From positions 1,963,649 through 2,027,648 of the forward strand of contig CP075368.1 of the NCBI GenBank assembly GCA_019454185.1: a stretch of DNA of 64,000 nt, given 5' to 3'. Under the pieces are notes generated by a model. It saw only the letters and a list, made by a program, of their open reading frames with translations. It did no database searches and was not told the DNA's origin. A program made the translations under genes and the position numbers. Positions within the stretch are counted from its first letter, which is position 1. Each line of letters opens with the position of its first letter. The stretch is from Phycisphaeraceae bacterium (GTDB lineage Bacteria > Planctomycetota > Phycisphaerae > Phycisphaerales > UBA1924). Shown here piece by piece: positions 1-64,000 of this stretch.

Positions 1-349
1 TCGCGAGTTCTCGGATGACGAATCCTGAGACTTGGACGCGGCGAGATTCCATGTCTTCGTTGTTCGTGCCGGTGTTCCCGATCAGCGGGAATGTGTCCAC
101 AAGGATCTGCCCGGTGTAGGAGGGGTCGGTCAGGGATTCCTGGTACCCGAGCATGGCGGTGTTGAAGACCACCTCGGCGGTGGTGAGGATGTTGCGACCG
201 ATCGCGCCGAAGCCGAAGCCCCGGAAGAGGGACCCGTCGGCAAGGGCCAGACGTGCGGGTGGCCGGGATGCTCGCTCGGGCGTGGAGCGGGCGTCTCGGT
301 CGGGCGCGGAACCGGACGAGGAGCGTCGAGACGAGGTGGGTGTTGTCAT
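1..349 (-). CDS. carA: Carbamoyl-phosphate synthase small subunit, N-terminal part (runs off the window)
   Basis: Reverse-strand reading from the ATG at 349 gives about 116 residues, cut by the window edge. After a Ser/Arg/Pro-rich extension of about 33 residues comes the typical CarA start: [18 protein letters not shown], then [20 protein letters not shown] and the block around [16 protein letters not shown] leading to FVIREL. CarA is the glutaminase subunit that feeds ammonia to CarB for carbamoyl phosphate (arginine and pyrimidine synthesis); its amidotransferase domain would lie beyond the window. It diverges from priA across 17 bases. The low-complexity extension is unusual but keeps the frame and could be removed only by a later start without support. 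Family assignment is secure. Confidence 0.93.
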
Positions 350-354
350 CGGGC

Positions 355-360
355 TAGATT
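355..360 (+). promoter_or_regulatory. TANNNT (-10-like) element of priA
   Basis: TAGATT ends 6 nt before the GTG at 367. It overlaps the opposite-strand carA element, so two divergent leaderless-type promoters would share the same nine base pairs. Confidence 0.4.
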
Positions 361-363
361 GTA
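358..363 (-). promoter_or_regulatory. TANNNT (-10-like) element of carA
   Basis: On the minus strand TACAAT ends 8 nt before the carA ATG. No Shine-Dalgarno sequence is present, so transcription would start at or next to the start codon. Confidence 0.5.
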
Positions 364-366
364 CGC

Positions 367-2754
<2,388 letters not shown>

Positions 2755-2757
2755 CCG

Positions 2758-3663
2758 ATGCGTGTGCACCTGAACGGACAGATCGTCACTCGTGAGCAGG
2801 CCCGGATCGACCCTTTCGATCGGGGCTTTATTTTCGGCGATGGTGTGTACGAGGGGCTGCGCACGTTCCGCGGGCGGGTGCGAGCCCTCGACAGGCATGT
2901 GCGTCGGTTGCGGGAGAGTCTGCGTGCGGCGCGGATCGAGTTCGATGCCGAGCGACTCGGCCCGATGACCGATGACTTGATCCGGGCGAATGGTCTCGCC
3001 GACGCCTTTGTCTATTGGCAATTCACACGCGGCACGCCGCCCCCTGGACAGCCGGTGAGGGCCAGGATTCCGGACAACATGGAGCCGACGGTGTTCGGAT
3101 ACGCTCTGGAGCGGCCCTCGCTCGAGTGCTGCACGGAGCCGGGGATCACGACGGCGGCTCGCGTCGAAGATTTTCGTTGGAAGCGAGGGCGTGTGAAGGC
3201 GATCTCGCTGCTCGGGAACATCATGGGGGCGATGGAAGCGAGAGATCACGGGGCGGATGATGCGATCTTTGTTCTCCCCGGCCGATCGGGATCGCTCGGC
3301 GACGGATTGGTCGGTGAGGCAACAGCGACGAATGTCTTCGCTGTTCTGCCGGGCGAGGGGGGGGAGCCACGGATCGTGACGCCTGATCTTGAGGGCGTGT
3401 CGATCCTTGCGGGTGTGACCAGGGATCTGATTCTCGAGCGTGAGCCGGAGATCGAGGTGCGTGACGTGCCGGGCGCGGAACTCGATCGCGCCACAGAGAT
3501 CATGCTCTGCGGTACAAACACCATGATCGCGTCGGTTGTCCGGCTCGACGGGCGGCAGGTTGGCGATGGGCGTGTCGGCCCCGTCGCGAGGCGACTGGCC
3601 CGATCGCTCGTGGACGCGATCGGCGAAGAGCTTGGCGTGCAGGCCGCCGTAACACATCCATAG
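2758..3663 (+). CDS. Class IV aminotransferase (D-amino-acid / branched-chain aminotransferase type)
   Basis: A pyridoxal-phosphate fold-type IV enzyme of 301 residues. The start VHLNGQIV, then the DRGFIFGDGVYEGLRTF block, is the family signature. Lys147 in the RVKAISLLGN segment is the expected Schiff-base lysine, followed by the GEATATNVF phosphate-binding region. The family includes D-alanine aminotransferase, branched-chain aminotransferase and aminodeoxychorismate lyase; the segment around the lysine resembles D-alanine aminotransferases most. The next gene is murD, which consumes D-glutamate, so a role in supplying D-amino acids for the cell wall is attractive, but this is inference from neighbourhood. 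Confidence 0.85.
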   Translation: MRVHLNGQIVTREQARIDPFDRGFIFGDGVYEGLRTFRGRVRALDRHVRRLRESLRAARIEFDAERLGPMTDDLIRANGLADAFVYWQFTRGTPPPGQPVRARIPDNMEPTVFGYALERPSLECCTEPGITTAARVEDFRWKRGRVKAISLLGNIMGAMEARDHGADDAIFVLPGRSGSLGDGLVGEATATNVFAVLPGEGGEPRIVTPDLEGVSILAGVTRDLILEREPEIEVRDVPGAELDRATEIMLCGTNTMIASVVRLDGRQVGDGRVGPVARRLARSLVDAIGEELGVQAAVTHP

Positions 3664-3692
3664 CGTGTCGGAGATTCGGGGTGGATCGAGCG

Positions 3693-5066
3693 ATGCAGGA
3701 CCTGAGCGGCAAGCGTTTCACCGTGATGGGGCTGGGCCGTTTCGGGGGCGGGATAGGCGTCACCCGTTACCTGGTCTCACGCGGAGCGGATGTGCTCGTC
3801 ACAGACGTTGAGCCGGCGGAGAAGCTCGCGTCGTCTGTCGAGAAGATCGGCGATCTGGTCGCGAGCGGGCGCGTGACGCTTCGGCTTGGCGGGCACAACG
3901 TGAGCGACTTCACGACGTGCGACTGTGTCGTGGCGAACCCGGCGGTAGCTCGTCCGTGGGAGAATCGATACCTGCGTGCTGCCGGCGCGGCGGCGGTACC
4001 CGTACTGACTGAGATCGAACTGGCACTTGCCGAGATTCCCCGCGATGCGTGCGTAGTCGCCGTCACTGGCTCGGCGGGCAAGAGCACGACTTCCGCGCTG
4101 ATCCACCACATGCTCAGCGGGCTTGGCCAACGGGTGCATCTGGGCGGCAACATCGGTGGATCTCTGCTCGAATCCATCTCGGAGATACGAGACACGGACA
4201 CGGTTGTGCTTGAGCTCTCGAGCTTTCAGTTGCACTGGATCGGCACCGCTGAGCGTGCGACTCGGTTTCGCGTTGCGGTCATCACCAATATCGAGGCGAA
4301 CCACCTTGATTGGCACGGCACCTTTGAGCACTACCGTTCGAGTAAGCTGGTTCTGCTCGGGCGCCAGCGTGAGGGAGACACCGCGATCCTCGGTCCGGGG
4401 CTGAAAGACTGCACGACGGCACGGGGCGTGCGACGGATCGACATCCCCGAGGGGGCGACCGTGAGCGGCCTGTTGATTCCGGGAGCGCACAACGAGCTCA
4501 ATGCCGCGGTAGCGATCGAGGCATGTCGAACCGTTGTCGAATCGAAGCATCGTGGTTTGTTCGATGAGAACCGGGCAATCGCTGCGGCACGCACGTTCGC
4601 CGGACTCCCCCACCGCTTGCACCATGTCGGGACAATCGGCGGCATTCGGTTCTATGACGATTCCAAGTCCACTACGCCACACGCGACGCTTCTCGCGCTC
4701 GGGGCGTTTCCCGTCGAGCGTGAGACGGGACGCATTCACTTGATCGTGGGCGGTTACGACAAGGGGCAGGATCTCGCCCCGCTGGCGCTCTCGACCATGG
4801 ACGTGAAGGGTCTCTACACGATCGGTGTGACGGGAGAACGGATCGCGAGCGCGGCGGGTGCTGGATGTCACCCGAAGGGACGAGTCGTTCACTGCGGCAC
4901 ACTCGACCGCGCGGTCGCAACGATCGCAGAGAGAGCGACCGAAGGGGATGTGGTGCTGCTCAGTCCCGGATGTGCATCGTGGGATCAATTTGAGAATTAT
5001 GAGCAAAGGGGTTCGGTCTTCGCTTCTCTTGTGCGAGACAGGTTCGGCAAGGGAGTGGCATCATGA
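3693..5066 (+). CDS. murD: UDP-N-acetylmuramoyl-L-alanine:D-glutamate ligase
   Basis: A cytoplasmic Mur ligase that adds D-glutamate to UDP-MurNAc-L-Ala in peptidoglycan precursor synthesis. It has the N-terminal Rossmann-type start TVMGLGRFGGG, the ATP loop TGSAGKST near residue 127, the central NIEANHLDWHG block and the C-terminal FYDDSKSTTPHA substrate region, ending in LLSPGCASWDQF. Length 457 residues is normal. The ATG at 3693 is chosen; a GTG at 3681 would add four residues. No other mur genes are adjacent. The stop overlaps the next start (ATGA), implying translational coupling. Confidence 0.95.
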   Translation: MQDLSGKRFTVMGLGRFGGGIGVTRYLVSRGADVLVTDVEPAEKLASSVEKIGDLVASGRVTLRLGGHNVSDFTTCDCVVANPAVARPWENRYLRAAGAAAVPVLTEIELALAEIPRDACVVAVTGSAGKSTTSALIHHMLSGLGQRVHLGGNIGGSLLESISEIRDTDTVVLELSSFQLHWIGTAERATRFRVAVITNIEANHLDWHGTFEHYRSSKLVLLGRQREGDTAILGPGLKDCTTARGVRRIDIPEGATVSGLLIPGAHNELNAAVAIEACRTVVESKHRGLFDENRAIAAARTFAGLPHRLHHVGTIGGIRFYDDSKSTTPHATLLALGAFPVERETGRIHLIVGGYDKGQDLAPLALSTMDVKGLYTIGVTGERIASAAGAGCHPKGRVVHCGTLDRAVATIAERATEGDVVLLSPGCASWDQFENYEQRGSVFASLVRDRFGKGVAS

Positions 5067-5839
5067 ACGGGGCGCACCTGCTCGCTCTCTGTGTGATGGC
5101 CTCCGGCACACCGTTGCCGGTTGAGCCGCCACCTGAGCCGGAGAGAGACCATCACGCGGACGAACGCGTCGAGCTCGTGATTCCAGAGATGCCCCATGTT
5201 CGAGTTGACCGCGAGCGCGGCATCGTTGAGTTTGACGGGTTTGTGCCGATCGATGCGCACATCGAGGGCGCGCCCAACTTGTATCTGGAAGTGATGGTGT
5301 GCACTCCGGATGTCCGGGCCCATGAGTCGCTTGTCGCGTCGCGAGCGAGCCCGAGGCATGTTCATGCCGCACTGCTGCTTGCAGGGCTCACTCCCGGTCG
5401 CACGGGCGCGTGGCACTGGGATGGCACCGAGGTGACGCGTGTGCCACCGGAAGGATCTCCGGTCGAAGTGCGGTTCATCTGGACCGATGCCGATGGCAAG
5501 ACGCATAACTCGCTCGCAAGCGACTGGGTCGTGAGCCGCGTGAGCGGGATTCGCCTGACCGAGACCATCCAAGAGGGTGCTCCTCGATGGGTGTTTGCCG
5601 GCTCGAGAATGGTCTCTCGCGGGGGCAGGGAGTGGTACGCTGCGGAAGCGGAGGGAACGATCGTCGGTCTGCACACCTTTACGAGCGAGACTGTTGCGTG
5701 GAGCGGTGTGTACAGCCCGAGCGCGGAGATCGAGGATCCTGAGTGGATTGCCGATCCATCCCGTGTGCCGCCGAGAGGAATGAGCGTGGTCGTACGGCTC
5801 ATCGGCGTTGCACCGCCGGCGAGCGATCTCGCGGAGTAG
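5063..5839 (+). CDS. YdjY-like conserved protein of unknown function
   Basis: 258 residues, coupled to murD by an ATGA overlap. The N-terminus could be a short weak signal peptide (LLALCVMASG) followed by a proline-rich linker. Residues ~45-140 contain the block VDRERGIVEFDGFV, then HESLVASRASPRHVHAALLLAGL, which resembles the YdjY domain found in many planctomycete proteins; GRTGAWHWDG follows. The C-terminal half has no feature I recognise. Function is unknown, and a cell-envelope location is inferred from the possible signal peptide. The gene ends 9 bases from the convergent protease gene. Confidence 0.75.
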   Translation: MNGAHLLALCVMASGTPLPVEPPPEPERDHHADERVELVIPEMPHVRVDRERGIVEFDGFVPIDAHIEGAPNLYLEVMVCTPDVRAHESLVASRASPRHVHAALLLAGLTPGRTGAWHWDGTEVTRVPPEGSPVEVRFIWTDADGKTHNSLASDWVVSRVSGIRLTETIQEGAPRWVFAGSRMVSRGGREWYAAEAEGTIVGLHTFTSETVAWSGVYSPSAEIEDPEWIADPSRVPPRGMSVVVRLIGVAPPASDLAE

Positions 5840-5848
5840 CTTGGAGCA

Positions 5849-7252
5849 TCAGCGGCCGAGCTGCATGATGAGTGAGCGCGTCTCGGCACCGTCGGGGCCG
5901 GAGAGCGAAACAACGACCGGTTTCCCGAGCAGGAAGTCGGCACGCATGAGTGCGACATGCGCGTCGTCGATGGAGCGCACCGGTCGGCCGGCGACTTCGC
6001 TCAATCGGGCGTTCTCGAGAAACCCCGCGTCGTCCGCGGTTGAACCGGGAAGCACAGCATTGATGAACACGCCGGTTCGGTCCTGGCCGAGGCGCATGCC
6101 GTAGCGGATCAGAGCGGGGAAGACCGATTGTCCTGCGAGCACGGCCTGCGGGAACTCCCCGACAAGCACCTCAAGATCGAGAGGTGCTCCGTCTCGCCAG
6201 ACCCTCACGGTCGCACGCTGACCGGGGGACATCGAGCCGATGCTCGATCGAAGCATGGCTGGATTCCGGATCGGCGCCTGATTGAAGTGCGTGATGATGT
6301 CGCCCGATCGGATCCCAGCTCGTGCGGCCGGACCTTCCTGCTCAACGCGGGGGATTCGCACGCCGGTTCCGATGAAGCCCGCATCGGAAATGATCGGCTC
6401 CTCGTTTGCAGGAATCGTGATGCCGAGGTAGCCGCGCGTGACATCTTGTCCTTTGACCATCTGCGACACGATCGGCTCGATGGTTGAAAGCGGGATGGCG
6501 AACGAGATTCCCGCCGACTGTCCCTGCAGGAGGTTCTGGGTTCCTGCGCCGGTGGCGATCGCGACGTTCATGCCGATCAGACGAGCGCGGTAATCCACGA
6601 GTGGGCCGCCGGAGTTCCCGGGGTTCACCGCTGCATCTGTCTGAATGTAATTTGTCATGCCTGTCGGCTCGTCGTTGAGCGGATCACGGCCCAACCCCGA
6701 GACGATGCCCTCCGACATCGAGAACTTGAAGCCGAATGGAGACCCGAACGCGAAGACGCGCTGGCCGATTCTCGGTTCGAGCCCCGTCGCGCGGGCGATC
6801 GGGAGCAGCCCCTCGGTCGATGCGGGTCGGAGCACGGCGATGTCGGTGTAGGTGTCGGCCTTCAGAATCTCCGCAGGGGTGATGCGCCCGTCGCTCGTCT
6901 GGATACGGATGAACGTTGCACCCCGGACGACGTGCGCGTTGGTCACGATGTGGCCTTGTAGATCCCAGACCCATCCCGAACCCGAAGAGGCGCGACCGCG
7001 TCGTGATTCGCTGGACGGGATATCCACATCGATGTGGACAAGGGAAGGCATGACCGCGGTTGCGACCTGCTCGACGGACCGGTTCAGACGCTCGAGAGAC
7101 TCTTCGGCTTCGAGGGCGACGCGTGCGCCCTGCGCTTTCCCGATGGTGGCAGCGAGCGACATGCGTCGGACGACTGTCGGCCCGACGAACATCAGGGCGA
7201 CCGCCGCGAGCAGCACCACAACAGCCGGACCAAGAGCAACGAAACGACGCAT
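5849..7252 (-). CDS. HtrA/DegP-type serine protease with PDZ domain(s)
   Basis: A periplasmic or membrane-tethered trypsin-like protease of 467 residues. An uncleaved-looking hydrophobic segment (residues ~5-25) is followed by a helical linker and the protease domain. The triad is visible: His107 in TNAHVV, Asp137 in YTDIAVL and Ser214 in PGNSGGPL. A first PDZ domain covers about 290-375 (GYLGITIP, then GPAARAGIRSGDIITHFN); a second, more divergent PDZ-like stretch runs to the C-terminus (DAGFLENARLSEVAGRPV). Such proteases degrade or refold misfolded envelope proteins. The gene is monocistronic, or the distal partner of panB 25 bases upstream on the same strand. Confidence 0.92.
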   Translation of the reverse strand: MRRFVALGPAVVVLLAAVALMFVGPTVVRRMSLAATIGKAQGARVALEAEESLERLNRSVEQVATAVMPSLVHIDVDIPSSESRRGRASSGSGWVWDLQGHIVTNAHVVRGATFIRIQTSDGRITPAEILKADTYTDIAVLRPASTEGLLPIARATGLEPRIGQRVFAFGSPFGFKFSMSEGIVSGLGRDPLNDEPTGMTNYIQTDAAVNPGNSGGPLVDYRARLIGMNVAIATGAGTQNLLQGQSAGISFAIPLSTIEPIVSQMVKGQDVTRGYLGITIPANEEPIISDAGFIGTGVRIPRVEQEGPAARAGIRSGDIITHFNQAPIRNPAMLRSSIGSMSPGQRATVRVWRDGAPLDLEVLVGEFPQAVLAGQSVFPALIRYGMRLGQDRTGVFINAVLPGSTADDAGFLENARLSEVAGRPVRSIDDAHVALMRADFLLGKPVVVSLSGPDGAETRSLIMQLGR

Positions 7253-7277
7253 CAGCGGGGTCTCCAGCAGTCGCCGT

Positions 7278-8276
7278 TCAGACGCGTTTCTCGTCAGAGT
7301 CGGCGGGGGCGAGGCCCGAGCTGAGAATCTCTCGCAGTCGCTGCGTCTCGCCGGGCTTCATTGTGTATCGCATGCCGCCGATTCTGGATGCGGCAACCCG
7401 CTCGACCCACTCCTTTCCTGCTTCTTCGATGGCGGCACCGAGCGAAGCGACCGATGCGGCAAATCTGGGCGGCGCATCGGTCAGCCCGATGAGATCGTGG
7501 AGCACAAGTACCTGGCCGTGACAGGCGACGCCAGCCCCGATGCCGATCAGCGGAACGGAGGTGCGGGCGAGTATCTCTGCTGATACCTCGTCGGGCACGG
7601 CCTCGACCAGAAGCATGATCGCGCCGGCTCGCTCGAGCGCCACCGCGTCGAGAACGACCTGAGCGGCTTCTTCCGCGGTGCGACCTTTCGAGGCGTAACC
7701 GCCGGAGAGCATGGCCTGCTGAGGTTTCGATCCGACATGTGCAACCACGGGAATCCCGGCCCGGGCCATCTTCGAGACGAGAGGAGCGTAGCTGGCGTCC
7801 GCCTCGATCTTGACGGCATCTGCGCGGCCCTCGGTCAGAAATCGGGCCGCATTTCGGAGAGCCGAAGACTCGTCGGCCTGGTACGACATGAAGGGCATGT
7901 CGCCCATGACCATCGTGTTGGGGGCTCCGCGTTTGACGGCGGCGGTCAGCGCGAGCAGCACGTCGAGGGGCATGTCGATCGTGCGATCGAAGCCGAGAAT
8001 CATCTCTGACGCGGTATCGCCGACGAGCAGGATGTGCACACCCGCACGTTCGAGCCAGCGTGCGGTGGTCGCGTCGTAGCATGTGAGGCACGAGAACTTC
8101 TCGCCGGCGAGGGCCATTCGCTTGATCGTGCGAATCGTGACGGCGGGGCGCGCCGTCGGCCCGGCCCCTGCCTTCGGACGGGGGCGACGGGCAGACTTTG
8201 GATCCGCCTCTTCGGAGGGAGGACCCTTGGTCTCGGGATCTTCGCCGGGGGGCGGCATCGGGGGGCTCTTGCTCAC
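7278..8276 (-). CDS. panB: 3-methyl-2-oxobutanoate hydroxymethyltransferase
   Basis: PanB makes ketopantoate from alpha-ketoisovalerate and methylene-tetrahydrofolate, the first committed step to pantothenate and CoA. The TIM-barrel core begins near residue 46 with TIRTIKRMALAGEKF. Recognisable blocks are the metal-binding LLVGDTASEMILG, VMGDMPFMSYQ, VKIEAD and VVAHVGSKPQ (family: GHxGLTPQ), then LIGIGAG. A charged, proline-rich extension of ~45 residues precedes the core, making it 332 residues instead of about 265. The GTG start at 8276 has a TACCAT box 6 nt upstream and no Shine-Dalgarno sequence. A later start near residue 54 cannot be excluded. Confidence 0.93.
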   Translation of the reverse strand: MSKSPPMPPPGEDPETKGPPSEEADPKSARRPRPKAGAGPTARPAVTIRTIKRMALAGEKFSCLTCYDATTARWLERAGVHILLVGDTASEMILGFDRTIDMPLDVLLALTAAVKRGAPNTMVMGDMPFMSYQADESSALRNAARFLTEGRADAVKIEADASYAPLVSKMARAGIPVVAHVGSKPQQAMLSGGYASKGRTAEEAAQVVLDAVALERAGAIMLLVEAVPDEVSAEILARTSVPLIGIGAGVACHGQVLVLHDLIGLTDAPPRFAASVASLGAAIEEAGKEWVERVAASRIGGMRYTMKPGETQRLREILSSGLAPADSDEKRV

Positions 8277-8282
8277 GCTTGG

Positions 8283-8288
8283 ATGGTA
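8283..8288 (-). promoter_or_regulatory. TANNNT (-10-like) element of panB
   Basis: Minus-strand TACCAT ends 6 nt before the GTG start at 8276; no Shine-Dalgarno sequence is present. Confidence 0.4.
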
Positions 8289-8360
8289 CTCGGTCTCCGG
8301 CGGTCGGGATTATGACCATCCGAACCTCGCGTACGGACATGACTCTGGTTCGCAGCGGTT

Positions 8361-8366
8361 TAGAAT
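8361..8366 (+). promoter_or_regulatory. Promoter of the ABC-F gene (-10 TAGAAT, possible -35 ATGACT at 8339-8344)
   Basis: TAGAAT ends 7 nt before the ATG at 8374, placing the transcription start on or beside the start codon. A weak -35 (ATGACT, four of six to consensus) sits 16 nt upstream. Confidence 0.5.
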
Positions 8367-8373
8367 CGCCCTT

Positions 8374-10407
8374 ATGGCCCTGCTCGCCGTCACCAATCTC
8401 ATGCACAGTTACGGGGATCACACGATCCTCGAAGGGGTTTCATTGAGCATCGAGGCGGGTGACCGCATCGGCATCGTGGGACGCAACGGAGCGGGCAAGA
8501 GCACGCTCTTGCGCTGCATCACAGGGGAGATCCGCCCTGATTCGGGCACGATCTCCCTGCAACGAGGAGCCCGGGCCGGATACTTGCAACAGGATCCTCG
8601 CCTTGATCCCGATGAAACCCTACGGCAATCGGCCGAGGGCGCGTTCAAGGCCCTTCATGATGTGCACAAGGAACTCGACCGCGTCTATGAGCAGATGGGC
8701 TCGGCGGAGGGACCCGCACTCGATCGGCTCTTGAAGCAACAGGTCGCGCTCGAGCAACAGATGGAGTCTCTGGGCGGATACAGCATCGGGCACCGGATCG
8801 ACGCCACACTGCACGGCCTGGGCTTTACGGACGCTCAGTTCGAGATTCCGGTGAAGAGTCTCTCTGGAGGGCAGCGAGGCCGACTCGCTCTGGCGAGACT
8901 CCTGCTTGAGGGCCCGGATCTTCTGATGCTCGACGAGCCGACCAATCACCTTGATATCGATGGTCGCATGTGGCTCGAACGATTCCTGCGTGACGAGTAC
9001 AAGGGCGCGGTCGTCATGATCTCGCACGATCGCTATCTGCTTGACGCGGTTGTGAAGAGGATCATCGAAGTCGAAGACTGCCGACTGATCGATTACCCCG
9101 GGAATTACGCGGCGTTCCGCGAGATTCGCGCCCAGAGGCGGCTCACGCAGCTTCGTGCGTATGAGAAGCAGCAGGATCGATTCCGCAAGGAAGAAGAGTA
9201 CATCCGGAGGTTCAAGGCCGGTCAGCGAGCTCGCCAGGCCAAGGGGCGAGAGAGTCGCCTTGAGCGAGAGAAAGAGGATCGGACACTCGAGCGACCGATG
9301 GAGTTGGACTCCTTCCGGCTCGCGCTGCCGCGTGCGGAGCGAACGGGCGATGTTGTGCTCTCCGCGCGGGGACTCAGTAAGTCGTACGAGAGTTCGGACG
9401 GCTCAACGCGGCATCTTTTTACCAACCTCGACATCTCGATCGCGAGGGGCGAGAGGTGGGCGATTGTCGGACCCAACGGGGCGGGGAAGACGACGCTTGT
9501 GCGCTGCCTTCTGGGCGAGCTCGAACCCGATGCGGGCACACGGCGAACGGGCTCGAATGTCAAGCCGGGCTACTACCGGCAGACGCACGACCACATGGAG
9601 ATGGACGTGCCGGTCTGGAGGTTCCTGCAGAACGCGATCCTGAAGGAGACGCAAGGGAAGCCGTGGTCCGAGCAGCAAGCCAGAGACCTTGCGGGAGCGT
9701 TTCTGTTCACTGGGAAGGAGCAGGAGAAGGAACTGCGTGTGCTCTCAGGGGGAGAGCGGTCTCGGGCGGCCCTCGCCGCACTGCTCGCGAGCGCGAAGAA
9801 TCTACTCGTCCTCGACGAACCGACCAACCACCTCGACATCCTTGCTTCCGAGCGGCTGGAAGAGGCGCTCCGGAAGCCCGCTGAGGATGGAGACGATGTC
9901 GGGTTCGACGGCACTTTGGTCCTGATTTCGCACGATCGGGCCCTCATCGACGCGACCTGCGACCACCTCTTGATCCTCGACGGCTCAGGATCAGCAGAGG
10001 TCTTTGTGGGTAGTTTCAGCGAGTGGTACTCCCGTCGGCTCGCCAACCAGCGTCAGGCCCAGCAGGATGCCGAGGATCGTGAGCGGCAGCGTGCGGAACA
10101 GGAGCGAAAGCGAAAGGAGGCCGAGCAGCGTGAACAGGCGCGCCAGGCGGCGAGCGTTCGCGCACCGGCACCGAAACGAGGCAATGACTCCGGCTCCGCC
10201 AAGAACCGCCACTCCTGGCTCTCCGTTGACCAGCTCGAAACCAGGATGGGCGAGGTCCAGGCGAAACTTGAGGACCTTGAGATGATGCTGGCGGATCCCG
10301 CCGTCTGGACCGACGTGGCGAAGAGCAAGTCGCTCACCGAAGAGCGGAACCGAGCACGCGCCGAACTGGAAGAGCTTGAGGAAGCGTGGCTCAGGAAATC
10401 CACCTGA
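8374..10407 (+). CDS. ABC-F family ATPase (Uup/EttA-like)
   Basis: 677 residues with two ABC ATPase domains and no membrane segments, as in ABC-F translation factors. The first Walker A is GRNGAGKST (36-44), with signature LSGGQRGR and Walker B LLMLDEPTNHLD; the second Walker A GPNGAGKTT lies near residue 367, with signature LSGGERSR and LLVLDEPTNHLD. An arginine/lysine-rich interdomain linker (about 245-300) and a C-terminal coiled-coil rich in Glu/Arg/Gln (from ~565) fit the Uup-type layout. Such proteins act on ribosomes, and Uup also binds DNA. An upstream in-frame extension to 8083 was rejected because the family N-terminus begins exactly at this ATG. Confidence 0.93.
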   Translation: MALLAVTNLMHSYGDHTILEGVSLSIEAGDRIGIVGRNGAGKSTLLRCITGEIRPDSGTISLQRGARAGYLQQDPRLDPDETLRQSAEGAFKALHDVHKELDRVYEQMGSAEGPALDRLLKQQVALEQQMESLGGYSIGHRIDATLHGLGFTDAQFEIPVKSLSGGQRGRLALARLLLEGPDLLMLDEPTNHLDIDGRMWLERFLRDEYKGAVVMISHDRYLLDAVVKRIIEVEDCRLIDYPGNYAAFREIRAQRRLTQLRAYEKQQDRFRKEEEYIRRFKAGQRARQAKGRESRLEREKEDRTLERPMELDSFRLALPRAERTGDVVLSARGLSKSYESSDGSTRHLFTNLDISIARGERWAIVGPNGAGKTTLVRCLLGELEPDAGTRRTGSNVKPGYYRQTHDHMEMDVPVWRFLQNAILKETQGKPWSEQQARDLAGAFLFTGKEQEKELRVLSGGERSRAALAALLASAKNLLVLDEPTNHLDILASERLEEALRKPAEDGDDVGFDGTLVLISHDRALIDATCDHLLILDGSGSAEVFVGSFSEWYSRRLANQRQAQQDAEDRERQRAEQERKRKEAEQREQARQAASVRAPAPKRGNDSGSAKNRHSWLSVDQLETRMGEVQAKLEDLEMMLADPAVWTDVAKSKSLTEERNRARAELEELEEAWLRKST

Positions 10408-10417
10408 GGCGAACGGA

Positions 10418-11002
10418 TCAGCGTGCACCGACAATCCATTGCACGAACGCCAAGGCGAGTGCGATCCCCAAGAGAATGGAGATAGCAAGTCTTCCGAGCA
10501 CTGCCCGAGATGTCTGGACATCTTTCTCTGCCGGCCCTCGCACCAAGCCGAGCCGCGACATGGCGCCAGGCGAGACTTTCGCACCCGACGGCTTCGGCTG
10601 CGCCTTCGCGAGCCGCGCATCGTCCTGCATGATCGCTATGACGAGGTTCGCATCGAAGGGTCTCAGCCCCATACGAACACCGGTGGTGACGAGTCTGGAC
10701 CGTATCTCTGGCCGGAGTACGGCCGCTGCGCCTCCTTCGAGAGACTCGACCACTCGCCGAGCGAGGATCGCCCGTGCATCCTCCGGGTCGAGTGCTGATG
10801 CCCTGGCGTTTTCCTCCTGAACCCGACGAACCCTGCTCGAAAGCACTGAGACTGAACCTGGCGGATGCTGGGACTCGCGATCAGGCACGAGTCTGGTCGT
10901 CCGTCGCCCAGGGCCGTCGAGCGGCGTCAACGGCGTTGTATCCACGCCGCCCTCAGGGTGGACTATCCGCAACATCCCCTGATTCGTTGGACCTCGTTGC
11001 AT
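10418..11002 (-). CDS. Conserved-looking protein of unknown function with a C-terminal membrane helix
   Basis: 194 residues starting at the ATG at 11002; a TACGCT box ends 8 nt upstream. The N-terminal ~60 residues are polar and likely disordered. A central helical region (residues ~62-105) holds ALDPEDARAILARRVVESLEGGAAAVL, and the last ~22 residues (RLAISILLGIALALAFVQWIVGA) form one membrane helix, so the protein is probably tail-anchored with its bulk in the cytoplasm. I recognise no family. It converges on the ABC-F gene with a gap of 10 bases and diverges from the next gene across 106 bases. A longer in-frame reading to 11176 would overlap that gene and is unsupported. Confidence 0.6.
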   Translation of the reverse strand: MQRGPTNQGMLRIVHPEGGVDTTPLTPLDGPGRRTTRLVPDRESQHPPGSVSVLSSRVRRVQEENARASALDPEDARAILARRVVESLEGGAAAVLRPEIRSRLVTTGVRMGLRPFDANLVIAIMQDDARLAKAQPKPSGAKVSPGAMSRLGLVRGPAEKDVQTSRAVLGRLAISILLGIALALAFVQWIVGAR

Positions 11003-11010
11003 GCCGTTCA

Positions 11011-11016
11011 AGCGTA
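11011..11016 (-). promoter_or_regulatory. TANNNT (-10-like) element of the 10418-11002 gene
   Basis: Minus-strand TACGCT ends 8 nt before the chosen ATG; it supports that start over the longer reading frame. Confidence 0.35.
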
Positions 11017-11108
11017 GTGCATGCGCCGTGCCACCCGGAAACGGATTGGCCGATCCTCGCAACAGTCTGGCCCGTACTCGTGACGATACAGTCACCGTCG
11101 GAGGATTC

Positions 11109-11642
11109 ATGGACGATCCGATCACACACGACAACGCGGCGAAACGTGAAACTCCTGAGTTCTCGGACCTGATCATCGATCAAAGCCCGGACGAGATTCG
11201 TAGGCGGCTCGACATCGCCGCACGAAGGGGCAGGATCCCGGGGTTACATCCGGGAACCGGCGACCGACTCTTCCACGTGGATGGATGCGGTACACCGTTC
11301 GACCATCATCTGATCGCAACATGGACACCGGCAGGCAAGAGCACGCGAGTCAGTTTCACGCTTGAGAGACAGCGACGTATACCCTTGATCTTCGCGGCAT
11401 TACTGGTCGCAACAGTCTGGCCCGGCGTGTACTTCATGGATCAACTCATCCCCGGTGAGTGGAACTGGATACGAACCGAGTACTGGTATCTGCCGCTCAC
11501 GATCCTGCCTATTCCGTGGTTCTGGCGCTCGACGGCCAGAAAGTCGAGGCAGATCGCCGCGGAGGATGCGAATTCGATCGTGGCAAAGATCAGAACAGAG
11601 TTCGGGCTTCAACCAAGAGAAGAGACGGCCACGCCGGCATGA
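11109..11642 (+). CDS. Small membrane protein of unknown function, partner of a PD-(D/E)XK-like protein
   Basis: 177 residues. The ATG at 11109 has a strong Shine-Dalgarno sequence (cggagg, 5-6 nt upstream). Residues 1-88 are soluble and include GLHPGTGDRLFHVDGCGTPF; two hydrophobic segments follow at about 91-110 and 124-140, and a charged tail from 141. The order suggests two membrane helices with both ends in the cytoplasm. I recognise no family. Its stop overlaps the next start (ATGA), so the two proteins are probably made in step and may work together. Confidence 0.65.
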   Translation: MDDPITHDNAAKRETPEFSDLIIDQSPDEIRRRLDIAARRGRIPGLHPGTGDRLFHVDGCGTPFDHHLIATWTPAGKSTRVSFTLERQRRIPLIFAALLVATVWPGVYFMDQLIPGEWNWIRTEYWYLPLTILPIPWFWRSTARKSRQIAAEDANSIVAKIRTEFGLQPREETATPA

Positions 11643-12355
11643 GCGACGCGGCGCGCATCGTTGAGCAGATCGCTGACGGGCTGATCTCAGCGGAGATCGC
11701 GCTCGCTGAGGAACAAGCCCTGCGCGGGCTCGACATGCTCGATGAGACTGAGATCCACGTTCACATCGCCGGCTCGCTCGCTGCGTATGGATGGGGAGTC
11801 CTGCGGGAAGTGGCGTACCCGACCCCGCCGCATCCGCGTGCGAGGCGGTCACTCCGAGAACGCTGCGACCTTGTACTGACGCCGAGCCCGGGGCAGCACA
11901 TCATCGATGCAGTCGAGCGAGCCGCTCGGTTGGAGAAGCAGTCGGCGACGCTGTTCGCATCGATAGAAGACACGGCTCACCACGATGATGGTGAGATCGA
12001 TCCCTCTGTAGCGATCTGGCTGGAACTCAAGACAACCGGTGAGTTCGTGTGCCGCGATGGGATCGGGGGGCCGAATCAGTCTTACAGCAGCGAGGTTGTC
12101 CGCGGCCCCGCGACAGACCTTCGGAAGCTCGCATCAGACGCCACAATCGAGCGAGCTATCGCAACGCTGATCCTCTTTGCGAGCGATGAGACCGTCGCGC
12201 GTCACGATATCGACCGTGCGGCACACAGCATGCTCGATCGGGGACTGCCGCTCGGATCACTGGAGGTCGCGACGCTCAAGATCGCGGATCGGATCGGAAA
12301 CCGCTGCTGCTGCGTCGCGGGATTTGCGTGCGCTCGAAACCTGCTCAACGGTTAA
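11639..12355 (+). CDS. Putative PD-(D/E)XK-superfamily protein of unknown role
   Basis: 238 residues, start coupled to the preceding gene by ATGA. The pattern fits the restriction-endonuclease-like fold: an N-terminal helix with Glu (ETEIHVHIAGSLAAYGW), a strand LREVAYP, Asp77 in RERCDLVLTP, then Glu129-x-Lys131 in AIWLELKTTG, followed by SEVVRGPATDLRKL, which in such nucleases packs behind the active site. The C-terminus is cysteine-rich (NRCCCVAGFACA). The motif order and spacing are seen directly; the fold is inferred, and no methylase or other restriction gene is near. It overlaps the convergent lpxB by 11 bases. Confidence 0.6.
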   Translation: MSDAARIVEQIADGLISAEIALAEEQALRGLDMLDETEIHVHIAGSLAAYGWGVLREVAYPTPPHPRARRSLRERCDLVLTPSPGQHIIDAVERAARLEKQSATLFASIEDTAHHDDGEIDPSVAIWLELKTTGEFVCRDGIGGPNQSYSSEVVRGPATDLRKLASDATIERAIATLILFASDETVARHDIDRAAHSMLDRGLPLGSLEVATLKIADRIGNRCCCVAGFACARNLLNG

Positions 12356-13559
12356 GTGCTGCGATCGCGGGCATGGCGGCGCACGCCTCGTCCGCCGCAT
12401 CAGCGATCAGCTCCGCTGCCTTGGAGGAGGCATCCCTGCCGGCGAACTGCTCAACGACACGCTGCAACTCCGATCGTTGCAACGATGCGAGGTCGGGGGA
12501 CTCAAGCAGATCGCTCGCGTGCCGCACGATGGGCTCGGCGTCGCCGAAGTGCGGCACCAGTTCCGGGACAATCTCTCGACCGGCGATGAGGTTCGGCAGC
12601 GTGAAATGGTCTGTCGTGAAGAGAACGTCTCGCGCGATCGTGTAGAGAGCACGATCGAAGAGTCCCGACTTGTACACGATGACCATCGGGCGGCACTGTT
12701 TCGCGATCTGGAGCGTGACCGTTCCGCTGACAACGAGCGCGAGATCGCACCAACGCACGATGGCGTCTGTCCGGCCGGAGAGCATCTCCAGCCCGGCGGG
12801 CCAGCCCCCGAGATCCGCGGCCATCGACCGCAGCGTCTGTTCAACTCTCGGGGTTGTTGCCGCTACACAACCGATCAACTGCGGGTGGTCGGCCTTCAGG
12901 CGCCTGAACGCCTCGTGGAGAATCGGGAAGTTCCGTTGGATCTCACCGGGCCTGGATCCGGGCATGATCGCGATCCTTGGGTGAGTCTGGCCGAGGGCAG
13001 CCGCCTCTGTGTCGAGAGAGTCCGGATCGAGAACGTGGTCAAAGAGCGGATGACCGATGAACGTTGCGCGCACGCTCCTTTCATTGAACCACGGCTCCTC
13101 GAACGGAAGCAGACAGAGCACATGATCGGTCAGCTTGCGGAGCTTGTTGATACGCCAGCTCCCCCATGCCCAGACCTGCGGAGCGACGAGATGGACGACC
13201 CTGATCCCGCGACGCTTTGCGATGCGACAGATCGGGAAGTTCGCAGCCGGAGAATCGACCGGCACATGCACCGCGACCGGGTTACTCTCGAGCCACGCTG
13301 CGATCCGACGGTTGATGCCGCAGTGCTCCTTGATCTTCTTGATGCCCGGCATGCCCATCACCGCGTCGTCGCCGGTGCGCTCGACGATCGTCGCGCCGGC
13401 CTCGGCCATCTTGGGTCCACCCCAGGCGTGGATCGAGATATCGGGACGCGTCCTGCGGAGCCGGGCGATGACCGCCGATGCATGGTCATCGCCGGACGGC
13501 TCGAACGCCGTGAACAGGATTGCGGGTGTGCGGGATGGCGGCGGGGTGGCGCGTGACAA
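12345..13559 (-). CDS. lpxB: Lipid-A-disaccharide synthase
   Basis: A GT-B glycosyltransferase that joins UDP-2,3-diacylglucosamine to lipid X in lipid A synthesis at the inner membrane. The start ILFTAFEPSGDDHASAVI (family: AGExSGD) is followed by the DDAVMGMPGI, DSPAANFPICR and HLVAPQVWAWG blocks and, in the second half, IMPGSRPGEI and LVVSGTVTLQIA. Its 404 residues are close to the usual ~380. The start is a TTG at 13559. It lies 57 bases behind the response-regulator gene on the same strand, so kinase, regulator and lpxB probably form one transcription unit. No other lpx genes are in the window. Confidence 0.93.
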   Translation of the reverse strand: MSRATPPPSRTPAILFTAFEPSGDDHASAVIARLRRTRPDISIHAWGGPKMAEAGATIVERTGDDAVMGMPGIKKIKEHCGINRRIAAWLESNPVAVHVPVDSPAANFPICRIAKRRGIRVVHLVAPQVWAWGSWRINKLRKLTDHVLCLLPFEEPWFNERSVRATFIGHPLFDHVLDPDSLDTEAAALGQTHPRIAIMPGSRPGEIQRNFPILHEAFRRLKADHPQLIGCVAATTPRVEQTLRSMAADLGGWPAGLEMLSGRTDAIVRWCDLALVVSGTVTLQIAKQCRPMVIVYKSGLFDRALYTIARDVLFTTDHFTLPNLIAGREIVPELVPHFGDAEPIVRHASDLLESPDLASLQRSELQRVVEQFAGRDASSKAAELIADAADEACAAMPAIAALNR

Positions 13560-13616
13560 GGCAAGCAGTCAATCCAGCCGGAGGCCTCGGGTCAAATCGG
13601 ATGCAACGGGACCGGA

Positions 13617-14258
13617 TCAGAAACCCGAGTCCGAGAGCCACCCGGACGGCCGGGATCCCAGCGCGGTGGCGATGGCCAGCAAGGACTCCAGCGAGGGGAG
13701 GTGTGCGCCTCGCTCGATCGAGGAGAGCTGGCTGACGCTGACGCCCGATGCCTCGGAGAGCTCCTTGAGCGTCCATGAGCGTTCGGTTCGGGCCATCCGG
13801 ATGTGCCTCCCCAGCCCCATGCGGAGCCGGTCCTGGGCACGCTGGCCGAGCTCGAAGGCGTCGGCTGCTTGCGCGAGGCAGCGCCGGAGTTCATCGATCG
13901 AGAATGGCTTGGCAAGGTAGTCGAAGACGTCTTTCTTAAAGGTTTGGCGCATGCTGTCGAGCGAGGGGTATCCTGTGACCACGATCACGCACAGCCGCTG
14001 CCAACGCCGACGGATCTCGTTGAGCGTTTCTTCGCCGCTGAACCTGCCCATTTTGATGTCGAGGAGCACGACGTCCGGGAGCCGTTCCTCACACATGGAG
14101 AAAAACTCGTCAGGCGTCGACGCCACCCGCACCTCGTGTCCCTCGGCATCGAGCACTGTGGCGATGTACTGGCGGAAGTCCGCGTCGTCGTCGAGTGCGA
14201 CGACGGAGAGCGAAGGAGGCACGGCGGAAGGTGTCGATTCCGAGTCCATTGGGTACAT
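13617..14258 (-). CDS. Response regulator with receiver domain fused to an XRE-type helix-turn-helix
   Basis: 213 residues from the ATG at 14258 (a second ATG lies at 14249). The receiver (residues ~17-130) keeps the acidic pair Asp23/Asp24, phospho-acceptor Asp67 (VVLLDIKMG), Thr95 and Lys117 (YLAKPF). A short linker leads to a Cro/CI-type HTH at about 148-203 (WTLKELSEASGVSVSQLSSIERG). Most response regulators carry OmpR, NarL or NtrC output domains; a receiver-XRE fusion is less usual. It starts one base after the kinase stop, so it is the partner of that kinase and should control transcription upon phosphorylation. Confidence 0.9.
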   Translation of the reverse strand: MYPMDSESTPSAVPPSLSVVALDDDADFRQYIATVLDAEGHEVRVASTPDEFFSMCEERLPDVVLLDIKMGRFSGEETLNEIRRRWQRLCVIVVTGYPSLDSMRQTFKKDVFDYLAKPFSIDELRRCLAQAADAFELGQRAQDRLRMGLGRHIRMARTERSWTLKELSEASGVSVSQLSSIERGAHLPSLESLLAIATALGSRPSGWLSDSGF

Positions 14259-14259
14259 C

Positions 14260-15810
14260 CTACTCCGACTCTGCGGATCGGTGCTCTTCGGCGGGCTGCC
14301 CGCGCTCCGGTTGGCGCCCTTGAGCGTGCATCGGGAGGAGTAACTCCATTCTCGCGCCGCGTCTGTCCGGCATGTTCCCTGCAACAAGGACGCCGCCGTG
14401 CTCCCTGATGATCCCTTCTGAGACAGCCAGCCCAAGGCCCGTCCCTCGTGAATCCAGGCGTGTGCTGACGAACGGCTCGAAGAGCGTTGTGAGCAGGGAT
14501 GGCTCGATGCCCGGGCCGTTGTCTGTGACTGTGATGGTCGCCCAGATCGCTCCGTCTCGGTCCCCGACAACCGATTCAACCAAGATCTGACCTGGTGGAT
14601 CCGGTGCGAGCGAGGTGCGTGTCCGAACGGCGTCGGTCGCGTTGCGCAGCAGGTTCACGAAGACCTGCACCATTCTGTCGGCATCGCACTCGACGATCAG
14701 ATCCGGCTTGACCAGATTCTGTATGGAGACGTCTCTCGCATCGCGATCCAGTCGAACAAGCGTCGCGGCCTCCTCAACGATGCCTCGAATAGCAACCGGC
14801 TGCGAGATCGGCGGACGGACACGTGCGAAGTCCAGCAGGGACTCGCTGAGCCGCTCGAGTCGCCCCACCACTCTCAGCATCAACTGCGCTTCAGCGTCGG
14901 AGACGCCGGCCCCCGGGTCGCGGCTGAGCCGCTCGACCATCCCCTTGAGCACAGCGAGCGGGGTGTTCAACTCGTGCGAGATGCCCGCCGACATCATGCC
15001 GAGACTGGCCAGGCGATCCGCATCGGCAAGGTTGCGACGCGCCGCTTCGAGCAGGTGATTCTTGCGTTTGAGATCTCCCGCCACACGCTCGATCTCGCCA
15101 AGCGCCCTCGAGAGTTCGTGCTCCTTCTCGCGGATTGTCTTGATCGACTCGTTCCGCGAACGCATGATCTCACCCAGCTCATCGGCGGGAATCGCGGACT
15201 CCGGGATCAGCTCGTCGTCGGTTCGGCCTTCGCGAACGGCAAGATCTGCTCTCAGCATGCGACGGATAGGGGCGTAGACCTGCTGAGGCAGCACGAAGAC
15301 CTCGAGCGATAACGCGACAAGCGCATAGACGCCGAGCAGGGCGATCACCATGAATACATACAGGCGCATGACCGCGCTTCGGGCTTCATCGATCCGGACA
15401 CTGATCTTTGTGAACACTCCATCGTCCGCACGGGGGTCGAGATAGACGACCGTCGAGACCCCGCTGACGGCATCCACTCTCAGCGGCACACCGGGAGATG
15501 CGGAGGCCTTGTTTGCTTGTTCAGGAGGAAGCCCAAGATCGGAGGCCGACCCTCTGGCAACCACAATCCCATCGGGGAACGAGAGATCCGCGATCTCAGC
15601 AGAAATGAGAACTCGTGCCAGCGCGGTCGCCTCGTTTACTTCCGCGCGTTCGACGATCTCGGAGATCGCCGGCCTGAGCGCGGCCAACAGAATGGTCGCG
15701 AGCGCGGCCGAGAACGCTGTGTGCAAGAAGATGAGCTTCTTTCGGATGCGCATCCCGGCGAGGAGTCCTCGCCTGACGCGACGGTCCGAGACGCCGTGGC
15801 GCTCGCTCAC
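14260..15810 (-). CDS. Membrane sensor histidine kinase, partner of the receiver-XRE regulator
   Basis: 516 residues. Order: transmembrane helix ~27-45, a periplasmic sensor segment of ~100 residues, second helix ~150-174, a HAMP-like linker, a coiled coil, then the kinase. His279 sits in the H-box AGISHELNTPLAVLKG; the N-box is NLLRNATDAV and the G-boxes VTDNGPGIEP and RGTGLGLAVSEGI. The GTG at 15810 is chosen because AGGAG lies about 9 nt upstream; the ATG at 15753 (MRIRKKL) is the alternative. The ligand is unknown. It converts an envelope signal into phosphorylation of the adjacent regulator, with lpxB third in the unit. Confidence 0.9.
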   Translation of the reverse strand: MSERHGVSDRRVRRGLLAGMRIRKKLIFLHTAFSAALATILLAALRPAISEIVERAEVNEATALARVLISAEIADLSFPDGIVVARGSASDLGLPPEQANKASASPGVPLRVDAVSGVSTVVYLDPRADDGVFTKISVRIDEARSAVMRLYVFMVIALLGVYALVALSLEVFVLPQQVYAPIRRMLRADLAVREGRTDDELIPESAIPADELGEIMRSRNESIKTIREKEHELSRALGEIERVAGDLKRKNHLLEAARRNLADADRLASLGMMSAGISHELNTPLAVLKGMVERLSRDPGAGVSDAEAQLMLRVVGRLERLSESLLDFARVRPPISQPVAIRGIVEEAATLVRLDRDARDVSIQNLVKPDLIVECDADRMVQVFVNLLRNATDAVRTRTSLAPDPPGQILVESVVGDRDGAIWATITVTDNGPGIEPSLLTTLFEPFVSTRLDSRGTGLGLAVSEGIIREHGGVLVAGNMPDRRGARMELLLPMHAQGRQPERGQPAEEHRSAESE

Positions 15811-15862
15811 GCTGCCGATCTCCTTCCGAACGTGCCGGCTACAAGCGTGCCGCACCGTCGGC

Positions 15863-15868
15863 TACAGT
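15863..15868 (+). promoter_or_regulatory. TANNNT (-10-like) element of the rsmB-like gene
   Basis: TACAGT ends 5 nt before the GTG at 15874 and supports this start, since no Shine-Dalgarno sequence is present. Confidence 0.4.
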
Positions 15869-15873
15869 CCGAC

Positions 15874-17343
15874 GTGTCCAAGTTCCGCGAATCATCGTCC
15901 TCAGACCGTGGCCCCACGGCAAGCCGGTCCGCAAAGAAAGCGGCAGGACCTGGGCTGCAGAGTCAGGACGCCTCACCGACCCCCCCACCGCCCCCCACTG
16001 CCGCGACAGACGGGCGGGATGCGGCGATTCGTCACCTGGCGAGACTCGCTGCACGATACCCGGATCTGAACCCCGAGACTGTGAGAACAGATGGGCTCGA
16101 CACCCGTGAGGCCGCGCTTGCCCATGCAATCGTTGATCAGGCGGTGCGGCGGTGGATCACGATTGAGCATCTGATCCGCGTCTGCGCGATGCGCGAGCCC
16201 GCGGAGTTTGAGCCGCGACTCAGAGCCGCGCTCCTCAGTGGAGGCGTGCAGTTGCTGTTTCTTGATCGGATCCCTGATCACGCGGCGATCGACCAGACCG
16301 TAGAGTGGGCCAAGACGCGGATCAGGCCCGGGGCAGCCGGCATCACGAATGCTGTCCTCAGACGGCTTTCGAGCGTTCGAGCTTCTGATGCTTCAAGCAC
16401 GAGGATCCTGGATGACCGCTGGGAGGACCGACGAGACGAGCTCCCTCTGTCCTCGGGAGGATCTCTTCGTCTCGCGGGAGACGCGCTCCCCTCTGATTCC
16501 ATCGAGAGGTGGGCCGTATCAACCGGGCTGCCACGGGATCTTCTCTCGAAATGGGATCTGGATTGGGGGAGCGAGCGTGCACGCGATCTGGCCCTTCACG
16601 CCATGATGCAACCTCCGACGATCCTGAATGTGTCGCACGCCGAATCACGACTTCCTGCGGACCTGATCGAACCCCATTCCATCGCGGGCTTCGCTGTCTT
16701 TCAGGGGGACAGAGGCACACTTTCCAGAATGCTCAACGCACGCAGGGATGTCTGGGTGCAGGACTCTTCTGCCGGTGAAGCCGTGAACGCGATCGCTGCG
16801 ATCGACGCGGCACGAATCGTGGACGTCTGCGCAGGACGTGGCACAAAGACCCGCCAGCTCCGGGCGACGTTCCCTGGCGCATCGATCATCGCCTCTGACA
16901 CGGATCGAGCACGGCTGGCACAACTGGAAGAGATCGTGGAGAGTGACGAGCGGGTGGCGGTCGTCGATTCGGCATCGCTCGCGAGATCATGCAACGGGAA
17001 AGCGGATCTCGCGCTACTCGACGTCCCGTGCTCGAACACCGGAGTTCTCGCGCGCAGGGTTGAAGCGAGGCACCGCTACAGCCCAGAGCAGTCGCAACGG
17101 CTCAGAGAGATCCAGATCGGTATCGTCAAGCAATCGCTGAACCTCGTTCGATCAGGGGGATGGGTTGTGTACTCCACGTGCAGCATCGAGCCCGAAGAGA
17201 ACGAGGAACTCGCTAAACTGGTCAGCGACCGATTCGGGCTGCGCCTGGAAGCCATGCACCGCACCATGCCGGCGGGGAAGCCGGGAGAGCCGCCACATGG
17301 ATACCGTGACGGCTCATTCTGGGCAGTGCTGCAGCGGCCGTGA
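15874..17343 (+). CDS. rsmB: RsmB-type rRNA (cytosine-5) methyltransferase with N-terminal NusB-like domain
   Basis: 489 residues. A disordered start (Ser- and Pro-rich, with a run of five prolines) precedes a NusB-like helical domain at ~48-190 (AALAHAIVDQAVRRW, GITNAVLRRL). The methyltransferase half holds the SAM loop DVCAGRGTKTRQL, catalytic-base region DVPCSNTG with Cys386, and the second cysteine Cys436 in YSTCSIEPEEN. This two-cysteine layout is that of NOL1/NOP2/Sun m5C methyltransferases, and the NusB fusion points to RsmB, which in E. coli modifies 16S rRNA at C967. The Asn in place of Gly in PCSNTG is a minor deviation. Confidence 0.88.
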   Translation: MSKFRESSSSDRGPTASRSAKKAAGPGLQSQDASPTPPPPPTAATDGRDAAIRHLARLAARYPDLNPETVRTDGLDTREAALAHAIVDQAVRRWITIEHLIRVCAMREPAEFEPRLRAALLSGGVQLLFLDRIPDHAAIDQTVEWAKTRIRPGAAGITNAVLRRLSSVRASDASSTRILDDRWEDRRDELPLSSGGSLRLAGDALPSDSIERWAVSTGLPRDLLSKWDLDWGSERARDLALHAMMQPPTILNVSHAESRLPADLIEPHSIAGFAVFQGDRGTLSRMLNARRDVWVQDSSAGEAVNAIAAIDAARIVDVCAGRGTKTRQLRATFPGASIIASDTDRARLAQLEEIVESDERVAVVDSASLARSCNGKADLALLDVPCSNTGVLARRVEARHRYSPEQSQRLREIQIGIVKQSLNLVRSGGWVVYSTCSIEPEENEELAKLVSDRFGLRLEAMHRTMPAGKPGEPPHGYRDGSFWAVLQRP

Positions 17344-17473
17344 CTTTCACTAACGAAAATCGGGCCACGGTGCGGCCCCCCCCACGATTGGCCGCGTGTT
17401 GGGTGTGGTCTACACTCTGCCCCATCGCCGAGACGCCTCGGTCCATGACGCGGCCAACCGGGAAGAGCGACGA

Positions 17474-17929
17474 ATGAACCTGCTCGACATCCTTTCCCCA
17501 AGTTGCATCCGTGCCCCGCTTGTCGCTGTCGATAAGCGCGCCGTGATCGACGAGCTTGTCGATGTCCTCGCCGCTGCCGGCAAGGTCAGCGATCCTGGGA
17601 CGCTCAAGCAGGCCGTCTGGACTCGAGAGCAGACTCGCACGACAGGTATCGGGCACGGGCTTGCGATCCCCCATGGGAAAGCCGCGGGCATGTCTGCCCT
17701 GGCCATGGCGATCGGCAAACCTGCCAACCCCCTCGACTTTGAGGCGATCGACGGTCAGCCCGTGCGCTTGATTGTGCTTCTCGCCAGCCCTCCTGAGCGG
17801 ACGAGCGATCACATCCAGGCGCTTGCCAGAGTGAGCCGCCTGATGACGATGGAAGACTTCCGGCAGCGGATTTATAGCGCAAGCACCCCGGAAGAGATCC
17901 TCGAACTGATCAAATCTCAAGAGTCTTGA
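17474..17929 (+). CDS. PTS EIIA domain protein of fructose/nitrogen-regulatory (PtsN) type
   Basis: 151 residues, a single EIIA domain. The active-site histidine is His67 in GIGHGLAIPHGK, preceded by the REQTRTTGIG segment typical for this class; LARVSRLM lies in the C-terminal part. The ATG at 17474 has GGAAGAG 7 nt upstream; an in-frame extension to 17396 has no such site. No EIIB, EIIC, EI or HPr genes are nearby, so this is more likely a regulatory EIIA (PtsN-like phosphorelay) than part of a sugar uptake system. Confidence 0.88.
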   Translation: MNLLDILSPSCIRAPLVAVDKRAVIDELVDVLAAAGKVSDPGTLKQAVWTREQTRTTGIGHGLAIPHGKAAGMSALAMAIGKPANPLDFEAIDGQPVRLIVLLASPPERTSDHIQALARVSRLMTMEDFRQRIYSASTPEEILELIKSQES

Positions 17930-17946
17930 CACCCTCTATCAGGGTG
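17930..17946 (+). terminator. Short hairpin directly behind the EIIA gene
   Basis: CACCCT-ctatc-AGGGTG forms a perfect 6-bp stem starting at the EIIA stop. There is no clear T-run, so it is at best a weak terminator or mRNA 3' end. Confidence 0.3.
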
Positions 17947-18039
17947 GATTCAAGGTCCGGATAATCAACGCGGCCCAGCGCAGAGATCGGACCGTGGGGC
18001 TTCCGTTCTCAGTGCGATTCCGCTACGCTGAGTATCTCG

Positions 18040-18054
18040 TGGGGTTTAACCCCA
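18040..18054. promoter_or_regulatory. Perfect palindrome TGGGGTTTAACCCCA upstream of the sugar dehydrogenase gene
   Basis: Seven-base arms around one central T lie 26 nt before the ATG at 18080, in the leader or promoter. It could be an operator or a short hairpin near the ribosome-binding site (ggaggc). No regulator is suggested by the sequence. Confidence 0.3.
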
Positions 18055-18079
18055 TCACCCTGGAGACGGAGGCAGAAGC

Positions 18080-19507
18080 ATGAAGAAGATGATCGCCGCG
18101 GCCGCACTCGTGGCCGGTGTATCGTGGTGCGCGCACGCTCAGACCCCACTGACAACCGAACGGATCGCAGCGGGTCTCTCGAATCCTTTGTTCGTAACCC
18201 ATGCGCCCGGTGACGACACCAGGATCTTCATCGTTGAGCAGCGGTCGGGTTCCACGGGAAGAATCCGGATCTACAACCTGCTGACCAACACGCTCGTCAC
18301 GACGCCGTTCCTTTCGATATCCGGCGTTTCGACGGCGAGCGAGCAGGGCTTGCTGGGTCTTGCGTTCCACCCGAACTATCTGGCGAATGGCTACTTCTGG
18401 GTGAACTACACGAACTCATCCGGCACAACGGTGATCGCGCGATATCAGGCGACCGGCGACCCAGCGACGTCGAGCTTCGCCAATCTGGCCAGTGCTCAGG
18501 TTGTCCTGACGATTGCACAGCCGTTCAGCAATCACAACGGCGGCTGGATCGGCTTCGGACCGGACGGTTACCTCTACATCGCGACCGGTGACGGGGGCTC
18601 GGGCGGCGATCCGGGTAATCGTGCCCAAGATACGACCAACCAGTTGCTCGGAAAGATGCTCAGAATCGATGTCGACGGTCCGGACAACATCCCCGGAAAC
18701 GCCGACGACGATGGATTCCCTGCCGACGCCACCAAGCTCTACACGATTCCCTCGGAAAACCCGTTCGTCGGCACCGAGAACGACGACGAGATCTGGGCGT
18801 ACGGGCTTCGCAACCACTGGAGAAACTCCTTCGATCGCGAAACGGGCGATCTGTGGATCGCAGACGTCGGCCAGAACAACTGGGAAGAGATCAACCTCCA
18901 GCCCGCCACAAGCACGGGCGGCGAGAACTACGGCTGGCGCTGCTACGAAGGCAACAACGCCTTCAATACAACCGGTTGCGCCTCTGCTTCGACCATGAAG
19001 TTCCCCATCCATGTGTATAACCACTCGACCGATGGGTTCTCTTGCTCTGTGACCGGCGGGTACGTGTATCGCGGGCCGATCTGCGATCTTCGCGGCACAT
19101 ACTTCTTCGCTGACTATTGCTCGAACAGGATCAAGTCGTTCCGCTACAACGGCGTCTCGGTGACAGAGTTCACCGACCGAACGACGCAACTCGATCCGCC
19201 GGGTGCCATCGCGATCAACTCCATCACCTCGTTCGGCGAGGATAATCAGGGCAATCTGTACATCGTCGATGGCGGCGGAGAAGTGTTCCGCCTGATCCGG
19301 AGCGGTCCTGCTGCCGGGGATTACAACGGCGACACGATTGTTGACGTGCTCGATATCCTCGACTTCTTCGATGACTTCGGGACCTGCTTCGGCGAGGACC
19401 TGCCATGCGGCGGCCTAGGCAACCCTGATTTCAATGGCGATACCGTCGTCGACGTGCTCGACTTCCTGGACTTCCTCGATGCGTTCGGGCGCGACTACTG
19501 TGTGTGA
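18080..19507 (+). CDS. Secreted glucose/sorbosone dehydrogenase-like beta-propeller with dockerin-like tail
   Basis: 475 residues. A signal peptide (1-20, ending CAHA before Gln) is followed by a beta-propeller of the soluble PQQ-dependent sugar dehydrogenase (GSDH) type: GLSNPLFVTHAPGDDTRIFIVEQ, EQGLLGLAFHPNY, NHNGGWIGFGPDGYLYIATGDGG, and GLRNHWRNSFDRETGDLWIADVGQN. These proteins oxidise aldose sugars with PQQ and calcium. Residues ~413-475 form two acidic dockerin-like repeats (DYNGDTIVDVLDILDFFDDF and DFNGDTVVDVLDFLDFLDAF) that should bind calcium and may anchor the enzyme to the cell surface or to a scaffold. An AGACGGAGGC Shine-Dalgarno region precedes the ATG. Confidence 0.88.
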   Translation: MKKMIAAAALVAGVSWCAHAQTPLTTERIAAGLSNPLFVTHAPGDDTRIFIVEQRSGSTGRIRIYNLLTNTLVTTPFLSISGVSTASEQGLLGLAFHPNYLANGYFWVNYTNSSGTTVIARYQATGDPATSSFANLASAQVVLTIAQPFSNHNGGWIGFGPDGYLYIATGDGGSGGDPGNRAQDTTNQLLGKMLRIDVDGPDNIPGNADDDGFPADATKLYTIPSENPFVGTENDDEIWAYGLRNHWRNSFDRETGDLWIADVGQNNWEEINLQPATSTGGENYGWRCYEGNNAFNTTGCASASTMKFPIHVYNHSTDGFSCSVTGGYVYRGPICDLRGTYFFADYCSNRIKSFRYNGVSVTEFTDRTTQLDPPGAIAINSITSFGEDNQGNLYIVDGGGEVFRLIRSGPAAGDYNGDTIVDVLDILDFFDDFGTCFGEDLPCGGLGNPDFNGDTVVDVLDFLDFLDAFGRDYCV

Positions 19508-19569
19508 TCACGCCCAGACGACGCACGCCGACTGACGCAAGCCCGCCTTTGTTCTCGAATGCGCCGATC

Positions 19570-19605
19570 CGGGCCTCCCACGCTCGAACGAGTCTGGGAG
19601 GCCCG
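19570..19605. terminator. Hairpin between convergent genes
   Basis: CGGGCCTCCCA and TGGGAGGCCCG form a perfect 11-bp stem around a 14-nt loop that itself contains ctcg/cgag. It is followed on the plus strand by gTGTTCTT. It can serve the dehydrogenase gene and, reversed, the ExbB-like gene. Confidence 0.65.
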
Positions 19606-19624
19606 TGTTCTTGATGCAGCTCGC

Positions 19625-20302
19625 TCAAGTGTCGGCTTTGGGTCCGGGGTGCAACTTCGACCCCGCCGACCGGACCTGGGCGATTACACCGATCAGTGAT
19701 TCCATGCGACCGAAGGCACGGTCAGCTTGGCTGCGGAACATCACATAGGGGAAGAGCGTCGTCAGGGCCACGACAAGCCCGAAAACGGTCGTGTAGAGAG
19801 CTTCGGCGATCCCCCCCGCGACGAGCGTCGGATCGGTCACACCACGCTCTTGTCCAAGCAGCTGGAAGGACTCGATGATGCCGGTCACAGTGCCGAGAAT
19901 CCCGAGCATCGGCGCCGCGGTAACGATCGTCGAGAGCGTCACGGAGAATCGCTCGATGCTCGGCCTGGATCGCTCGATGAGCTCGATGCCGTGTGCCTCG
20001 ATCGCGGAGGCCTCGGCATTGGCGCGTGCGTCGGCAAGCAGCCGTGCCGCGAATGGCCCGTAGACGGACCGATCGCTCTCGGCGAGATCCGCCGCACCGG
20101 CGAGGTCTCCCTCACGAGTGCGTCTAAAGACGGAGCGGAGAAGCCGCGCGGTGTGGGATGAGTGTGTGCGAGACCAGAACCAAGTCCGTTCGAGGGAAAG
20201 CGTCACCGACACGATACTCATGCCGAGCAGGGGCCACATGACCGCACCGCCATCGGCGAAGAAACGAGCAAGCGTGTTCAGGGCATCTGACATCGCCGTC
20301 AT
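19625..20302 (-). CDS. MotA/TolQ/ExbB family proton channel protein
   Basis: 225 residues from the ATG at 20302 (a GTG at 20311 and an ATG at 20293 are alternatives). Three membrane helices at about 15-35, 125-150 and 165-190 surround a cytoplasmic domain. The blocks TVTGIIESFQLLGQ and VAGGIAEALYTTVFGLVVAL are hallmarks of the family, in which this channel subunit works with an ExbD/TolR partner to use the proton gradient for outer-membrane transport or envelope work. No ExbD/TolR gene is adjacent; the gene appears monocistronic. Whether it serves TonB, Tol-Pal or gliding-type machinery cannot be told from here. Confidence 0.85.
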   Translation of the reverse strand: MTAMSDALNTLARFFADGGAVMWPLLGMSIVSVTLSLERTWFWSRTHSSHTARLLRSVFRRTREGDLAGAADLAESDRSVYGPFAARLLADARANAEASAIEAHGIELIERSRPSIERFSVTLSTIVTAAPMLGILGTVTGIIESFQLLGQERGVTDPTLVAGGIAEALYTTVFGLVVALTTLFPYVMFRSQADRAFGRMESLIGVIAQVRSAGSKLHPGPKADT

Positions 20303-20364
20303 GGTAGACACGGGGTCTCAACGGGCGGGACCTACGATCGGTGCACGTCCGGTACGGCGGGAGC

Positions 20365-21240
20365 ATGGTTGTGCGAGATACGTCATCGATTGTCCAGTTG
20401 GTTGATGCACAGATCGACCGAGTCGTGACCCGACCCGGCACGCCTCCCGCGCTGATCGACTCAATCAGGTACGCCGCACTCGGCCCCGGCAAGCGCGTGC
20501 GACCCCTGCTCGCTTGGCATGCTTGTGTCGCTGCGGGCGGAAGCGGTCCGGAGTCTTTGCCCGTCGGTGCTGCGGTCGAGATGGTGCATGCCTTCAGTCT
20601 GGTGCATGACGATCTCCCGGCGCTCGACAACGACGACCTTCGCCGCGGGCGCCCGACACTTCACCGCCGTTCCGGTGAGGCAATGGCCATACTCGCCGGT
20701 GATGCGCTGCTGACTCTGGCGTTCTCGTCGCTTGCGGATCTGTCGCTCCCGGCATCACGAGTGCTGCGGATTCTCAATGAGTTGACGGCCGCCACGACCG
20801 GAATGATCGCGGGTCAGGTGTACGACTCTCTGGGTGGTCTGCCGAGCGGGCTCTCGGACGAAGAGCGGGTCGTGCTGATCCACAGAAACAAGACCGGTGC
20901 TTTGATTCGGGCGTCGGCTGTCATGGGTGCCCTATCCGGTCCGGAGGAGTCGGCCGATACGCTCGATGCGATCGTCCGATACTCGGACGCGATCGGCCTG
21001 ATGTTCCAGATCGTTGACGACCTTCTTGACGTGACCCAGACTTCGGAGGCAGTGGGAAAGCGCACTGGAAAGGATGCCGAACTCGGCAAGCTGACCTATC
21101 CGGGGGTGCTTGGCATCGATGGGTCGCGGACCCGGGTCGACGAGCTGCTCTCCGGAGCCGAAGAAGCGATTTCTTCTCTGGGGCCACGATCCGCCGGCCT
21201 GCTGGACATGGCCCGAACTCTGGCGCGGCGGGACCACTAG
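20365..21240 (+). CDS. Polyprenyl (farnesyl/geranylgeranyl) diphosphate synthase
   Basis: 291 residues from the ATG at 20365; GTG at 20371 has better spacing to GGGAG, and GTG at 20341 is also possible. A trans-isoprenyl diphosphate synthase: the first Asp-rich motif is VHDDLPALDNDDLRRGRPT, the second is FQIVDDLLD, with HRNKTGALIRASAVMGA between. It condenses isopentenyl diphosphate with allylic diphosphates in the cytoplasm. The gene sits 80 bases before dxs, an arrangement common in bacteria (ispA-dxs), and supplies precursors for quinones, carotenoids or undecaprenyl carriers. Product chain length is not readable with certainty. Confidence 0.9.
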   Translation: MVVRDTSSIVQLVDAQIDRVVTRPGTPPALIDSIRYAALGPGKRVRPLLAWHACVAAGGSGPESLPVGAAVEMVHAFSLVHDDLPALDNDDLRRGRPTLHRRSGEAMAILAGDALLTLAFSSLADLSLPASRVLRILNELTAATTGMIAGQVYDSLGGLPSGLSDEERVVLIHRNKTGALIRASAVMGALSGPEESADTLDAIVRYSDAIGLMFQIVDDLLDVTQTSEAVGKRTGKDAELGKLTYPGVLGIDGSRTRVDELLSGAEEAISSLGPRSAGLLDMARTLARRDH

Positions 21241-21319
21241 ATCTCTGTCGGCATAGACGTGGCCGGCCTCGGCCGCGACTGGTACAATTGTTTCAGTACA
21301 TATTGAAAGATCCAATCCT

Positions 21320-23344
21320 TTGAGCCACATCCCACCACGCATCCTCGCCGGACTGAGTTCCCCACGCGACCTTCGGTCACTCTCGATAGAGGACTTGGAG
21401 CGTCTCGCCAAAGAGATTCGCGAGGCGATCGTCGCCCAAGTATCAAAAACGGGCGGGCACCTCGCGCCCAATCTCGGTGTGGTCGAGCTGACGATCGCGT
21501 TGCACTATGTCTTCGACTTCGGTCACGACAGACTTCTTTTCGATGTCGGCCATCAGTGCTACCCCCACAAGCTGCTCACGGGGCGTCTCTCGATGCTGTC
21601 GGATCTGCGAACCCGCAAGGGCATGGCAGGGTTCCCGGAGCCGAGCGAGTCACCTTACGACCTGTTCAGAGTCGGGCACGCGGGAACGGGGATCTCAACA
21701 GCAGTGGGCATGGCGCGGGGCGATGCGCTCAATCGCGAGTCATACGAGCCCAAAGCTCGCACCGACGGCCGGCGGGTGGTCACCCTGATCGGCGACGCCT
21801 CGATCGTGAATGGCGTGGCGATGGAAGGGCTGAACAACGCGGGCACGCTCAAACGCCAGTTCCTTGTCGTTCTGAATGACAACGGGATGTCGATCAGCAA
21901 ACCACAGGGCGCGGTTTCACAATACTTCGACCGGGTCAGACTCTCGACGCTCTACGGCGATTTCAAGAAATCCGCCCACAAGATCCTGAAGCATGTCCCG
22001 GGTGGTTCCGCGCTGGAAGAGGCGTACCACCGCATGGGCGAGGCGACCAAGGCGTGGGTGACCGAGGACTCGTGGTTCGAGAGGTTCGGACTTGTCACCG
22101 TCGGCCCCATCGACGGACATGATCTGCGGACTCTGATCGAGTTTCTGACGGAGGCCCGCGACTTTGATCGCCCGATGGTTCTGCACGTCAAGACGATCAA
22201 GGGGAAGGGCTACTCATTCAGCGAAGCAGACGCGAGCACGTTCCACTCTCCTCCCGCGTTCAGCGTCGATGGCGAGGTCGTCCGTGAAGGATGCCGCGTT
22301 GAGTTGAAGAAGGAAGGCCGCTCGTTCACGACCGCCTTCGGCGAGGCCATGCTCTCGATGATGGAGCGGGACGAGCGAATCGTTGCATGCACAGCAGCGA
22401 TGCCGGATGGCACGGGCCTCACGCGGGTGATGAACCAGTTCCCTGACCGATGCTGGGACGTAGGGATCTGCGAGAGCCACGCCCTCGACATGATGGCCGG
22501 ACTTGCCAAAACGGGGTACAAGCCGTTCTTCGCGGTCTACAGCACGTTCCTTCAGCGTGCCTTCGATCAGGCCTTCCAGGAATCCGCGCTCCAGGGCCTC
22601 CCTGTTCGCCTCTGCCTCGACAGAGCGGGCTTGGTTGGCGGCGACGGCGCGGTCCACCACGGCTTCTGCGATGTTGCACTCCTCCGCACCCTGCCGAACG
22701 CGTGCATGATGGCGGCGATCGACGAGCCGTCCCTCATCGCGTCGCTCGAATTCATGCGCACGTTTGAGGATGGCCTCTCGGCCGTTCGCTATCCGCGTGA
22801 CAACGTCTCCTCTGCCGTGGCCGATTCGCCATGCCCGGCGTTCGCTTTCGGCAAGGCACGGTTGCTTACAGCTCCTGCGGCCCGCGTGGACATCGCCGTT
22901 CTGGCGTTCGGGACCCCAGCGATAGACGCCCTCGTCGCGGCGAGGGAGCTCGCGCCCGAGTACGCCGTATCGGTCTACGACGCTCGCTTCGCAAAGCCGG
23001 TCGATCGCGAACTCATCAGGAAGCTGCTGTTGGATCGTGTGCCGATTCTCACGCTGGAAGATCACAGCGTTGTCGGCGGCTTCGGCTCTGCCGTGCTCGA
23101 AGCGGCCTCCGAACTCGGCCTCGATACGTCTCGGATCCGCATCCACGGGCTGCCGGACTCATGGATCCATCAGGATCCGCGCTCGTCGCAGCTCGCCGAG
23201 GTCGGGCTTGACGCCGCCGGAATCGCCCGCGTGATCCGCACGATGCTCGACCGCTCTCAGCCGACAGCACGCGAGAGTCCCGATACCTCCTTGGCCGGGC
23301 ACACCACGGAGATGACTCAAGCACCTGTCCCAGAGCAGGTCTGA
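21320..23344 (+). CDS. dxs: 1-deoxy-D-xylulose-5-phosphate synthase
   Basis: 674 residues, TTG start. The first enzyme of the methylerythritol-phosphate isoprenoid pathway: pyruvate plus glyceraldehyde 3-phosphate give DXP with thiamine diphosphate. Family blocks: SSPRDLRSLSIEDL, LFDVGHQCYPHKLLTGR, the thiamine site LIGDASIVNGVAMEGLN (GDA where most have GDG), FGLVTVGPIDGHD, and KTIKGKGYSFSEAD. The transketolase C-terminal part includes GICESHALDMMAGL and YSTFLQRAFDQ. The next gene is nadK, and the prenyl synthase precedes it, so precursor supply is clustered. TACAAT at 21281-21286 could be its own -10, giving a ~27-nt leader. Confidence 0.95.
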   Translation: MSHIPPRILAGLSSPRDLRSLSIEDLERLAKEIREAIVAQVSKTGGHLAPNLGVVELTIALHYVFDFGHDRLLFDVGHQCYPHKLLTGRLSMLSDLRTRKGMAGFPEPSESPYDLFRVGHAGTGISTAVGMARGDALNRESYEPKARTDGRRVVTLIGDASIVNGVAMEGLNNAGTLKRQFLVVLNDNGMSISKPQGAVSQYFDRVRLSTLYGDFKKSAHKILKHVPGGSALEEAYHRMGEATKAWVTEDSWFERFGLVTVGPIDGHDLRTLIEFLTEARDFDRPMVLHVKTIKGKGYSFSEADASTFHSPPAFSVDGEVVREGCRVELKKEGRSFTTAFGEAMLSMMERDERIVACTAAMPDGTGLTRVMNQFPDRCWDVGICESHALDMMAGLAKTGYKPFFAVYSTFLQRAFDQAFQESALQGLPVRLCLDRAGLVGGDGAVHHGFCDVALLRTLPNACMMAAIDEPSLIASLEFMRTFEDGLSAVRYPRDNVSSAVADSPCPAFAFGKARLLTAPAARVDIAVLAFGTPAIDALVAARELAPEYAVSVYDARFAKPVDRELIRKLLLDRVPILTLEDHSVVGGFGSAVLEAASELGLDTSRIRIHGLPDSWIHQDPRSSQLAEVGLDAAGIARVIRTMLDRSQPTARESPDTSLAGHTTEMTQAPVPEQV

Positions 23345-23359
23345 CCGCTGTTTGGCAGG

Positions 23360-23365
23360 TACACT
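23360..23365 (+). promoter_or_regulatory. TANNNT (-10-like) element of nadK
   Basis: TACACT ends 5 nt before the ATG at 23371; no Shine-Dalgarno sequence is present. Confidence 0.4.
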
Positions 23366-23370
23366 CAACC

Positions 23371-24246
23371 ATGCCCAAGCGCGTGCTGCTTCTGGTGAAC
23401 CCTCGGAGCGCGGAAGCGACCGCTGTCGCGAAGGACCTTGTGTCGGATATCGCATCGGTCTCGACTCTTTTGGGGGTCGAGGATGCTCTGGAAACACCAC
23501 CGGGACCTCTGTGCGCGAGCGCGGATGTTCTTGTGGTGCTCGGAGGCGACGGGACTCTGCTGTCCCAGGCAAGGCGTTTCATCGACTTTGATGTTCCGTT
23601 GCTTGGGGTCAATCTCGGCCGGCTCGGTTACATCGCAGAGTTCACCCTCGAGTCGTTCCGACACCAGGCCGCGTCGTTGCTAGGTGATGGGCCGATGCCG
23701 CTGAGGGATCTCGTGATGATCCACGCCGAGGTCTTCAGCCCCGGCTCGCAATCGCCCCGCCTCACAGGGACCGCGCTGAATGAGGCCGTGGTGGCCAACG
23801 GTCTCCCTCGCCACATGATGGAGCTTTCGATATCTATCGACGGGCGTGTGGGTCCTTCCGTCAGCGGAGATGGCCTGATTGTCTCGACGCCCATCGGCTC
23901 AACCGCATACAACCTCTCGGCCGGAGGTCCGATCCTCGCACCGGATACGGACGCCTTTGCGATCACACCGCTCGCGCCTCACTCGCTGAGTTTCCGCCCT
24001 GTCGTGGTCTCCGGCGCGAGTGTGATTGAGTTATCGATGTTGAGGGCGACGTCGGACGCGGGTGGCGAGACATGCGCGCTCGTGCTTGACGGCCAGGTGT
24101 CAGAGCCGCTCGGAAACGCAGACCGCATCGTTCTCAGGCGTCACGCGAGCCGCACGAAGTTTGTGCGGAATCGATCCGCCGACTACTGGGGCACACTGAT
24201 CGAGCGTCTCCATTGGGCTGCGCCACCGAAGAGGCGCCCCAGCTGA
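23371..24246 (+). CDS. nadK: NAD kinase
   Basis: 291 residues, normal for the family. It phosphorylates NAD to NADP in the cytoplasm. Seen are the GGDGT motif in LVVLGGDGTLLSQA, GVNLGRLGYIAEF (family: GVNxGxLGFL), the NE motif in TALNEAVVANGL, and the glycine-rich DGLIVSTPIGSTAYNLSAGGPI catalytic region. The tail (TKFVRNRSADYWGTLIERLHW) is the usual C-terminal helix. It follows dxs by 26 bases and may be read both from dxs and from its own TANNNT promoter. Confidence 0.95.
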   Translation: MPKRVLLLVNPRSAEATAVAKDLVSDIASVSTLLGVEDALETPPGPLCASADVLVVLGGDGTLLSQARRFIDFDVPLLGVNLGRLGYIAEFTLESFRHQAASLLGDGPMPLRDLVMIHAEVFSPGSQSPRLTGTALNEAVVANGLPRHMMELSISIDGRVGPSVSGDGLIVSTPIGSTAYNLSAGGPILAPDTDAFAITPLAPHSLSFRPVVVSGASVIELSMLRATSDAGGETCALVLDGQVSEPLGNADRIVLRRHASRTKFVRNRSADYWGTLIERLHWAAPPKRRPS

Positions 24247-24306
24247 GAGTGAAGCGAGGCGATATCTCACGCGCCGAACTCGCCTCATGAAGGCACCCGC
24301 AATGAA

Positions 24307-24337
24307 ACCGGGCGGCCCCTCGATGGGACCGCCCGGT
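24307..24337. terminator. Bidirectional terminator between nadK and the metalloprotease gene
   Basis: ACCGGGCGGcCC and GGgACCGCCCGGT form a strong stem of about 12 bp (one G-T wobble) closed by a TCGAT-type loop, placed between the two convergent genes. There is no long T-run on either side. Confidence 0.65.
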
Positions 24338-24364
24338 CGCGTTGAATCAGATCATGACTCGAAC

Positions 24365-27160
24365 TCAGTCGCAGCCAGTGCCGAAGGCGTCGAGATAGTC
24401 AAGGAAGTCGAGGATATCAACGAACGTATCCCCGTTGAAGTCGCCGCTGATGCCGCCGGAAGAGCAGGGTGCGGGCTGATTCTCGCAGGTGCCGAAGGCG
24501 TCGAGGAAGTCAAGAAGATCCGTGACATCCAGTCCGCCGCCGTTGATGTCCGCAGCACATGGCGGTGTGCAATCAACCACTGTGACCTTGAAATCGTCAA
24601 CCGCGGCCTCGACGATCGAGCCGGAGCCGAGGTCCGAGGCCTGGAATCTCATGCGCACGGTCGAGGTCGGGGCGACAAAGTCGCCGACGTTGAACTCGTG
24701 GAAGTACCAGCCGCCGGAGGCCTGCGGACCCGTTGGGCCGACGGTCTCCACGGTTGTCCAGGTGGAGCCGTTGTTGTTCGAGATCTGGATCACGAAGATG
24801 TCTGCGTTCGGAGCCGCGCCCTTGTCGTTGGAGTACCAGCGCCAGTAGGAGATCTTCGCGCCGGATGCCCCATCAAGGTTGATCACGGGGCTGACAAGGG
24901 TCGTCGTGCCGTTATCGACGTCAAACTCACCGATGCTGGAGCCGGCGCGGCCGTCGGTCACCCAGCAGTTCACGCCCGGAGCCGGTGTGGTGTCGTCTTC
25001 CGGCTGTGCTGCTGTTCCCTGCGGATCCATGCGGTTCCAGATGCCGGACGTAGCATTGTCACCGGGAGCCCCGACAGTCCATCCACGGTTGATCTCCATG
25101 TCGTCTTCGAACGGAATCTCAACGCCGTACGCACCGGTCGCCACGAAACGGGCACCGTCGGAAGTCGCCGTTGAAGGATCGAACGCGAATCCGGCGGCCG
25201 ACTGGGCACGGATGTAGTACTCGATCTTGTCGCCACACGCGACGATGGGCAGAGAAGCCGTGTAGTTGTTCGGCGAGTTCTGCGTCATGGGCAGGAGAGT
25301 CTGGCTGCCCCCGTTGATGGAGTAGACAACCGCGCCGGTGCCCGCGATAGGCGTGCTACCAACTGCGGAGACGATCACAGGGAAGGTGGCCGCAACACCG
25401 GGAGTGACGTACTCAGGACGCCCGCTGGGGTATGTGAAGGCGAGGAGCTGGAGAGATGGGCAAGAGATCCCGTGCTGTCCGAATGCGTTGCAGATCCGGC
25501 TGTAGTTCGGCGTGCCGTCACTGAGATTTCCGTTGTCGTCGTCGACGGTCAGAACCTCGATCGCAGTCGCCGGGTGGGCAGAGTTCAAGGTGCCGCTGCC
25601 ACCGACCGTGATCATTGCCCAGTCGACGTTGAGCTGACGAGCGAGATCGAGGCCGGTCGCAGTGCCGTAGAACGACTGGTAGTTCTCGGTCAGCTCGTAC
25701 CAGGTGCCACCGAGGATCTGACCACAGGTGTGAATTGCTGAGGAGGAGCAGGGGTACTGCTGATTGGCTGAAGCCGGGTTACGAATCGCGCCGCCACCAG
25801 TGAAGAAGCCCTGGCCGACGACACCCGTGTCGTACATCATGATGGCCATGGTGTCACCGAAGCCCTCACCGAAGGCGTTCTGCGAAAGGCCGAGGCGATT
25901 GACGATGAAGTGGCCGTACTCGTGCGCGACAACCGTGCTGAAAGAGGTGTTGTTGCAGCCGCCGCCTGAGTTGTAGAAGTTGATCGATGGACCGCCACCG
26001 CCCGTGGTAAAGAAGGCGTTACAGGTGCCGGAGACGCCCGTGTTCGCCGGAATGACAATATCGAGACCGGTGAAAGCCGGCGCACGGTCCTTGATGTAAT
26101 CGTGGGTCAGTGTCGTGTGAACGAACGCGTTGATCTGGGCGACGTTGCCCTCAAGAGTCGAGCCGTCACCGAAGATGAAGTTGCCGGGACCGGGCGGCGT
26201 GACACTGCCGCTCACCGAAAGCTCGGCGATTCCGTTCGGATTGACGTTGACCCACTGGCCAGCCGAGAGGTTCGACGTGACCGTGACGGCCGACGATCCG
26301 GGATTGGCGATCGTGTAGTTGCCGCTGCTGTTCGTGAAGGCGTTGTTCCCGCCGGTGATCGTCATGCGGATCTTCGGCATGGGGAGGTTTGCCGGAGGAT
26401 TGCCCGCGCTGTGCGCGAGCAGGTTGGGTGTGCCGAAGCCCTGGACGTTTCCTGAGACATCGATCGTGTAGACCTCGTCTCTGGCTTCCAGGATCACCCC
26501 CGTCGCCGTGTCAACAAAGAACGTGCGCCATTGGAAGTCGCCGGGAAGGTCATGGCCACCCTCGAACTTCCAGGCCTCCGTCGTGCGGCGACCTTCCGCG
26601 TCGGCCCAAACGACCAGCTCGGGGATAGTCCAGTTGCCATAGGAGCGGAACATCGGGTGAGCCGCGGCGATCTGAACCGCCTGCTCTGCGTCCATCGCGA
26701 GAGCAGCAAAGCCGTCAGCGGGGCGGTCGGCGAGTTTGGACGAGGCGAGAACAACCTTGCCGAGCGCGTTGTTCACGACGATCCGGGCGATCCCGCCTTC
26801 GACGGGCAGGCCGTTCATCGTCTGCTTGTATGCGAAGACGGTGAAGCGACCATTCGAGATCTCGTGCGCGCGATCGATCTCGAGATCGGAAGGCGAAATG
26901 CCCCAAACCGAGGCGTACGAGGCGAGCCACGCTTCAGCCGCGGCATCTGGTGTAGCGCCCCCCGACATCGGCACGCCGTACACCATCTTGATGTTTGTCC
27001 CCTCTGTGAGGACTCTGGCTCCAGGGAACTCAAGCTCAAGCTCAGCGAACTTCACGCCCGCCGCTCCCGTAAGTCCATTTGTCTGATTGGTCGCAGTGGC
27101 CGTACCTGCCACGAGCACGAGCATCGCCGCCGCAATCCCGGTTGCTCCACGTACTCTCAT
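24365..27160 (-). CDS. Large secreted zinc metalloprotease with propeptide and dockerin-like tail
   Basis: 931 residues. A signal peptide (1-23, ending GTATA) precedes a propeptide like those of fungalysin/thermolysin proteases (ISNGRFTVFAYKQTMNGLPVEGG, then SGNVQGFGTPN). The catalytic site is His413-Glu-Tyr-Gly-His417 in VVAHEYGHFI, with Glu432 in NAFGEGFGDTM as likely third zinc ligand. Two beta-sandwich regions follow, one near EDDMEINRGWTV being a carbohydrate-binding/MAM-like fold. The last ~60 residues are two dockerin-like repeats (DINGGGLDVTDLLDFLDAF, DFNGDTFVDILDFLDYLDAF). It resembles peptidase family M36, but the His-to-Glu spacing is shorter. Start ATG 27160 has GGAG 8 nt upstream. 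Confidence 0.85.
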   Translation of the reverse strand: MRVRGATGIAAAMLVLVAGTATATNQTNGLTGAAGVKFAELELEFPGARVLTEGTNIKMVYGVPMSGGATPDAAAEAWLASYASVWGISPSDLEIDRAHEISNGRFTVFAYKQTMNGLPVEGGIARIVVNNALGKVVLASSKLADRPADGFAALAMDAEQAVQIAAAHPMFRSYGNWTIPELVVWADAEGRRTTEAWKFEGGHDLPGDFQWRTFFVDTATGVILEARDEVYTIDVSGNVQGFGTPNLLAHSAGNPPANLPMPKIRMTITGGNNAFTNSSGNYTIANPGSSAVTVTSNLSAGQWVNVNPNGIAELSVSGSVTPPGPGNFIFGDGSTLEGNVAQINAFVHTTLTHDYIKDRAPAFTGLDIVIPANTGVSGTCNAFFTTGGGGPSINFYNSGGGCNNTSFSTVVAHEYGHFIVNRLGLSQNAFGEGFGDTMAIMMYDTGVVGQGFFTGGGAIRNPASANQQYPCSSSAIHTCGQILGGTWYELTENYQSFYGTATGLDLARQLNVDWAMITVGGSGTLNSAHPATAIEVLTVDDDNGNLSDGTPNYSRICNAFGQHGISCPSLQLLAFTYPSGRPEYVTPGVAATFPVIVSAVGSTPIAGTGAVVYSINGGSQTLLPMTQNSPNNYTASLPIVACGDKIEYYIRAQSAAGFAFDPSTATSDGARFVATGAYGVEIPFEDDMEINRGWTVGAPGDNATSGIWNRMDPQGTAAQPEDDTTPAPGVNCWVTDGRAGSSIGEFDVDNGTTTLVSPVINLDGASGAKISYWRWYSNDKGAAPNADIFVIQISNNNGSTWTTVETVGPTGPQASGGWYFHEFNVGDFVAPTSTVRMRFQASDLGSGSIVEAAVDDFKVTVVDCTPPCAADINGGGLDVTDLLDFLDAFGTCENQPAPCSSGGISGDFNGDTFVDILDFLDYLDAFGTGCD

Positions 27161-27525
27161 CACGCTAACTCCAGATTTGGGTGTGAGGGAAACTCTCTCG
27201 TGCCCCGGAAGCACCGCCGCAACAAACCGGGATTCAGAACGGCACCCGCGCCCAGAATGAGCGAGAGAAATGACCGCCCGTATTGATCGGCTGTTCGGCC
27301 GTCCTAAACCGGCGGTTCCCGCATGTGAGGCGATCGCCTCAGAAGCACGCAAAAAGTGCCCTAATACCTAACGAATCGTGAATCAATTGATCCGTGATCC
27401 AAAGCGAGCGAGTCGAGCCGCTTGGCATAGCAGGCAAGTGCCGGCCGCGGAACGTCCGATAAACCCGTTCACACGGTCTTCAGGTCTGCGGCAAGATGAT
27501 CCCGATCCACAAGCACCGTCTTGAA
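27161..27525. other. Intergenic region between the metalloprotease gene and tRNA-Arg
   Basis: About 365 bases. It should hold the protease promoter on the minus strand and the 3' trailer of the tRNA. Reading frames extend into it from both sides but have no start signals or recognisable motifs. I see no other feature. Confidence 0.4.
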
Positions 27526-27599
27526 CGCCCCCGGGAGGGCTCGAACCTCCGACCGACGGATTAGAAATCCGTTGCTCTATCCAACTGAGCTACGGGGGC
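27526..27599 (-). tRNA. tRNA-Arg, anticodon TCT
   Basis: Minus-strand reading gives a complete cloverleaf of 74 nt without encoded CCA. The acceptor stem is GCCCCCG/CGGGGGC with discriminator G; the D arm is GCTCAGTTGGATAGAGC. The anticodon stem ACGGA/TCCGT encloses TTTCTAA (anticodon TCT, reading AGA/AGG), and the T arm is GGAGG-TTCGAGC-CCTCC. All stems pair fully. It stands alone, with no neighbouring integrase or att-like repeat. Confidence 0.95.
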
Positions 27600-27671
27600 A
27601 GTGATCTGAGTGTATTCGAGAGACGGGCAGGAAACAGCCATGCCGGCACTCCACGCGGGAACAATGGAGGA

Positions 27672-28964
27672 ATGATGCCCAAGAACGGATACACGCTCGG
27701 ACGAGTCCCCCATCTCCTGCTTGCAACACTCAGCGTGGTGTTTGCCTCGCTCGTGGCTGTTGCTTTGCTGCCCTCGCAGGGCCAGACCTGTACCGCTGCG
27801 GCATCCTCAGCATGGTCCGCACCTGTCGACATCCGTGTCGCGACGTTCAACGTCGAGGACATCCGAGAGTCAGACCTATCCGACCCTAACCACCCACGAC
27901 TGAGACGAATCGGATCCGTGATCCGCGAGATGCGTCCAAACATCATCCTCCTGAATGAGATCGCATACGACGGCCCCGGCTCGCCCGGTTTTCGCGAGGG
28001 CGACCAGCCGGGCCAACTCGCGCAGCGATTCGTCGAGATGTTCGTCCACTCGGCTGAGGATCACTCTCAGTCTGGCATCCGTTACCGCGCGTTCATGGCG
28101 CCGGTCAATACAGGGATGCACAGCGGTTTCGATCTTGATAACGACGGCCGCGTTGTTTCGACCTTTCCACATCCGATGCCGTCGAACCCGGAGGGCACTC
28201 CACCGAGACAAACCAACGAGCAGCGCGCGTACGGCAACGACGCATGGGGCTTTGGTACCTTTCCGGGTCAATACGGCATGGCGCTCTTGGTTGACGAACG
28301 CCTCGAGATCGTGAGCGACCGCGTTCGTACGTTCCGGCTCATGCCGTGGGACTATGTGCCAGGTGCGTTCGTGCCGCGCCTCCCCGAGACGAACGAGCCG
28401 TGGTACGACGCCGAAGAGTGGGCCATCTTCCGATTGAGTTCGAAATCGCACTGGGACATTCCGGTGCGCCTGCCGAACGGCCAGATGATCCACTTGCTCT
28501 GTTCACATCCGACACCGCCCGCATTTGACGGCCCGGAGATGCGGAACCAGAAGCGGAACCACGATGAGATCCGATTCTGGGCCGACTATCTCGATGGTGC
28601 GGCATACATCGTCGACGATCGGAGTCAGCCCGGAGGGCTCGACCCTGACGCTCACTTTGTGATCCTTGGGGATCTGAACGCCGATCCCGAGAAGGGCAAC
28701 TCCTTCAAGAATCCGATCAAACGAAACCTCTTCGCGAACACGCGGATCAACTCATCCATCACGCCCGTCTCGGACCTCGCTGTCCCGGGGCTCGAGCCGA
28801 GCGACACCGCCATGTTCAAGCTGAGAGTCGATTACGTGCTGCCCTCGCGCACCCTCGAACCACTTCGGGCGGGCGTGTGGAGATCCAACCCCGAACCGGT
28901 GGACAAGCCCTTTCCTTCCGATCACTTCCCGGTGTGGATGGACTTGCGGATTCCCCCTCCATGA
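27672..28964 (+). CDS. Secreted endonuclease/exonuclease/phosphatase (EEP) family protein
   Basis: 430 residues with a long signal peptide or anchor (hydrophobic ~14-33, then SQGQTCTAAAS). The EEP fold is indicated by VRVATFNVEDI-type first strand (RVATFNVEDIRESDL), PNIILLNEIAYDG (metal-binding Glu), HLLCSHPTPP, VILGDLNADPEKG and the terminal SDHFPVWMDL with the catalytic His. Such enzymes hydrolyse phosphodiesters in nucleic acids, phospholipids or inositol phosphates; the substrate cannot be read from sequence. Secretion suggests nutrient scavenging. The ATG at 27672 (MMPK) is preceded by TGGAGG, 3-4 nt away, and the second ATG at 27675 has ideal spacing. Confidence 0.85.
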   Translation: MMPKNGYTLGRVPHLLLATLSVVFASLVAVALLPSQGQTCTAAASSAWSAPVDIRVATFNVEDIRESDLSDPNHPRLRRIGSVIREMRPNIILLNEIAYDGPGSPGFREGDQPGQLAQRFVEMFVHSAEDHSQSGIRYRAFMAPVNTGMHSGFDLDNDGRVVSTFPHPMPSNPEGTPPRQTNEQRAYGNDAWGFGTFPGQYGMALLVDERLEIVSDRVRTFRLMPWDYVPGAFVPRLPETNEPWYDAEEWAIFRLSSKSHWDIPVRLPNGQMIHLLCSHPTPPAFDGPEMRNQKRNHDEIRFWADYLDGAAYIVDDRSQPGGLDPDAHFVILGDLNADPEKGNSFKNPIKRNLFANTRINSSITPVSDLAVPGLEPSDTAMFKLRVDYVLPSRTLEPLRAGVWRSNPEPVDKPFPSDHFPVWMDLRIPPP

Positions 28965-29024
28965 TGGTGCCCGTCCCGCGATGCATCTCACGCCCAAGGC
29001 GATGCATGGATACCGAGGAAGGTG

Positions 29025-29030
29025 TATACT
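29025..29030 (+). promoter_or_regulatory. -10-like TATACT upstream of ctaB
   Basis: TATACT lies 28 nt before the ctaB start. No convincing -35 is seen at 16-18 nt, so this is a weak call. Confidence 0.3.
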
Positions 29031-29058
29031 CTCGGATTGAAATTGCCGTCAGACAGCA

Positions 29059-30075
29059 ATGTGTGCTGTTGAACAGGACGGCTATCGCCCGACGATTCGT
29101 GCAGCGTTGACACAGCACCCTTCCACGATCACGAGCAAGCTCGACAGCGTTGGTGGCGCAGTCGTTGTGCCGCGCTCATTCTGGAGTGCAATCGTCGCGA
29201 CGACCAAGCCGGGCATCACCCGTCTCGTGACGATTACAGCACTCGTGGGCTTTGCGATGGCCGCCCTCGGCCGCGGATGGACCTCGCCGGAACTCGTCCT
29301 CGCTCTTTGCGGCTGTACGATCGGGACGTTTCTCTCTGCCGCTGGCGCGAACGCCCTCAACCAGTGGCTTGAACGTGATCGCGACGCGCGCATGCCCCGC
29401 ACAGCGATGCGTCCGATTCCTGCTGGTCAGATCACCGCATCGGCAGTTCGAACGGCGGGCTTATCACTCTGCGCTCTCGGGCTGCTCACGCTATGGCTCA
29501 CAGTCGGCATGATCCCCATGCTGGTGTCGCTCGCGTGCATGCTCTCGTACATTCTCGCGTACACGCCACTGAAGACGCGCACCGTGCTAGCAACGCTGGT
29601 CGGCACGATCCCGGGTTCGCTCCCTCCCTTGATCGGCTGGACGAGCGCGGGGGCTGTGAGCGGAGACGTGCTGGCACCCGGGGGTGTCTCGCTCTTTGTC
29701 CTCATGACGATCTGGCAGTTGCCGCACTTCTGGGCGATTGCGTGGCTCTACCGCGAGGACTATGCCCACGGCGGCTATCGCGTGTTGCCGATGATCGATC
29801 CGAGCGGTCGTAAGACGGCAGCGGCCATCGTTCTGACTTCGATCGCTCTTCTGCCGGCGACACTCTGGCCGGCTTGGGCGATGCCGGAACTCCTCGGAGC
29901 GTTGTACATGAGCGTGGCCGGGGTGACCGGACTGGCGTTCCTCGCGCTGGCGCTCAGCATGGCACGGGACCGCTCGCGGAAGTCCGCTCGACGTCTCTTC
30001 CTTGCATCGATTATTCACTTGCCCCTGCTGCTCATCGCAATGGTGCTGGATGCGTTTGTGCACGCGTTCCTCTGA
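29059..30075 (+). CDS. ctaB: Protoheme IX farnesyltransferase (heme O synthase)
   Basis: 338 residues, UbiA superfamily, about nine membrane helices. The first Asp-rich motif is in NALNQWLERDRDARMPRT and the second in YREDYAHGGYRVLP, both diagnostic of CtaB/CyoE. It attaches a farnesyl chain to heme B at the inner membrane, giving heme O for heme-copper oxidases. It opens a run of four plus-strand genes (ABC ATPase, ABC permease, SCO) with short gaps or overlaps, so the operon serves terminal oxidase maturation, although no oxidase subunit gene is present here. The first ~30 residues are polar and the start is not firmly fixed. Confidence 0.93.
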   Translation: MCAVEQDGYRPTIRAALTQHPSTITSKLDSVGGAVVVPRSFWSAIVATTKPGITRLVTITALVGFAMAALGRGWTSPELVLALCGCTIGTFLSAAGANALNQWLERDRDARMPRTAMRPIPAGQITASAVRTAGLSLCALGLLTLWLTVGMIPMLVSLACMLSYILAYTPLKTRTVLATLVGTIPGSLPPLIGWTSAGAVSGDVLAPGGVSLFVLMTIWQLPHFWAIAWLYREDYAHGGYRVLPMIDPSGRKTAAAIVLTSIALLPATLWPAWAMPELLGALYMSVAGVTGLAFLALALSMARDRSRKSARRLFLASIIHLPLLLIAMVLDAFVHAFL

Positions 30076-30105
30076 TCTGGCTTCTCCCGCCTCACGCTCG
30101 GACGC

Positions 30106-31182
30106 ATGCAAGCCGATCGTTCCAACCCTACCCCGCAACACTCACAGCACGAGAGTGAGAGTTGCCGCCAGCCGTTGGAACTCAGCGGCATCACACGGGT
30201 GTATGGACGAGCCCGCGACAAGGCGAAGTCGAAAGAGATCGGTCCTGTCTCACTCACCATCGAGCGGGGCTCGTTCGTCGCGCTCCTCGGCCCGAATGGC
30301 TCGGGAAAGTCCACGCTCTTGCGCATCCTCTCGCTCAGCGACACACCGAATTCCGGGCGGATCCGATGCGCGGGAATCGATCCCCATGAGAGCAGAGCTT
30401 CTCATCGCGCCTACAGGTCCGCGCTCGGCGTTGCCTTTCAGTCACCTGGCCTTGACCGGCTGCTGACTGTTCGTGAGAACCTTGTGCTGGCGGGCGCAAT
30501 CAGCGAGCTCAAGCCGGAGGCCGCCCGCGACCGCATCACCTCGCTCAGCACGCGGCTCGGCATCGCGGATCGGCTCGACGATCGCGTGTCGACGCTGTCC
30601 GGCGGCCTGATTCGACGAGTGGATCTCTGCCGGGCGATGCTCGCGAGGCCCTCCCTGTTGCTGCTCGATGAGCCGACGGCCGGACTCGATCTCTTGGCGA
30701 GAGAGGAGTTCATGCGGCTGCTTGCGCGTGAGATGGACTCGATCGACCCTCGTCCGACAACGATCATGGCCACCCACATGATGGACGAGGCCGAAGGCGC
30801 CGATCGTGTGGTGATGATGCACCGCGGGAAGGTGGTCGCGGATGGAAGCCCGGAAGAACTGCGAGATCGCGTCGCGAAGCGTCGCCTGCGAATCTGGATC
30901 CGAAGCGAATCGGACAGCACTCTCGCGGCCCGGTGCCTCGCCGCAGCCCCACAACAACTGATTCAACGCGAGGCAGGAGCGACAACAACGAGAGACATTT
31001 GCATCGGGCTGCACGAGGAGTGTGCATGGCTCGCCGGGGTCATCAGCTCGTTGAGCGAATCGGGATTGTCGTTCGAGCTCTCCACCCCCACTCTCGGAGA
31101 CGCATATGTCCTTGCCACAGGGGAGTCGCTGACGCAGGTATCCGACACTTCGCCTGATCTCGGCCCGGAGGCATCGTCATGA
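30106..31182 (+). CDS. ABC transporter ATP-binding protein (CcmA/DrrA-like) in the oxidase maturation operon
   Basis: 358 residues. A polar start of ~22 residues leads to a single nucleotide-binding domain: Walker A GPNGSGKST (62-70), Q-loop FQSPGLDRLLTV, signature STLSGGLIRR, Walker B LLLLDEPTAGLD and the switch histidine in IMATHMMDE. The C-terminal ~110 residues form an extra domain of unknown role. It precedes a six-helix ABC-2 permease with which it overlaps (ATGA), so they form one exporter. In this position, between ctaB and SCO, the transported substrate may be heme- or copper-related; that is inference. Confidence 0.9.
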   Translation: MQADRSNPTPQHSQHESESCRQPLELSGITRVYGRARDKAKSKEIGPVSLTIERGSFVALLGPNGSGKSTLLRILSLSDTPNSGRIRCAGIDPHESRASHRAYRSALGVAFQSPGLDRLLTVRENLVLAGAISELKPEAARDRITSLSTRLGIADRLDDRVSTLSGGLIRRVDLCRAMLARPSLLLLDEPTAGLDLLAREEFMRLLAREMDSIDPRPTTIMATHMMDEAEGADRVVMMHRGKVVADGSPEELRDRVAKRRLRIWIRSESDSTLAARCLAAAPQQLIQREAGATTTRDICIGLHEECAWLAGVISSLSESGLSFELSTPTLGDAYVLATGESLTQVSDTSPDLGPEASS

Positions 31183-31931
31183 ACGCGATCTCCGCGCTTG
31201 TCGGGCGCGAGTTCACCCGATTCCTGCGCCAGCCCTCTCGCATCGCTGCCAGCATAGGCACTCCAGCCATGATCTGGGTCTTTCTTGCCTCCGGCTTTGC
31301 GGATGCGATCGGAAGTAATGAGGGTGTGTCGTACACCGTGACCCTTGCGCCGGCGATGGCGGCTCTCACCATCGTGTTCGCATCGATCTTCGGTGCGATC
31401 TCCCTGATCGAGGATCGCCAGTCCGGTTTTCTGCAGGCGGCACTCGTGAGCCCTGCCCGGCGCGAGCTGATTGCGTTCTCGAAGGTCATCTCGGGTTCAG
31501 TCGTTGCGTTCGCTCATGGCGCGGTGCTGATTCTCCCCGTGGCATTCATCGAACCTCAGATCGGGCTCGTTCAAGTGGCGGGCTCGCTGGTCCCGCTCGC
31601 GTGCATCGCTGTCGGTATCAACGGGCTCGGGCTCGCACTCGCGTGGCGTGTCGATTCGATCTCGGGCTTTCATGGGGTGATGAATCTTGTGCTGATGCCG
31701 ATGTGGCTGCTCTCGGGCGGCCTCTTCCCGCTTGAGACTTCATCCGCCTGGCTGCGTGTGGTCGCCCTCGCGAATCCGCTCTCATGGCCGATCCGAACGA
31801 TACAAGGCGTGTTTGCGACGGCGCGGCCATCTGAGCCGTGGTGGCTGCTCTGGAGCGCTACGATCATGTTCGCCGTCGCGGGGCTACTTGCCGCGAGTGT
31901 GACCATCGGCCGAGGCCGTCGCCAACGATGA
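31179..31931 (+). CDS. ABC-2 type transporter permease
   Basis: 250 residues with six predicted membrane helices, typical for an ABC-2 permease: FLRQPSRIAASIGTPAMIWVFLASG at the start, GAISLIEDRQSGFLQAALVSPARRELIAFSKV in the middle (the coupling region common to DrrB/CcmB-like permeases) and FHGVMNLVLMPMWLLSGGLFPL later. Start and stop overlap the neighbouring genes by ATGA on both sides, so ATPase, permease and SCO protein are translationally coupled. It forms the membrane half of the exporter with the preceding ATPase. Confidence 0.9.
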   Translation: MNAISALVGREFTRFLRQPSRIAASIGTPAMIWVFLASGFADAIGSNEGVSYTVTLAPAMAALTIVFASIFGAISLIEDRQSGFLQAALVSPARRELIAFSKVISGSVVAFAHGAVLILPVAFIEPQIGLVQVAGSLVPLACIAVGINGLGLALAWRVDSISGFHGVMNLVLMPMWLLSGGLFPLETSSAWLRVVALANPLSWPIRTIQGVFATARPSEPWWLLWSATIMFAVAGLLAASVTIGRGRRQR

Positions 31932-32659
31932 ACGAGACTCAACGCACATCTGATGCTGACCGTCCGGCACCACGCATTCCACGCCTGCTCTTTCACGCGC
32001 TGATCGCCACAGTGACTGTCGTTGTGACCTCGGGAATCATGTACTCGATGCGCCCGAAGCGGGTGTCGGCCCCATCGAACATGAATACGGTTGTGCCCGC
32101 CTCGCCGCTCGAAGCCGATGAGGGTCTTGAGGGGCTGGTCATTCCCGACTTCCACCTCGTTGACCAGTTCGGAAAGCCGGTTGACCAAACGATCTTCGAC
32201 GGACGTATCACGATTCTCGATTTCTCCTTCACGAACTGCCCCTTCGTCTGTCCCGGCATGAACGCGGCCATGCTGATGCTCCAGTCACAATTGGTCGGAA
32301 CTTCTGTCCGCTTTGCTTCAATCAGTGTTGACCCGCGGAATGACGTCCCTGAGGTGCTCAAGGCGCACGCTGACAAAATCGGTGTTGACCATGCACGCTG
32401 GACGTGGCTGACAGGCGAAGAAGCCGAGATCAAGCGGATCGTCTCCGAGAGTCTCAAGTTCGAGCTGCAGGACGATCCTTCTCGGCCGATCACCCTTGCC
32501 GACGGCAGCGTGATGAACAACATCATCCATCCGTCGCGGCTCTTTCTCATCGGACCGGAGAGACAGTTGCTCGCCCTCTACCCGTTCAGCGACATGAGCG
32601 CACTCGACGCGCTCAAACGCCGCGCAGAATCCGGGGCACGGATGGTTCAGAAGCGCTAG
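31928..32659 (+). CDS. SCO1/SenC/PrrC family copper chaperone for cytochrome oxidase
   Basis: 243 residues. One N-terminal membrane helix (~20-41) anchors a thioredoxin-like domain facing the periplasm. The copper site is complete: Cys104 and Cys108 in FTNCPFVCPG and His201 in NNIIHPSRLF. SCO proteins deliver copper to the CuA site of cytochrome c oxidase or reduce its cysteines. The ATG at 31928 overlaps the permease stop (ATGA); a longer in-frame reading from 31838 lies inside the permease gene and is rejected. Last gene of the ctaB operon. Confidence 0.93.
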   Translation: MNETQRTSDADRPAPRIPRLLFHALIATVTVVVTSGIMYSMRPKRVSAPSNMNTVVPASPLEADEGLEGLVIPDFHLVDQFGKPVDQTIFDGRITILDFSFTNCPFVCPGMNAAMLMLQSQLVGTSVRFASISVDPRNDVPEVLKAHADKIGVDHARWTWLTGEEAEIKRIVSESLKFELQDDPSRPITLADGSVMNNIIHPSRLFLIGPERQLLALYPFSDMSALDALKRRAESGARMVQKR

Positions 32660-32663
32660 CACG

Positions 32664-32677
32664 AAGCTCGAGCTTCC
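32664..32677. terminator. Short palindrome behind the SCO gene
   Basis: GAAGCTCGAGCTTC can fold as a 5-bp stem with a TCGA loop between two convergent genes. There is no T-run, so this is a weak call. Confidence 0.25.
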
Positions 32678-32684
32678 GAGATGT

Positions 32685-33062
32685 CTACTCCATGCCCAGC
32701 GCGTCCCGCACTCGTTTGCGGGTTGATTCCGCGTAGAGATCGCGCTTGCCGAAACCGGGCACCGCTCCCGCGTACTCGGCTTCTTCCTGGGCATCGCGAT
32801 GGTTGCTCACGAGCATCAGCCGTGAGGCCGCTCCACGCAAGCCCAGCTCCCTGATGAGCTCGACGCCGGAAGCCGCGCTGAAATCCCCGTCCAGAAGCCG
32901 GTTGATCACGAGCAGATCGCTCGCAAGAGCGGCCTTGTAGGCCGAGTCGTCATCATCTGCGGACTCAACGACAGCACCCGGCACGAAGCTCTGCATCGCT
33001 GATCGCAACGCGAACGAGTCAGGTCCGCAGTGGCCTACGAGCACAATCCGTTTCGCTCCCAC
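32685..33062 (-). CDS. Degenerate receiver-domain protein (pseudo-receiver)
   Basis: 125 residues with a receiver-like alternation: KRIVLVGHCGPDSFAL, SDLLVINRLLDGDF, LMLVSNHRDAQEEAEYAGAVPGFGKRDL. The phospho-acceptor position at the end of the third strand is Asn (VIN) instead of Asp, and the acidic pair after strand one is lost; the late Ser and Lys remain. It is therefore unlikely to be phosphorylated in the usual way and may work by protein binding. The GTG at 33062 has GAGGAG 6 nt upstream and overlaps tilS by 44 bases; an ATG at 33095 is the alternative. It is coupled to tilS, with unknown role. Confidence 0.75.
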   Translation of the reverse strand: MGAKRIVLVGHCGPDSFALRSAMQSFVPGAVVESADDDDSAYKAALASDLLVINRLLDGDFSAASGVELIRELGLRGAASRLMLVSNHRDAQEEAEYAGAVPGFGKRDLYAESTRKRVRDALGME

Positions 33063-34143
33063 TCTTGTCTCCTCTTGCTTCGATGACAACGCCATCTCGC
33101 TCGACGGTCACACGAACCCCTGAGTTCCTGCCCCAGCCAAACTCCCGTGACCCCCCTTTACCGTCCCTGATCGCTCGGATGAGTCTGCTGAGCTCGGCCG
33201 CTCGAATCCGATCCAGGAATCGTCCACGAGTCAAGTCGCTGATCACGCGCCGGATGACCGCCCCGACGACCACGCCTCGTTCCCCTGCGAGCAACACACG
33301 AGGCACGATGACCGAATCCGGTGAGCGGACAGCGGCCTTCAGGATCTGGTCGGCACGATCATCCAGAACGCCAGCGGTTTCCCGCATCAGTTCGGCGGCT
33401 CTGCTCGCCCTGATCTCGACACCCGGCGCAAGCTCTTTCAGGATCGGGGCGACCCGCGCACGGACCGCGTTCCTGAGTAATCGGAGGTCGGTGTTGGTCT
33501 GATCCGTGACCCACGAGAACCCTCGCCCATCATTCGCCAGACGGCAGATCCGCTCAGCGTCTGCCCGTCCGACGCCGAGCATGGGACGAAGAAGCCAGAT
33601 CGTGCGCCCGGCACGAGAACTCGCGAGTCCGATCCTGCGTGCGGGCGCGGGTCCTGCGAGTCCGCTGGGCCCGGCACCTCGCATCAATCGCATAAGGATG
33701 GTCTCGAGCACGTCATCCGCGTGATGTGCTGCCGCAACAAACGCAAGGCCGCCCGCCGCCGCCATGTCCGCGAGCGCGGCGTATCTCGCATGCCGCGCGT
33801 TCGACTCGGCATTACCCGGGAGACCTCGCACGGAGATTGCCGCCTCAACAAAGCGAACTCCGAGTGTTTCAGCGACCTTGAGGGCATGATCCCGGTCGGC
33901 AGCGGTCTCATGATCGGGCCTGATGTCGTGGCGAACATGCCCGATGGTGATCGGGATCGACACGCACGAAAGAGCCACGGCGAGCGCGACAGAGTCAGCG
34001 CCGCCTGAACATGCGACAAGTGTGCCCCTCTCAGCGTCGCGGTCGATCCCTGAACACCGGTGCGTGAGCTCTCGGTGGGTCGCGATGATCCGCCGAACCG
34101 CAGGATCCCGTGAGATCGCACCCCTGGGAGCGGCATCGCTCAT
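33019..34143 (-). CDS. tilS: tRNA(Ile)-lysidine synthase
   Basis: 374 residues. An N-type ATP pyrophosphatase with the P-loop CSGGADS (45-51), HVRHDIRPDHETAADRDHA, and AAAHHADDVLETILMRLMRGAGPSGL. It converts C34 of the CAU-anticodon isoleucine tRNA to lysidine so that AUA is read correctly. It lacks a clear full C-terminal domain compared with the E. coli enzyme (432 residues), as in many shorter TilS forms. The ATG at 34143 shares a base with the stop of the upstream hotdog gene (TGATG), indicating coupling. Confidence 0.92.
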   Translation of the reverse strand: MSDAAPRGAISRDPAVRRIIATHRELTHRCSGIDRDAERGTLVACSGGADSVALAVALSCVSIPITIGHVRHDIRPDHETAADRDHALKVAETLGVRFVEAAISVRGLPGNAESNARHARYAALADMAAAGGLAFVAAAHHADDVLETILMRLMRGAGPSGLAGPAPARRIGLASSRAGRTIWLLRPMLGVGRADAERICRLANDGRGFSWVTDQTNTDLRLLRNAVRARVAPILKELAPGVEIRASRAAELMRETAGVLDDRADQILKAAVRSPDSVIVPRVLLAGERGVVVGAVIRRVISDLTRGRFLDRIRAAELSRLIRAIRDGKGGSREFGWGRNSGVRVTVERDGVVIEARGDKSGSETDCARRPLRT

Positions 34144-34856
34144 CACTTGCTCGCTCGCGCGGCTTTCTTCTGCTTGTGGTGCAATTTCGGCGTGACGTGG
34201 AACGTCGCGATTGCTCGCCCGACGCGCTTGGGCTTCTCACCCGGCTTGTTCAGCTGCTGATGAACATCCATCGTGATGGTGATGTTGAACTCCCCGCCGC
34301 GACGGACAAGATCCTCGACCACTTCGTGGGGAGTGATCAGGTAACGTGCGGGGCCGAAGCACGGGCGGAGGAACTTGTACTCAAGGTGCTTGCAGACGAC
34401 GGTGTAGTCGCCGCCGCAGATGCCGAAGACGTACATGCCCCCAGCGATCTCGGCGTTCCCGAGGAGCGCGGCACCCGCCATCGCGTTGTACCAGTTCCGG
34501 TTGAAGCGGCGGAATGGGAGCACCGCCTCGAATGTCTTCCCGTCGATCCGCTTCATCTTGATGCCGGACCGGAACGCATAGGGCAGCCAGATCAAGGAAG
34601 TAACGCGGTGCCAGAAGTTGTTCTTGGCCGAAAGACGGCTGACATACGCCTCGACCCTCTCGGCGAGGGTTCGCTTCTTCCGGCGGACCGCCAGCGTTTC
34701 GGCAGGGACGGCGCAAGACTCGGTCGCAACAGGAGCAATCTGCACATCTCCGCGATGGGCAGCGTCTGGACGAGCGGTCTGATCGTCGATCGGGGGAGGA
34801 AGGGTCGGATTGGATGGTGTAGTCTGCGACACGCGGGGGGCGGCTCCAGAAGCCAA
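34143..34856 (-). CDS. Hotdog-fold (DUF4442/thioesterase-like) protein
   Basis: 237 residues. A proline-rich disordered start of ~58 residues is followed by WHRVTSLIWLPYAFRSGIKMKRIDGKTFEAVLPF, the central hotdog-helix segment NWYNAMAGAALLGNAEIAGGMYVF, and a final strand IATFHVTPKL. This order fits the DUF4442/PaaI-like hotdog family, whose members act on acyl-CoA or acyl carrier thioesters; no specific catalytic residue can be assigned. The TTG at 34856 opens the frame and a GTG at 34832 is an alternative. TTGGCTTCTGG occurs twice in tandem across the start region. It is the first gene of a unit with tilS and the pseudo-receiver. Confidence 0.7.
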   Translation of the reverse strand: MASGAAPRVSQTTPSNPTLPPPIDDQTARPDAAHRGDVQIAPVATESCAVPAETLAVRRKKRTLAERVEAYVSRLSAKNNFWHRVTSLIWLPYAFRSGIKMKRIDGKTFEAVLPFRRFNRNWYNAMAGAALLGNAEIAGGMYVFGICGGDYTVVCKHLEYKFLRPCFGPARYLITPHEVVEDLVRRGGEFNITITMDVHQQLNKPGEKPKRVGRAIATFHVTPKLHHKQKKAARASK

Positions 34857-34898
34857 TTGCCAGAAGCCAAGTGTAGGGTTCGACGCGGAGGCGTGTAC

Positions 34899-35885
34899 CT
34901 AGGCAGAGGATTCCGGTAACCGAAACCACCCCTTGCCGTCGGGTTCCACCGTTCGGACTGGGTTTCCCGGCTCATGATCGAGCACGATCGTCCACTTTCT
35001 GTCAGAGGCCTCGCGCAAGAACCACCGCTTTGAGACCATCGAGGTGTAGGGCTCGACGTCATAGGCAAGCGAATACGCAGCCCCCACATGAGCGGCGGTG
35101 GGCATCACATCAGGAACGAAGACGACTGTCCGTCCCGAGGTGTCCTTGAAGGTCATCGCCTGTTGCCCCCATGTGTGGCCCGGCACCTGGAAGACCTGAA
35201 CGCCAGGAGCGACTTCCGACATCCTGGCCTCCAAAGGCACCGACGGATCGGCCTCCCGGTCGACGACAGCACCCGGCAGGAAGGGGCGAGGCGAATCGGT
35301 CAGAACGACCCGATCAGCGATGGGTTCGAGATGGTCGCGGTAATAGGTCCTTGTCATCACACTGCGGTTCGCTAGGGCGTCAGACCATTCCCTTGCCTGC
35401 ACGTGAACCGTTGCATTCGAAAAGGTCGGAACCGCGTGCAGTGTGCCGCCAGATTCCCCCGCAATCGGTCGCCTTGTGAGTCCGCCCGCATGATCGAAGT
35501 GAAGGTGGGTCACGATCACGCGATCGATGTCTTTCGCATCGCACCCCACTTCGTGGAGCGCGTCGCAGACCCACCTTGGCTCGAGCGCGAAGACAGCCGA
35601 CATCTTCTCGTCGAGTTTGTTGCCGGTGCCACATTCAAGAAGGATGCGCCGGGGCGCAACCTGTCCCCCTGGGACGTCCGTCGCTCGCTCGAGAAGGATG
35701 CAGTTGTGGTGAACGTCCATGCGTCCCTGGGCGTCGGTCGGCACCGATTTCGACCATACAACGCGTGGAATCAGCCCGAACATACTGCCAGCATCCAGTT
35801 TGAAGCCGCCAGCTCGCAGGAGGGTCCAACGGTAACGGATGTCCTCGCTGACGTCTGCGTGGGCGCTCGGGGGGGTGTTGGCCAT
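34899..35885 (-). CDS. Metallo-beta-lactamase-fold hydrolase (lactonase-like)
   Basis: 328 residues. The MBL signature His127-x-His-x-Asp131-His132 is in IVTHLHFDHAGG, followed by a later GHTWGQQ (metal-binding His) and FVPDVMPTAAHV, with LDHEPGNP near the C-terminus giving the last His. The long first part with LLRAGGFKLDAGSMFGLIPR resembles quorum-quenching lactonases and similar hydrolases. The natural substrate is unknown; lactone or ester hydrolysis in the cytoplasm is likely, since no signal peptide is seen. It diverges from the ureohydrolase gene. Confidence 0.85.
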   Translation of the reverse strand: MANTPPSAHADVSEDIRYRWTLLRAGGFKLDAGSMFGLIPRVVWSKSVPTDAQGRMDVHHNCILLERATDVPGGQVAPRRILLECGTGNKLDEKMSAVFALEPRWVCDALHEVGCDAKDIDRVIVTHLHFDHAGGLTRRPIAGESGGTLHAVPTFSNATVHVQAREWSDALANRSVMTRTYYRDHLEPIADRVVLTDSPRPFLPGAVVDREADPSVPLEARMSEVAPGVQVFQVPGHTWGQQAMTFKDTSGRTVVFVPDVMPTAAHVGAAYSLAYDVEPYTSMVSKRWFLREASDRKWTIVLDHEPGNPVRTVEPDGKGWFRLPESSA

Positions 35886-35891
35886 GGTCTC

Positions 35892-35897
35892 ATCCTA
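35892..35897 (-). promoter_or_regulatory. TANNNT (-10-like) element of the MBL hydrolase gene
   Basis: Minus-strand TAGGAT ends 6 nt before the ATG at 35885; there is no Shine-Dalgarno sequence. Confidence 0.4.
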
Positions 35898-35963
35898 CGG
35901 TCGGACGCGTGCCCCGCGGGGCTGAGCGGGCTTCTGCTTGACGCTGATCGAGCCGACTGCCGA

Positions 35964-35969
35964 TAGACT
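35964..35969 (+). promoter_or_regulatory. TANNNT (-10-like) element of the ureohydrolase gene, with TTGACG at 35938-35943
   Basis: TAGACT ends 6 nt before the ATG at 35976. A TTGACG (five of six to a -35) lies 20 nt upstream, which is longer than optimal spacing. Confidence 0.45.
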
Positions 35970-35975
35970 GAACCC

Positions 35976-36947
35976 ATGCGAACCCGACTCCCCGACGCCC
36001 GGACGACGCCGCGTTTCGCGGGCCCGTGTACGTTCTGCCGCTACCCACTCATCCAGACCGTCGAGCAGTCGAGTCTGCCAGTCGATTGGGCGATCTACGG
36101 TGTGCCATTCGATGGGGGTGTGAGTTACAGGCCGGGCACGAGATTCGGCCCTCGCTCCATCCGAGAGGCATCCCAGTACGTCAAGCCCTACTCCATCGAA
36201 CACGATGTGGACATCTGCGAGGTGCTGTCGCTGACCGATGGCGGAGACGCCCCGGTGCATCCGTACGCCATCAAACAGACGCTCGACGCTGTAGCCGCTT
36301 TCGCGACGTCGCTCGGGGATCCCTCCCACACGCGACTCATGGCGGTCGGGGGTGATCATTCGATCGCCTACGCCAACATTCGTGCGACATGGCAGCGACG
36401 GGGCTCCCCGCGATCTGGCTTTGCCGTCATTCACTTCGATAGCCACCTTGATACCGTGGACACGGTGTGGGGCGAGCGCTGGGGGCACGCCTCCCCCTTC
36501 CGTCGTGCGATCGAGGACGGCCTCGTTGACCCAGGCGCCATGCTGAGCATCGGCATCAAGGGGCCGCTGAATCGACGCGATGATCTCGATTACGCCAGGT
36601 CGATGGGCATCACACTCCTCACCTACGACCGATGGCGGAGCGAAGGTCAATCAGTGATCGGTGAGTTCCTCCAGCGCGTGCAGGGACGCGAGACATACAT
36701 CACATTCGATATCGACTGTGTTGACCCGGCCTACGCACCCGGCACGGGCACGCCCTCCATCGGCGGCTTCACAAGCGCGGAGGCCCTCGCGACGATTCGT
36801 TCACTCCGAGGGGTGAACATCGTGGGAGCGGATGTGGTCGAGGTGCTCCCCGACCGAGATGTAGCTGGAATCACATCCCTGCTTGCATCACACGTCATCT
36901 TCGAGTTGATCGCGCTCGACGCCGCACGCCGCAAGATAAACGCCTGA
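35976..36947 (+). CDS. Ureohydrolase family enzyme (agmatinase-like)
   Basis: 323 residues, arginase/agmatinase fold with the full dimanganese site: His128 in GGDHS, Asp155, His157 and Asp159 in HFDSHLDT, and Asp246 and Asp248 in TFDIDCVDPA. The start (YGVPFDGGVSYRPGTRFGPRSIREAS) is typical of agmatinases. The FDSHLDT form (Ser instead of the common Ala) and the following TVWGERWGHASPFRRA mark a subgroup whose substrates include agmatine, guanidinobutyrate and related guanidino compounds. Agmatine hydrolysis to putrescine and urea is the default guess; no polyamine genes are adjacent to decide. Confidence 0.88.
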   Translation: MRTRLPDARTTPRFAGPCTFCRYPLIQTVEQSSLPVDWAIYGVPFDGGVSYRPGTRFGPRSIREASQYVKPYSIEHDVDICEVLSLTDGGDAPVHPYAIKQTLDAVAAFATSLGDPSHTRLMAVGGDHSIAYANIRATWQRRGSPRSGFAVIHFDSHLDTVDTVWGERWGHASPFRRAIEDGLVDPGAMLSIGIKGPLNRRDDLDYARSMGITLLTYDRWRSEGQSVIGEFLQRVQGRETYITFDIDCVDPAYAPGTGTPSIGGFTSAEALATIRSLRGVNIVGADVVEVLPDRDVAGITSLLASHVIFELIALDAARRKINA

Positions 36948-36950
36948 CGA

Positions 36951-37787
36951 TCACCTGCGCCGACGTCCGACGAACGCAAGACCCATCCCCATCGCGACGA
37001 GCGTCGTCGGGGCGGGTATTACGCTGTCGAGATAGTCTGTGAGCGTGCGGAGGGTGATCTCGGTGGCGAGCACTGCTGCATCAAACGGGGTGTCGATCCC
37101 GACGTGGATGTGTCCCGCGGCAAAGTTTCTGTACGCGGCGTCTTCGCTGTTATTCATCGAGTGGTACCACACCCCATGAAGACCGATGAACTCGGAGAGA
37201 AAGTTGCCGCCCGTGCCGGTGGTGTCGAGGTAGACATCGTTGATGATTCCGGCCGCCGCGACCGCGTCGCGTATCTGCTCTTTCGGGAGAGAGGAATACA
37301 GATCCGTGCCGACGGGAAGGGCTTGGAAAATCGGCGAGTCCAGATCAGGCAATGAGGGCGCGCTGTAGTCCGGAGCCCAGAGGTGTTGTGCACGTCTGCG
37401 ATGACGAGTCTCGATCTCCCATGAGCTGCCGGGATTGCCCCTGCTGAAGGTGATGATCGCCGCCGGCTTGAGCTCGTCTGTAATGCGATGCCAATCGGCT
37501 ACGGTGTCCTGGTAGTCAACCTCAAAGTCGCCGACACCCCTCCCCCAGTTCGGGCCGGTCTGGCCGGGGAACTCGGGGAAGTAGGAGTAGATGTTGTACC
37601 CGCGTCCCTCCCAGTTTTCCCCCACCCAGCCGAGCGGGTTCTGCTCAGGATTCGCGCTGAACTGGCGCACCATGTTGTTGGTCTGAGGCCAATAGCCCGT
37701 GATCATGATGTTGCGGGTATGGCCGGCGTCGGCAACAAGGGTCGCGGCGGACACTCCGACTGCGGCAGCGAGGCATCGATTCCACAT
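36951..37787 (-). CDS. Secreted pyroglutamyl-peptidase-like (C15) protein with PEP-CTERM-like tail and Cys-to-Ser active site
   Basis: 278 residues. Signal peptide ~1-22; then blocks matching pyroglutamyl peptidase I in order: NIMITGYWPQ (VTGFEPF), SSWEIETRH with Glu126, LYSSLPKEQIRDAVAAAGI, TGTGGNFLSEFIGLHGVWYH and AAGHIHVG with His228. Where C15 enzymes have the catalytic Cys (LCNY), this protein has Ser198 (LSEF). The C-terminus (IPAPTTLVAMGMGLAFVGRRRR) is a PEP-CTERM-like sorting signal: Pro-containing motif, helix, basic end. It may be a serine variant or a non-catalytic binder on the cell surface. The ATG at 37787 has AGGGG 9 nt upstream; earlier in-frame starts lie before the signal peptide. 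Confidence 0.75.
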   Translation of the reverse strand: MWNRCLAAAVGVSAATLVADAGHTRNIMITGYWPQTNNMVRQFSANPEQNPLGWVGENWEGRGYNIYSYFPEFPGQTGPNWGRGVGDFEVDYQDTVADWHRITDELKPAAIITFSRGNPGSSWEIETRHRRRAQHLWAPDYSAPSLPDLDSPIFQALPVGTDLYSSLPKEQIRDAVAAAGIINDVYLDTTGTGGNFLSEFIGLHGVWYHSMNNSEDAAYRNFAAGHIHVGIDTPFDAAVLATEITLRTLTDYLDSVIPAPTTLVAMGMGLAFVGRRRR

Positions 37788-37907
37788 CTCTGTGACCCCT
37801 TTCAGATAAACAGACGCACTCCGAGCCATCGTGGCTCTTCCAGTGTGACTGACGTTCGGCATTCGTCAACCGGTTTGGTCCAAAAAAGCGAACCAGTCAC
37901 GATTCCC

Positions 37908-37913
37908 TACACT
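37908..37913 (+). promoter_or_regulatory. TANNNT (-10-like) element of the polytopic membrane protein gene
   Basis: TACACT ends 7 nt before the ATG at 37921; no Shine-Dalgarno sequence is present. Confidence 0.4.
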
Positions 37914-37920
37914 CCGCGGC

Positions 37921-39153
37921 ATGATCCGGGTTCATGGTCAAGGTGTGCGTGTGGGAGCGGTCCTCGGATGGGCGATCTACCTCGCCGTGTCATGGACATG
38001 GTGCATCGGCATGTTCCTGCCGATTCTGCTCCTGCGTGACTTTGGTCCGCTTGGCTACATCGCATTCGCGGTTCCGAACGTTCTGGGTGCCGCGGCCATG
38101 GGGTGGCTCATCATGAGCCCGGAAGCCAGCCGGCGATTTGTCCAGCGCCATCGGGCGGCGTGTGTCACCTTCAGTCTCGTCACCGCCTTATTCCATCTCG
38201 CGTTTGTTCTCGCAGTGATCTACCCGCTCGAATTGCTCAACCGGGGGATGCTCGCGACGAGCGTTGTGCTTCTCGCGCCACTGGTTCTCTCCTGGCTCGA
38301 CCGACCACGAGCGACCGCGCTGATCACCTACGCGATCAGTGTCGGAGTCATCTCAACGTTCATCGCACGCGGCTGGATCCCGGCTCCTGATGCTGACCCG
38401 CTCGCAGCCGAGTTGCTCAGGTCGTTCCGCCAGCCAGCCGCGGCTGCGCTGATGCTCGCCCCGGCGTGCGTCTTCGGCTTCTTGCTGTGCCCGTACCTCG
38501 ATCTGACGTTCCATCGCGCACGCCAGAACCTGACAGGGACAGAATCACCCCTGGCGTTCGGGATCGGATTCGCGATCTTCTTCCTCGCCATGATTCTCTT
38601 CACGATCGCTTACGCGCCCGTGTTCACCCCTCGTCTTGATAAGAGCACCACCCTCCCGAACCAGACACTGCTCCTTGCTCTGCTGCTGCATCTGACCGCT
38701 CAATCCACGGCAACCATCGCCTTCCATCTCCGAGAGCTGCACCGGCCATCATCCGGGCCATGGGGTCGTTTCCTGGCCATGTTCCTGGCATCCGTAGCGG
38801 TGATCGCGCTTGGCTGGCTCGCAGCGTGGAGACCGGACATCGCTGGCCCCCCCGCTCTCTCAGACGAGCACCAGAAACTGGTGTGGTACAGGATCTTCAT
38901 GTCCTTCTATGGACTCGTCTTTCCCGGGTACGTCTGGCTCGTCTCGATACCAACCCGAGATGGCCATGCTGGTCCGCGAGGGTCTCGTGGACGGAAGAAG
39001 CTCCGTGTCCTCGTCCTCGTTGTGGCACTGGCCGCTCCCTGCTTCTGGCTTGGCTTCGTCGAGCGGGAGACGTGGTGGCTGCTTCCCGGCATGGCGGTGA
39101 TGCTGGGCTCGCGTCTCTTGATTACTCCGAGGCCTCACCGGCGGGGTCTCTGA
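37921..39153 (+). CDS. Polytopic membrane protein of unknown function
   Basis: 410 residues with about 11-12 hydrophobic segments (for example ~11-38, 45-65, 80-106, 109-126, 131-149 and several to the end). The start WAIYLAVSWTWCIGMFLPILLLRDFGPLGYIAF, followed by PNVLGAAAMGW, resembles the first helices of some secondary transporters, but I find no family signature such as a sodium or MFS loop motif. Transport function is a guess. It runs alone on the plus strand and overlaps the convergent queG by 32 bases. Confidence 0.7.
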   Translation: MIRVHGQGVRVGAVLGWAIYLAVSWTWCIGMFLPILLLRDFGPLGYIAFAVPNVLGAAAMGWLIMSPEASRRFVQRHRAACVTFSLVTALFHLAFVLAVIYPLELLNRGMLATSVVLLAPLVLSWLDRPRATALITYAISVGVISTFIARGWIPAPDADPLAAELLRSFRQPAAAALMLAPACVFGFLLCPYLDLTFHRARQNLTGTESPLAFGIGFAIFFLAMILFTIAYAPVFTPRLDKSTTLPNQTLLLALLLHLTAQSTATIAFHLRELHRPSSGPWGRFLAMFLASVAVIALGWLAAWRPDIAGPPALSDEHQKLVWYRIFMSFYGLVFPGYVWLVSIPTRDGHAGPRGSRGRKKLRVLVLVVALAAPCFWLGFVERETWWLLPGMAVMLGSRLLITPRPHRRGL

Positions 39154-40249
39154 TCGCAGCATCGATCTCTCTCAACACTGCCTTGGCGGTGGCTCTGACC
39201 AACTCGGGTTCCTTCGCGCTCCACATAAGGCCGACGATCGCCTCACGAAGCCGATGGTGCCTCTTCGGGTCGCTCTCGGTGCGTGCCCGGTTGCCGAGCA
39301 CGATGATCGCGTTGCGTTTCATCATCGTGAGAGTCACTCGCTTCATCGCCGAGGAGTTGAACGCACCACGACGTTCGTTCTCGTCCCAACCGAGCACATC
39401 GAGCAGATCGAAGGAATTTCGCTTCGGTGTGTACGCATCGAGAACCAACCCGACACTGCTTCGGACGCCGTGCGGCGTGGGCGCATTGTGCGGGCAGACC
39501 TCCTGACAGATGTCGCATCCATACAACCACTCTCCGATCGCGGCGTGGAACTCCGCCGAGACACGCTCCCGATGCTCGATCGTCAGGTACGAGATGCACC
39601 GCCGCGCGTCAAGGCGATATGGCGTCAAGGCATCCGTCGGACACGCGTCGATGCAGCGGGTGCATGTGCCGCAGTGGTCATGCATTCTTTCTTGGCGGGG
39701 CGGCACGACAAGTTCAAGCGTTGTCGCGAAGCCCGCAAGCACCATGTAACTGCCGAGAGTTGGGTGGATGAGCATGGTGTTCTTGCCGGTCCAGCCCATG
39801 CCGCAGCGTTCGGCAAGTTCTCGTTCCATCACTGGAGCAGTGTCCACGAACGAGCGGAACTTGTGGCCCGGGTGCTCGGGTCGTAGTGAATCGCACAACG
39901 CATGGAGTCGTCGCTTCATGATCCGGTGGTAATCGTCCCCCCGGACATATCGCGCGATCCTGCCCGCGCTCGCATCAACTGCAGCATCGCCAGGTTCGCC
40001 CCGCGCCGCGTACAAGTCGGCCACCATGACGAACGATCGAGCCCCTTCGAGCAGGCGGCCTGGGGAGAGCCGGACGTCGACGGCCTCCGTCATGAAGTCC
40101 ATGTCGCCGTGCTGGCACGCTTCCAGCCACGAAATCAATTCTGAGGCACGTGCGCTCGGGTCCGCGGCGCAGATGCCGGCGAGGGCGAATCCCATCTCGC
40201 GGCACCGGGCCAAGACCTTGCGTGATACTTCCTCAGGAACGGCGGCCAT
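39122..40249 (-). CDS. queG: Epoxyqueuosine reductase
   Basis: 375 residues. A cobalamin-dependent iron-sulfur enzyme for the last step of queuosine synthesis in tRNA. The catalytic region FRSFVDTAPVMERELAERCGMGWTGKNTMLI is intact, and two 4Fe-4S clusters are set by CGTCTRCIDACPTDAL and CDICQEVCPHN. Tail residues ~300-375 form HEAT-like helices as in QueG. The family match is clear over the full length. The ATG at 40249 has GGAAGGCGAG upstream. It sits 15 bases before the TIM-barrel isomerase stop; both run on the minus strand and probably share a transcript. Confidence 0.94.
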   Translation of the reverse strand: MAAVPEEVSRKVLARCREMGFALAGICAADPSARASELISWLEACQHGDMDFMTEAVDVRLSPGRLLEGARSFVMVADLYAARGEPGDAAVDASAGRIARYVRGDDYHRIMKRRLHALCDSLRPEHPGHKFRSFVDTAPVMERELAERCGMGWTGKNTMLIHPTLGSYMVLAGFATTLELVVPPRQERMHDHCGTCTRCIDACPTDALTPYRLDARRCISYLTIEHRERVSAEFHAAIGEWLYGCDICQEVCPHNAPTPHGVRSSVGLVLDAYTPKRNSFDLLDVLGWDENERRGAFNSSAMKRVTLTMMKRNAIIVLGNRARTESDPKRHHRLREAIVGLMWSAKEPELVRATAKAVLREIDAAIRDPAGEASE

Positions 40250-40264
40250 CGCTCGCCTTCCCGC

Positions 40265-41125
40265 TCAGTGAGCAGCCCCGACCCCGCGATGCCGCCACGC
40301 CGACGAAGCCGTCCAGCGTCGCACTGACGCCGCTGCCGAGGCCAGCACACTGCCCGAGTCTGCCAACTCGGGCATCCAGAGCTTGTCCCAGTCCACAACG
40401 ATCCAGCCGCTGAATCGCCTCTCAGCCAAGTGGCACACGAGAGCTTCGCATCCAAGATCTCCCTCGCCGATCTGGGATGGCGTTCCGTTCCGAGTGTCTT
40501 TCAGTCTGGTGAGCCAAAGTCGATCCGCGAGGGTGTTGACACCCTCGATCGGTGATTCACCCGCGTTCCTTGCGACCACCGGGTTGTATGATGCTCCGAG
40601 CAACGGATGATCGATCTCATCCAGCAGGCGGCGGAGATCCGCCCCGGTCGCGAAAGAGCCGCCGTTCTCGATGACAACTTTGACGCCGGTGTTGCGAGCC
40701 GCATCGACGACCATGGCGAGGCGTTCGACTACACGCCGCTCAGCGAACTTCGGGTTGTCCCCTTTACGGAACTCAAAGCCGAAGACGCGGACATACGGCA
40801 TGCCGGACGCCGCCGCGAGATGAATCATCGACTTCGCTTCGCGGACGCTCCGATCGATGTCCGCGACAACCCGGCCAACAACCGGCGGGAAGATCGGCTC
40901 ATCGAATCGGCAACCTGTCGCGAGACAGCACGCTACCACACCGGCAGATTCGAACTGCGAAAGGACCTTGGCCGGGGCCGTGTGTGCCGGATCACAGGCG
41001 ATCATCGTGGAGCCATGCCCGAAGGTGCGGAGCTCAACGCCATCGAACTCACCGCTCGATGCAAAGGCCACGACTTGTTCGAGAGTCCAATCCGGGCAAG
41101 CAAGAGTGCTGAAGGCCAGTTTCAT
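40265..41125 (-). CDS. Sugar phosphate isomerase/epimerase-like TIM-barrel protein
   Basis: 286 residues, xylose-isomerase-like (AP endonuclease 2) fold. The first strand is LAFSTLACPDWTLEQVV, and the blocks FDGVELR, PYVRVFGFEF, VKVVIENGGSF and LLGASYNPV carry the acidic metal ligands expected of the fold (Glu in VIENGG), ending in GWIVVDWD. Members act as epimerases or isomerases of sugars and inositols; the substrate cannot be read. The ATG at 41125 has GAGGGAT 6-7 nt upstream, and a longer in-frame reading to 41257 has no start signal. It heads a unit with queG. Confidence 0.82.
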   Translation of the reverse strand: MKLAFSTLACPDWTLEQVVAFASSGEFDGVELRTFGHGSTMIACDPAHTAPAKVLSQFESAGVVACCLATGCRFDEPIFPPVVGRVVADIDRSVREAKSMIHLAAASGMPYVRVFGFEFRKGDNPKFAERRVVERLAMVVDAARNTGVKVVIENGGSFATGADLRRLLDEIDHPLLGASYNPVVARNAGESPIEGVNTLADRLWLTRLKDTRNGTPSQIGEGDLGCEALVCHLAERRFSGWIVVDWDKLWMPELADSGSVLASAAASVRRWTASSAWRHRGVGAAH

Positions 41126-41284
41126 GCGCGATCCCTCTGGCCCTAGGGGCCCGAACATACTGCAATCGTCAGCACCCCCGCCCCCACTGTCAAACCGCGG
41201 GGTTGGCAAGCACCAACATGGGTGCGACCTCAACTCCCCACTCCCGATTCGGACCAACCGGCCGAGACCGCTCGGACCTCGCTA

Positions 41285-41305
41285 TCCGATCGAATGTCAC
41301 GATCG
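41285..41305. repeat. Inverted repeat CCGATCG-N7-CGATCGG
   Basis: Perfect 7-base arms with a 7-base spacer; first of three dyads upstream of the kynurenine genes. Confidence 0.45.
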
Positions 41306-41307
41306 GC

Positions 41308-41319
41308 ACGGCATATGCC
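41308..41319. repeat. Palindrome CGGCATATGCCG
   Basis: Perfect 12-base palindrome, second of three dyads; possible operator. Confidence 0.4.
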
Positions 41320-41352
41320 GCAAGATTTCCCGGGCCGCGGCATTCCGCCCGC

Positions 41353-41370
41353 TTGAACTGCATAGTTCAA
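41353..41370. promoter_or_regulatory. Operator-like inverted repeat TTGAACT-gcat-AGTTCAA
   Basis: Perfect 7-base arms with a 4-base centre, an AT-rich island in a GC-rich region, ending 78 nt before the lipoprotein start. The shape fits a binding site for a dimeric regulator of the following kynurenine genes. Confidence 0.45.
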
Positions 41371-41448
41371 CCAGCGAAGCGGGTGCTCGCCCCGGGGGTT
41401 CGCGGGGCCAGCATGGGATGACAATCCGGGCGGCTCTCGGAGTTGAAT

Positions 41449-41712
41449 GTGCGCAGGCGAGCCGGATTCTCGATCGCCCGACGATTGATGCTCTATGCCC
41501 TTTCTCCGCCGTGCTTCGCGATCGGGTTTGCTATCGGCGGTTGCGGGTTCTCGGCACGCGACGATTTTTTCCAGATTCGTTCCGCACAATTGATCGCGAT
41601 GCCGGGTGACCGATCCGCGTTCGCTCCGAGAGCGGGTTTCCCGACGCTCGCCGGATTCTCTGCAAAGGACCTCACGCTCACGAGCGCGTCAGATATGCTC
41701 TTGGATCCGTGA
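41449..41712 (+). CDS. Small putative lipoprotein
   Basis: 87 residues from the GTG at 41449, which has GGAG 6 nt upstream; a TTG at 41443 is the alternative. The basic start (VRRRAGFSIARRLM) and hydrophobic stretch lead to a lipobox-like AIGGC with the Cys near residue 32, then a short soluble part (DDFFQIRSAQLIAMPGDRS). No family is recognised. It sits 41 bases before TDO on the same strand and may be co-transcribed. Because it is short, it could also be a chance frame. Confidence 0.5.
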   Translation: MRRRAGFSIARRLMLYALSPPCFAIGFAIGGCGFSARDDFFQIRSAQLIAMPGDRSAFAPRAGFPTLAGFSAKDLTLTSASDMLLDP

Positions 41713-41753
41713 AGCGTTCTGCGGGCTAACCTTGGCGAGTCAGGAGACTCGCC

Positions 41754-42638
41754 ATGAGCCAGCACGGAGCCGAAGGGCTTGAGTCCGGAGTTGTCACCAA
41801 CTTCAAGGACCGAATGACGTACTCGCAGTACCTGGACCTCGACAGGGTTCTCAACGCGCAGCACCCGCTCTCCGACCCTCCCCATCATGATGAGATGCTC
41901 TTCATCATCATCCACCAGACCACCGAACTCTGGTTCAAACTGGTGATCCACGAGCTGCGTGCGGCGATCTCACACATCCGGCATGATCGACTCGAACCGT
42001 CCTTCAAGATCCTCGCCCGGGTCAAGCACATCCAGGCACAGCTCCTCGATCAGTGGTCGGTCCTCGCGACGCTCACACCCAGTGAGTATGTCCAATTCAG
42101 GCATGTGCTGGGGCCTTCGAGCGGCTTCCAATCCGCCCAATTCCGCACGGTCGAGTTTCTCCTCGGTAACAAGAACCGATCAATGCTCGACGTCCATCGG
42201 CATGATCCCGCGGCGTACGCACAGCTCGAAGCCGATTTGAACGCACCGAGTCTGTATGACGAGTTTCTCGCACATCTCGCGAGGAGAGGAATGCCGGTTC
42301 CCGAATCTGTTCTGAAGCGAGATTTCAGCCAGCCCCACACGAGCCACGCGGGCGTGATCGAGCTGTTCCGTGGCATCTACGAGAACACCGGCTCGAACTG
42401 GGACGCGTACGAGATGTGCGAGAAACTCGTCGATGTGGACGAGCAGTACGCCCTGTGGCGATTCCGCCACATGAACGTCGTGTGGCGCGTGATCGGCATG
42501 AAACCGGGCACGGGCGGCACATCCGGCGTCAACTTCCTCCAGAAGACCGTTGGGATCAGGTTCTTCCCCGAGTTGTGGGAAGTACGGACAGAGATCGGCC
42601 CGCCAACCTACGGGCTCCCTGTGCGACGCCAGACGTGA
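41754..42638 (+). CDS. kynA: Tryptophan 2,3-dioxygenase
   Basis: 294 residues. A heme enzyme opening the indole ring of tryptophan to N-formylkynurenine. Family blocks: [45 protein letters not shown] (heme-pocket region), [12 protein letters not shown], and [22 protein letters not shown]. Length is close to the bacterial norm of ~280. The ATG has AGGAG 7-8 nt upstream. It is followed after 12 bases by the kynureninase gene, forming a tryptophan-degrading pair. The formamidase that normally acts between them is not encoded nearby. Confidence 0.95.
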
Positions 42639-42650
42639 GGAGCATCGACC

Positions 42651-43907
42651 ATGCAGACAGCCGATGCCATATCCCTTCATTTCCATGACATCACGCAGGC
42701 GGTCTCCGCGCTCGGCAACGGACCTCTGACTGAGGCAGGACTGCGCTCGCACATCCACCCGCTGTTCTCGCGGGTGTTGGAACGGCAGGAGATCTATCTC
42801 GCGAACCACTCGCTGGGGCGACCGCTCGATCGCATATCGGAAGATGTCGCACGCTTCGCCTCGCTCTGGCAGCGTGACATGGACAGCGCGTGGGGAGCAT
42901 GGCTCGCCGAGATCCACGCGTTCAGAGAGATGCTGGCTCGCGTGATCGGGGTCCCTCGCCCTGACGCTGTCGTGCCCAAGACGAGCGCGGGTCAAGGGTT
43001 GCGGGCCGTGCTGAACGCGCTGCCACCCTCGAGAAGCGGCGGACCGCACCAGATCGTTGCGACGCGGGCGGAGTTCGACTCGATTGACTTCATCCTCAAG
43101 ACGTATCAGACAAAGGGACGTGTCGAGATTCGCTGGGTCGAGACTCGAGATGGGTTGGTGCATGAGGACGATGTGATTCGAGCCATCGACAGACAGACCG
43201 ATCTTGTAGTCGTCAGCCATGTCGTGTTCTCAACCGGCCAGCTACTCGTTCGCGTTGGCGACATCGTGTCGGCAGCGCACGCCGCGGGCGCGCTGTGCCT
43301 CGTTGACATGTACCACTCAGCAGGCGTTGTGCCTCTGGACATGCAGTCGATGGGCGCGGACTTTGCGATCGGCGGCTCGTACAAGTACTTCCGGGGCGGG
43401 CCGGGGGCTGGGTGGCTTGCGATCCATCCGCGACATCTGGCAACGGAACAGCCCACCTTGCGAACTCTCGACACCGGCTGGTTCGCCAAGAAGAACACTT
43501 TCGGGTTCGCGCGGACCGAGACGCCGCTTCTCGCGTCCGGCGGCGATGCCTGGATGGAGTGCACGCCCTCGCCGATTTCTGCGTATCAGGCGAATGCGGG
43601 GATCGCGCTCGTGCTTGCACTGGGAGTCGATCGGTTGCGGGCATACAGCATCGAGCAGCAGTCGGGCCTGGCAAGCGATTTAACCGAACTCGGCGTGCCA
43701 GTGCGGCTCATCGAGCCGCGAGGCGCGTTTCTCCTCGTGCCGAGCAGCGATGCCGCGGGAATGTCAGCCGCACTCAAGTCAGCCGGCCTGAACACCGACG
43801 CACGCGGTGCGCATGTGCGGCTTTGTCCGGACATCCTGAACACCCGAGCGGACTTCCGTCAGGCGGCACACACGATCGCAAGAGTGCGGTCCACGACCGG
43901 ATTATGA
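42651..43907 (+). CDS. kynU: Kynureninase-type class V aminotransferase fold enzyme
   Basis: 418 residues, PLP fold type I. The start around IYLANHSLGRPLDRISED is the kynureninase signature, with VPKTSAGQGLRAVLNAL (phosphate-binding), ALCLVDMYHSAGVVPLDM (PLP-binding Asp) and Lys245 in GGSYKYFRGGPGAGWLAI as the Schiff-base lysine. Kynureninase splits kynurenine into anthranilate and alanine, or 3-hydroxykynurenine into 3-hydroxyanthranilate. The direct pairing with TDO (GAGGAG Shine-Dalgarno, 12-base gap) supports this. Some conserved kynureninase substrate residues cannot be confirmed by eye. Confidence 0.88.
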   Translation: MQTADAISLHFHDITQAVSALGNGPLTEAGLRSHIHPLFSRVLERQEIYLANHSLGRPLDRISEDVARFASLWQRDMDSAWGAWLAEIHAFREMLARVIGVPRPDAVVPKTSAGQGLRAVLNALPPSRSGGPHQIVATRAEFDSIDFILKTYQTKGRVEIRWVETRDGLVHEDDVIRAIDRQTDLVVVSHVVFSTGQLLVRVGDIVSAAHAAGALCLVDMYHSAGVVPLDMQSMGADFAIGGSYKYFRGGPGAGWLAIHPRHLATEQPTLRTLDTGWFAKKNTFGFARTETPLLASGGDAWMECTPSPISAYQANAGIALVLALGVDRLRAYSIEQQSGLASDLTELGVPVRLIEPRGAFLLVPSSDAAGMSAALKSAGLNTDARGAHVRLCPDILNTRADFRQAAHTIARVRSTTGL

Positions 43908-44792
43908 GATCTCGTTCCGGCGAGTCGGGTTCGCATCGGTGCCGGCAGGAGCGGCAATCCCCGGCAACACGATCGTGAAGTCGGTCCCTTTGCCCTGCTC
44001 GGTGTGGACCTCAAGCCGGCCACCGTGCGCTTCGACAAGGCGGCGCGCGGTCGGCAGACCAAGCCCGCTGCCGCCCGCCTTTGTCGTGAAGTACGGCTGA
44101 AAGATGCGATCGATCCTATCGGGCGCGATGCCGGGGCCCGTGTCGATGACGTGGATTCTGGTTTCCGGCTTGCGCTCGGCGTCGAGCGTCGCCTCGGTCC
44201 GAAGGATCAGCTCCTTGGTGCCGCTCGTCTGCTCGCCGGACATCGCCTGCACCGCGTTCAGCATGAGGTTCAGCAGCGCCTGCTTCAGGTGCGGCGCATC
44301 GACCTCGCTCATCAGCCGATTCGAATCGATGCTCTCGCGTAGGCGCACGCCCTGGCTCTCCGCCTGCGGGAGAAAGAAATCGATGAGTTCTCTGACGATG
44401 TCGTTCAGATCGGTGGGAACCCGCTCGAGCTTCAGATCCCCCGCGTACCTGAGAAAGTCCGTCAGGATGCCTCGCAACCGCTCGACCTCGCGCCTTAACG
44501 ACGAGATCCTCCGCGTGAGCCGCCCCTTTTCATCGTCGGCGACCGGTAGTTCCGCTATCGCCTCGCCGAGAAGCTGGGCGTTCAGGCCGATCGTCGAAAG
44601 CGGATTCTTGATCTCGTGTGCGAGCCCCCCGGTCATCGCGCCGATCTCGGCCATGCGCTCGGCGGCACGGGCCCTGCGCTCCGCAGCTCGCACCTTTCGC
44701 AGATGGCGTATGATCATCCAGCGCGCCGCGCCCGACGCCAGAAGCACGCCCGCGCCAAACGACAGAAAGGCGATTGTGACCGATGAGGGCAC
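43902..44792 (-). CDS. Orphan sensor histidine kinase (NtrB-like)
   Basis: 296 residues from the GTG at 44792 (GGGGAT upstream); a GTG at 44870 is possible. One N-terminal membrane helix (~3-22) is followed by a short coiled coil rich in Arg/Ala and the kinase core: H-box TGGLAHEIKNPLSTIGLNAQLL, N-box LLNLMLNAVQAM, G1 VIDTGPGIAPD, F-box FQPYFTTK and G2 GSGLGLPTARRL. It has no PAS or periplasmic sensor domain, so it likely senses from the membrane or cytoplasm. No response regulator is adjacent. It lies 80 bases behind the cold-shock gene on the same strand and overlaps the kynureninase end by 6 bases. Confidence 0.88.
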   Translation of the reverse strand: MPSSVTIAFLSFGAGVLLASGAARWMIIRHLRKVRAAERRARAAERMAEIGAMTGGLAHEIKNPLSTIGLNAQLLGEAIAELPVADDEKGRLTRRISSLRREVERLRGILTDFLRYAGDLKLERVPTDLNDIVRELIDFFLPQAESQGVRLRESIDSNRLMSEVDAPHLKQALLNLMLNAVQAMSGEQTSGTKELILRTEATLDAERKPETRIHVIDTGPGIAPDRIDRIFQPYFTTKAGGSGLGLPTARRLVEAHGGRLEVHTEQGKGTDFTIVLPGIAAPAGTDANPTRRNEIS

Positions 44793-44872
44793 GCAGATCC
44801 CCGTTGATGCCGCGAGTCGAAGAGAGAAGCAGCATCGTATGTGCCGAATCGCGTTGAATCGGCGCGGCACGA

Positions 44873-45163
44873 TCAGCGACGGGGCGTTCTGGAGTAGTTC
44901 CTGCGCGGCACAACATTCACCTCGACGGCATCCGCTCCGCGCTCGATGCGGGTCGCTTTCCAACCCTTGTCGGTCTGGACCGCGTCATAGGTGACAACCG
45001 ACCCGTCCTTCAACGCTCGGAACCCCTCACCAACGATGACAGAGAAGTGGGCGAAGATATCCTGCCCCAGGGGTCCGACAATGAAGCCGAATCCCTTGCG
45101 AGGATCAAACCACTTCACTACTCCCTCGGCACCTTCGAGCCTCTGGGCTGACTGATCCGTCAT
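44873..45163 (-). CDS. Cold-shock domain protein
   Basis: 96 residues. A single cold-shock OB-fold domain at ~13-78 with KWFDPRKGFGFI (RNP1) and DIFAHFSVI (RNP2), preceded by a short acidic start and followed by a basic tail (VVPRRNYSRTPRR). It binds single-stranded RNA or DNA and acts as an RNA chaperone. The ATG at 45163 is preceded by GGGAG, which is itself held in a small hairpin. A long structured leader with its own promoter lies upstream, as expected for temperature-controlled messages. The tail is longer than in the ~67-residue classical Csp proteins. Confidence 0.93.
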   Translation of the reverse strand: MTDQSAQRLEGAEGVVKWFDPRKGFGFIVGPLGQDIFAHFSVIVGEGFRALKDGSVVTYDAVQTDKGWKATRIERGADAVEVNVVPRRNYSRTPRR

Positions 45164-45175
45164 GGGAACGCTCCC
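45164..45175 (-). promoter_or_regulatory. Hairpin sequestering the Shine-Dalgarno sequence of the cold-shock gene
   Basis: Minus-strand GGGA-GCGT-TCCC sits directly before the ATG. The GGGAG needed for ribosome binding is part of the stem, so initiation may depend on melting or on ribosome or chaperone action. Confidence 0.45.
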
Positions 45176-45189
45176 AGACTGTCGCAGCA

Positions 45190-45261
45190 ACTGTGTAGAT
45201 GTACCCTGTATGCCGCACCGACACAAGCCACAGGGTGCCTCCCAGCAAGCACCTACACAGT
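45190..45261 (-). promoter_or_regulatory. Nested stem structure in the cold-shock gene leader
   Basis: The outer stem pairs 45190-45200 with 45251-45261 (ACTGTGTAG with CTACACAGT plus flanking pairs). The inner stem pairs 45201-45209 with 45230-45238 (ACCCTGT with ACAGGGT plus a flanking GC pair and a wobble). Together they form a long two-tier hairpin in the untranslated leader. A three-codon mini-ORF (45253-45264) runs through one outer arm. Confidence 0.55.
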
Positions 45262-45264
45262 CAT
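45253..45264 (-). CDS. Three-codon mini-ORF (Met-Thr-Val) in the cold-shock leader
   Basis: The sequence ATG-ACT-GTG-TAG has GAGGAG exactly 5 nt upstream (complement at 45270-45275), a better ribosome-binding site than that of the main gene. Ribosomes starting here would cover the outer arm of the leader stem. It is too short to be shown real by coding statistics. Confidence 0.4.
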   Translation of the reverse strand: MTV

Positions 45265-45282
45265 ATGAACTCCTCAATACGC

Positions 45283-45312
45283 ATTGTGGCCAAAACTGGC
45301 CATGCTTGTCAA
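45283..45312 (-). promoter_or_regulatory. Sigma-70-type promoter of the cold-shock gene
   Basis: A perfect -35 TTGACA (45307-45312) and -10 CACAAT (45283-45288) are separated by 18 nt. The spacer contains TGGCCA twice, four bases apart. The promoter gives a leader of about 115 nt. Confidence 0.65.
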
Positions 45313-45354
45313 ACGCCGTTACCCAGATTACCGAGAAAATCAGTTGATAGTCCG

Positions 45355-45389
45355 AAAAAAACCGCGAGCCCGATAACATCGGGCCCGCG
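45355..45389 (-). terminator. Rho-independent terminator of pnp
   Basis: On the minus strand CGCGGGCCCGAT-gtt-ATCGGGCTCGCG (12-bp stem, one mismatch) is followed after one base by seven T's. It lies 30 bases behind the pnp stop and before the cold-shock promoter. Confidence 0.9.
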
Positions 45390-45419
45390 TAGATGCTTGC
45401 AGATAAGGCACTTAGGCCG

Positions 45420-47573
45420 TTATGCCTTCGGGGCAACGGGCTCAGTCGCCATGGCCGCTTTGCGGCTCAGCTTGATTCTGCCCTGGTCGTCCACGAGCAG
45501 AACCTTCACCTTCACGACATCGCCAATCTTGACCACGTCGCTGACGCTCTTGACGAAACCGTCGGCCAGCTCGGAGATGTGGCACATACCGTCTGTGCCG
45601 GGCGCAAGTTCAACGAAGGCGCCAAAGTCCTTCACGCTGACGACCTTGCCGGTGTAGATGGCACCGACCTTGATCTCTGCGCAGAGCGCCTCGATCTCGC
45701 CGCGCGCCTGCTCGATCGACTCGCCGTTCGGGGCGGAAACCATGACCGTGCCGTCATCCTCGACGTCGATCGTCACACCGTAGCGATCCTGCAGAGCCCT
45801 GATCATCTTGCCGCCCGGTCCGATGAGCTTGCCGATCTTGTCTGGATCGATCTGGATCGTCACGAGGCGTGGCGCGTAGACGGAGATCGTCGGGCGGGGA
45901 GCCGCGATGATGGACTCCATCGTGTCGATGATCTGGACGCGACCGACACGGGCCTGCTCAAGGATGCGCTCGATCTGCGAGATCGTGAGGCCACGGGTCT
46001 TGAGGTCGAGCTGGATGCCCGTGATGCCCTCACGCGTTCCGGCGACCTTGAAGTCCATGTCGCCGAAGAAATCCTCTTCGCCGATGATGTCGGTGACGAA
46101 GAGCTCATTCTTGTCGTTGTCATCCGCGAAGCGGCCGACAGAGATACCGGCGCACGTCGCCTTGATCGGAACGCCCGCATCCATGAGCGCAAGACAGCCG
46201 CCGCAGACGGAGGCCATCGATGACGAGCCGTTGGACTCGGTGATATCGCTCACGATGCGGATCGTGTAGGGGAACTCTTCAGGAGAGGGGAGGATGCCCA
46301 TGAGGGAACGCTCGGCGAGCGCGCCGTGACCGATCTCACGCCGGCCGGGACCTGTGATGCGCTTGGCCTCACCAGTCGAGAAGGGGGGGAAGTTGTAGTG
46401 CAACGTGAACTTCTTGGAGTACTCGGGGATGAGCCCGTCGATGATCTGCTCGTCCTTGGCGGTACCGAGTGTGCAGGAGACAAGCGACTGGGTTTCGCCG
46501 CGCTGGAAGAGTGATGAGCCGTGCGTACGGGGGAAGACGCCGACCGCACCCTCGATCTTGCGGATTTCGGCGGGCTTGCGGCCGTCGGCGCGGGTCTGCT
46601 TCTCGACGATGAGGCGCCGAGTGAGCTTCTCTTCGAGACGCTTGAAGGCCTCCTTGGCCATTCCGCGACGCTTCACGCTCTCCTGATACTGGGCGACATT
46701 GCCGTCGGGCTTCAGGGCGAAGTGAGTATCGAGAAGGGCCTTACGCAGTGCGTCAACGCGATTGCCACGGTCCGCCTTGCCATTGATCTGTCGAGCGGCG
46801 AGCAGATCGTTCTCGCAGAGCGACCTGACCTGCTCAGTGATCTCGGGAGTGGGGAGCAATAGCTCGCCAGCGACCTTGGCCTTGCCGCATTTCTTGGCCA
46901 GGTCATCGATCAGGCCGAGGATGTCAAGAATGGCCTTGTGACCGAATGCAATGGCGTCGAGCACCGGCTTCTCAGGGACCTCGGCAGCACCGACCTCAAT
47001 CATGTTCACGCCATCCTTGTGGCCGGCGAGAACAAGGTCCATGTCGCTGTAATCGAGCTGAGACACGGTCGGGTTGAGAACAAAGGTCGGCCCGCTCTCG
47101 GTGTGGACTCTGCCGACACGCACGGTCGCCGTCGGCCCCTCGAAGGGAACATCGGAGAGCGCGAGCGCGGCGGATGCCGCGGTGCCGGCGAGCACGTCGG
47201 TATCGTTCTCGCCATCGTGGCTCATGACCCAGACCTGGATCTGAACCTCGTCGAGGAACCCATCCGGGAAGAGCGGACGGATCGGGCGATCGATCATCCG
47301 CATGGTCAGAACTTCCTTCTCGTTGGGCGCACCCTCACGCTTGCGGAAGCCCCCCGGGAACTTGCCTGCCGCTGCGGTCTTCTCGCGATAATCGACTGTT
47401 AGGGGGAAGAAATCGATGCCCTCACGCGGAGCGGCACGGACGACAGTGGCAAGAACCACCGACTCGCCATACGTCGCCATGACGGCCGCGGAACAGAGCT
47501 TCGCAATCTTCCCGGTCTCAAGTACGAGTTTCCGGCCACCGATCTCACGCTCGACACGGATCAGATCTGCCAT
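45420..47573 (-). CDS. pnp: Polyribonucleotide nucleotidyltransferase
   Basis: 717 residues, the standard length. PNPase degrades RNA 3' to 5' with phosphate in the degradosome. Two RNase PH-like domains: the first has VDYREKTAAAGKFPGGF, and the second has RTHGSSLFQRGETQSLVSCTLG and the catalytic-region SMASVCGGCLALMDAGVPI with FVTDIIGEEDFFGDMDFKVAG. Then come a KH domain (KIGKLIGPGGKMIRALQDRYG) and an S1 domain (GAIYTGKVVSVKDFGAFVEL). It forms the classical rpsO-pnp unit with an attenuator between the genes. A strong terminator follows. Confidence 0.97.
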   Translation of the reverse strand: MADLIRVEREIGGRKLVLETGKIAKLCSAAVMATYGESVVLATVVRAAPREGIDFFPLTVDYREKTAAAGKFPGGFRKREGAPNEKEVLTMRMIDRPIRPLFPDGFLDEVQIQVWVMSHDGENDTDVLAGTAASAALALSDVPFEGPTATVRVGRVHTESGPTFVLNPTVSQLDYSDMDLVLAGHKDGVNMIEVGAAEVPEKPVLDAIAFGHKAILDILGLIDDLAKKCGKAKVAGELLLPTPEITEQVRSLCENDLLAARQINGKADRGNRVDALRKALLDTHFALKPDGNVAQYQESVKRRGMAKEAFKRLEEKLTRRLIVEKQTRADGRKPAEIRKIEGAVGVFPRTHGSSLFQRGETQSLVSCTLGTAKDEQIIDGLIPEYSKKFTLHYNFPPFSTGEAKRITGPGRREIGHGALAERSLMGILPSPEEFPYTIRIVSDITESNGSSSMASVCGGCLALMDAGVPIKATCAGISVGRFADDNDKNELFVTDIIGEEDFFGDMDFKVAGTREGITGIQLDLKTRGLTISQIERILEQARVGRVQIIDTMESIIAAPRPTISVYAPRLVTIQIDPDKIGKLIGPGGKMIRALQDRYGVTIDVEDDGTVMVSAPNGESIEQARGEIEALCAEIKVGAIYTGKVVSVKDFGAFVELAPGTDGMCHISELADGFVKSVSDVVKIGDVVKVKVLLVDDQGRIKLSRKAAMATEPVAPKA

Positions 47574-47757
47574 GTTGTCATGGTCCTTCTGCGCTGCGGC
47601 TCACGCGCGAGAATCGCGCGACGACGCCTGGGTTCTGATGTCCCACCGGATCCCTCAGGGCAGAAGGCATGACGCAGACGCTCGTGTGTATCGGGACGGC
47701 TGCGCCGTGCCCACTGCCACTCGGGTCCGGCGGAAAGTTCGCTTGAACGTACGAAAG

Positions 47758-47787
47758 AAGCCCTTGCGCGTCTCCGCACAAGGGCTT
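47758..47787 (-). terminator. Attenuator between rpsO and pnp
   Basis: On the minus strand AAGCCCTTG and CAAGGGCTT form a perfect 9-bp stem with a 12-nt loop, 11 bases behind the rpsO stop. It is followed by CTTTC rather than a full T-run. It resembles the hairpin between rpsO and pnp in E. coli and would reduce pnp transcription. Confidence 0.65.
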
Positions 47788-47798
47788 TGGAATCGGTG

Positions 47799-48068
47799 TT
47801 ACTTACGAAGACCGAGGCGCTGAATCGTCTCGCTGTACTTCTCGTGGTTCGTCCGAGCGAGGTAGCGAAGCAGTCGGTTACGCCGGCTCACCATCATCAG
47901 AAGCCCGCGGCGGCTGTGAACGTCCTTGCGGTGCTGCTGCAGATGGCCGGAGAGAGACTTGATGCGATCGGTCAGAATGGCGATCTGCGTCTCGGGAGAG
48001 CCGCTGTCGGTCTCGTGACGACGGAAGCTCTTGATGGTCGCGGCTTTGGTCTCGGCGGAAATGGCCAT
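47799..48068 (-). CDS. rpsO: 30S ribosomal protein S15
   Basis: 89 residues, exactly the usual length. It binds 16S rRNA early in assembly of the small subunit platform. Recognised by HETDSGSPETQIAILTDRI, LSGHLQQHRKDVHSRRGLLMMVSRRNRLLRYL and the end YSETIQRLGLRK. The ATG at 48068 has AGGA about 11 nt upstream. It heads the rpsO-pnp operon and has a promoter about 85 nt upstream. Confidence 0.97.
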   Translation of the reverse strand: MAISAETKAATIKSFRRHETDSGSPETQIAILTDRIKSLSGHLQQHRKDVHSRRGLLMMVSRRNRLLRYLARTNHEKYSETIQRLGLRK

Positions 48069-48115
48069 GAAAGAGATATCCTGAGGGCGTGAACGCGAAG
48101 ACCCGAACATGGCCG

Positions 48116-48130
48116 GCGCGACGATCGCGC
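48116..48130 (-). promoter_or_regulatory. Hairpin in the rpsO leader
   Basis: GCGCGA and TCGCGC form a perfect 6-bp stem with a 3-nt loop in the ~85-nt leader. S15 genes are often autoregulated by leader structures, so this is a candidate element. Confidence 0.35.
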
Positions 48131-48153
48131 TGGACTATCAGACTCGGGGGAGG

Positions 48154-48182
48154 ACTTTAGACACCTCACGCCGTTGGATCAA
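48154..48182 (-). promoter_or_regulatory. Putative promoter of rpsO-pnp
   Basis: Minus-strand -35 TTGATC (48177-48182) and -10 TAAAGT (48154-48159) are spaced by 17 nt, each four of six to consensus. Confidence 0.45.
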
Positions 48183-48282
48183 CGCAGACACTGATCGATG
48201 GTTGCAGTTTGTTCGCATGCCATACACAACCCTATTCAATGCATTCAGAACAATACGGTATCGCGAATCGCCGACCGACAGA

Positions 48283-48288
48283 TACCCT
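48283..48288 (+). promoter_or_regulatory. TANNNT (-10-like) element of the aspartate aminotransferase gene
   Basis: TACCCT ends 7 nt before the ATG at 48296 and there is no Shine-Dalgarno sequence. It is one of the weaker matches. Confidence 0.3.
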
Positions 48289-48295
48289 TCCGGCC

Positions 48296-49561
48296 ATGAC
48301 AAGCATCGGAATATCTCGTCGCGTCAGCGTTCTCAAGCCATCCGTGACCGTCTCCATGATGAACCGGGCCAAGCAGATGCAGGCCTCGGGCATCGACGTG
48401 CTCTCGTTTGCTGCGGGTGAACCCGACTTTGACACCCCGGACGCCATCAAGCAGGCCGCGATCGACGCGTTGCGTGCCGGCCAGACCAAGTACATGCCGA
48501 CACTCGGCGACATGGCAACCCGCCAGGTCATTGCTGACAAACTTGGTCGAGAGAACGGCATCCCAGGAATCGCTGCGGAGAACATCGCGATCTCCTCAGG
48601 AGGAAAGCACTCGCTCTTTGTTCTCTGCCACTGCCTGCTCGATGAGCCCCGGCCGAACGAACAACCGTGGGAGGTCGTGCTTCCGGTGCCCGCCTGGGTG
48701 AGCTACGCGCCGATCGCTGAGCTTGCGGGCGGACGCATCGTTGAGGTGCCGACAACATGCGAGAGCGGCTTCAAGGCGAGCGCGGAGCAGATACGTGCGG
48801 CAATCACGCCGCGCAGCAGGATGCTCATTCTGAACAGCCCGAGCAACCCTTGCGGGACGATGTACTCCGAGTCGGAGTTGCGCGAGATTGCTGCAGTGGT
48901 CGCAAACGCCGCGAGGTCGATCGCGCCGAATCTCGTCATCATCTCGGATGAGATCTACGAGAAAATCGTGTTCGGGCCGATCCCCCACTTCTCGATCGGA
49001 TCTGTCCCCGAGGTTGCCGAGCGCACGATCACGCTGAACGGCCTGTCGAAGGCATATGCCATGACCGGATGGCGCATCGGCTACACCGGTTGTCCCGGGG
49101 AATGGGGCAAGCAGTTCACGAATGCCATGGCAACACTCCAGGGGCAGATGTCGACCAACATCACATCGTTCGTCTACCCCGCAATCAGAACCGCTCTCAA
49201 AGAATGCCACGCGGACGCGAAGCGCATGTGCGATGCGTTCGCCTCCCGCGCCGAGGTCGTCACCCGGCGTCTGAACGCGATTCCCGGGCTCAGGACACCC
49301 ACGCCGACGGGGGCTTTCTACGCCTTCCCCGATGTATCTTCGTACTTCGGGCGAGTCTCGCCGGCAGGCAAGCGAATCGCCTCGGCACTGGATCTTTGCG
49401 AGTCGCTCCTTGCAGAGGCCCATGTAGCGCTCGTGCCGGGTGAGGACTTCGGCGGCTGCGGCGGAAACCACGTCAGAATCAGCTTCGCGTGCAGCGAGAC
49501 ACAGATCGAACGGGGGATGGATCGCTTCGGTCAGTTCCTCGCATCGCTCAGGCCCGCCTGA
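48296..49561 (+). CDS. Aspartate aminotransferase-like class I aminotransferase
   Basis: 421 residues, PLP fold type I, class I gamma-like. The start ISRRVSVLKPSVTVSMMNRAKQM and FAAGEPDFDTPDAIKQAA are typical of bacterial aspartate/prephenate aminotransferases. ILNSPSNPCGTMYSESEL and IISDEIYEKIVF follow, and Lys252 in NGLSKAYAMTGWRIGY is the Schiff-base lysine; the substrate-carboxylate Arg is in NHVRISFACSE. It transfers amino groups between aspartate and 2-oxoglutarate or related acids. It is monocistronic and diverges from rpsO. In-frame codons upstream to 48209 lack support. Confidence 0.9.
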   Translation: MTSIGISRRVSVLKPSVTVSMMNRAKQMQASGIDVLSFAAGEPDFDTPDAIKQAAIDALRAGQTKYMPTLGDMATRQVIADKLGRENGIPGIAAENIAISSGGKHSLFVLCHCLLDEPRPNEQPWEVVLPVPAWVSYAPIAELAGGRIVEVPTTCESGFKASAEQIRAAITPRSRMLILNSPSNPCGTMYSESELREIAAVVANAARSIAPNLVIISDEIYEKIVFGPIPHFSIGSVPEVAERTITLNGLSKAYAMTGWRIGYTGCPGEWGKQFTNAMATLQGQMSTNITSFVYPAIRTALKECHADAKRMCDAFASRAEVVTRRLNAIPGLRTPTPTGAFYAFPDVSSYFGRVSPAGKRIASALDLCESLLAEAHVALVPGEDFGGCGGNHVRISFACSETQIERGMDRFGQFLASLRPA

Positions 49562-49605
49562 AGCGTTCGACCCATAGCCCGCAAATGTCCGACCCCGCAG
49601 CACGC

Positions 49606-50478
49606 TCAGTCGGCAGGGTGTTCTTCCGCCTGAGGTTCCGGCTGGGCGGCTTGCTCGGCGGAAGCCAGCGAGCCGCCGGTAAGCGAGACCTCGATCTCTG
49701 CTTCCCCAGTCTGCTGGTGGCGGATTCCAAGTCTGACTTCCTGCTTGCGGACAAGCTCGAGCATCGCGAGAAACAGGCCGATCATCTCGCCGTGCTGTCG
49801 GCCGGCAAACAAGTCGGCGAACAGAACCGCACCACTCGGACCCGCTTCTCTCTTCAGGCGATCGACGATATCTGCGGCATGCAACTCAATGGGCGTGTCG
49901 TCATACGTGACCTGATGATCACCGAGCCGCTCGAAGATCAGCATCGACGACACACGCCGATACGCCTCCGCCAGATCGCTCAGGTTCACGTCTTCCAGAT
50001 GCATCTCGCCCGACGCGGCATCGATCGCTGCCTGAAGCGCGTCCGTGTCGATGCCGATCGCACTGACGGGCGATCGACGCGACCAGTCCTCACGCCTCCG
50101 TTCAAGCCCATCAGCAAGATCCCGGAACCGCTTGTACGCCAGGAGCTGCTTCACGAGGTCAGCGCGGGGATCGACTGCTTCGTCAGATGGTCCGCCCGTG
50201 CGGACCTGCTCAGAATCCTCTGCCGGACGAGGCATGAGCAACTGGCTCTTGATCTCCATCAGTGTCGCGGCCATGACGAGGAACTCGCCCGCGAGCTCGA
50301 TGTCGATCCTGGCATGGCCTCGGTCCAGCTCGCCGAGGTACTCAAGGTACTGATCCGCGATGGCAGCGACAGGGATGTCGTGAACATCCACCTCGGCCCG
50401 ACGGATGAGGAAGAGCAGCAGGTCCAGCGGCCCCTCGAAGGCGTCGAGTCTCACTCGATAGTCGTGGTCGATCACCAT
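49606..50478 (-). CDS. scpA: Segregation and condensation protein A
   Basis: 290 residues. The kleisin subunit that links Smc heads with ScpB in chromosome condensation. The start DYRVRLDAFEGPLDLLLFLIRRAEVDVHDIPVAAIADQYLEYL is diagnostic. LAGEFLVMAATLMEIKSQLLMP follows, and a winged-helix end is seen around GAVLFADLFAGRQHGEMIGLFLAMLELVRKQEVRL. The ATG at 50478 has GGAGG 7-8 nt upstream; an in-frame reading to 50577 precedes this site and is rejected. The usual partner scpB is not in the window. Confidence 0.95.
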   Translation of the reverse strand: MVIDHDYRVRLDAFEGPLDLLLFLIRRAEVDVHDIPVAAIADQYLEYLGELDRGHARIDIELAGEFLVMAATLMEIKSQLLMPRPAEDSEQVRTGGPSDEAVDPRADLVKQLLAYKRFRDLADGLERRREDWSRRSPVSAIGIDTDALQAAIDAASGEMHLEDVNLSDLAEAYRRVSSMLIFERLGDHQVTYDDTPIELHAADIVDRLKREAGPSGAVLFADLFAGRQHGEMIGLFLAMLELVRKQEVRLGIRHQQTGEAEIEVSLTGGSLASAEQAAQPEPQAEEHPAD

Positions 50479-50560
50479 CTCCGGGCCTCCGTACCACGGC
50501 GACAACCGCAAAGAAACCGAGCATGCGTGCCCCGCGTCTCCAGTGTACCCTCTCATACGA

Positions 50561-51613
50561 ATGTCGAGCGGATCCACTCCTCAGTTTGAACCACCAGCCC
50601 CCCGTGAAGAACTGGACTACGCCCGTTCGGTCCTGAAGGCCGAGGCCGCGGCGATCTCGGGGCTTGTCCACGCCGCGATCGAGGACGGAGACGGTTTCAT
50701 CAAGGCCGTCGGTCTGATCGTGGGGTGTGCGAGCGCGGGCGGCACCGTGCTCGTCTCTGGGCTTGGAAAGTCCGGACTGGTTGGAGCCAAGATCTCAGCA
50801 ACCCTGTCGAGTCTTGGGATTCCCTCGCACAGCGTCCATCCCGCCGAGGCGGCCCATGGCGACCTCGGACGCTTCCGCGCGAACGACACCGCGCTCTGTA
50901 TCTCTCATTCGGGGGAGACCGACGAGGTGGTAGATCTGGCCGCGATTCTCAGGCAGGATGGGCTCCCGATCATCGCGATCACCGGCGGAGGGCAGGAGTC
51001 GCCATCGAGTCTCGAACGCCTCGCTACGGTTTCGTTGCGACTGGGCGTTGAAGAGGAGGCCGGCTCGCCGACACTTGTCGCACCGACCTCCTCAACGACC
51101 GCAACAATGGCCCTCGGCGATGCACTCGCACTGTGTGCCGCACGCCGCAGGCAGTTTACTGAGGCCGATTTCGCGAAGCGGCACCCAGGAGGGAGTCTCG
51201 GCGGTCTGCTGCGTCCTGTGACGGATGTGCTGCGATTCAGCGCGGGCCGCAATCTTCCCGTGGTGCCGGATGACCTTCCTGTGGGCGATGCGTTGCGAAG
51301 CGCGATCAACGGGGGGAGGCGCCCGGGCGCGCTGCTTCTGGTTGACTCTGATACCGGTCGGCTCTCCGGCATCTTCACCGACGGCGATCTGCGGCGGCTG
51401 GTGCTTCGCGACCCTTCCGAGCTCGCTCGCCCGATCCGCGAAGTCATGACGCGCAACCCGAGAACCCTCTCCGATACCGCGCTTGTCCGCGACGCCGTGC
51501 GCATGGTTCGCGAGCACAGGGCAGATGAGATCCCGGTCGTTGACAGCGATCATCGCCCGGTCGGGCTACTGGACGTCCAGGATCTGGTCGCGATGAAACT
51601 CGTCAAGGATTGA
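50561..51613 (+). CDS. kdsD: Arabinose-5-phosphate isomerase (KpsF/GutQ/KdsD family)
   Basis: 350 residues. SIS domain with VLVSGLGKSGLVGAKISATLSSLGI, the HPAEAAHGDLGR segment and CISHSGETDEVVDL, then two CBS domains (ALRSAINGGRRPGALLLVD, and IREVMTRNPRTLSDTALVRDAVRMV). It turns ribulose 5-phosphate into arabinose 5-phosphate, the precursor of Kdo in lipopolysaccharide. It is followed directly by kdsC and an LptC-like gene, as in E. coli (kdsD-kdsC-lptC). The ATG at 50561 has TACCCT 9 nt upstream; a GTG at 50543 is an alternative. Confidence 0.94.
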   Translation: MSSGSTPQFEPPAPREELDYARSVLKAEAAAISGLVHAAIEDGDGFIKAVGLIVGCASAGGTVLVSGLGKSGLVGAKISATLSSLGIPSHSVHPAEAAHGDLGRFRANDTALCISHSGETDEVVDLAAILRQDGLPIIAITGGGQESPSSLERLATVSLRLGVEEEAGSPTLVAPTSSTTATMALGDALALCAARRRQFTEADFAKRHPGGSLGGLLRPVTDVLRFSAGRNLPVVPDDLPVGDALRSAINGGRRPGALLLVDSDTGRLSGIFTDGDLRRLVLRDPSELARPIREVMTRNPRTLSDTALVRDAVRMVREHRADEIPVVDSDHRPVGLLDVQDLVAMKLVKD

Positions 51614-51636
51614 GTGTCTACGCCGGAGGATCGCCC

Positions 51637-52149
51637 GTGAAACGAGACGGATCGAGGATCGAACTCCTTGTACTCGACGTCGATGGCGTCCTCTCCGACG
51701 GCTCCATCATCCACGGACCAGAGGGCTTCGAGCTGAAGCGATTCAATACGAAGGACGGGTTCGGTCTCAACCTTTGGAAGCAGATGGGATTTCGTGCCGC
51801 CATCATCACAGGAAGATCGAGCCAGGCCGTCACAACCCGCGCTCGCGAGCTGGGAATCGACCCTGTTGTGCAGGGCTCGAAGGACAAATCCCGGTCTCTC
51901 GCATCCATGCTTGAAGCCCTGCATCTGACCGCGGACAGGGTGTGCGTGATCGGCGATGATTGGCCCGACATTCGTATCATGCGTCAGGCGGGATACGCCA
52001 TCGCGCCAGCGGACGCGACACAGGAGACAATCGCCGCCGCCGATCACGTGACACGCCAACGAGGAGGCCACGGTGCGGTCAGAGAGGCGGTCGAGCACCT
52101 TCTCTCTCTCAAGGGACTCATGGAGAGAGCCCTCGCGCACTACGATTGA
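51637..52149 (+). CDS. kdsC: 3-deoxy-D-manno-octulosonate-8-phosphate phosphatase (KdsC-like HAD)
   Basis: 170 residues, HAD phosphatase of the small capless C0 type that works as a tetramer. Catalytic Asp14 and Asp16 in LVLDVDGVLSDG; FNTKDGFGLNLWKQMG and IITGRSS; Lys in QGSKDKS; CVIGDDWPDIRIM supplies the last metal ligands. It removes phosphate from Kdo-8-phosphate, two steps after KdsD. The GTG at 51637 has GGAGGA 8 nt upstream and is preferred; a TTG at 51610 would overlap the kdsD stop. Confidence 0.92.
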   Translation: MKRDGSRIELLVLDVDGVLSDGSIIHGPEGFELKRFNTKDGFGLNLWKQMGFRAAIITGRSSQAVTTRARELGIDPVVQGSKDKSRSLASMLEALHLTADRVCVIGDDWPDIRIMRQAGYAIAPADATQETIAAADHVTRQRGGHGAVREAVEHLLSLKGLMERALAHYD

Positions 52150-52152
52150 ACG

Positions 52153-55100
52153 ATGGCACGCAGACGTATGCTCAAAGCCCGGTTCTACGGCCTCGTCGGT
52201 GCCGGCGCGTTCGCGATCGGTGCGGGTGCCCTGATCACGTTTCTCATCGTCTCCGCGAATGAGGCGCCGCAGCTCGCCGAAGACTCGGAAACGCCCGCAC
52301 CGCCCGACATTCGCGAAGCACTGCCGCAGAACGCCTCTATCGGCGCGATGGCCGGCAAGGATCTGCGGGTTCAGATGATGGACAAAGCGGACCCCACTCG
52401 CCAATCGGGCGAGCTTCGTGCTGCGGTCGTCGATCCGATGCAACTCCCTGGCCATTATGCGGTCGACAAGCCGCAGATCTGGATGTTCCTGAAGAACGGA
52501 AAGACCCTCTTTGTTCGTGCCGATTCAGGCCAGCTCGTAATGCCGTCGCGCAGGCAAGAGCCGGAATCCGGCGTGCTGCGCGGCTCTGTCGAGATCCGCA
52601 TCTACGACACGATCGGTGTCGGAGACGAGACCGAACTCGGCGCACCGTCCATTGTCGCTCGCATGCCAGTTCTGACATTTGACACGACCGTTCCCGAGCT
52701 CGAGTCGCCTCAACCGTTCACCGTGCAGGGGCGGGGCATTCTGTTTGAGGGACAGACGCTGCGCGTGCTGGCCAGCCAGACGCGAGAGCGGCTCGAACTT
52801 GTCGAAGTCCTCCGAGGCGGGCGTCTCGTGTGCACCCCATCAGAAGCGGGCAAGGGCCGAAGCAGTGCTGCGCCTGCGATGCTCCATCCCACTCGCCAGA
52901 CCTCCGGGCGTGAAACGATGCGTGCTACAAACGCGTCGTATCAGCCGCGCGGGCAAGCCGCGCAAACGCCTCAGACCACCGCTCCGGGCGATGCGAACAT
53001 CGTCCACTACATGACGACATTCGCCGACGATGTCGTCGTGACACAGACCACGCGGATGCTCACCGGGGATCGCCTTGATGTCTGGTCTCGAATCATCGAT
53101 GGACGACTTCCGGACGGCGCGATCGGCGGCAGTTCACCCCGCACACCTGAGAGAAGCGAGGCCCCAACGTCAGAGTCCCCCATCACGCCGGCCGTGACGA
53201 CACGGAACACGCCTGCCGCAACAAACAACCCCCTCAGCCAACCTGCCTCGCCGCCCTCGCAACAGATCGCAGCTCAGTCCGACGAGACCGATGGTTCTGT
53301 CGAGCTGACATGGAAGGGTGTCATGGTCGCGCGGCCGCTCGCCTACGAACCCGTCGAACTGGAACTCGACGATGTATGGCTGCGCGTGACGGCCGACCGA
53401 ACCGGGCTCGTCAGAATGGACGATACCGCGTCAGGGGCTGAAGGGCGATGCACGCTCTTGGAATATGCCGCAACGCGTCAGGAGATTGCCATCGCTCGAT
53501 CCGGAGCCGAAGGCGCGACGCTGTCGCTCCCCGGAAAGGGCCGGATCACCGCGACCAGGATCGAGCAGAATCTCGCGACCGGCATCGGCTATGTGCCGGG
53601 AGCCGGGTTGATGGAATCGCTCGACGTCGCCGACGCAAGGGATCCGCAGCGTCCCATGGCTCGCTGGAGCCGCAGCGCGGTCTTCGCATTCGCGACGCTG
53701 GATGGGAGAATGTCCGATCGGCCCGAACGTGTCATGCTTGAAGGTAACTCGCTCGCATCCGCGAGCGGCTCATCGATCTCTGGAGAGACGATCGAGGCGT
53801 GGTTCTCTCCGACTTCGGCGGCCCAGAGCTCACCCTCGCTCAGCCGCGTCAGGTCACAAGGTGGCGTGCTGGCTCGCGACGCAGCCGGAAACTCGATCCA
53901 GTCAGAACTGCTCGATGTGCAATTTGTGTCCCAGGATGCCGGAGCCAACCCCGAGCCGAGCGTGGCCACCGCGATCGGATCTGTGCGTGTCGCAAGCTCA
54001 CAGGGTGACATCGTGACGGCCGGTTTCGTCGAGGCGGATCTGGCCCGCGATCCGACCGGCAATCTGACCGCCCACACCGCAAGAGCCGAGGAATGGGTGG
54101 AGGTCACGACATCGGATGGCAAGCAAGCAGTCGCTTCGACGCTCCTCGCGCTCGTGCCCGAGCAGCTCATCGATCTTTCAGGGCCGGGCTCGAGCGTCTC
54201 GCAATCGACGCCTCATGCTCGCACAACTGCAAAGGGCGAACTGATCCGGCTCGATGGCCTTACAAACGCGATCACGATCACGGGCCCGGGATCGTTCGCC
54301 CATGAATCGAGCCGAACCTCGGAAGAGACACCGGGCCGCTCGATCAAGGCCGCCTGGACAGAGTCGATGATGTTCGATGATGCCCGTGGTGAACTCCGTG
54401 CACGAGGCGATGTGCGAGCGGAGTCCAACGTATCGATCCTCGAGCGACAGACGATCGAGGCCGACAGCGTTGATGTCAATCTCGAGCCGGCGGGCACATT
54501 CGAGCGACGCCTCCGCGATGCACGCCGCGACGGCCTGCCAACGCCCGAGCGCGAGATCCTGTTTGCCCAATCAACATCCGACACTGAAACGGGCACGGAC
54601 TCGATGGTCCAAGCGGTCTATTACGCGATCGACGACGACGCACCTGAGGGACGGCGCATCGAGCGTCTGTTCCAAGCCCAGGGCGCGGTCATCACAAGCG
54701 ACCAGAGCACCGGCACACTCGAGATCCCAGGGCCCGGCCGCTTCGTCGTCGCCGACCTTCGAGACAAACCGACCGGCGCAGATCGCTCTCCGGGCATGGC
54801 GTCTCAGGCATCATCGCGCGGCCGGACGCTCTTTCGCTGGGACGGTGCGATGCGATTTGAGCGAGCGACAGGCATCGTGCGCCTGAACGACAATGCCTCC
54901 ATGGTCCAGAGGCGACTCCAGGACGATGGCGTTGTCAACGTGAACGCGAGCATGCTTGAGGCGAGGGTTCAAGAGAGAAGCGCGGCCGCACCTTCGCAGC
55001 CCGCCTTCGATCTGACCGGCGTGACCGCGACCGGGAACGTTGTGGTCATCGAGCGCGTGGGTTCTCCGCTCACGCTCAAACGCGAGATCGTCGCGGATCG

Positions 55101-55275
55101 GCTGGACTACGACACAGTGAGAGGAGTCGCTGAGGCGACCGCTACAACCGACTCAGGTGTGACGCTCTTCGAGATCGAACGGGGCACACCCATCCTAGCC
55201 CGCAGCATCTTCTGGGATCTGGTTCAGGACCGGATCGATGTCCGCGGCCTCAGCCCGGTCACCTCGCCACGTTGA
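52153..55275 (+). CDS. Giant LptC/OstA (LptA)-like protein, probable lipopolysaccharide transport bridge
   Basis: 1040 residues. One N-terminal membrane helix (~12-34) followed by a long periplasmic beta-rich region, as in LptC but over five times longer. Repeated OstA/LptA-like stretches are seen: TTFADDVVVTQTTRMLTGDRLDVWS (~290-315), IGSVRVASSQGDIVTAGFVEADL (~615-640), FDDARGELRARGDVRAESNVSILERQTIEADSVDVNL (~740-780) and TGVTATGNVVVIERV...ADRLDYD (~955-995). A proline/serine-rich linker lies at ~320-375. It follows kdsC by 3 bases, exactly where lptC-lptA stand in E. coli. It may combine the LptC and LptA functions; the domain count is an estimate by eye. Confidence 0.75.
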   Translation: MARRRMLKARFYGLVGAGAFAIGAGALITFLIVSANEAPQLAEDSETPAPPDIREALPQNASIGAMAGKDLRVQMMDKADPTRQSGELRAAVVDPMQLPGHYAVDKPQIWMFLKNGKTLFVRADSGQLVMPSRRQEPESGVLRGSVEIRIYDTIGVGDETELGAPSIVARMPVLTFDTTVPELESPQPFTVQGRGILFEGQTLRVLASQTRERLELVEVLRGGRLVCTPSEAGKGRSSAAPAMLHPTRQTSGRETMRATNASYQPRGQAAQTPQTTAPGDANIVHYMTTFADDVVVTQTTRMLTGDRLDVWSRIIDGRLPDGAIGGSSPRTPERSEAPTSESPITPAVTTRNTPAATNNPLSQPASPPSQQIAAQSDETDGSVELTWKGVMVARPLAYEPVELELDDVWLRVTADRTGLVRMDDTASGAEGRCTLLEYAATRQEIAIARSGAEGATLSLPGKGRITATRIEQNLATGIGYVPGAGLMESLDVADARDPQRPMARWSRSAVFAFATLDGRMSDRPERVMLEGNSLASASGSSISGETIEAWFSPTSAAQSSPSLSRVRSQGGVLARDAAGNSIQSELLDVQFVSQDAGANPEPSVATAIGSVRVASSQGDIVTAGFVEADLARDPTGNLTAHTARAEEWVEVTTSDGKQAVASTLLALVPEQLIDLSGPGSSVSQSTPHARTTAKGELIRLDGLTNAITITGPGSFAHESSRTSEETPGRSIKAAWTESMMFDDARGELRARGDVRAESNVSILERQTIEADSVDVNLEPAGTFERRLRDARRDGLPTPEREILFAQSTSDTETGTDSMVQAVYYAIDDDAPEGRRIERLFQAQGAVITSDQSTGTLEIPGPGRFVVADLRDKPTGADRSPGMASQASSRGRTLFRWDGAMRFERATGIVRLNDNASMVQRRLQDDGVVNVNASMLEARVQERSAAAPSQPAFDLTGVTATGNVVVIERVGSPLTLKREIVADRLDYDTVRGVAEATATTDSGVTLFEIERGTPILARSIFWDLVQDRIDVRGLSPVTSPR

Positions 55276-55320
55276 CCAAGACCTGAGCACGACTCGGCCG
55301 AACCATTTGTGCCTAGCACA

Positions 55321-55881
55321 TCAGCTCGACGTGCGATCAACAATCCGGTAATGCTCGCGCTCACCCCGGCCTCGAACTGGGTAATCCTTCCTCAGCGGGT
55401 GAGCAGGAAACGACTCCCACGTCAGGATGCGCCGGAGATCGGGATGGTTGTTGAACCGTATCCCGAACATGTCGAACACTTCACGCTCTGTCCACTCGGC
55501 ACCGGGCCAGAGATCCGTCACAGAGTCGATCACGAGCGAGGGGTCTTCTTCGGTACCTTCCGTCGGTTTCGACGGATCGAGGAAGACCTTCACAAAGAAC
55601 CTGTCGTCGCGTGAGCTGCTCACCAGGTTGTAGATCACGGCGAAGCGGCCGGGCATCTGAGCCGGATAACCCAGGTAATCGACGCCGATCACGTCTGACA
55701 AGAAGTCGTACGCACACCGGGGATCACTCTTCAGGAAAGACATGACCCGATGCAGATCGGCGGGTTCAACGATCAGGGTGGATTGACCTCGGAACTCCGT
55801 CGCGCGGAAGCGAGACGCCGGCAAAGAGTCCTTCACGATCTTGAACGTCGGATGCTCGAGATTGGGTTTCGACTGTGTCAT
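55321..55881 (-). CDS. nuoC: NADH-quinone oxidoreductase subunit C
   Basis: 186 residues, the 30-kDa subunit of complex I. The family signature WTEREVFDMFGIRFNNHPDLRRIL is complete, preceded by CAYDFLSDVIGVDYLGYP and KVFLDPSKPTEGTEEDPSLVIDSVTDLWPGAEW. NuoC joins NuoB and NuoD in the peripheral arm. No other nuo gene is in the window: the preceding gene on this strand is an unknown protein and the downstream neighbour is convergent, so nuoC stands apart from the usual nuoBCD block at least here. Confidence 0.93.
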   Translation of the reverse strand: MTQSKPNLEHPTFKIVKDSLPASRFRATEFRGQSTLIVEPADLHRVMSFLKSDPRCAYDFLSDVIGVDYLGYPAQMPGRFAVIYNLVSSSRDDRFFVKVFLDPSKPTEGTEEDPSLVIDSVTDLWPGAEWTEREVFDMFGIRFNNHPDLRRILTWESFPAHPLRKDYPVRGRGEREHYRIVDRTSS

Positions 55882-55944
55882 GCGTGCCTCGCGTGCCTGG
55901 CCGCCACGATCATGGGGGACAGGGCAGCAACTGTAGCCACACCC

Positions 55945-56631
55945 TCAGACTTCCCGCCCGAGCCCGATCGCGGCCCACAAACCAGACTCATCCGGCACAT
56001 TCACCGGTCCATCACAAGCGATCATCAACGGAATCTCTCGTGCCCGGGCCACTTCAACAAACGGCCTCAGCAGTCTGGGGTCGATTCGCCCGGCATCGAG
56101 TGATGCGGCGACAGCCCTCCCGTCTTGTGCGAGATCGACATTTGAAAGAATGATCGCACCGAGGAGCGGAGCGTGCTCTGCCACTTGCCGAACCCGCGAG
56201 AGGTGGTCCTCGGCTTGATCGAGCATCGTTGGCGCAAGCAGACCGACCGGATCAAGAGCAAGCAAGAGGCCATGCTGCTCCTGTCGAGCAAACGCCAGGC
56301 AACGCTGTGGATCGGACAACACATCCGCATGGTTGGGTCGAATCATCACACGCGTCGGCACGCTGGAGAATCCTGTTTCATCTCGACGCAAGAACTCAGA
56401 TCGGAGGCGCTTCAGCCAGTGCTCCAATGCCTGCTGTCCCGCGAGTCCCCATGTGTGATGCGGCAACGCCAACGAGCCGCTACGGAACACAAGCACGGGA
56501 TGCTCGCGATAGATCCTGAGGTTCTCCGTCTCGAGCTCTTCGCCGAGCGGATTGCGATCGATCCACCTGCCAATCGGCTTGGCTTCTCGGTCTGAGATCA
56601 CGCCGCTCGCGTTGAGGAACAGAATCTGCAT
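55945..56631 (-). CDS. Protein of unknown function, possibly TIM-barrel-like
   Basis: 228 residues from the ATG at 56631, which has TATCGT 7 nt upstream. The alternating pattern with RVMIRPNHADVLSDPQRCLAFARQEQHGLLLALDPVGLLAP, LLGAIILSNVDLAQDGR and IPLMIACDGPVNVP looks like successive strands and helices of the second half of a sugar-isomerase-type barrel, but the first half does not match well. Function is unknown. It is 63 bases upstream of nuoC on the same strand and could share its transcript. Confidence 0.65.
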   Translation of the reverse strand: MQILFLNASGVISDREAKPIGRWIDRNPLGEELETENLRIYREHPVLVFRSGSLALPHHTWGLAGQQALEHWLKRLRSEFLRRDETGFSSVPTRVMIRPNHADVLSDPQRCLAFARQEQHGLLLALDPVGLLAPTMLDQAEDHLSRVRQVAEHAPLLGAIILSNVDLAQDGRAVAASLDAGRIDPRLLRPFVEVARAREIPLMIACDGPVNVPDESGLWAAIGLGREV

Positions 56632-56638
56632 AGACCCG

Positions 56639-56644
56639 ACGATA
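56639..56644 (-). promoter_or_regulatory. TANNNT (-10-like) element of the 55945-56631 gene
   Basis: Minus-strand TATCGT ends 7 nt before the ATG at 56631; no Shine-Dalgarno sequence is present. Confidence 0.35.
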
Positions 56645-56676
56645 GCTGCGCACATGCTGCGCGTCCCGCTACGTCC

Positions 56677-57024
56677 TTGTCGGTTACACCGTGGAGCTTT
56701 GGAATCCTGACCGTCGATAGTGGATGCCCGAACGGGAACTCATGGAGCGATGCGTTGATCGGACTCCTCTTTGAACACACGGTTGAGTCGTCCATCGGCA
56801 CAGGAGAGCCAGAGCTGTCGGCATGCCTGCGCCGCGACCAGCTCGTGGATCGCATCGTGGGACTCAATCCCACAGCGAACCCGGCCTTCCTCTTGCGATT
56901 CGATGATCGCACGCTGGAGGAGTATCTCAGCCACCTCCAGATCGCCTCCGAGCCGCGCGGCAACCGATGGGTGCGTTCCGCCTCGACTCCCGCAATCGTC
57001 TGGACCGAGTCCCCGACAGATTAA
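56677..57024 (+). CDS. Small protein of unknown function
   Basis: 115 residues from a TTG at 56677. The composition is protein-like, with DALIGLLFEHTVESSIGTGEPELSACLRRDQLVDRIVGLNP followed by LLRFDDRTLEEYLSHLQIASEPRG, which suggests a small soluble helical protein. No membrane helix or signal peptide is seen and no family is recognised. There is no Shine-Dalgarno sequence. It diverges from the 55945-56631 gene by 45 bases. The call rests on coherent composition and third-position GC, so it is moderate. Confidence 0.5.
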   Translation: MSVTPWSFGILTVDSGCPNGNSWSDALIGLLFEHTVESSIGTGEPELSACLRRDQLVDRIVGLNPTANPAFLLRFDDRTLEEYLSHLQIASEPRGNRWVRSASTPAIVWTESPTD

Positions 57025-57304
57025 TTTGGGCGCGACATCTGTATTCGTCGCTCCAATTCCCGAGACCTTGCTTTCTGGCACGTGGCGCGGGCGGTTGTGG
57101 TGGACCGCCCGCGCTGCCGCCGGTTATGGGGGATCTCGGCGAGAACACATGCGGACTTTCTTGGTTCCCGGACTCATGCACGCCGCGTCTCCGTCCGATG
57201 TAGGTGCCTGTCGTAGATCCCTTCAAGATCGGCTCTTGAGTGGTCCGATAAGTGCTACGAGGTAGGGCTATACCCCGACCCGGAAGGTGACACGGAGCGT
57301 GCGA
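57025..57304. other. Intergenic region with a strong hairpin
   Basis: 280 bases before the TolB-like gene. Apart from the hairpin at 57085-57114 and a likely promoter zone near 57270 (ctatacc), I see no gene or motif. Confidence 0.4.
57085..57114. terminator. Perfect 11-bp hairpin
   Basis: GCGCGGGCGGT and ACCGCCCGCGC enclose an 8-nt loop, 60 bases behind the small ORF stop. There is no T-run. It is probably a transcript end for that gene. Confidence 0.5.
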
Positions 57305-58603
57305 ATGCGACCACCTCACTCGGCAGCCGCAGCGGCATGTGCATGCACAATGGCATGTGCGGGCTGCCAGAGCTTCACGGCAACCTCATATACCCCATCC
57401 GGCTCATCAGCCGACCCCAGGCCTGTCGCGACCTCTCACGATCAACCCGTTCCTGCGACATCAGCCCGAAGCAACAACGACCAGCAGGGTCTCGGCGGGC
57501 CGCGTGGATCGAGTCTAGGTTTCGCCTTTGATCCGTCCGACACGGGATACTCGGTTGCTTTGAGGCACGCAGTGCCTTCTGAGGCGTCGATCGGCGTGGC
57601 CGATCGGAACGCGCCGAACGCGAACCAGATCACCTACACATTCGATGGCGCGGACTTTGACCCGATGGTCTCAGCCGACGGATCGGTCATTGTCTATGCC
57701 AGCACGCAGCACAGACCGACACCTGATATTTATCTGAAGCACGTCGGCTCAAGCGTCATCAGACAGCTCACGAACGATGCGTCCAGCAACGCCATGCCCG
57801 CCTTGAGCCCGGACGGCAGCCGCGTTGCGTTCTGCTCCGATCGCTCGGGAAACTGGGATATCTATGTCATGCCCGTCGGCGGCGGACCCGCGGTTCAGAT
57901 CACAACAGATTCGTCGCACGACATCCACCCGTCCTGGTCGCCTGACGGAACAAGACTTGTCTTCGGCCGCCTCGGTCAGACCACGCGCCGATGGGAGATG
58001 TGGGTCGTCGACGCCTCCAGCCCGACAGTCTCGGAGTTCATCGGATTCGGCATGTTCCCAGAATGGTGCCCGATTGCCGGCACCGGCGAGAGCGGCTCGG
58101 ACAAGATCCTCTTCCAACGCAGCCGCGAACGTGGAGACAGGGCTTTCGGCCTCTGGACGCTCGACTACGGCAATGGACGCGTGGGGAATCTGACACAGAT
58201 CATCGCTTCGCCTCTCTCCGCGTTCATCAACGCATCGTGGGCTCCGGACGGGAAGCACATCGCGTTCGCGACGGTCCCGACCCCTGCCGCGTGGTCCGAT
58301 GCATCCGCCGCCCGGCCTCCGAGAGCGGAACTCTGGATGATGCCAGTGACGGGCGGTGCGCGTGTCGCGCTCACATCGGGCGACGCGGTCGACCTCATGC
58401 CGACATGGGGTCCCGACAACAGGATCTTCTTCGTCTCTGATCGCTCAGGATCGGACAACATCTGGTCAATGGACCTCTCTCCTGCGATCCTGGCGATCAC
58501 CGGCTCCGAGCCCGCATCGAGATCGGTCATCACCGGATCTGGCACCAGAACAATCACACTCGAACGAGACCAACCTCTCGCAAACGTGCGAGAGAGAGAG
58601 TAA
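57305..58603 (+). CDS. TolB-like beta-propeller lipoprotein (PD40 repeats)
   Basis: 432 residues from the ATG at 57305 (GGAG 9 nt upstream; a GTG at 57287 is possible). A signal with lipobox-like CAGC (Cys near 21) implies a lipid anchor. After a polar linker come at least five PD40/TolB-type blades: DFDPMVSADGSVIVYAST, NAMPALSPDGSRVAFCSDRSGNWDIYVM, IHPSWSPDGTRLVFG, INASWAPDGKHIAFA and LMPTWGPDNRIFFVSDRSGSDNIW. TolB proteins bind Pal and other envelope partners; similar propellers occur in many secreted proteins, so the exact role is open. A second lipoprotein gene follows. Confidence 0.82.
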   Translation: MRPPHSAAAAACACTMACAGCQSFTATSYTPSGSSADPRPVATSHDQPVPATSARSNNDQQGLGGPRGSSLGFAFDPSDTGYSVALRHAVPSEASIGVADRNAPNANQITYTFDGADFDPMVSADGSVIVYASTQHRPTPDIYLKHVGSSVIRQLTNDASSNAMPALSPDGSRVAFCSDRSGNWDIYVMPVGGGPAVQITTDSSHDIHPSWSPDGTRLVFGRLGQTTRRWEMWVVDASSPTVSEFIGFGMFPEWCPIAGTGESGSDKILFQRSRERGDRAFGLWTLDYGNGRVGNLTQIIASPLSAFINASWAPDGKHIAFATVPTPAAWSDASAARPPRAELWMMPVTGGARVALTSGDAVDLMPTWGPDNRIFFVSDRSGSDNIWSMDLSPAILAITGSEPASRSVITGSGTRTITLERDQPLANVRERE

Positions 58604-58694
58604 ACAGAAGCACACGGGTGCCCGCGCGGAAACGTGCCGGCACCCCATCACAGAAGCCCGACCGGAGGACCGGCGGCGAAGAAGGCAGGACGCC

Positions 58695-59501
58695 ATGACA
58701 ACCGCACCGACCATGCTCAGATCCCGAGTGTCGCGAGCGATCTCGCGCCTCGGAACCCCGCTCATTGCCTCGTGTTGCACCCTGTTCGCCCTCGTGGCGT
58801 GCTCGGGCACACAGACCGAGAGGGTGCTCACGCCCCCGCGCGTCCTCGTCGCTCCGTATGACACGACGCGAGGCGAGACGCTTTGGGCCGTCGCGCCGCT
58901 TCGCAACGAGTCCGGCACAACCCTCATCGATGGATTCGAGATCACGGACAAGGTGATCCTCGCTGTCGAAGAGGTCCGCGGTATCAGATGCCTCCCACTC
59001 AATCGTGTGATCGAAACGATGCGCTCGCTCGAGATGATGGCGGTTCGCACCCCGGACGACGCACAGCGTCTGGCGAGCGCGCTGCGCGTTGATGGCCTGA
59101 TTGTCGGCTCCATCACGGCGTACGACCCGTACAACCCGCCGCGGATCGGCCTAGCACTCGCCCTCTACTCAAACTCGGCCGGAAGCGGCACAAACCTCGA
59201 CACGCGGACGCTCAGCACACAGGCGACCGACGCATCACGCCAACACGCGAGATCGTCGCAATCGCCTTCAACGGTTGTCTCAGCGATGCTGGATGGCGCG
59301 AACCACCAGGTCCTCATGGACGTAAAGACGTATGCGCAGGGACGTCACGACGACCGCAGCGCACTTGGCTGGGAGATCTACCTCGCGAGCATGGATCGGT
59401 ACGCGCAATTCGCGGCCCACCACGTTGTGGACCGGCTGGTGCAGAACGAGTGGCTCCGGCTCACAAACGACGCCGGGCGCCAGGCACAGGCAGCCCCCTG
59501 A
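58695..59501 (+). CDS. Putative lipoprotein with LpoB/CsgG-like fold
   Basis: 268 residues. Basic N-terminus, hydrophobic stretch and lipobox LVAC with the Cys near residue 36. The segment WAVAPLRNESGTTLIDGFEITDKVILAVEEVRGIRCLPLNRVIETMRSLEM, then LRVDGLIVGSITAYDPYNPPRIGLALALY, has the order of the alpha/beta domain shared by LpoB, CsgG and TolB N-terminal domains. A low-complexity stretch rich in Ser/Thr/Gln (~175-205) lies before a helical end. The ATG has AGGA 5-6 nt upstream. It follows the TolB-like lipoprotein by 91 bases; the two probably act together in the envelope, function unknown. Confidence 0.75.
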   Translation: MTTAPTMLRSRVSRAISRLGTPLIASCCTLFALVACSGTQTERVLTPPRVLVAPYDTTRGETLWAVAPLRNESGTTLIDGFEITDKVILAVEEVRGIRCLPLNRVIETMRSLEMMAVRTPDDAQRLASALRVDGLIVGSITAYDPYNPPRIGLALALYSNSAGSGTNLDTRTLSTQATDASRQHARSSQSPSTVVSAMLDGANHQVLMDVKTYAQGRHDDRSALGWEIYLASMDRYAQFAAHHVVDRLVQNEWLRLTNDAGRQAQAAP

Positions 59502-59555
59502 TCCCCACGGCCTCGTCGGCCTGCCGGGGTCGGAGGACCTCAGCGCGAGACGACG

Positions 59556-59822
59556 ATGCCGTTCCGTCCCGAACAGAACAACGCCGCGAGCCGGAGCGTG
59601 CGCATCACGCTCGCATCCGGCAAGCATCGCTGGACGTTCGAGTGCGACCAGCGTGGACGCGACGCGCTCGACACCACCCTGCAATCGCTCGTTTCGCACA
59701 GCGGGCTGAGCTTCTGTGAATCCGACGCGCTCATCGTCCGGCGCGCGGTCGCCGAGAGTCTCGGGCTTGTCCCACAAATCCGTCAACCCTCGGCACAGGA
59801 CCACCCCCCTACCGGCCGATAA
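59556..59822 (+). CDS. Small protein of unknown function
   Basis: 88 residues, ATG at 59556. The segment SVRITLASGKHRWTFECDQRGRDALDTTLQSLVSHSG has a plausible strand-strand-helix order, followed by a helix around ESDALIVRRAVAESLGL. No signal peptide or membrane helix; no family recognised. GGAGG lies about 20 nt upstream, too far for a normal ribosome-binding site. It is in line with the flanking plus-strand genes and ends 23 bases before the recombinase gene. Moderate call based on protein-like composition. Confidence 0.5.
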   Translation: MPFRPEQNNAASRSVRITLASGKHRWTFECDQRGRDALDTTLQSLVSHSGLSFCESDALIVRRAVAESLGLVPQIRQPSAQDHPPTGR

Positions 59823-59845
59823 ACCTGTACGTACAGGAGCATCAC

Positions 59846-60889
59846 ATGTCGTCTCTTTCGATTATTGAAGCGTTCGCGACCTACCTGATTGACGAGCGCC
59901 ACTTCAGCCCATACACGGCCCGCTGCTACGGTGCCGACCTCCGCCAGTACGTCGATTTCCTCTGTTCCGAGCACGGGACAGAGATCAATGAGAAGCGAGA
60001 GGCGGAGATTTTCTCCCAGCTCGCTGACCGTGCCGCACAGCCCGGTCAGTCCAAGACCGACCATAACGTCCTGGCCAAGATCGCCCCCCACTCGCTCACC
60101 GGCCTGATCTGCGACGCAACTGCAGACTCGATCAGGGCCTTTCTCGCCCACCTGGGCGAGCAGCAGTACTCCGCGGCAACAATGGCCCGCAAGATCGCGA
60201 CCCTGCGCTCGTTCTACAAGTGGGCGGATCGCCGCGGCTTCTCGTCCACAAATCCGATGATGATGATCCGCACGCCGCGCCAGGGCAAGCGATTGCCGAA
60301 GGCGATCACCGTCGAGCAGGTAGAGCGCTTGCTCTCTGCCCCGGGCGACTCAGACGTGCTCGGTGTGCGCGACCGCGCGATGCTCGAGACCCTCTACTCA
60401 ACCGGTATCCGCGTCAGCGAGCTCGTCGGCTTCGACATCGAGGATCTCGATATCTCCGGCGAAGCGCTGCGTGTGCGCGGCAAGGGGAAGAAGGAGCGTC
60501 TCGTTCCGCTCGGCTCTCACGCGCTCGCATCGATCACCCGTTACATCGCGATGGTCAAGGCCGACCCTCGCTTCGCCCAGAACTGGACCGATGCCCGCCC
60601 GACACACCCGTTCTTCATGAACAAGCATGGACAGAGACTGTCCAGCCGCTCCGTCCGCAGAAAGCTCGACAAGTACCTCATCCGGGTCGGGCTCGATCCC
60701 TCGATCAGCCCGCACACGCTTCGCCACTCGTTCGCGACGCACCTGCTCGATAACGGTGCCGATCTCCGCAGCGTCCAGGAACTGCTCGGCCACCAGTCAC
60801 TCAGCACGACGCAGATCTACACCCATCTCACATCGCAGCGAACCAAGGATGCGTACAAGAGCGCACACCCGAGGGCCGAGGCGATCTGA
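59846..60889 (+). CDS. XerC/XerD-type tyrosine recombinase
   Basis: 347 residues. The N-terminal SAM-like core-binding domain (FATYLIDERHFSPYTARCYGADLRQYVDFL) is interrupted by an insert of about 45 residues (~43-88), making the protein longer than the usual ~300. The catalytic domain has Arg189 (STGIRVSEL), Lys near 215, His290 and Arg293 (SPHTLRHSFATHLL), His316 (ELLGHQSLS) and nucleophile Tyr325 (TQIYTHL). Xer recombinases resolve chromosome dimers at dif; none of the usual mobile-element genes are near, so a housekeeping role is likely. GGAG lies 6 nt before the ATG. Confidence 0.92.
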   Translation: MSSLSIIEAFATYLIDERHFSPYTARCYGADLRQYVDFLCSEHGTEINEKREAEIFSQLADRAAQPGQSKTDHNVLAKIAPHSLTGLICDATADSIRAFLAHLGEQQYSAATMARKIATLRSFYKWADRRGFSSTNPMMMIRTPRQGKRLPKAITVEQVERLLSAPGDSDVLGVRDRAMLETLYSTGIRVSELVGFDIEDLDISGEALRVRGKGKKERLVPLGSHALASITRYIAMVKADPRFAQNWTDARPTHPFFMNKHGQRLSSRSVRRKLDKYLIRVGLDPSISPHTLRHSFATHLLDNGADLRSVQELLGHQSLSTTQIYTHLTSQRTKDAYKSAHPRAEAI

Positions 60890-60915
60890 TCACCGCTGGC
60901 ATGGGCGTGAATCGC

Positions 60916-62220
60916 TCAACGCTCTCCGAGCGCCTCGGAAATCGCATCGCGAATCTCGACCTGTGCCTCGTTGATCCTGTCCTCCAGGTCATCAAGAACG
61001 ACGACCTTGTGCAACCTCCCCGCGCGGTCAACGATGCACATCGCCGCCCTCGCACCTGGTGCCACGGCATCGATCGTGCGTCTCTCGGGCGTGCTCCAGA
61101 CGATCCCCACACCGTCCGGACCGAGATCACCGATCTCACTCGTGATCGCCTCGTAGCGGGATGCGCTGAACCCCACACCACCGAAAATCGCCGCCGGCAG
61201 GAGCACAACCTCCGATCCAGGTCGTGTTTCTCCCGACACGACGCGGCTGCGCAGCCGTTCGCGCAGCACGCTCCGGCAGATCTCCGCGCCCTTCCGAACG
61301 TCACGCAACGAAGCCGATAGCGACGCTTGATCGCCGCTCGCGCGGAACATCGTCACCACCGCCACGCCAATTCCATTCCTCGAGTTCGCCGAGACGGGCT
61401 TTGTCCACAGGTCCTCGTTCAACACCCATGATCGCCCATCTGATCTGACCCAACCGACTGAAGGAAAGAGATCTCCGGGCACGATCGTTGGACGTCGATC
61501 CACCACCGCAGCCAGCGTTGCTCGCCTCTCAAGCCCCTGTGTGCGGGGCTTCCATCCAGTCAGTTCACCCGCCTCGATCGGTTCAAGCGTCACAGTGAGC
61601 ATCGCGAGCGGACCACCGCTCGGGCCAGACACCACAAGACGCACCAGACGTGAGCTGCCCCGATCGAAGGTCGCCTGTACGGCAAGATCGCCGCTCATGC
61701 CGCCCAGCACCCAGAACGCTCCGGTTGAGTCTTCTGCCAAGCCGTTCCAACGGATCTCCGGAGTCGCGGGGGTCCATGCTGCCTCGCCAGACAAGATCGC
61801 AACGGTTGGAGCCACGATCGGTGGCAAGACCGCCCGCAACGAAGCCACGGGACCTTCCTCGACTCGCTCAGACTCCCACCACCCACTCGCCTCCCGAGAT
61901 CCAACAACCAGCACACCTCGTTCATCGGCCCATACGCTCATCCCAGGGAACTCGATGAGCAGACTCGCAACGCCTTCGCCGGCTGGATTCACCCTGACCA
62001 AGAGCCGCGAACGCTCGCGACGCCCCATGCCGTCGATCACCTCGACGTCAATTCGGTCGGCGAAGGGTGCTGATGCGTAGCCCTTGCGTGCCATCGCAAT
62101 GACCTCACCGGCATCGGTCGGCTGGATCGCAAGGACGTGTGTCGCGATGAAAGACGTGACGAACGCGGCCGCACAGACCCGTTTCAATCCTGATGCTCCG
62201 AAGCGATTCAGTCGCCACAT
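60916..62220 (-). CDS. Secreted LolA-like protein with a C-terminal thioredoxin-like domain (tentative)
   Basis: 434 residues. A signal peptide (1-~30, FVTSFIATHVLA) precedes a region with the LolA-like pattern SRLLVRVNPAGEGVASLLIEFPGMSVWADERGVLVV and RLVRLVVSGPSGGPLAMLTVTLEPIEAG (~70-240). The C-terminal half (~260-434: IVPGDLFPSVGWVRSDGRSWVL, AVVTMFRASG, AMCIVDRAGRLHKVVVLDD) has the order of a peroxiredoxin/TlpA fold but lacks a CxxC or peroxidatic Cys. Both assignments are by eye. The start overlaps the end of folK by 13 bases, so the two genes are co-transcribed. Confidence 0.6.
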   Translation of the reverse strand: MWRLNRFGASGLKRVCAAAFVTSFIATHVLAIQPTDAGEVIAMARKGYASAPFADRIDVEVIDGMGRRERSRLLVRVNPAGEGVASLLIEFPGMSVWADERGVLVVGSREASGWWESERVEEGPVASLRAVLPPIVAPTVAILSGEAAWTPATPEIRWNGLAEDSTGAFWVLGGMSGDLAVQATFDRGSSRLVRLVVSGPSGGPLAMLTVTLEPIEAGELTGWKPRTQGLERRATLAAVVDRRPTIVPGDLFPSVGWVRSDGRSWVLNEDLWTKPVSANSRNGIGVAVVTMFRASGDQASLSASLRDVRKGAEICRSVLRERLRSRVVSGETRPGSEVVLLPAAIFGGVGFSASRYEAITSEIGDLGPDGVGIVWSTPERRTIDAVAPGARAAMCIVDRAGRLHKVVVLDDLEDRINEAQVEIRDAISEALGER

Positions 62221-62732
62221 CGCAGCCGCTCCAATGCCTCCGCCACTGTGTGACCATATCCAGGGATCCTTGCCTGGGCAGCGATCTGGGCCAGTGGCGC
62301 GAGGACAAACTCTCTCTCGAACATCCGCGGGTGCGGAACCTGGAGTCCCGGTTCGTCGATCATCGCACTCCCATAGAGCAAGAGATCGAGATCCAGGGTC
62401 CGAGGCCCCCATCGGGACACCGTCGCACGGTCCCGCCCGTGCTCTGCCTCAATCCGCAGCAGCTCCCCAATCAGCCGCCGCGAGGGCAGCAAGGTCTCGA
62501 TCGCAATGACTCCGTTGAGAAAGTCCGGTTGATCGGTGACGCCGACCGGGGCGGTCTGCATCCAGTCCGATCTCGCGATCACGCGTGTATGAGGCAGCCG
62601 TGCAATCTGACAGATCGCGGACTCCAGCGTCGCCGCTTTCTCGCCCAGGTTGGAACCGAGCCCGATGTACGCGACAACAGCCACGCCGTCGCTCGGACTC
62701 ACCTGCCCCGATATCTCGTCATCGACCGGCAC
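62208..62732 (-). CDS. folK: 2-amino-4-hydroxy-6-hydroxymethyldihydropteridine pyrophosphokinase (HPPK)
   Basis: 174 residues. It transfers pyrophosphate from ATP to the pterin in folate synthesis. The start AYIGLGSNLGEKAATLESA, then VTDQPDFLNGVIAIET and the signature RWGPRTLDLDLLLYG followed by VPHPRMFEREFVLAPLAQIA, is unmistakable. GTG start at 62732. A terminator lies upstream, between it and the sigma factor gene, so it has its own promoter or depends on read-through. Confidence 0.95.
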   Translation of the reverse strand: MPVDDEISGQVSPSDGVAVVAYIGLGSNLGEKAATLESAICQIARLPHTRVIARSDWMQTAPVGVTDQPDFLNGVIAIETLLPSRRLIGELLRIEAEHGRDRATVSRWGPRTLDLDLLLYGSAMIDEPGLQVPHPRMFEREFVLAPLAQIAAQARIPGYGHTVAEALERLRCGD

Positions 62733-62767
62733 ACTACAGCCAAGCCCGCAGCCAGAGCAAAAGCAAG

Positions 62768-62791
62768 CGGACCCGGAAGATTCCGGGTCCG
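62768..62791. terminator. Terminator between the sigma factor gene and folK
   Basis: CGGACCCGGA-agat-TCCGGGTCCG is a perfect 10-bp stem with a tetraloop, 60 bases behind the sigma factor stop. A T-rich tail is weak on the minus strand (gcttgctttt follows). Confidence 0.75.
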
Positions 62792-62850
62792 TGTGTGGAC
62801 TTCATCCAGTCTGTATGCATGCCGGACAGCAAAGGCCGAACCAAGACTGC

Positions 62851-63723
62851 TCAGCGATCGCTGCCGTCGTCCTCGAGTTCCCGCATCTTGTGCTGCATCT
62901 GGGCCTTCAGGCGAGCGAGGATGGAAGAGTGCATCTGACTGACGCGAGACTCAGAAAGAGCGAGCGTCGCGCCGATCTCCTTCATCGTCATCCCCTCGTA
63001 GTAGTACAGAATCACGATCAGACGCTCCGCACGGGAAAGCCCCTTTGTGAGCATCTCGCGAAGGTCCCTGCTCTGCAGCATCCGCAGCGGGTTCCGCTGC
63101 GTTTCATCGCGGATCACATCGATCTCTCGCAGCTCGCGCGTGCCGTCGGAGCCGAAGCACTTGCGTGTGAGACTGATCGTGTTCACGGCGACGGAGTCAC
63201 GCTTGTACTTCTCGAACTCCTCGAACGGAATGCCCAGTCGCTGGGCAACCTGCTGGTCCGAGGCCTCGTGCCCGGTCTCCATCTCGATCTTCTGGCGAGC
63301 GTGGTCGACCTTCGCCGTGCGATGACGCACAAGGCGAGGGACCCAGTCCATGGATCGGAGTTCGTCAAGAATCGCGCCGCGAATGCGGGGGGCGCAATAC
63401 GTCTCGAACTTCACCTTTCGGTCGAGGTCGTATGCGTCGATCGCATCCATCAGGCCGAACAGGCCCGCGGACATCAGGTCCTCGATGTCGACCTCGTCAG
63501 GCAAGCGTGCATAGATCCGCTCGGCGTTGTAACGGACAAGCGGCAGAAACTTCTCCATGAGATAGTTTCGCAACTCCTCCGACGGGGCCTTCTGGTACTC
63601 CCGCCACACCTCTTCGATGGGCCACGATTCATACGGCGAACCCGCAAGCCACGCTTCAGCGTGACGCGCGGCGTACCGCCCGTGTCCTCTCATGCCGTGA
63701 CGAAGTGATTTCGCTGCTGACAT
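62851..63723 (-). CDS. Sigma-70 family RNA polymerase sigma factor of the FliA/WhiG type
   Basis: 290 residues. Region 2 is KFLPLVRYNAERIYARLPDEVDIEDLMSAGLFGLMDAIDAYDLDRKVKFETYCAPRIRGAILDELRSMDWVPRLVR, typical of the motility/sporulation group; region 3 follows (ELQRLGIPFEEFEKYKRD-like segment) and region 4 ends in LILYYYEGMTMKEIGATLALSESRVSQMHSSILARL. It directs RNA polymerase to flagellar or developmental promoters. The N-terminus is ~30 residues longer than in FliA. AAGGAG lies about 9 nt before the ATG. No flagellar genes are within the window. Confidence 0.92.
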   Translation of the reverse strand: MSAAKSLRHGMRGHGRYAARHAEAWLAGSPYESWPIEEVWREYQKAPSEELRNYLMEKFLPLVRYNAERIYARLPDEVDIEDLMSAGLFGLMDAIDAYDLDRKVKFETYCAPRIRGAILDELRSMDWVPRLVRHRTAKVDHARQKIEMETGHEASDQQVAQRLGIPFEEFEKYKRDSVAVNTISLTRKCFGSDGTRELREIDVIRDETQRNPLRMLQSRDLREMLTKGLSRAERLIVILYYYEGMTMKEIGATLALSESRVSQMHSSILARLKAQMQHKMRELEDDGSDR

Positions 63724-64000
63724 CTGGTCCGCTCCTTGACCCTCGACGTCGAGTCTCTATGTTCCGGCTGAGGCAGAGGCCTTGCCGCCTACAGGCTCGC
63801 ACCTGAACCGTCCTTGGCCAGGTGACGCGGGAGTATACATGCTTCTCCGTGTCACGCTTGCCAAATCCACACCTTGTCCACCCAAGAATTCACGCAGCAC
63901 GACGGATCTCCCTTGCATCTGCGTGGAGTCCGCCAGCCGCTGCTCCTGCCGGCACGTGTCCCTCAATCTGCTGCTCGCCCAGAACAGGTCTCTCGCTCCC
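63724..64000. other. Region upstream of the sigma factor gene, no assignable gene
   Basis: Two minus-strand frames enter from beyond the window: one ends at 63890, the other at 63757. Neither shows a motif. The second has higher third-position GC in its first ~40 codons, so either could be the tail of an upstream gene. TATACT occurs on the minus strand near 63833-63838 and might belong to the sigma factor promoter. Confidence 0.3.

Follow-up and report, generated by a model that had tools for sequence, protein, structure and literature searches.

A planctomycete protein related to pyroglutamyl peptidase I with serine at the position of the catalytic cysteine

The gene, its export signals and its fold

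The window, a 64,000-nucleotide stretch of contig CP075368.1 from a Phycisphaeraceae bacterium, carries on its minus strand a gene for an exported protein that resembles the C15 peptidases. Its features were as follows.

36951–37787, minus strand: complete gene, 278 aa; the product is C15-like, exported, and has Ser where C15 has its nucleophile (ORF call; dN/dS)
37796–37802, minus strand: AAAGGGG, ribosome-binding-like, just upstream of the ATG at 37787 (read from sequence)
37725–37787, minus strand: signal peptide, residues 1–21, likely cleavage between ADA and G (read from sequence; low model confidence at residues 1–19)
37017–37718, minus strand: C15-fold domain, residues 24–257 (AF2 pLDDT mostly >90; VIA match to 1iof with Z 21 and 2.0 A across 180 residues)
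37443–37445, minus strand: Ser115 (AGC), covarying perfectly with position 198 (alignment columns)
37410–37412, minus strand: Glu126, equivalent of the triad acid (Glu in all 68 family domains and all 24 C15 rows)
37194–37196, minus strand: Ser198 (TCC) at the position of the C15 catalytic Cys (profile alignments)
37110–37112, minus strand: His226, Phe or Trp in C15 and His in every Ser-type member (alignment columns)
37104–37106, minus strand: His228, equivalent of the triad histidine (His in all 68 family domains and all 24 C15 rows)
36954–37019, minus strand: PEP-CTERM sorting tail, residues 257–278 (PAPTT ... RRRR) (TIGR02595 above cut-off; exosortase in the genome)

Comparison with a 97%-identical relative (L022) gave dN 0.007 and dS 0.26, and the resulting dN/dS of ~0.03 indicated purifying selection on the window gene. 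The signal peptide was read as MWNRCLAAAVGVSAATLVADA, with cleavage before G. The tail scored 18.6 bits against the PEP-CTERM model TIGR02595 (cut-off 16) and 19.4 bits against PF07589, just under that model's cut-off of 20.7, and the window genome contains an exosortase (EpsH; PF09721, E=3.7e-44). These results bore out the signal peptide and PEP-CTERM-like tail that an earlier sequence-only reading of the gene had described, and its residue numbers for Glu126, Ser198 and His228 were correct on the translated ORF. The only cysteine of the protein is Cys5, inside the signal peptide; the mature protein has none, and thus no conserved Cys elsewhere in the active site.

Synteny around the gene was kept in near relatives only, and included a queG-like gene and a membrane protein gene. 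The latter (window 37921–39153, plus strand) encodes a divergent protein of 410 aa that likely sits in a membrane and matches nothing in Pfam, and it adjoins the focal gene in L022–L026 also. Comparison of distant loci yielded no recurring neighbour, so that no partner or pathway is named here.

Searches with the window protein alone missed its homology to C15: it had no match to PF01470 at the curated Pfam cut-off, and neither an NCBIfam scan nor phmmer against the PDB recovered the relationship. Profiles and relatives recovered it. Two divergent Cys-type relatives (L018 and L019) scored above the PF01470 cut-off, and the family profile hit a classical C15 protein from planctomycetes at E=1.8e-9 and PDB chains of C15 enzymes at E=0.001. 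When a profile of Ser-type members only was aligned with the classical C15 profile (hhalign E=9e-7), Ser198, Glu126 and His228 fell in the columns of the triad. The AF2 model, whose pLDDT averaged 87.6 and was mostly >90 within the domain, had the C15 fold: its best 34 Foldseek hits were all C15, and VIA Z was 17.8–21.4 for C15, whereas nucleosidases and nucleoside phosphorylases, the next fold, reached 11.8. The alignment with pyroglutamyl peptidase I that had been proposed from the sequence was therefore upheld by bridging relatives, by profile comparison and by fold.

Clan CF comprises one family, C15, with a triad of Glu, Cys and His (2025 review, PMC12445089). In the window protein the catalytic Glu and His are in place, aligned and invariant, and the cysteine nucleophile is replaced by Ser198. 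Because it has no catalytic Cys and falls below the Pfam cut-off, we did not file the protein in C15; its family is a sister to C15 that probably works like a serine analogue.

The family set comprised 68 distinct domains drawn from 392 genomes of the phylum, 397 genomes of the class and a GTDB pattern scan, and was compared with 24 classical C15 rows. The GTDB scan, which reaches close relatives only, returned Planctomycetota only. Relatives were found neither in the plasmids searched nor in the viral contigs searched, and a limited literature search found no description of the family. We concluded that this is a planctomycete family without a name, typically exported and sister to C15. The N-termini were signal-like and the C-termini varied. 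Many homologues shared the Ser, and about a third of these ended in a PEP-CTERM-like tail; other C-termini were dockerin-like repeats, one of them with a PF00404 score under the cut-off, or, in L029, an IPTL-like tail recognized by eye. Some members carried an extra C-terminal region of ~110–160 aa without a Pfam name.

Several architectural observations were made in passing. Ten Ser-type members (L004, L007, L008, L010, L011, L014, L015, L016, L017, L065) have a common extra C-terminal region of ~110 aa; this L004/L008-type region ends in a SNA..(L/F)LP-like motif, and the one copy tested (L008) had no Pfam match. Many longer Ser-type members, in a Ser clade of 19 rows, share four cysteines (CxxCG, FIC, WC) in columns around window residues 77–83, 187 and 221, none of which the window protein has; they likely form disulphides. 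In two Cys-type members (L102, L084) the open frame is >1300 aa and the C15-like domain lies close to its N-terminus, and a 656-aa open frame elsewhere (G044:C260:31866-33098) has two tandem PF01470 matches.

The sequence-only reading had also contrasted the export signals with a cytoplasmic location of C15 enzymes. The contrast stood for the window protein, which is exported, unlike typical C15; as a general rule it did not, since a classical-type C15 (L056:1303-2076, plus strand; PF01470 E=4e-40) carries a lipoprotein-like signal (LAAGC), and exported C15 proteins thus occur outside this family too.

Position 198 and its partner at 115

Position 198 was Ser in 52 of the 68 family domains and Cys in the remaining 16, and nothing else. 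Column 115 was the sole column to split perfectly with it: Ser115 accompanied Ser198 and Gly115 accompanied Cys198, and Gly was also the residue at 115 in all 24 classical C15 rows. Thr113 and His226 were fixed among Ser-type members and were found in some Cys-type ones as well.

The codons at the two sites differed in class. Against an overall AGY:TCN ratio of ~40:60, Ser115 used AGY in 47 of 52 members and Ser198 used TCN in 51 of 52 (Fisher p 8e-14 and 8e-10, in tests that treat related sequences as independent). To pass between AGY and TCN, a serine codon must either go through another amino acid or change two bases at once. Because the two classes are not interchangeable by one silent step, serine has been held at both sites, and the codons fit single-step origins, GGY to AGY at 115 and TGY to TCY at 198, with serine kept since. 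A conserved serine at position 44 likewise keeps one codon class; hence the codon data argue for constraint or constancy more than for function or catalysis.

These columns bear on whether the site is active. It could be that the protein is a surface-exposed pseudo-peptidase, in which the C15 fold was kept for binding or structure and Ser198 is a non-catalytic leftover in a site that binds a ligand without turnover. The family-specific Trp33, Trp54, Trp59, Trp123 and Trp137 suggest ligand binding, and in the papain family a natural exchange of Cys for Ser can leave the protein without activity (PMC8583781); because of that natural example we keep the explanation in consideration, as a rather unlikely one. 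Against it, Glu126 and His228 do not change, and position 198 alternates between Ser and Cys alone, repeatedly shifting in step with 115. In a dead site, the rest of the triad is usually lost as well, or the nucleophile position drifts to something besides Ser. Because every member kept the triad, 198 is limited to two nucleophiles and 115 is locked to it, a dead site is hard to explain. The sequence-only reading had offered two alternatives, a serine version of the C15 triad and a binding protein derived from a peptidase; the pattern in the alignment leads us to favour the first, with Ser198 as a putative active nucleophile.

If the site is active, the protein might be a secreted serine-type pyroglutamyl peptidase that acts on the classical C15 substrate and trims pGlu-blocked peptides extracellularly, a special case of the hydrolase reading. 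The fold, the triad positions, the conservative replacement of the pocket Phe by Tyr32 and the lack of any PF01470 match of its own in the window genome all speak for this. We take the positions of the FxPF-loop aromatic and Arg116 to be the pGlu pocket of C15 that Odagaki 1999 reportedly described. At the second aromatic of that loop, all Ser-type members have Pro, Gln or Glu: column 35 is Phe or Tyr in 24 of 24 C15 rows and never in a Ser-type member. In addition, Arg116 occupies a position where C15 enzymes usually carry Gln, Glu or Leu, and the family has many Trp residues of its own. We therefore consider a pyroglutamyl peptidase unlikely; the loss of the pocket aromatic, together with the five family-specific Trp residues, indicates that the substrate is probably not, or not only, an N-terminal pyroglutamyl peptide.

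Tree placement and oxygen respiration

Trees were built on ~230 columns. With the trait columns removed, the family formed a single clade that excluded classical C15, and the branches nearest its base were all Cys, the same as in C15. The Ser/Cys label changed five times in the family-only tree (4–6 times in bootstraps, with at least three changes forced by well-supported branches), and one genome (G661) has both a Ser-type copy (L087) and a Cys-type copy (L104). The later changes may have been either returns to Cys or repeated gains of Ser. The pattern of labels might also arise from one Cys-to-Ser change and errors in the tree, with no repeated switching: three nested Cys rows (L091, L092, L104) lie on weakly supported branches, and the trees use only those ~230 columns. 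Nevertheless, a single Ser clade was rejected by the AU test (p=0.003, and p=0.04 when both alignment and model were changed), and a four-row Cys group (L028, L031, L083, L088) had 99/99 support inside a clade supported at 96/91. A single change is thus distinctly improbable to us, and the tree suggests that the key nucleophile atom was exchanged more than once with one fixed second change, and not merely broken.

Before counting oxidases, we had supposed that oxygen would make an exported thiol a liability. COX1 was absent from 8 of 16 genomes with a Cys-type copy versus 1 of 45 with Ser-type copies only (p=3e-5). Because some PF00115 matches (those in G673, G721 and G762) may be nitric oxide reductase and not oxidase, we added COX2 as a second marker; it was absent from 9/16 and 1/45, respectively (p=6e-6). 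[FeFe]-hydrogenase was present in 9 of the 16 Cys-type genomes versus 3 of the 45 Ser-type genomes (p=1e-4); relatedness inflates all three of these p values, and several of the genomes are incomplete. Within one order the p values were 0.017 for COX2 and 0.20 for COX1. Three well-supported independent pairs were available for sign tests of the 115/198 and oxygen correlations, which consequently had low power; for oxygen, 1.9 of the 3 agreed and none opposed. Cys forms are concentrated in genomes without a haem-copper oxidase, a suggestive association given the few tree-independent pairs.

Proposed enzyme and comparison with known systems

We think it likely, from the alignments and the modelled fold, that the window protein is an exported C15-fold hydrolase with a Glu126-His228-Ser198 triad. 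The PEP-CTERM/exosortase route would sort the hydrolase to the cell surface. There Ser198, activated by His228 and Glu126, would take the place of the C15 cysteine and attack an amide (or ester) carbonyl. Ser115 may serve as a compensating partner, such that Cys198 needs Gly115 and Ser198 needs Ser115: Gly115 would give space for the larger sulphur, and Ser115 would fill or polarise the space beside the serine oxygen. Serine could have been favoured because a free thiol is prone to oxidation outside an aerobic cell.

The broader proposal is more tentative, and we would place it slightly on the doubtful side of even: the nucleophile may have switched between Cys and Ser several times, with the same single partner (Gly or Ser at 115), the exported enzyme relying on serine where the lineage respires oxygen and on cysteine mostly where it is anaerobic, and the Ser-type members may form the first serine branch of clan CF. 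A serine branch, if true, would make clan CF mixed-nucleophile, and oxygen respiration, with which the switch is apparently linked, could explain why exported enzymes would change their nucleophile.

With C15 (MEROPS; PF01470; clan CF) the window protein shares the fold (Z ~21), a Glu, a nucleophile and a His in matching order and positions, and several blocks: GxFxCN-like, GFIHV-like, Asn50, Asp140 and the SLP helix block. It differs in having Ser for the nucleophile Cys, Ser115 for Gly, a lost pocket Phe and extra residues within the domain, in being exported and surface-anchored, and in its ~17% identity to the solved C15 structures. With PEP-CTERM/exosortase substrates (PMC1569441) it shares the N-terminal signal peptide, the C-terminal tail, a single-gene transcription unit and an exosortase in the genome; most such substrates show little homology to anything known, whereas the window protein has a recognisable peptidase fold. 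Another natural case in which Ser stands in for the catalytic Cys is Sl-CathL-CS, a papain-like pseudo-cysteine protease that is inactive and regains activity with Cys (PMC8583781). However, Sl-CathL-CS is an insect gene product with a papain-like fold, and the window protein has the C15 fold and belongs to a long-lived bacterial family.

Change of nucleophile in enzymes has been studied by laboratory evolution, as in TEV protease, where the Cys-to-Ser exchange costs ~10^4 in activity and is recoverable by few mutations (PMC4576821). Ser/Cys exchange in the PA clan and in evolved TEV protease shares with the present case a Cys-to-Ser change with compensating substitutions. The fold differs, and in the planctomycetes the change is natural and lies within one family, a natural series at ~40–55% identity with one strictly paired site; therefore the minimal path (115 and 198) is directly testable by two-residue swaps in both directions.
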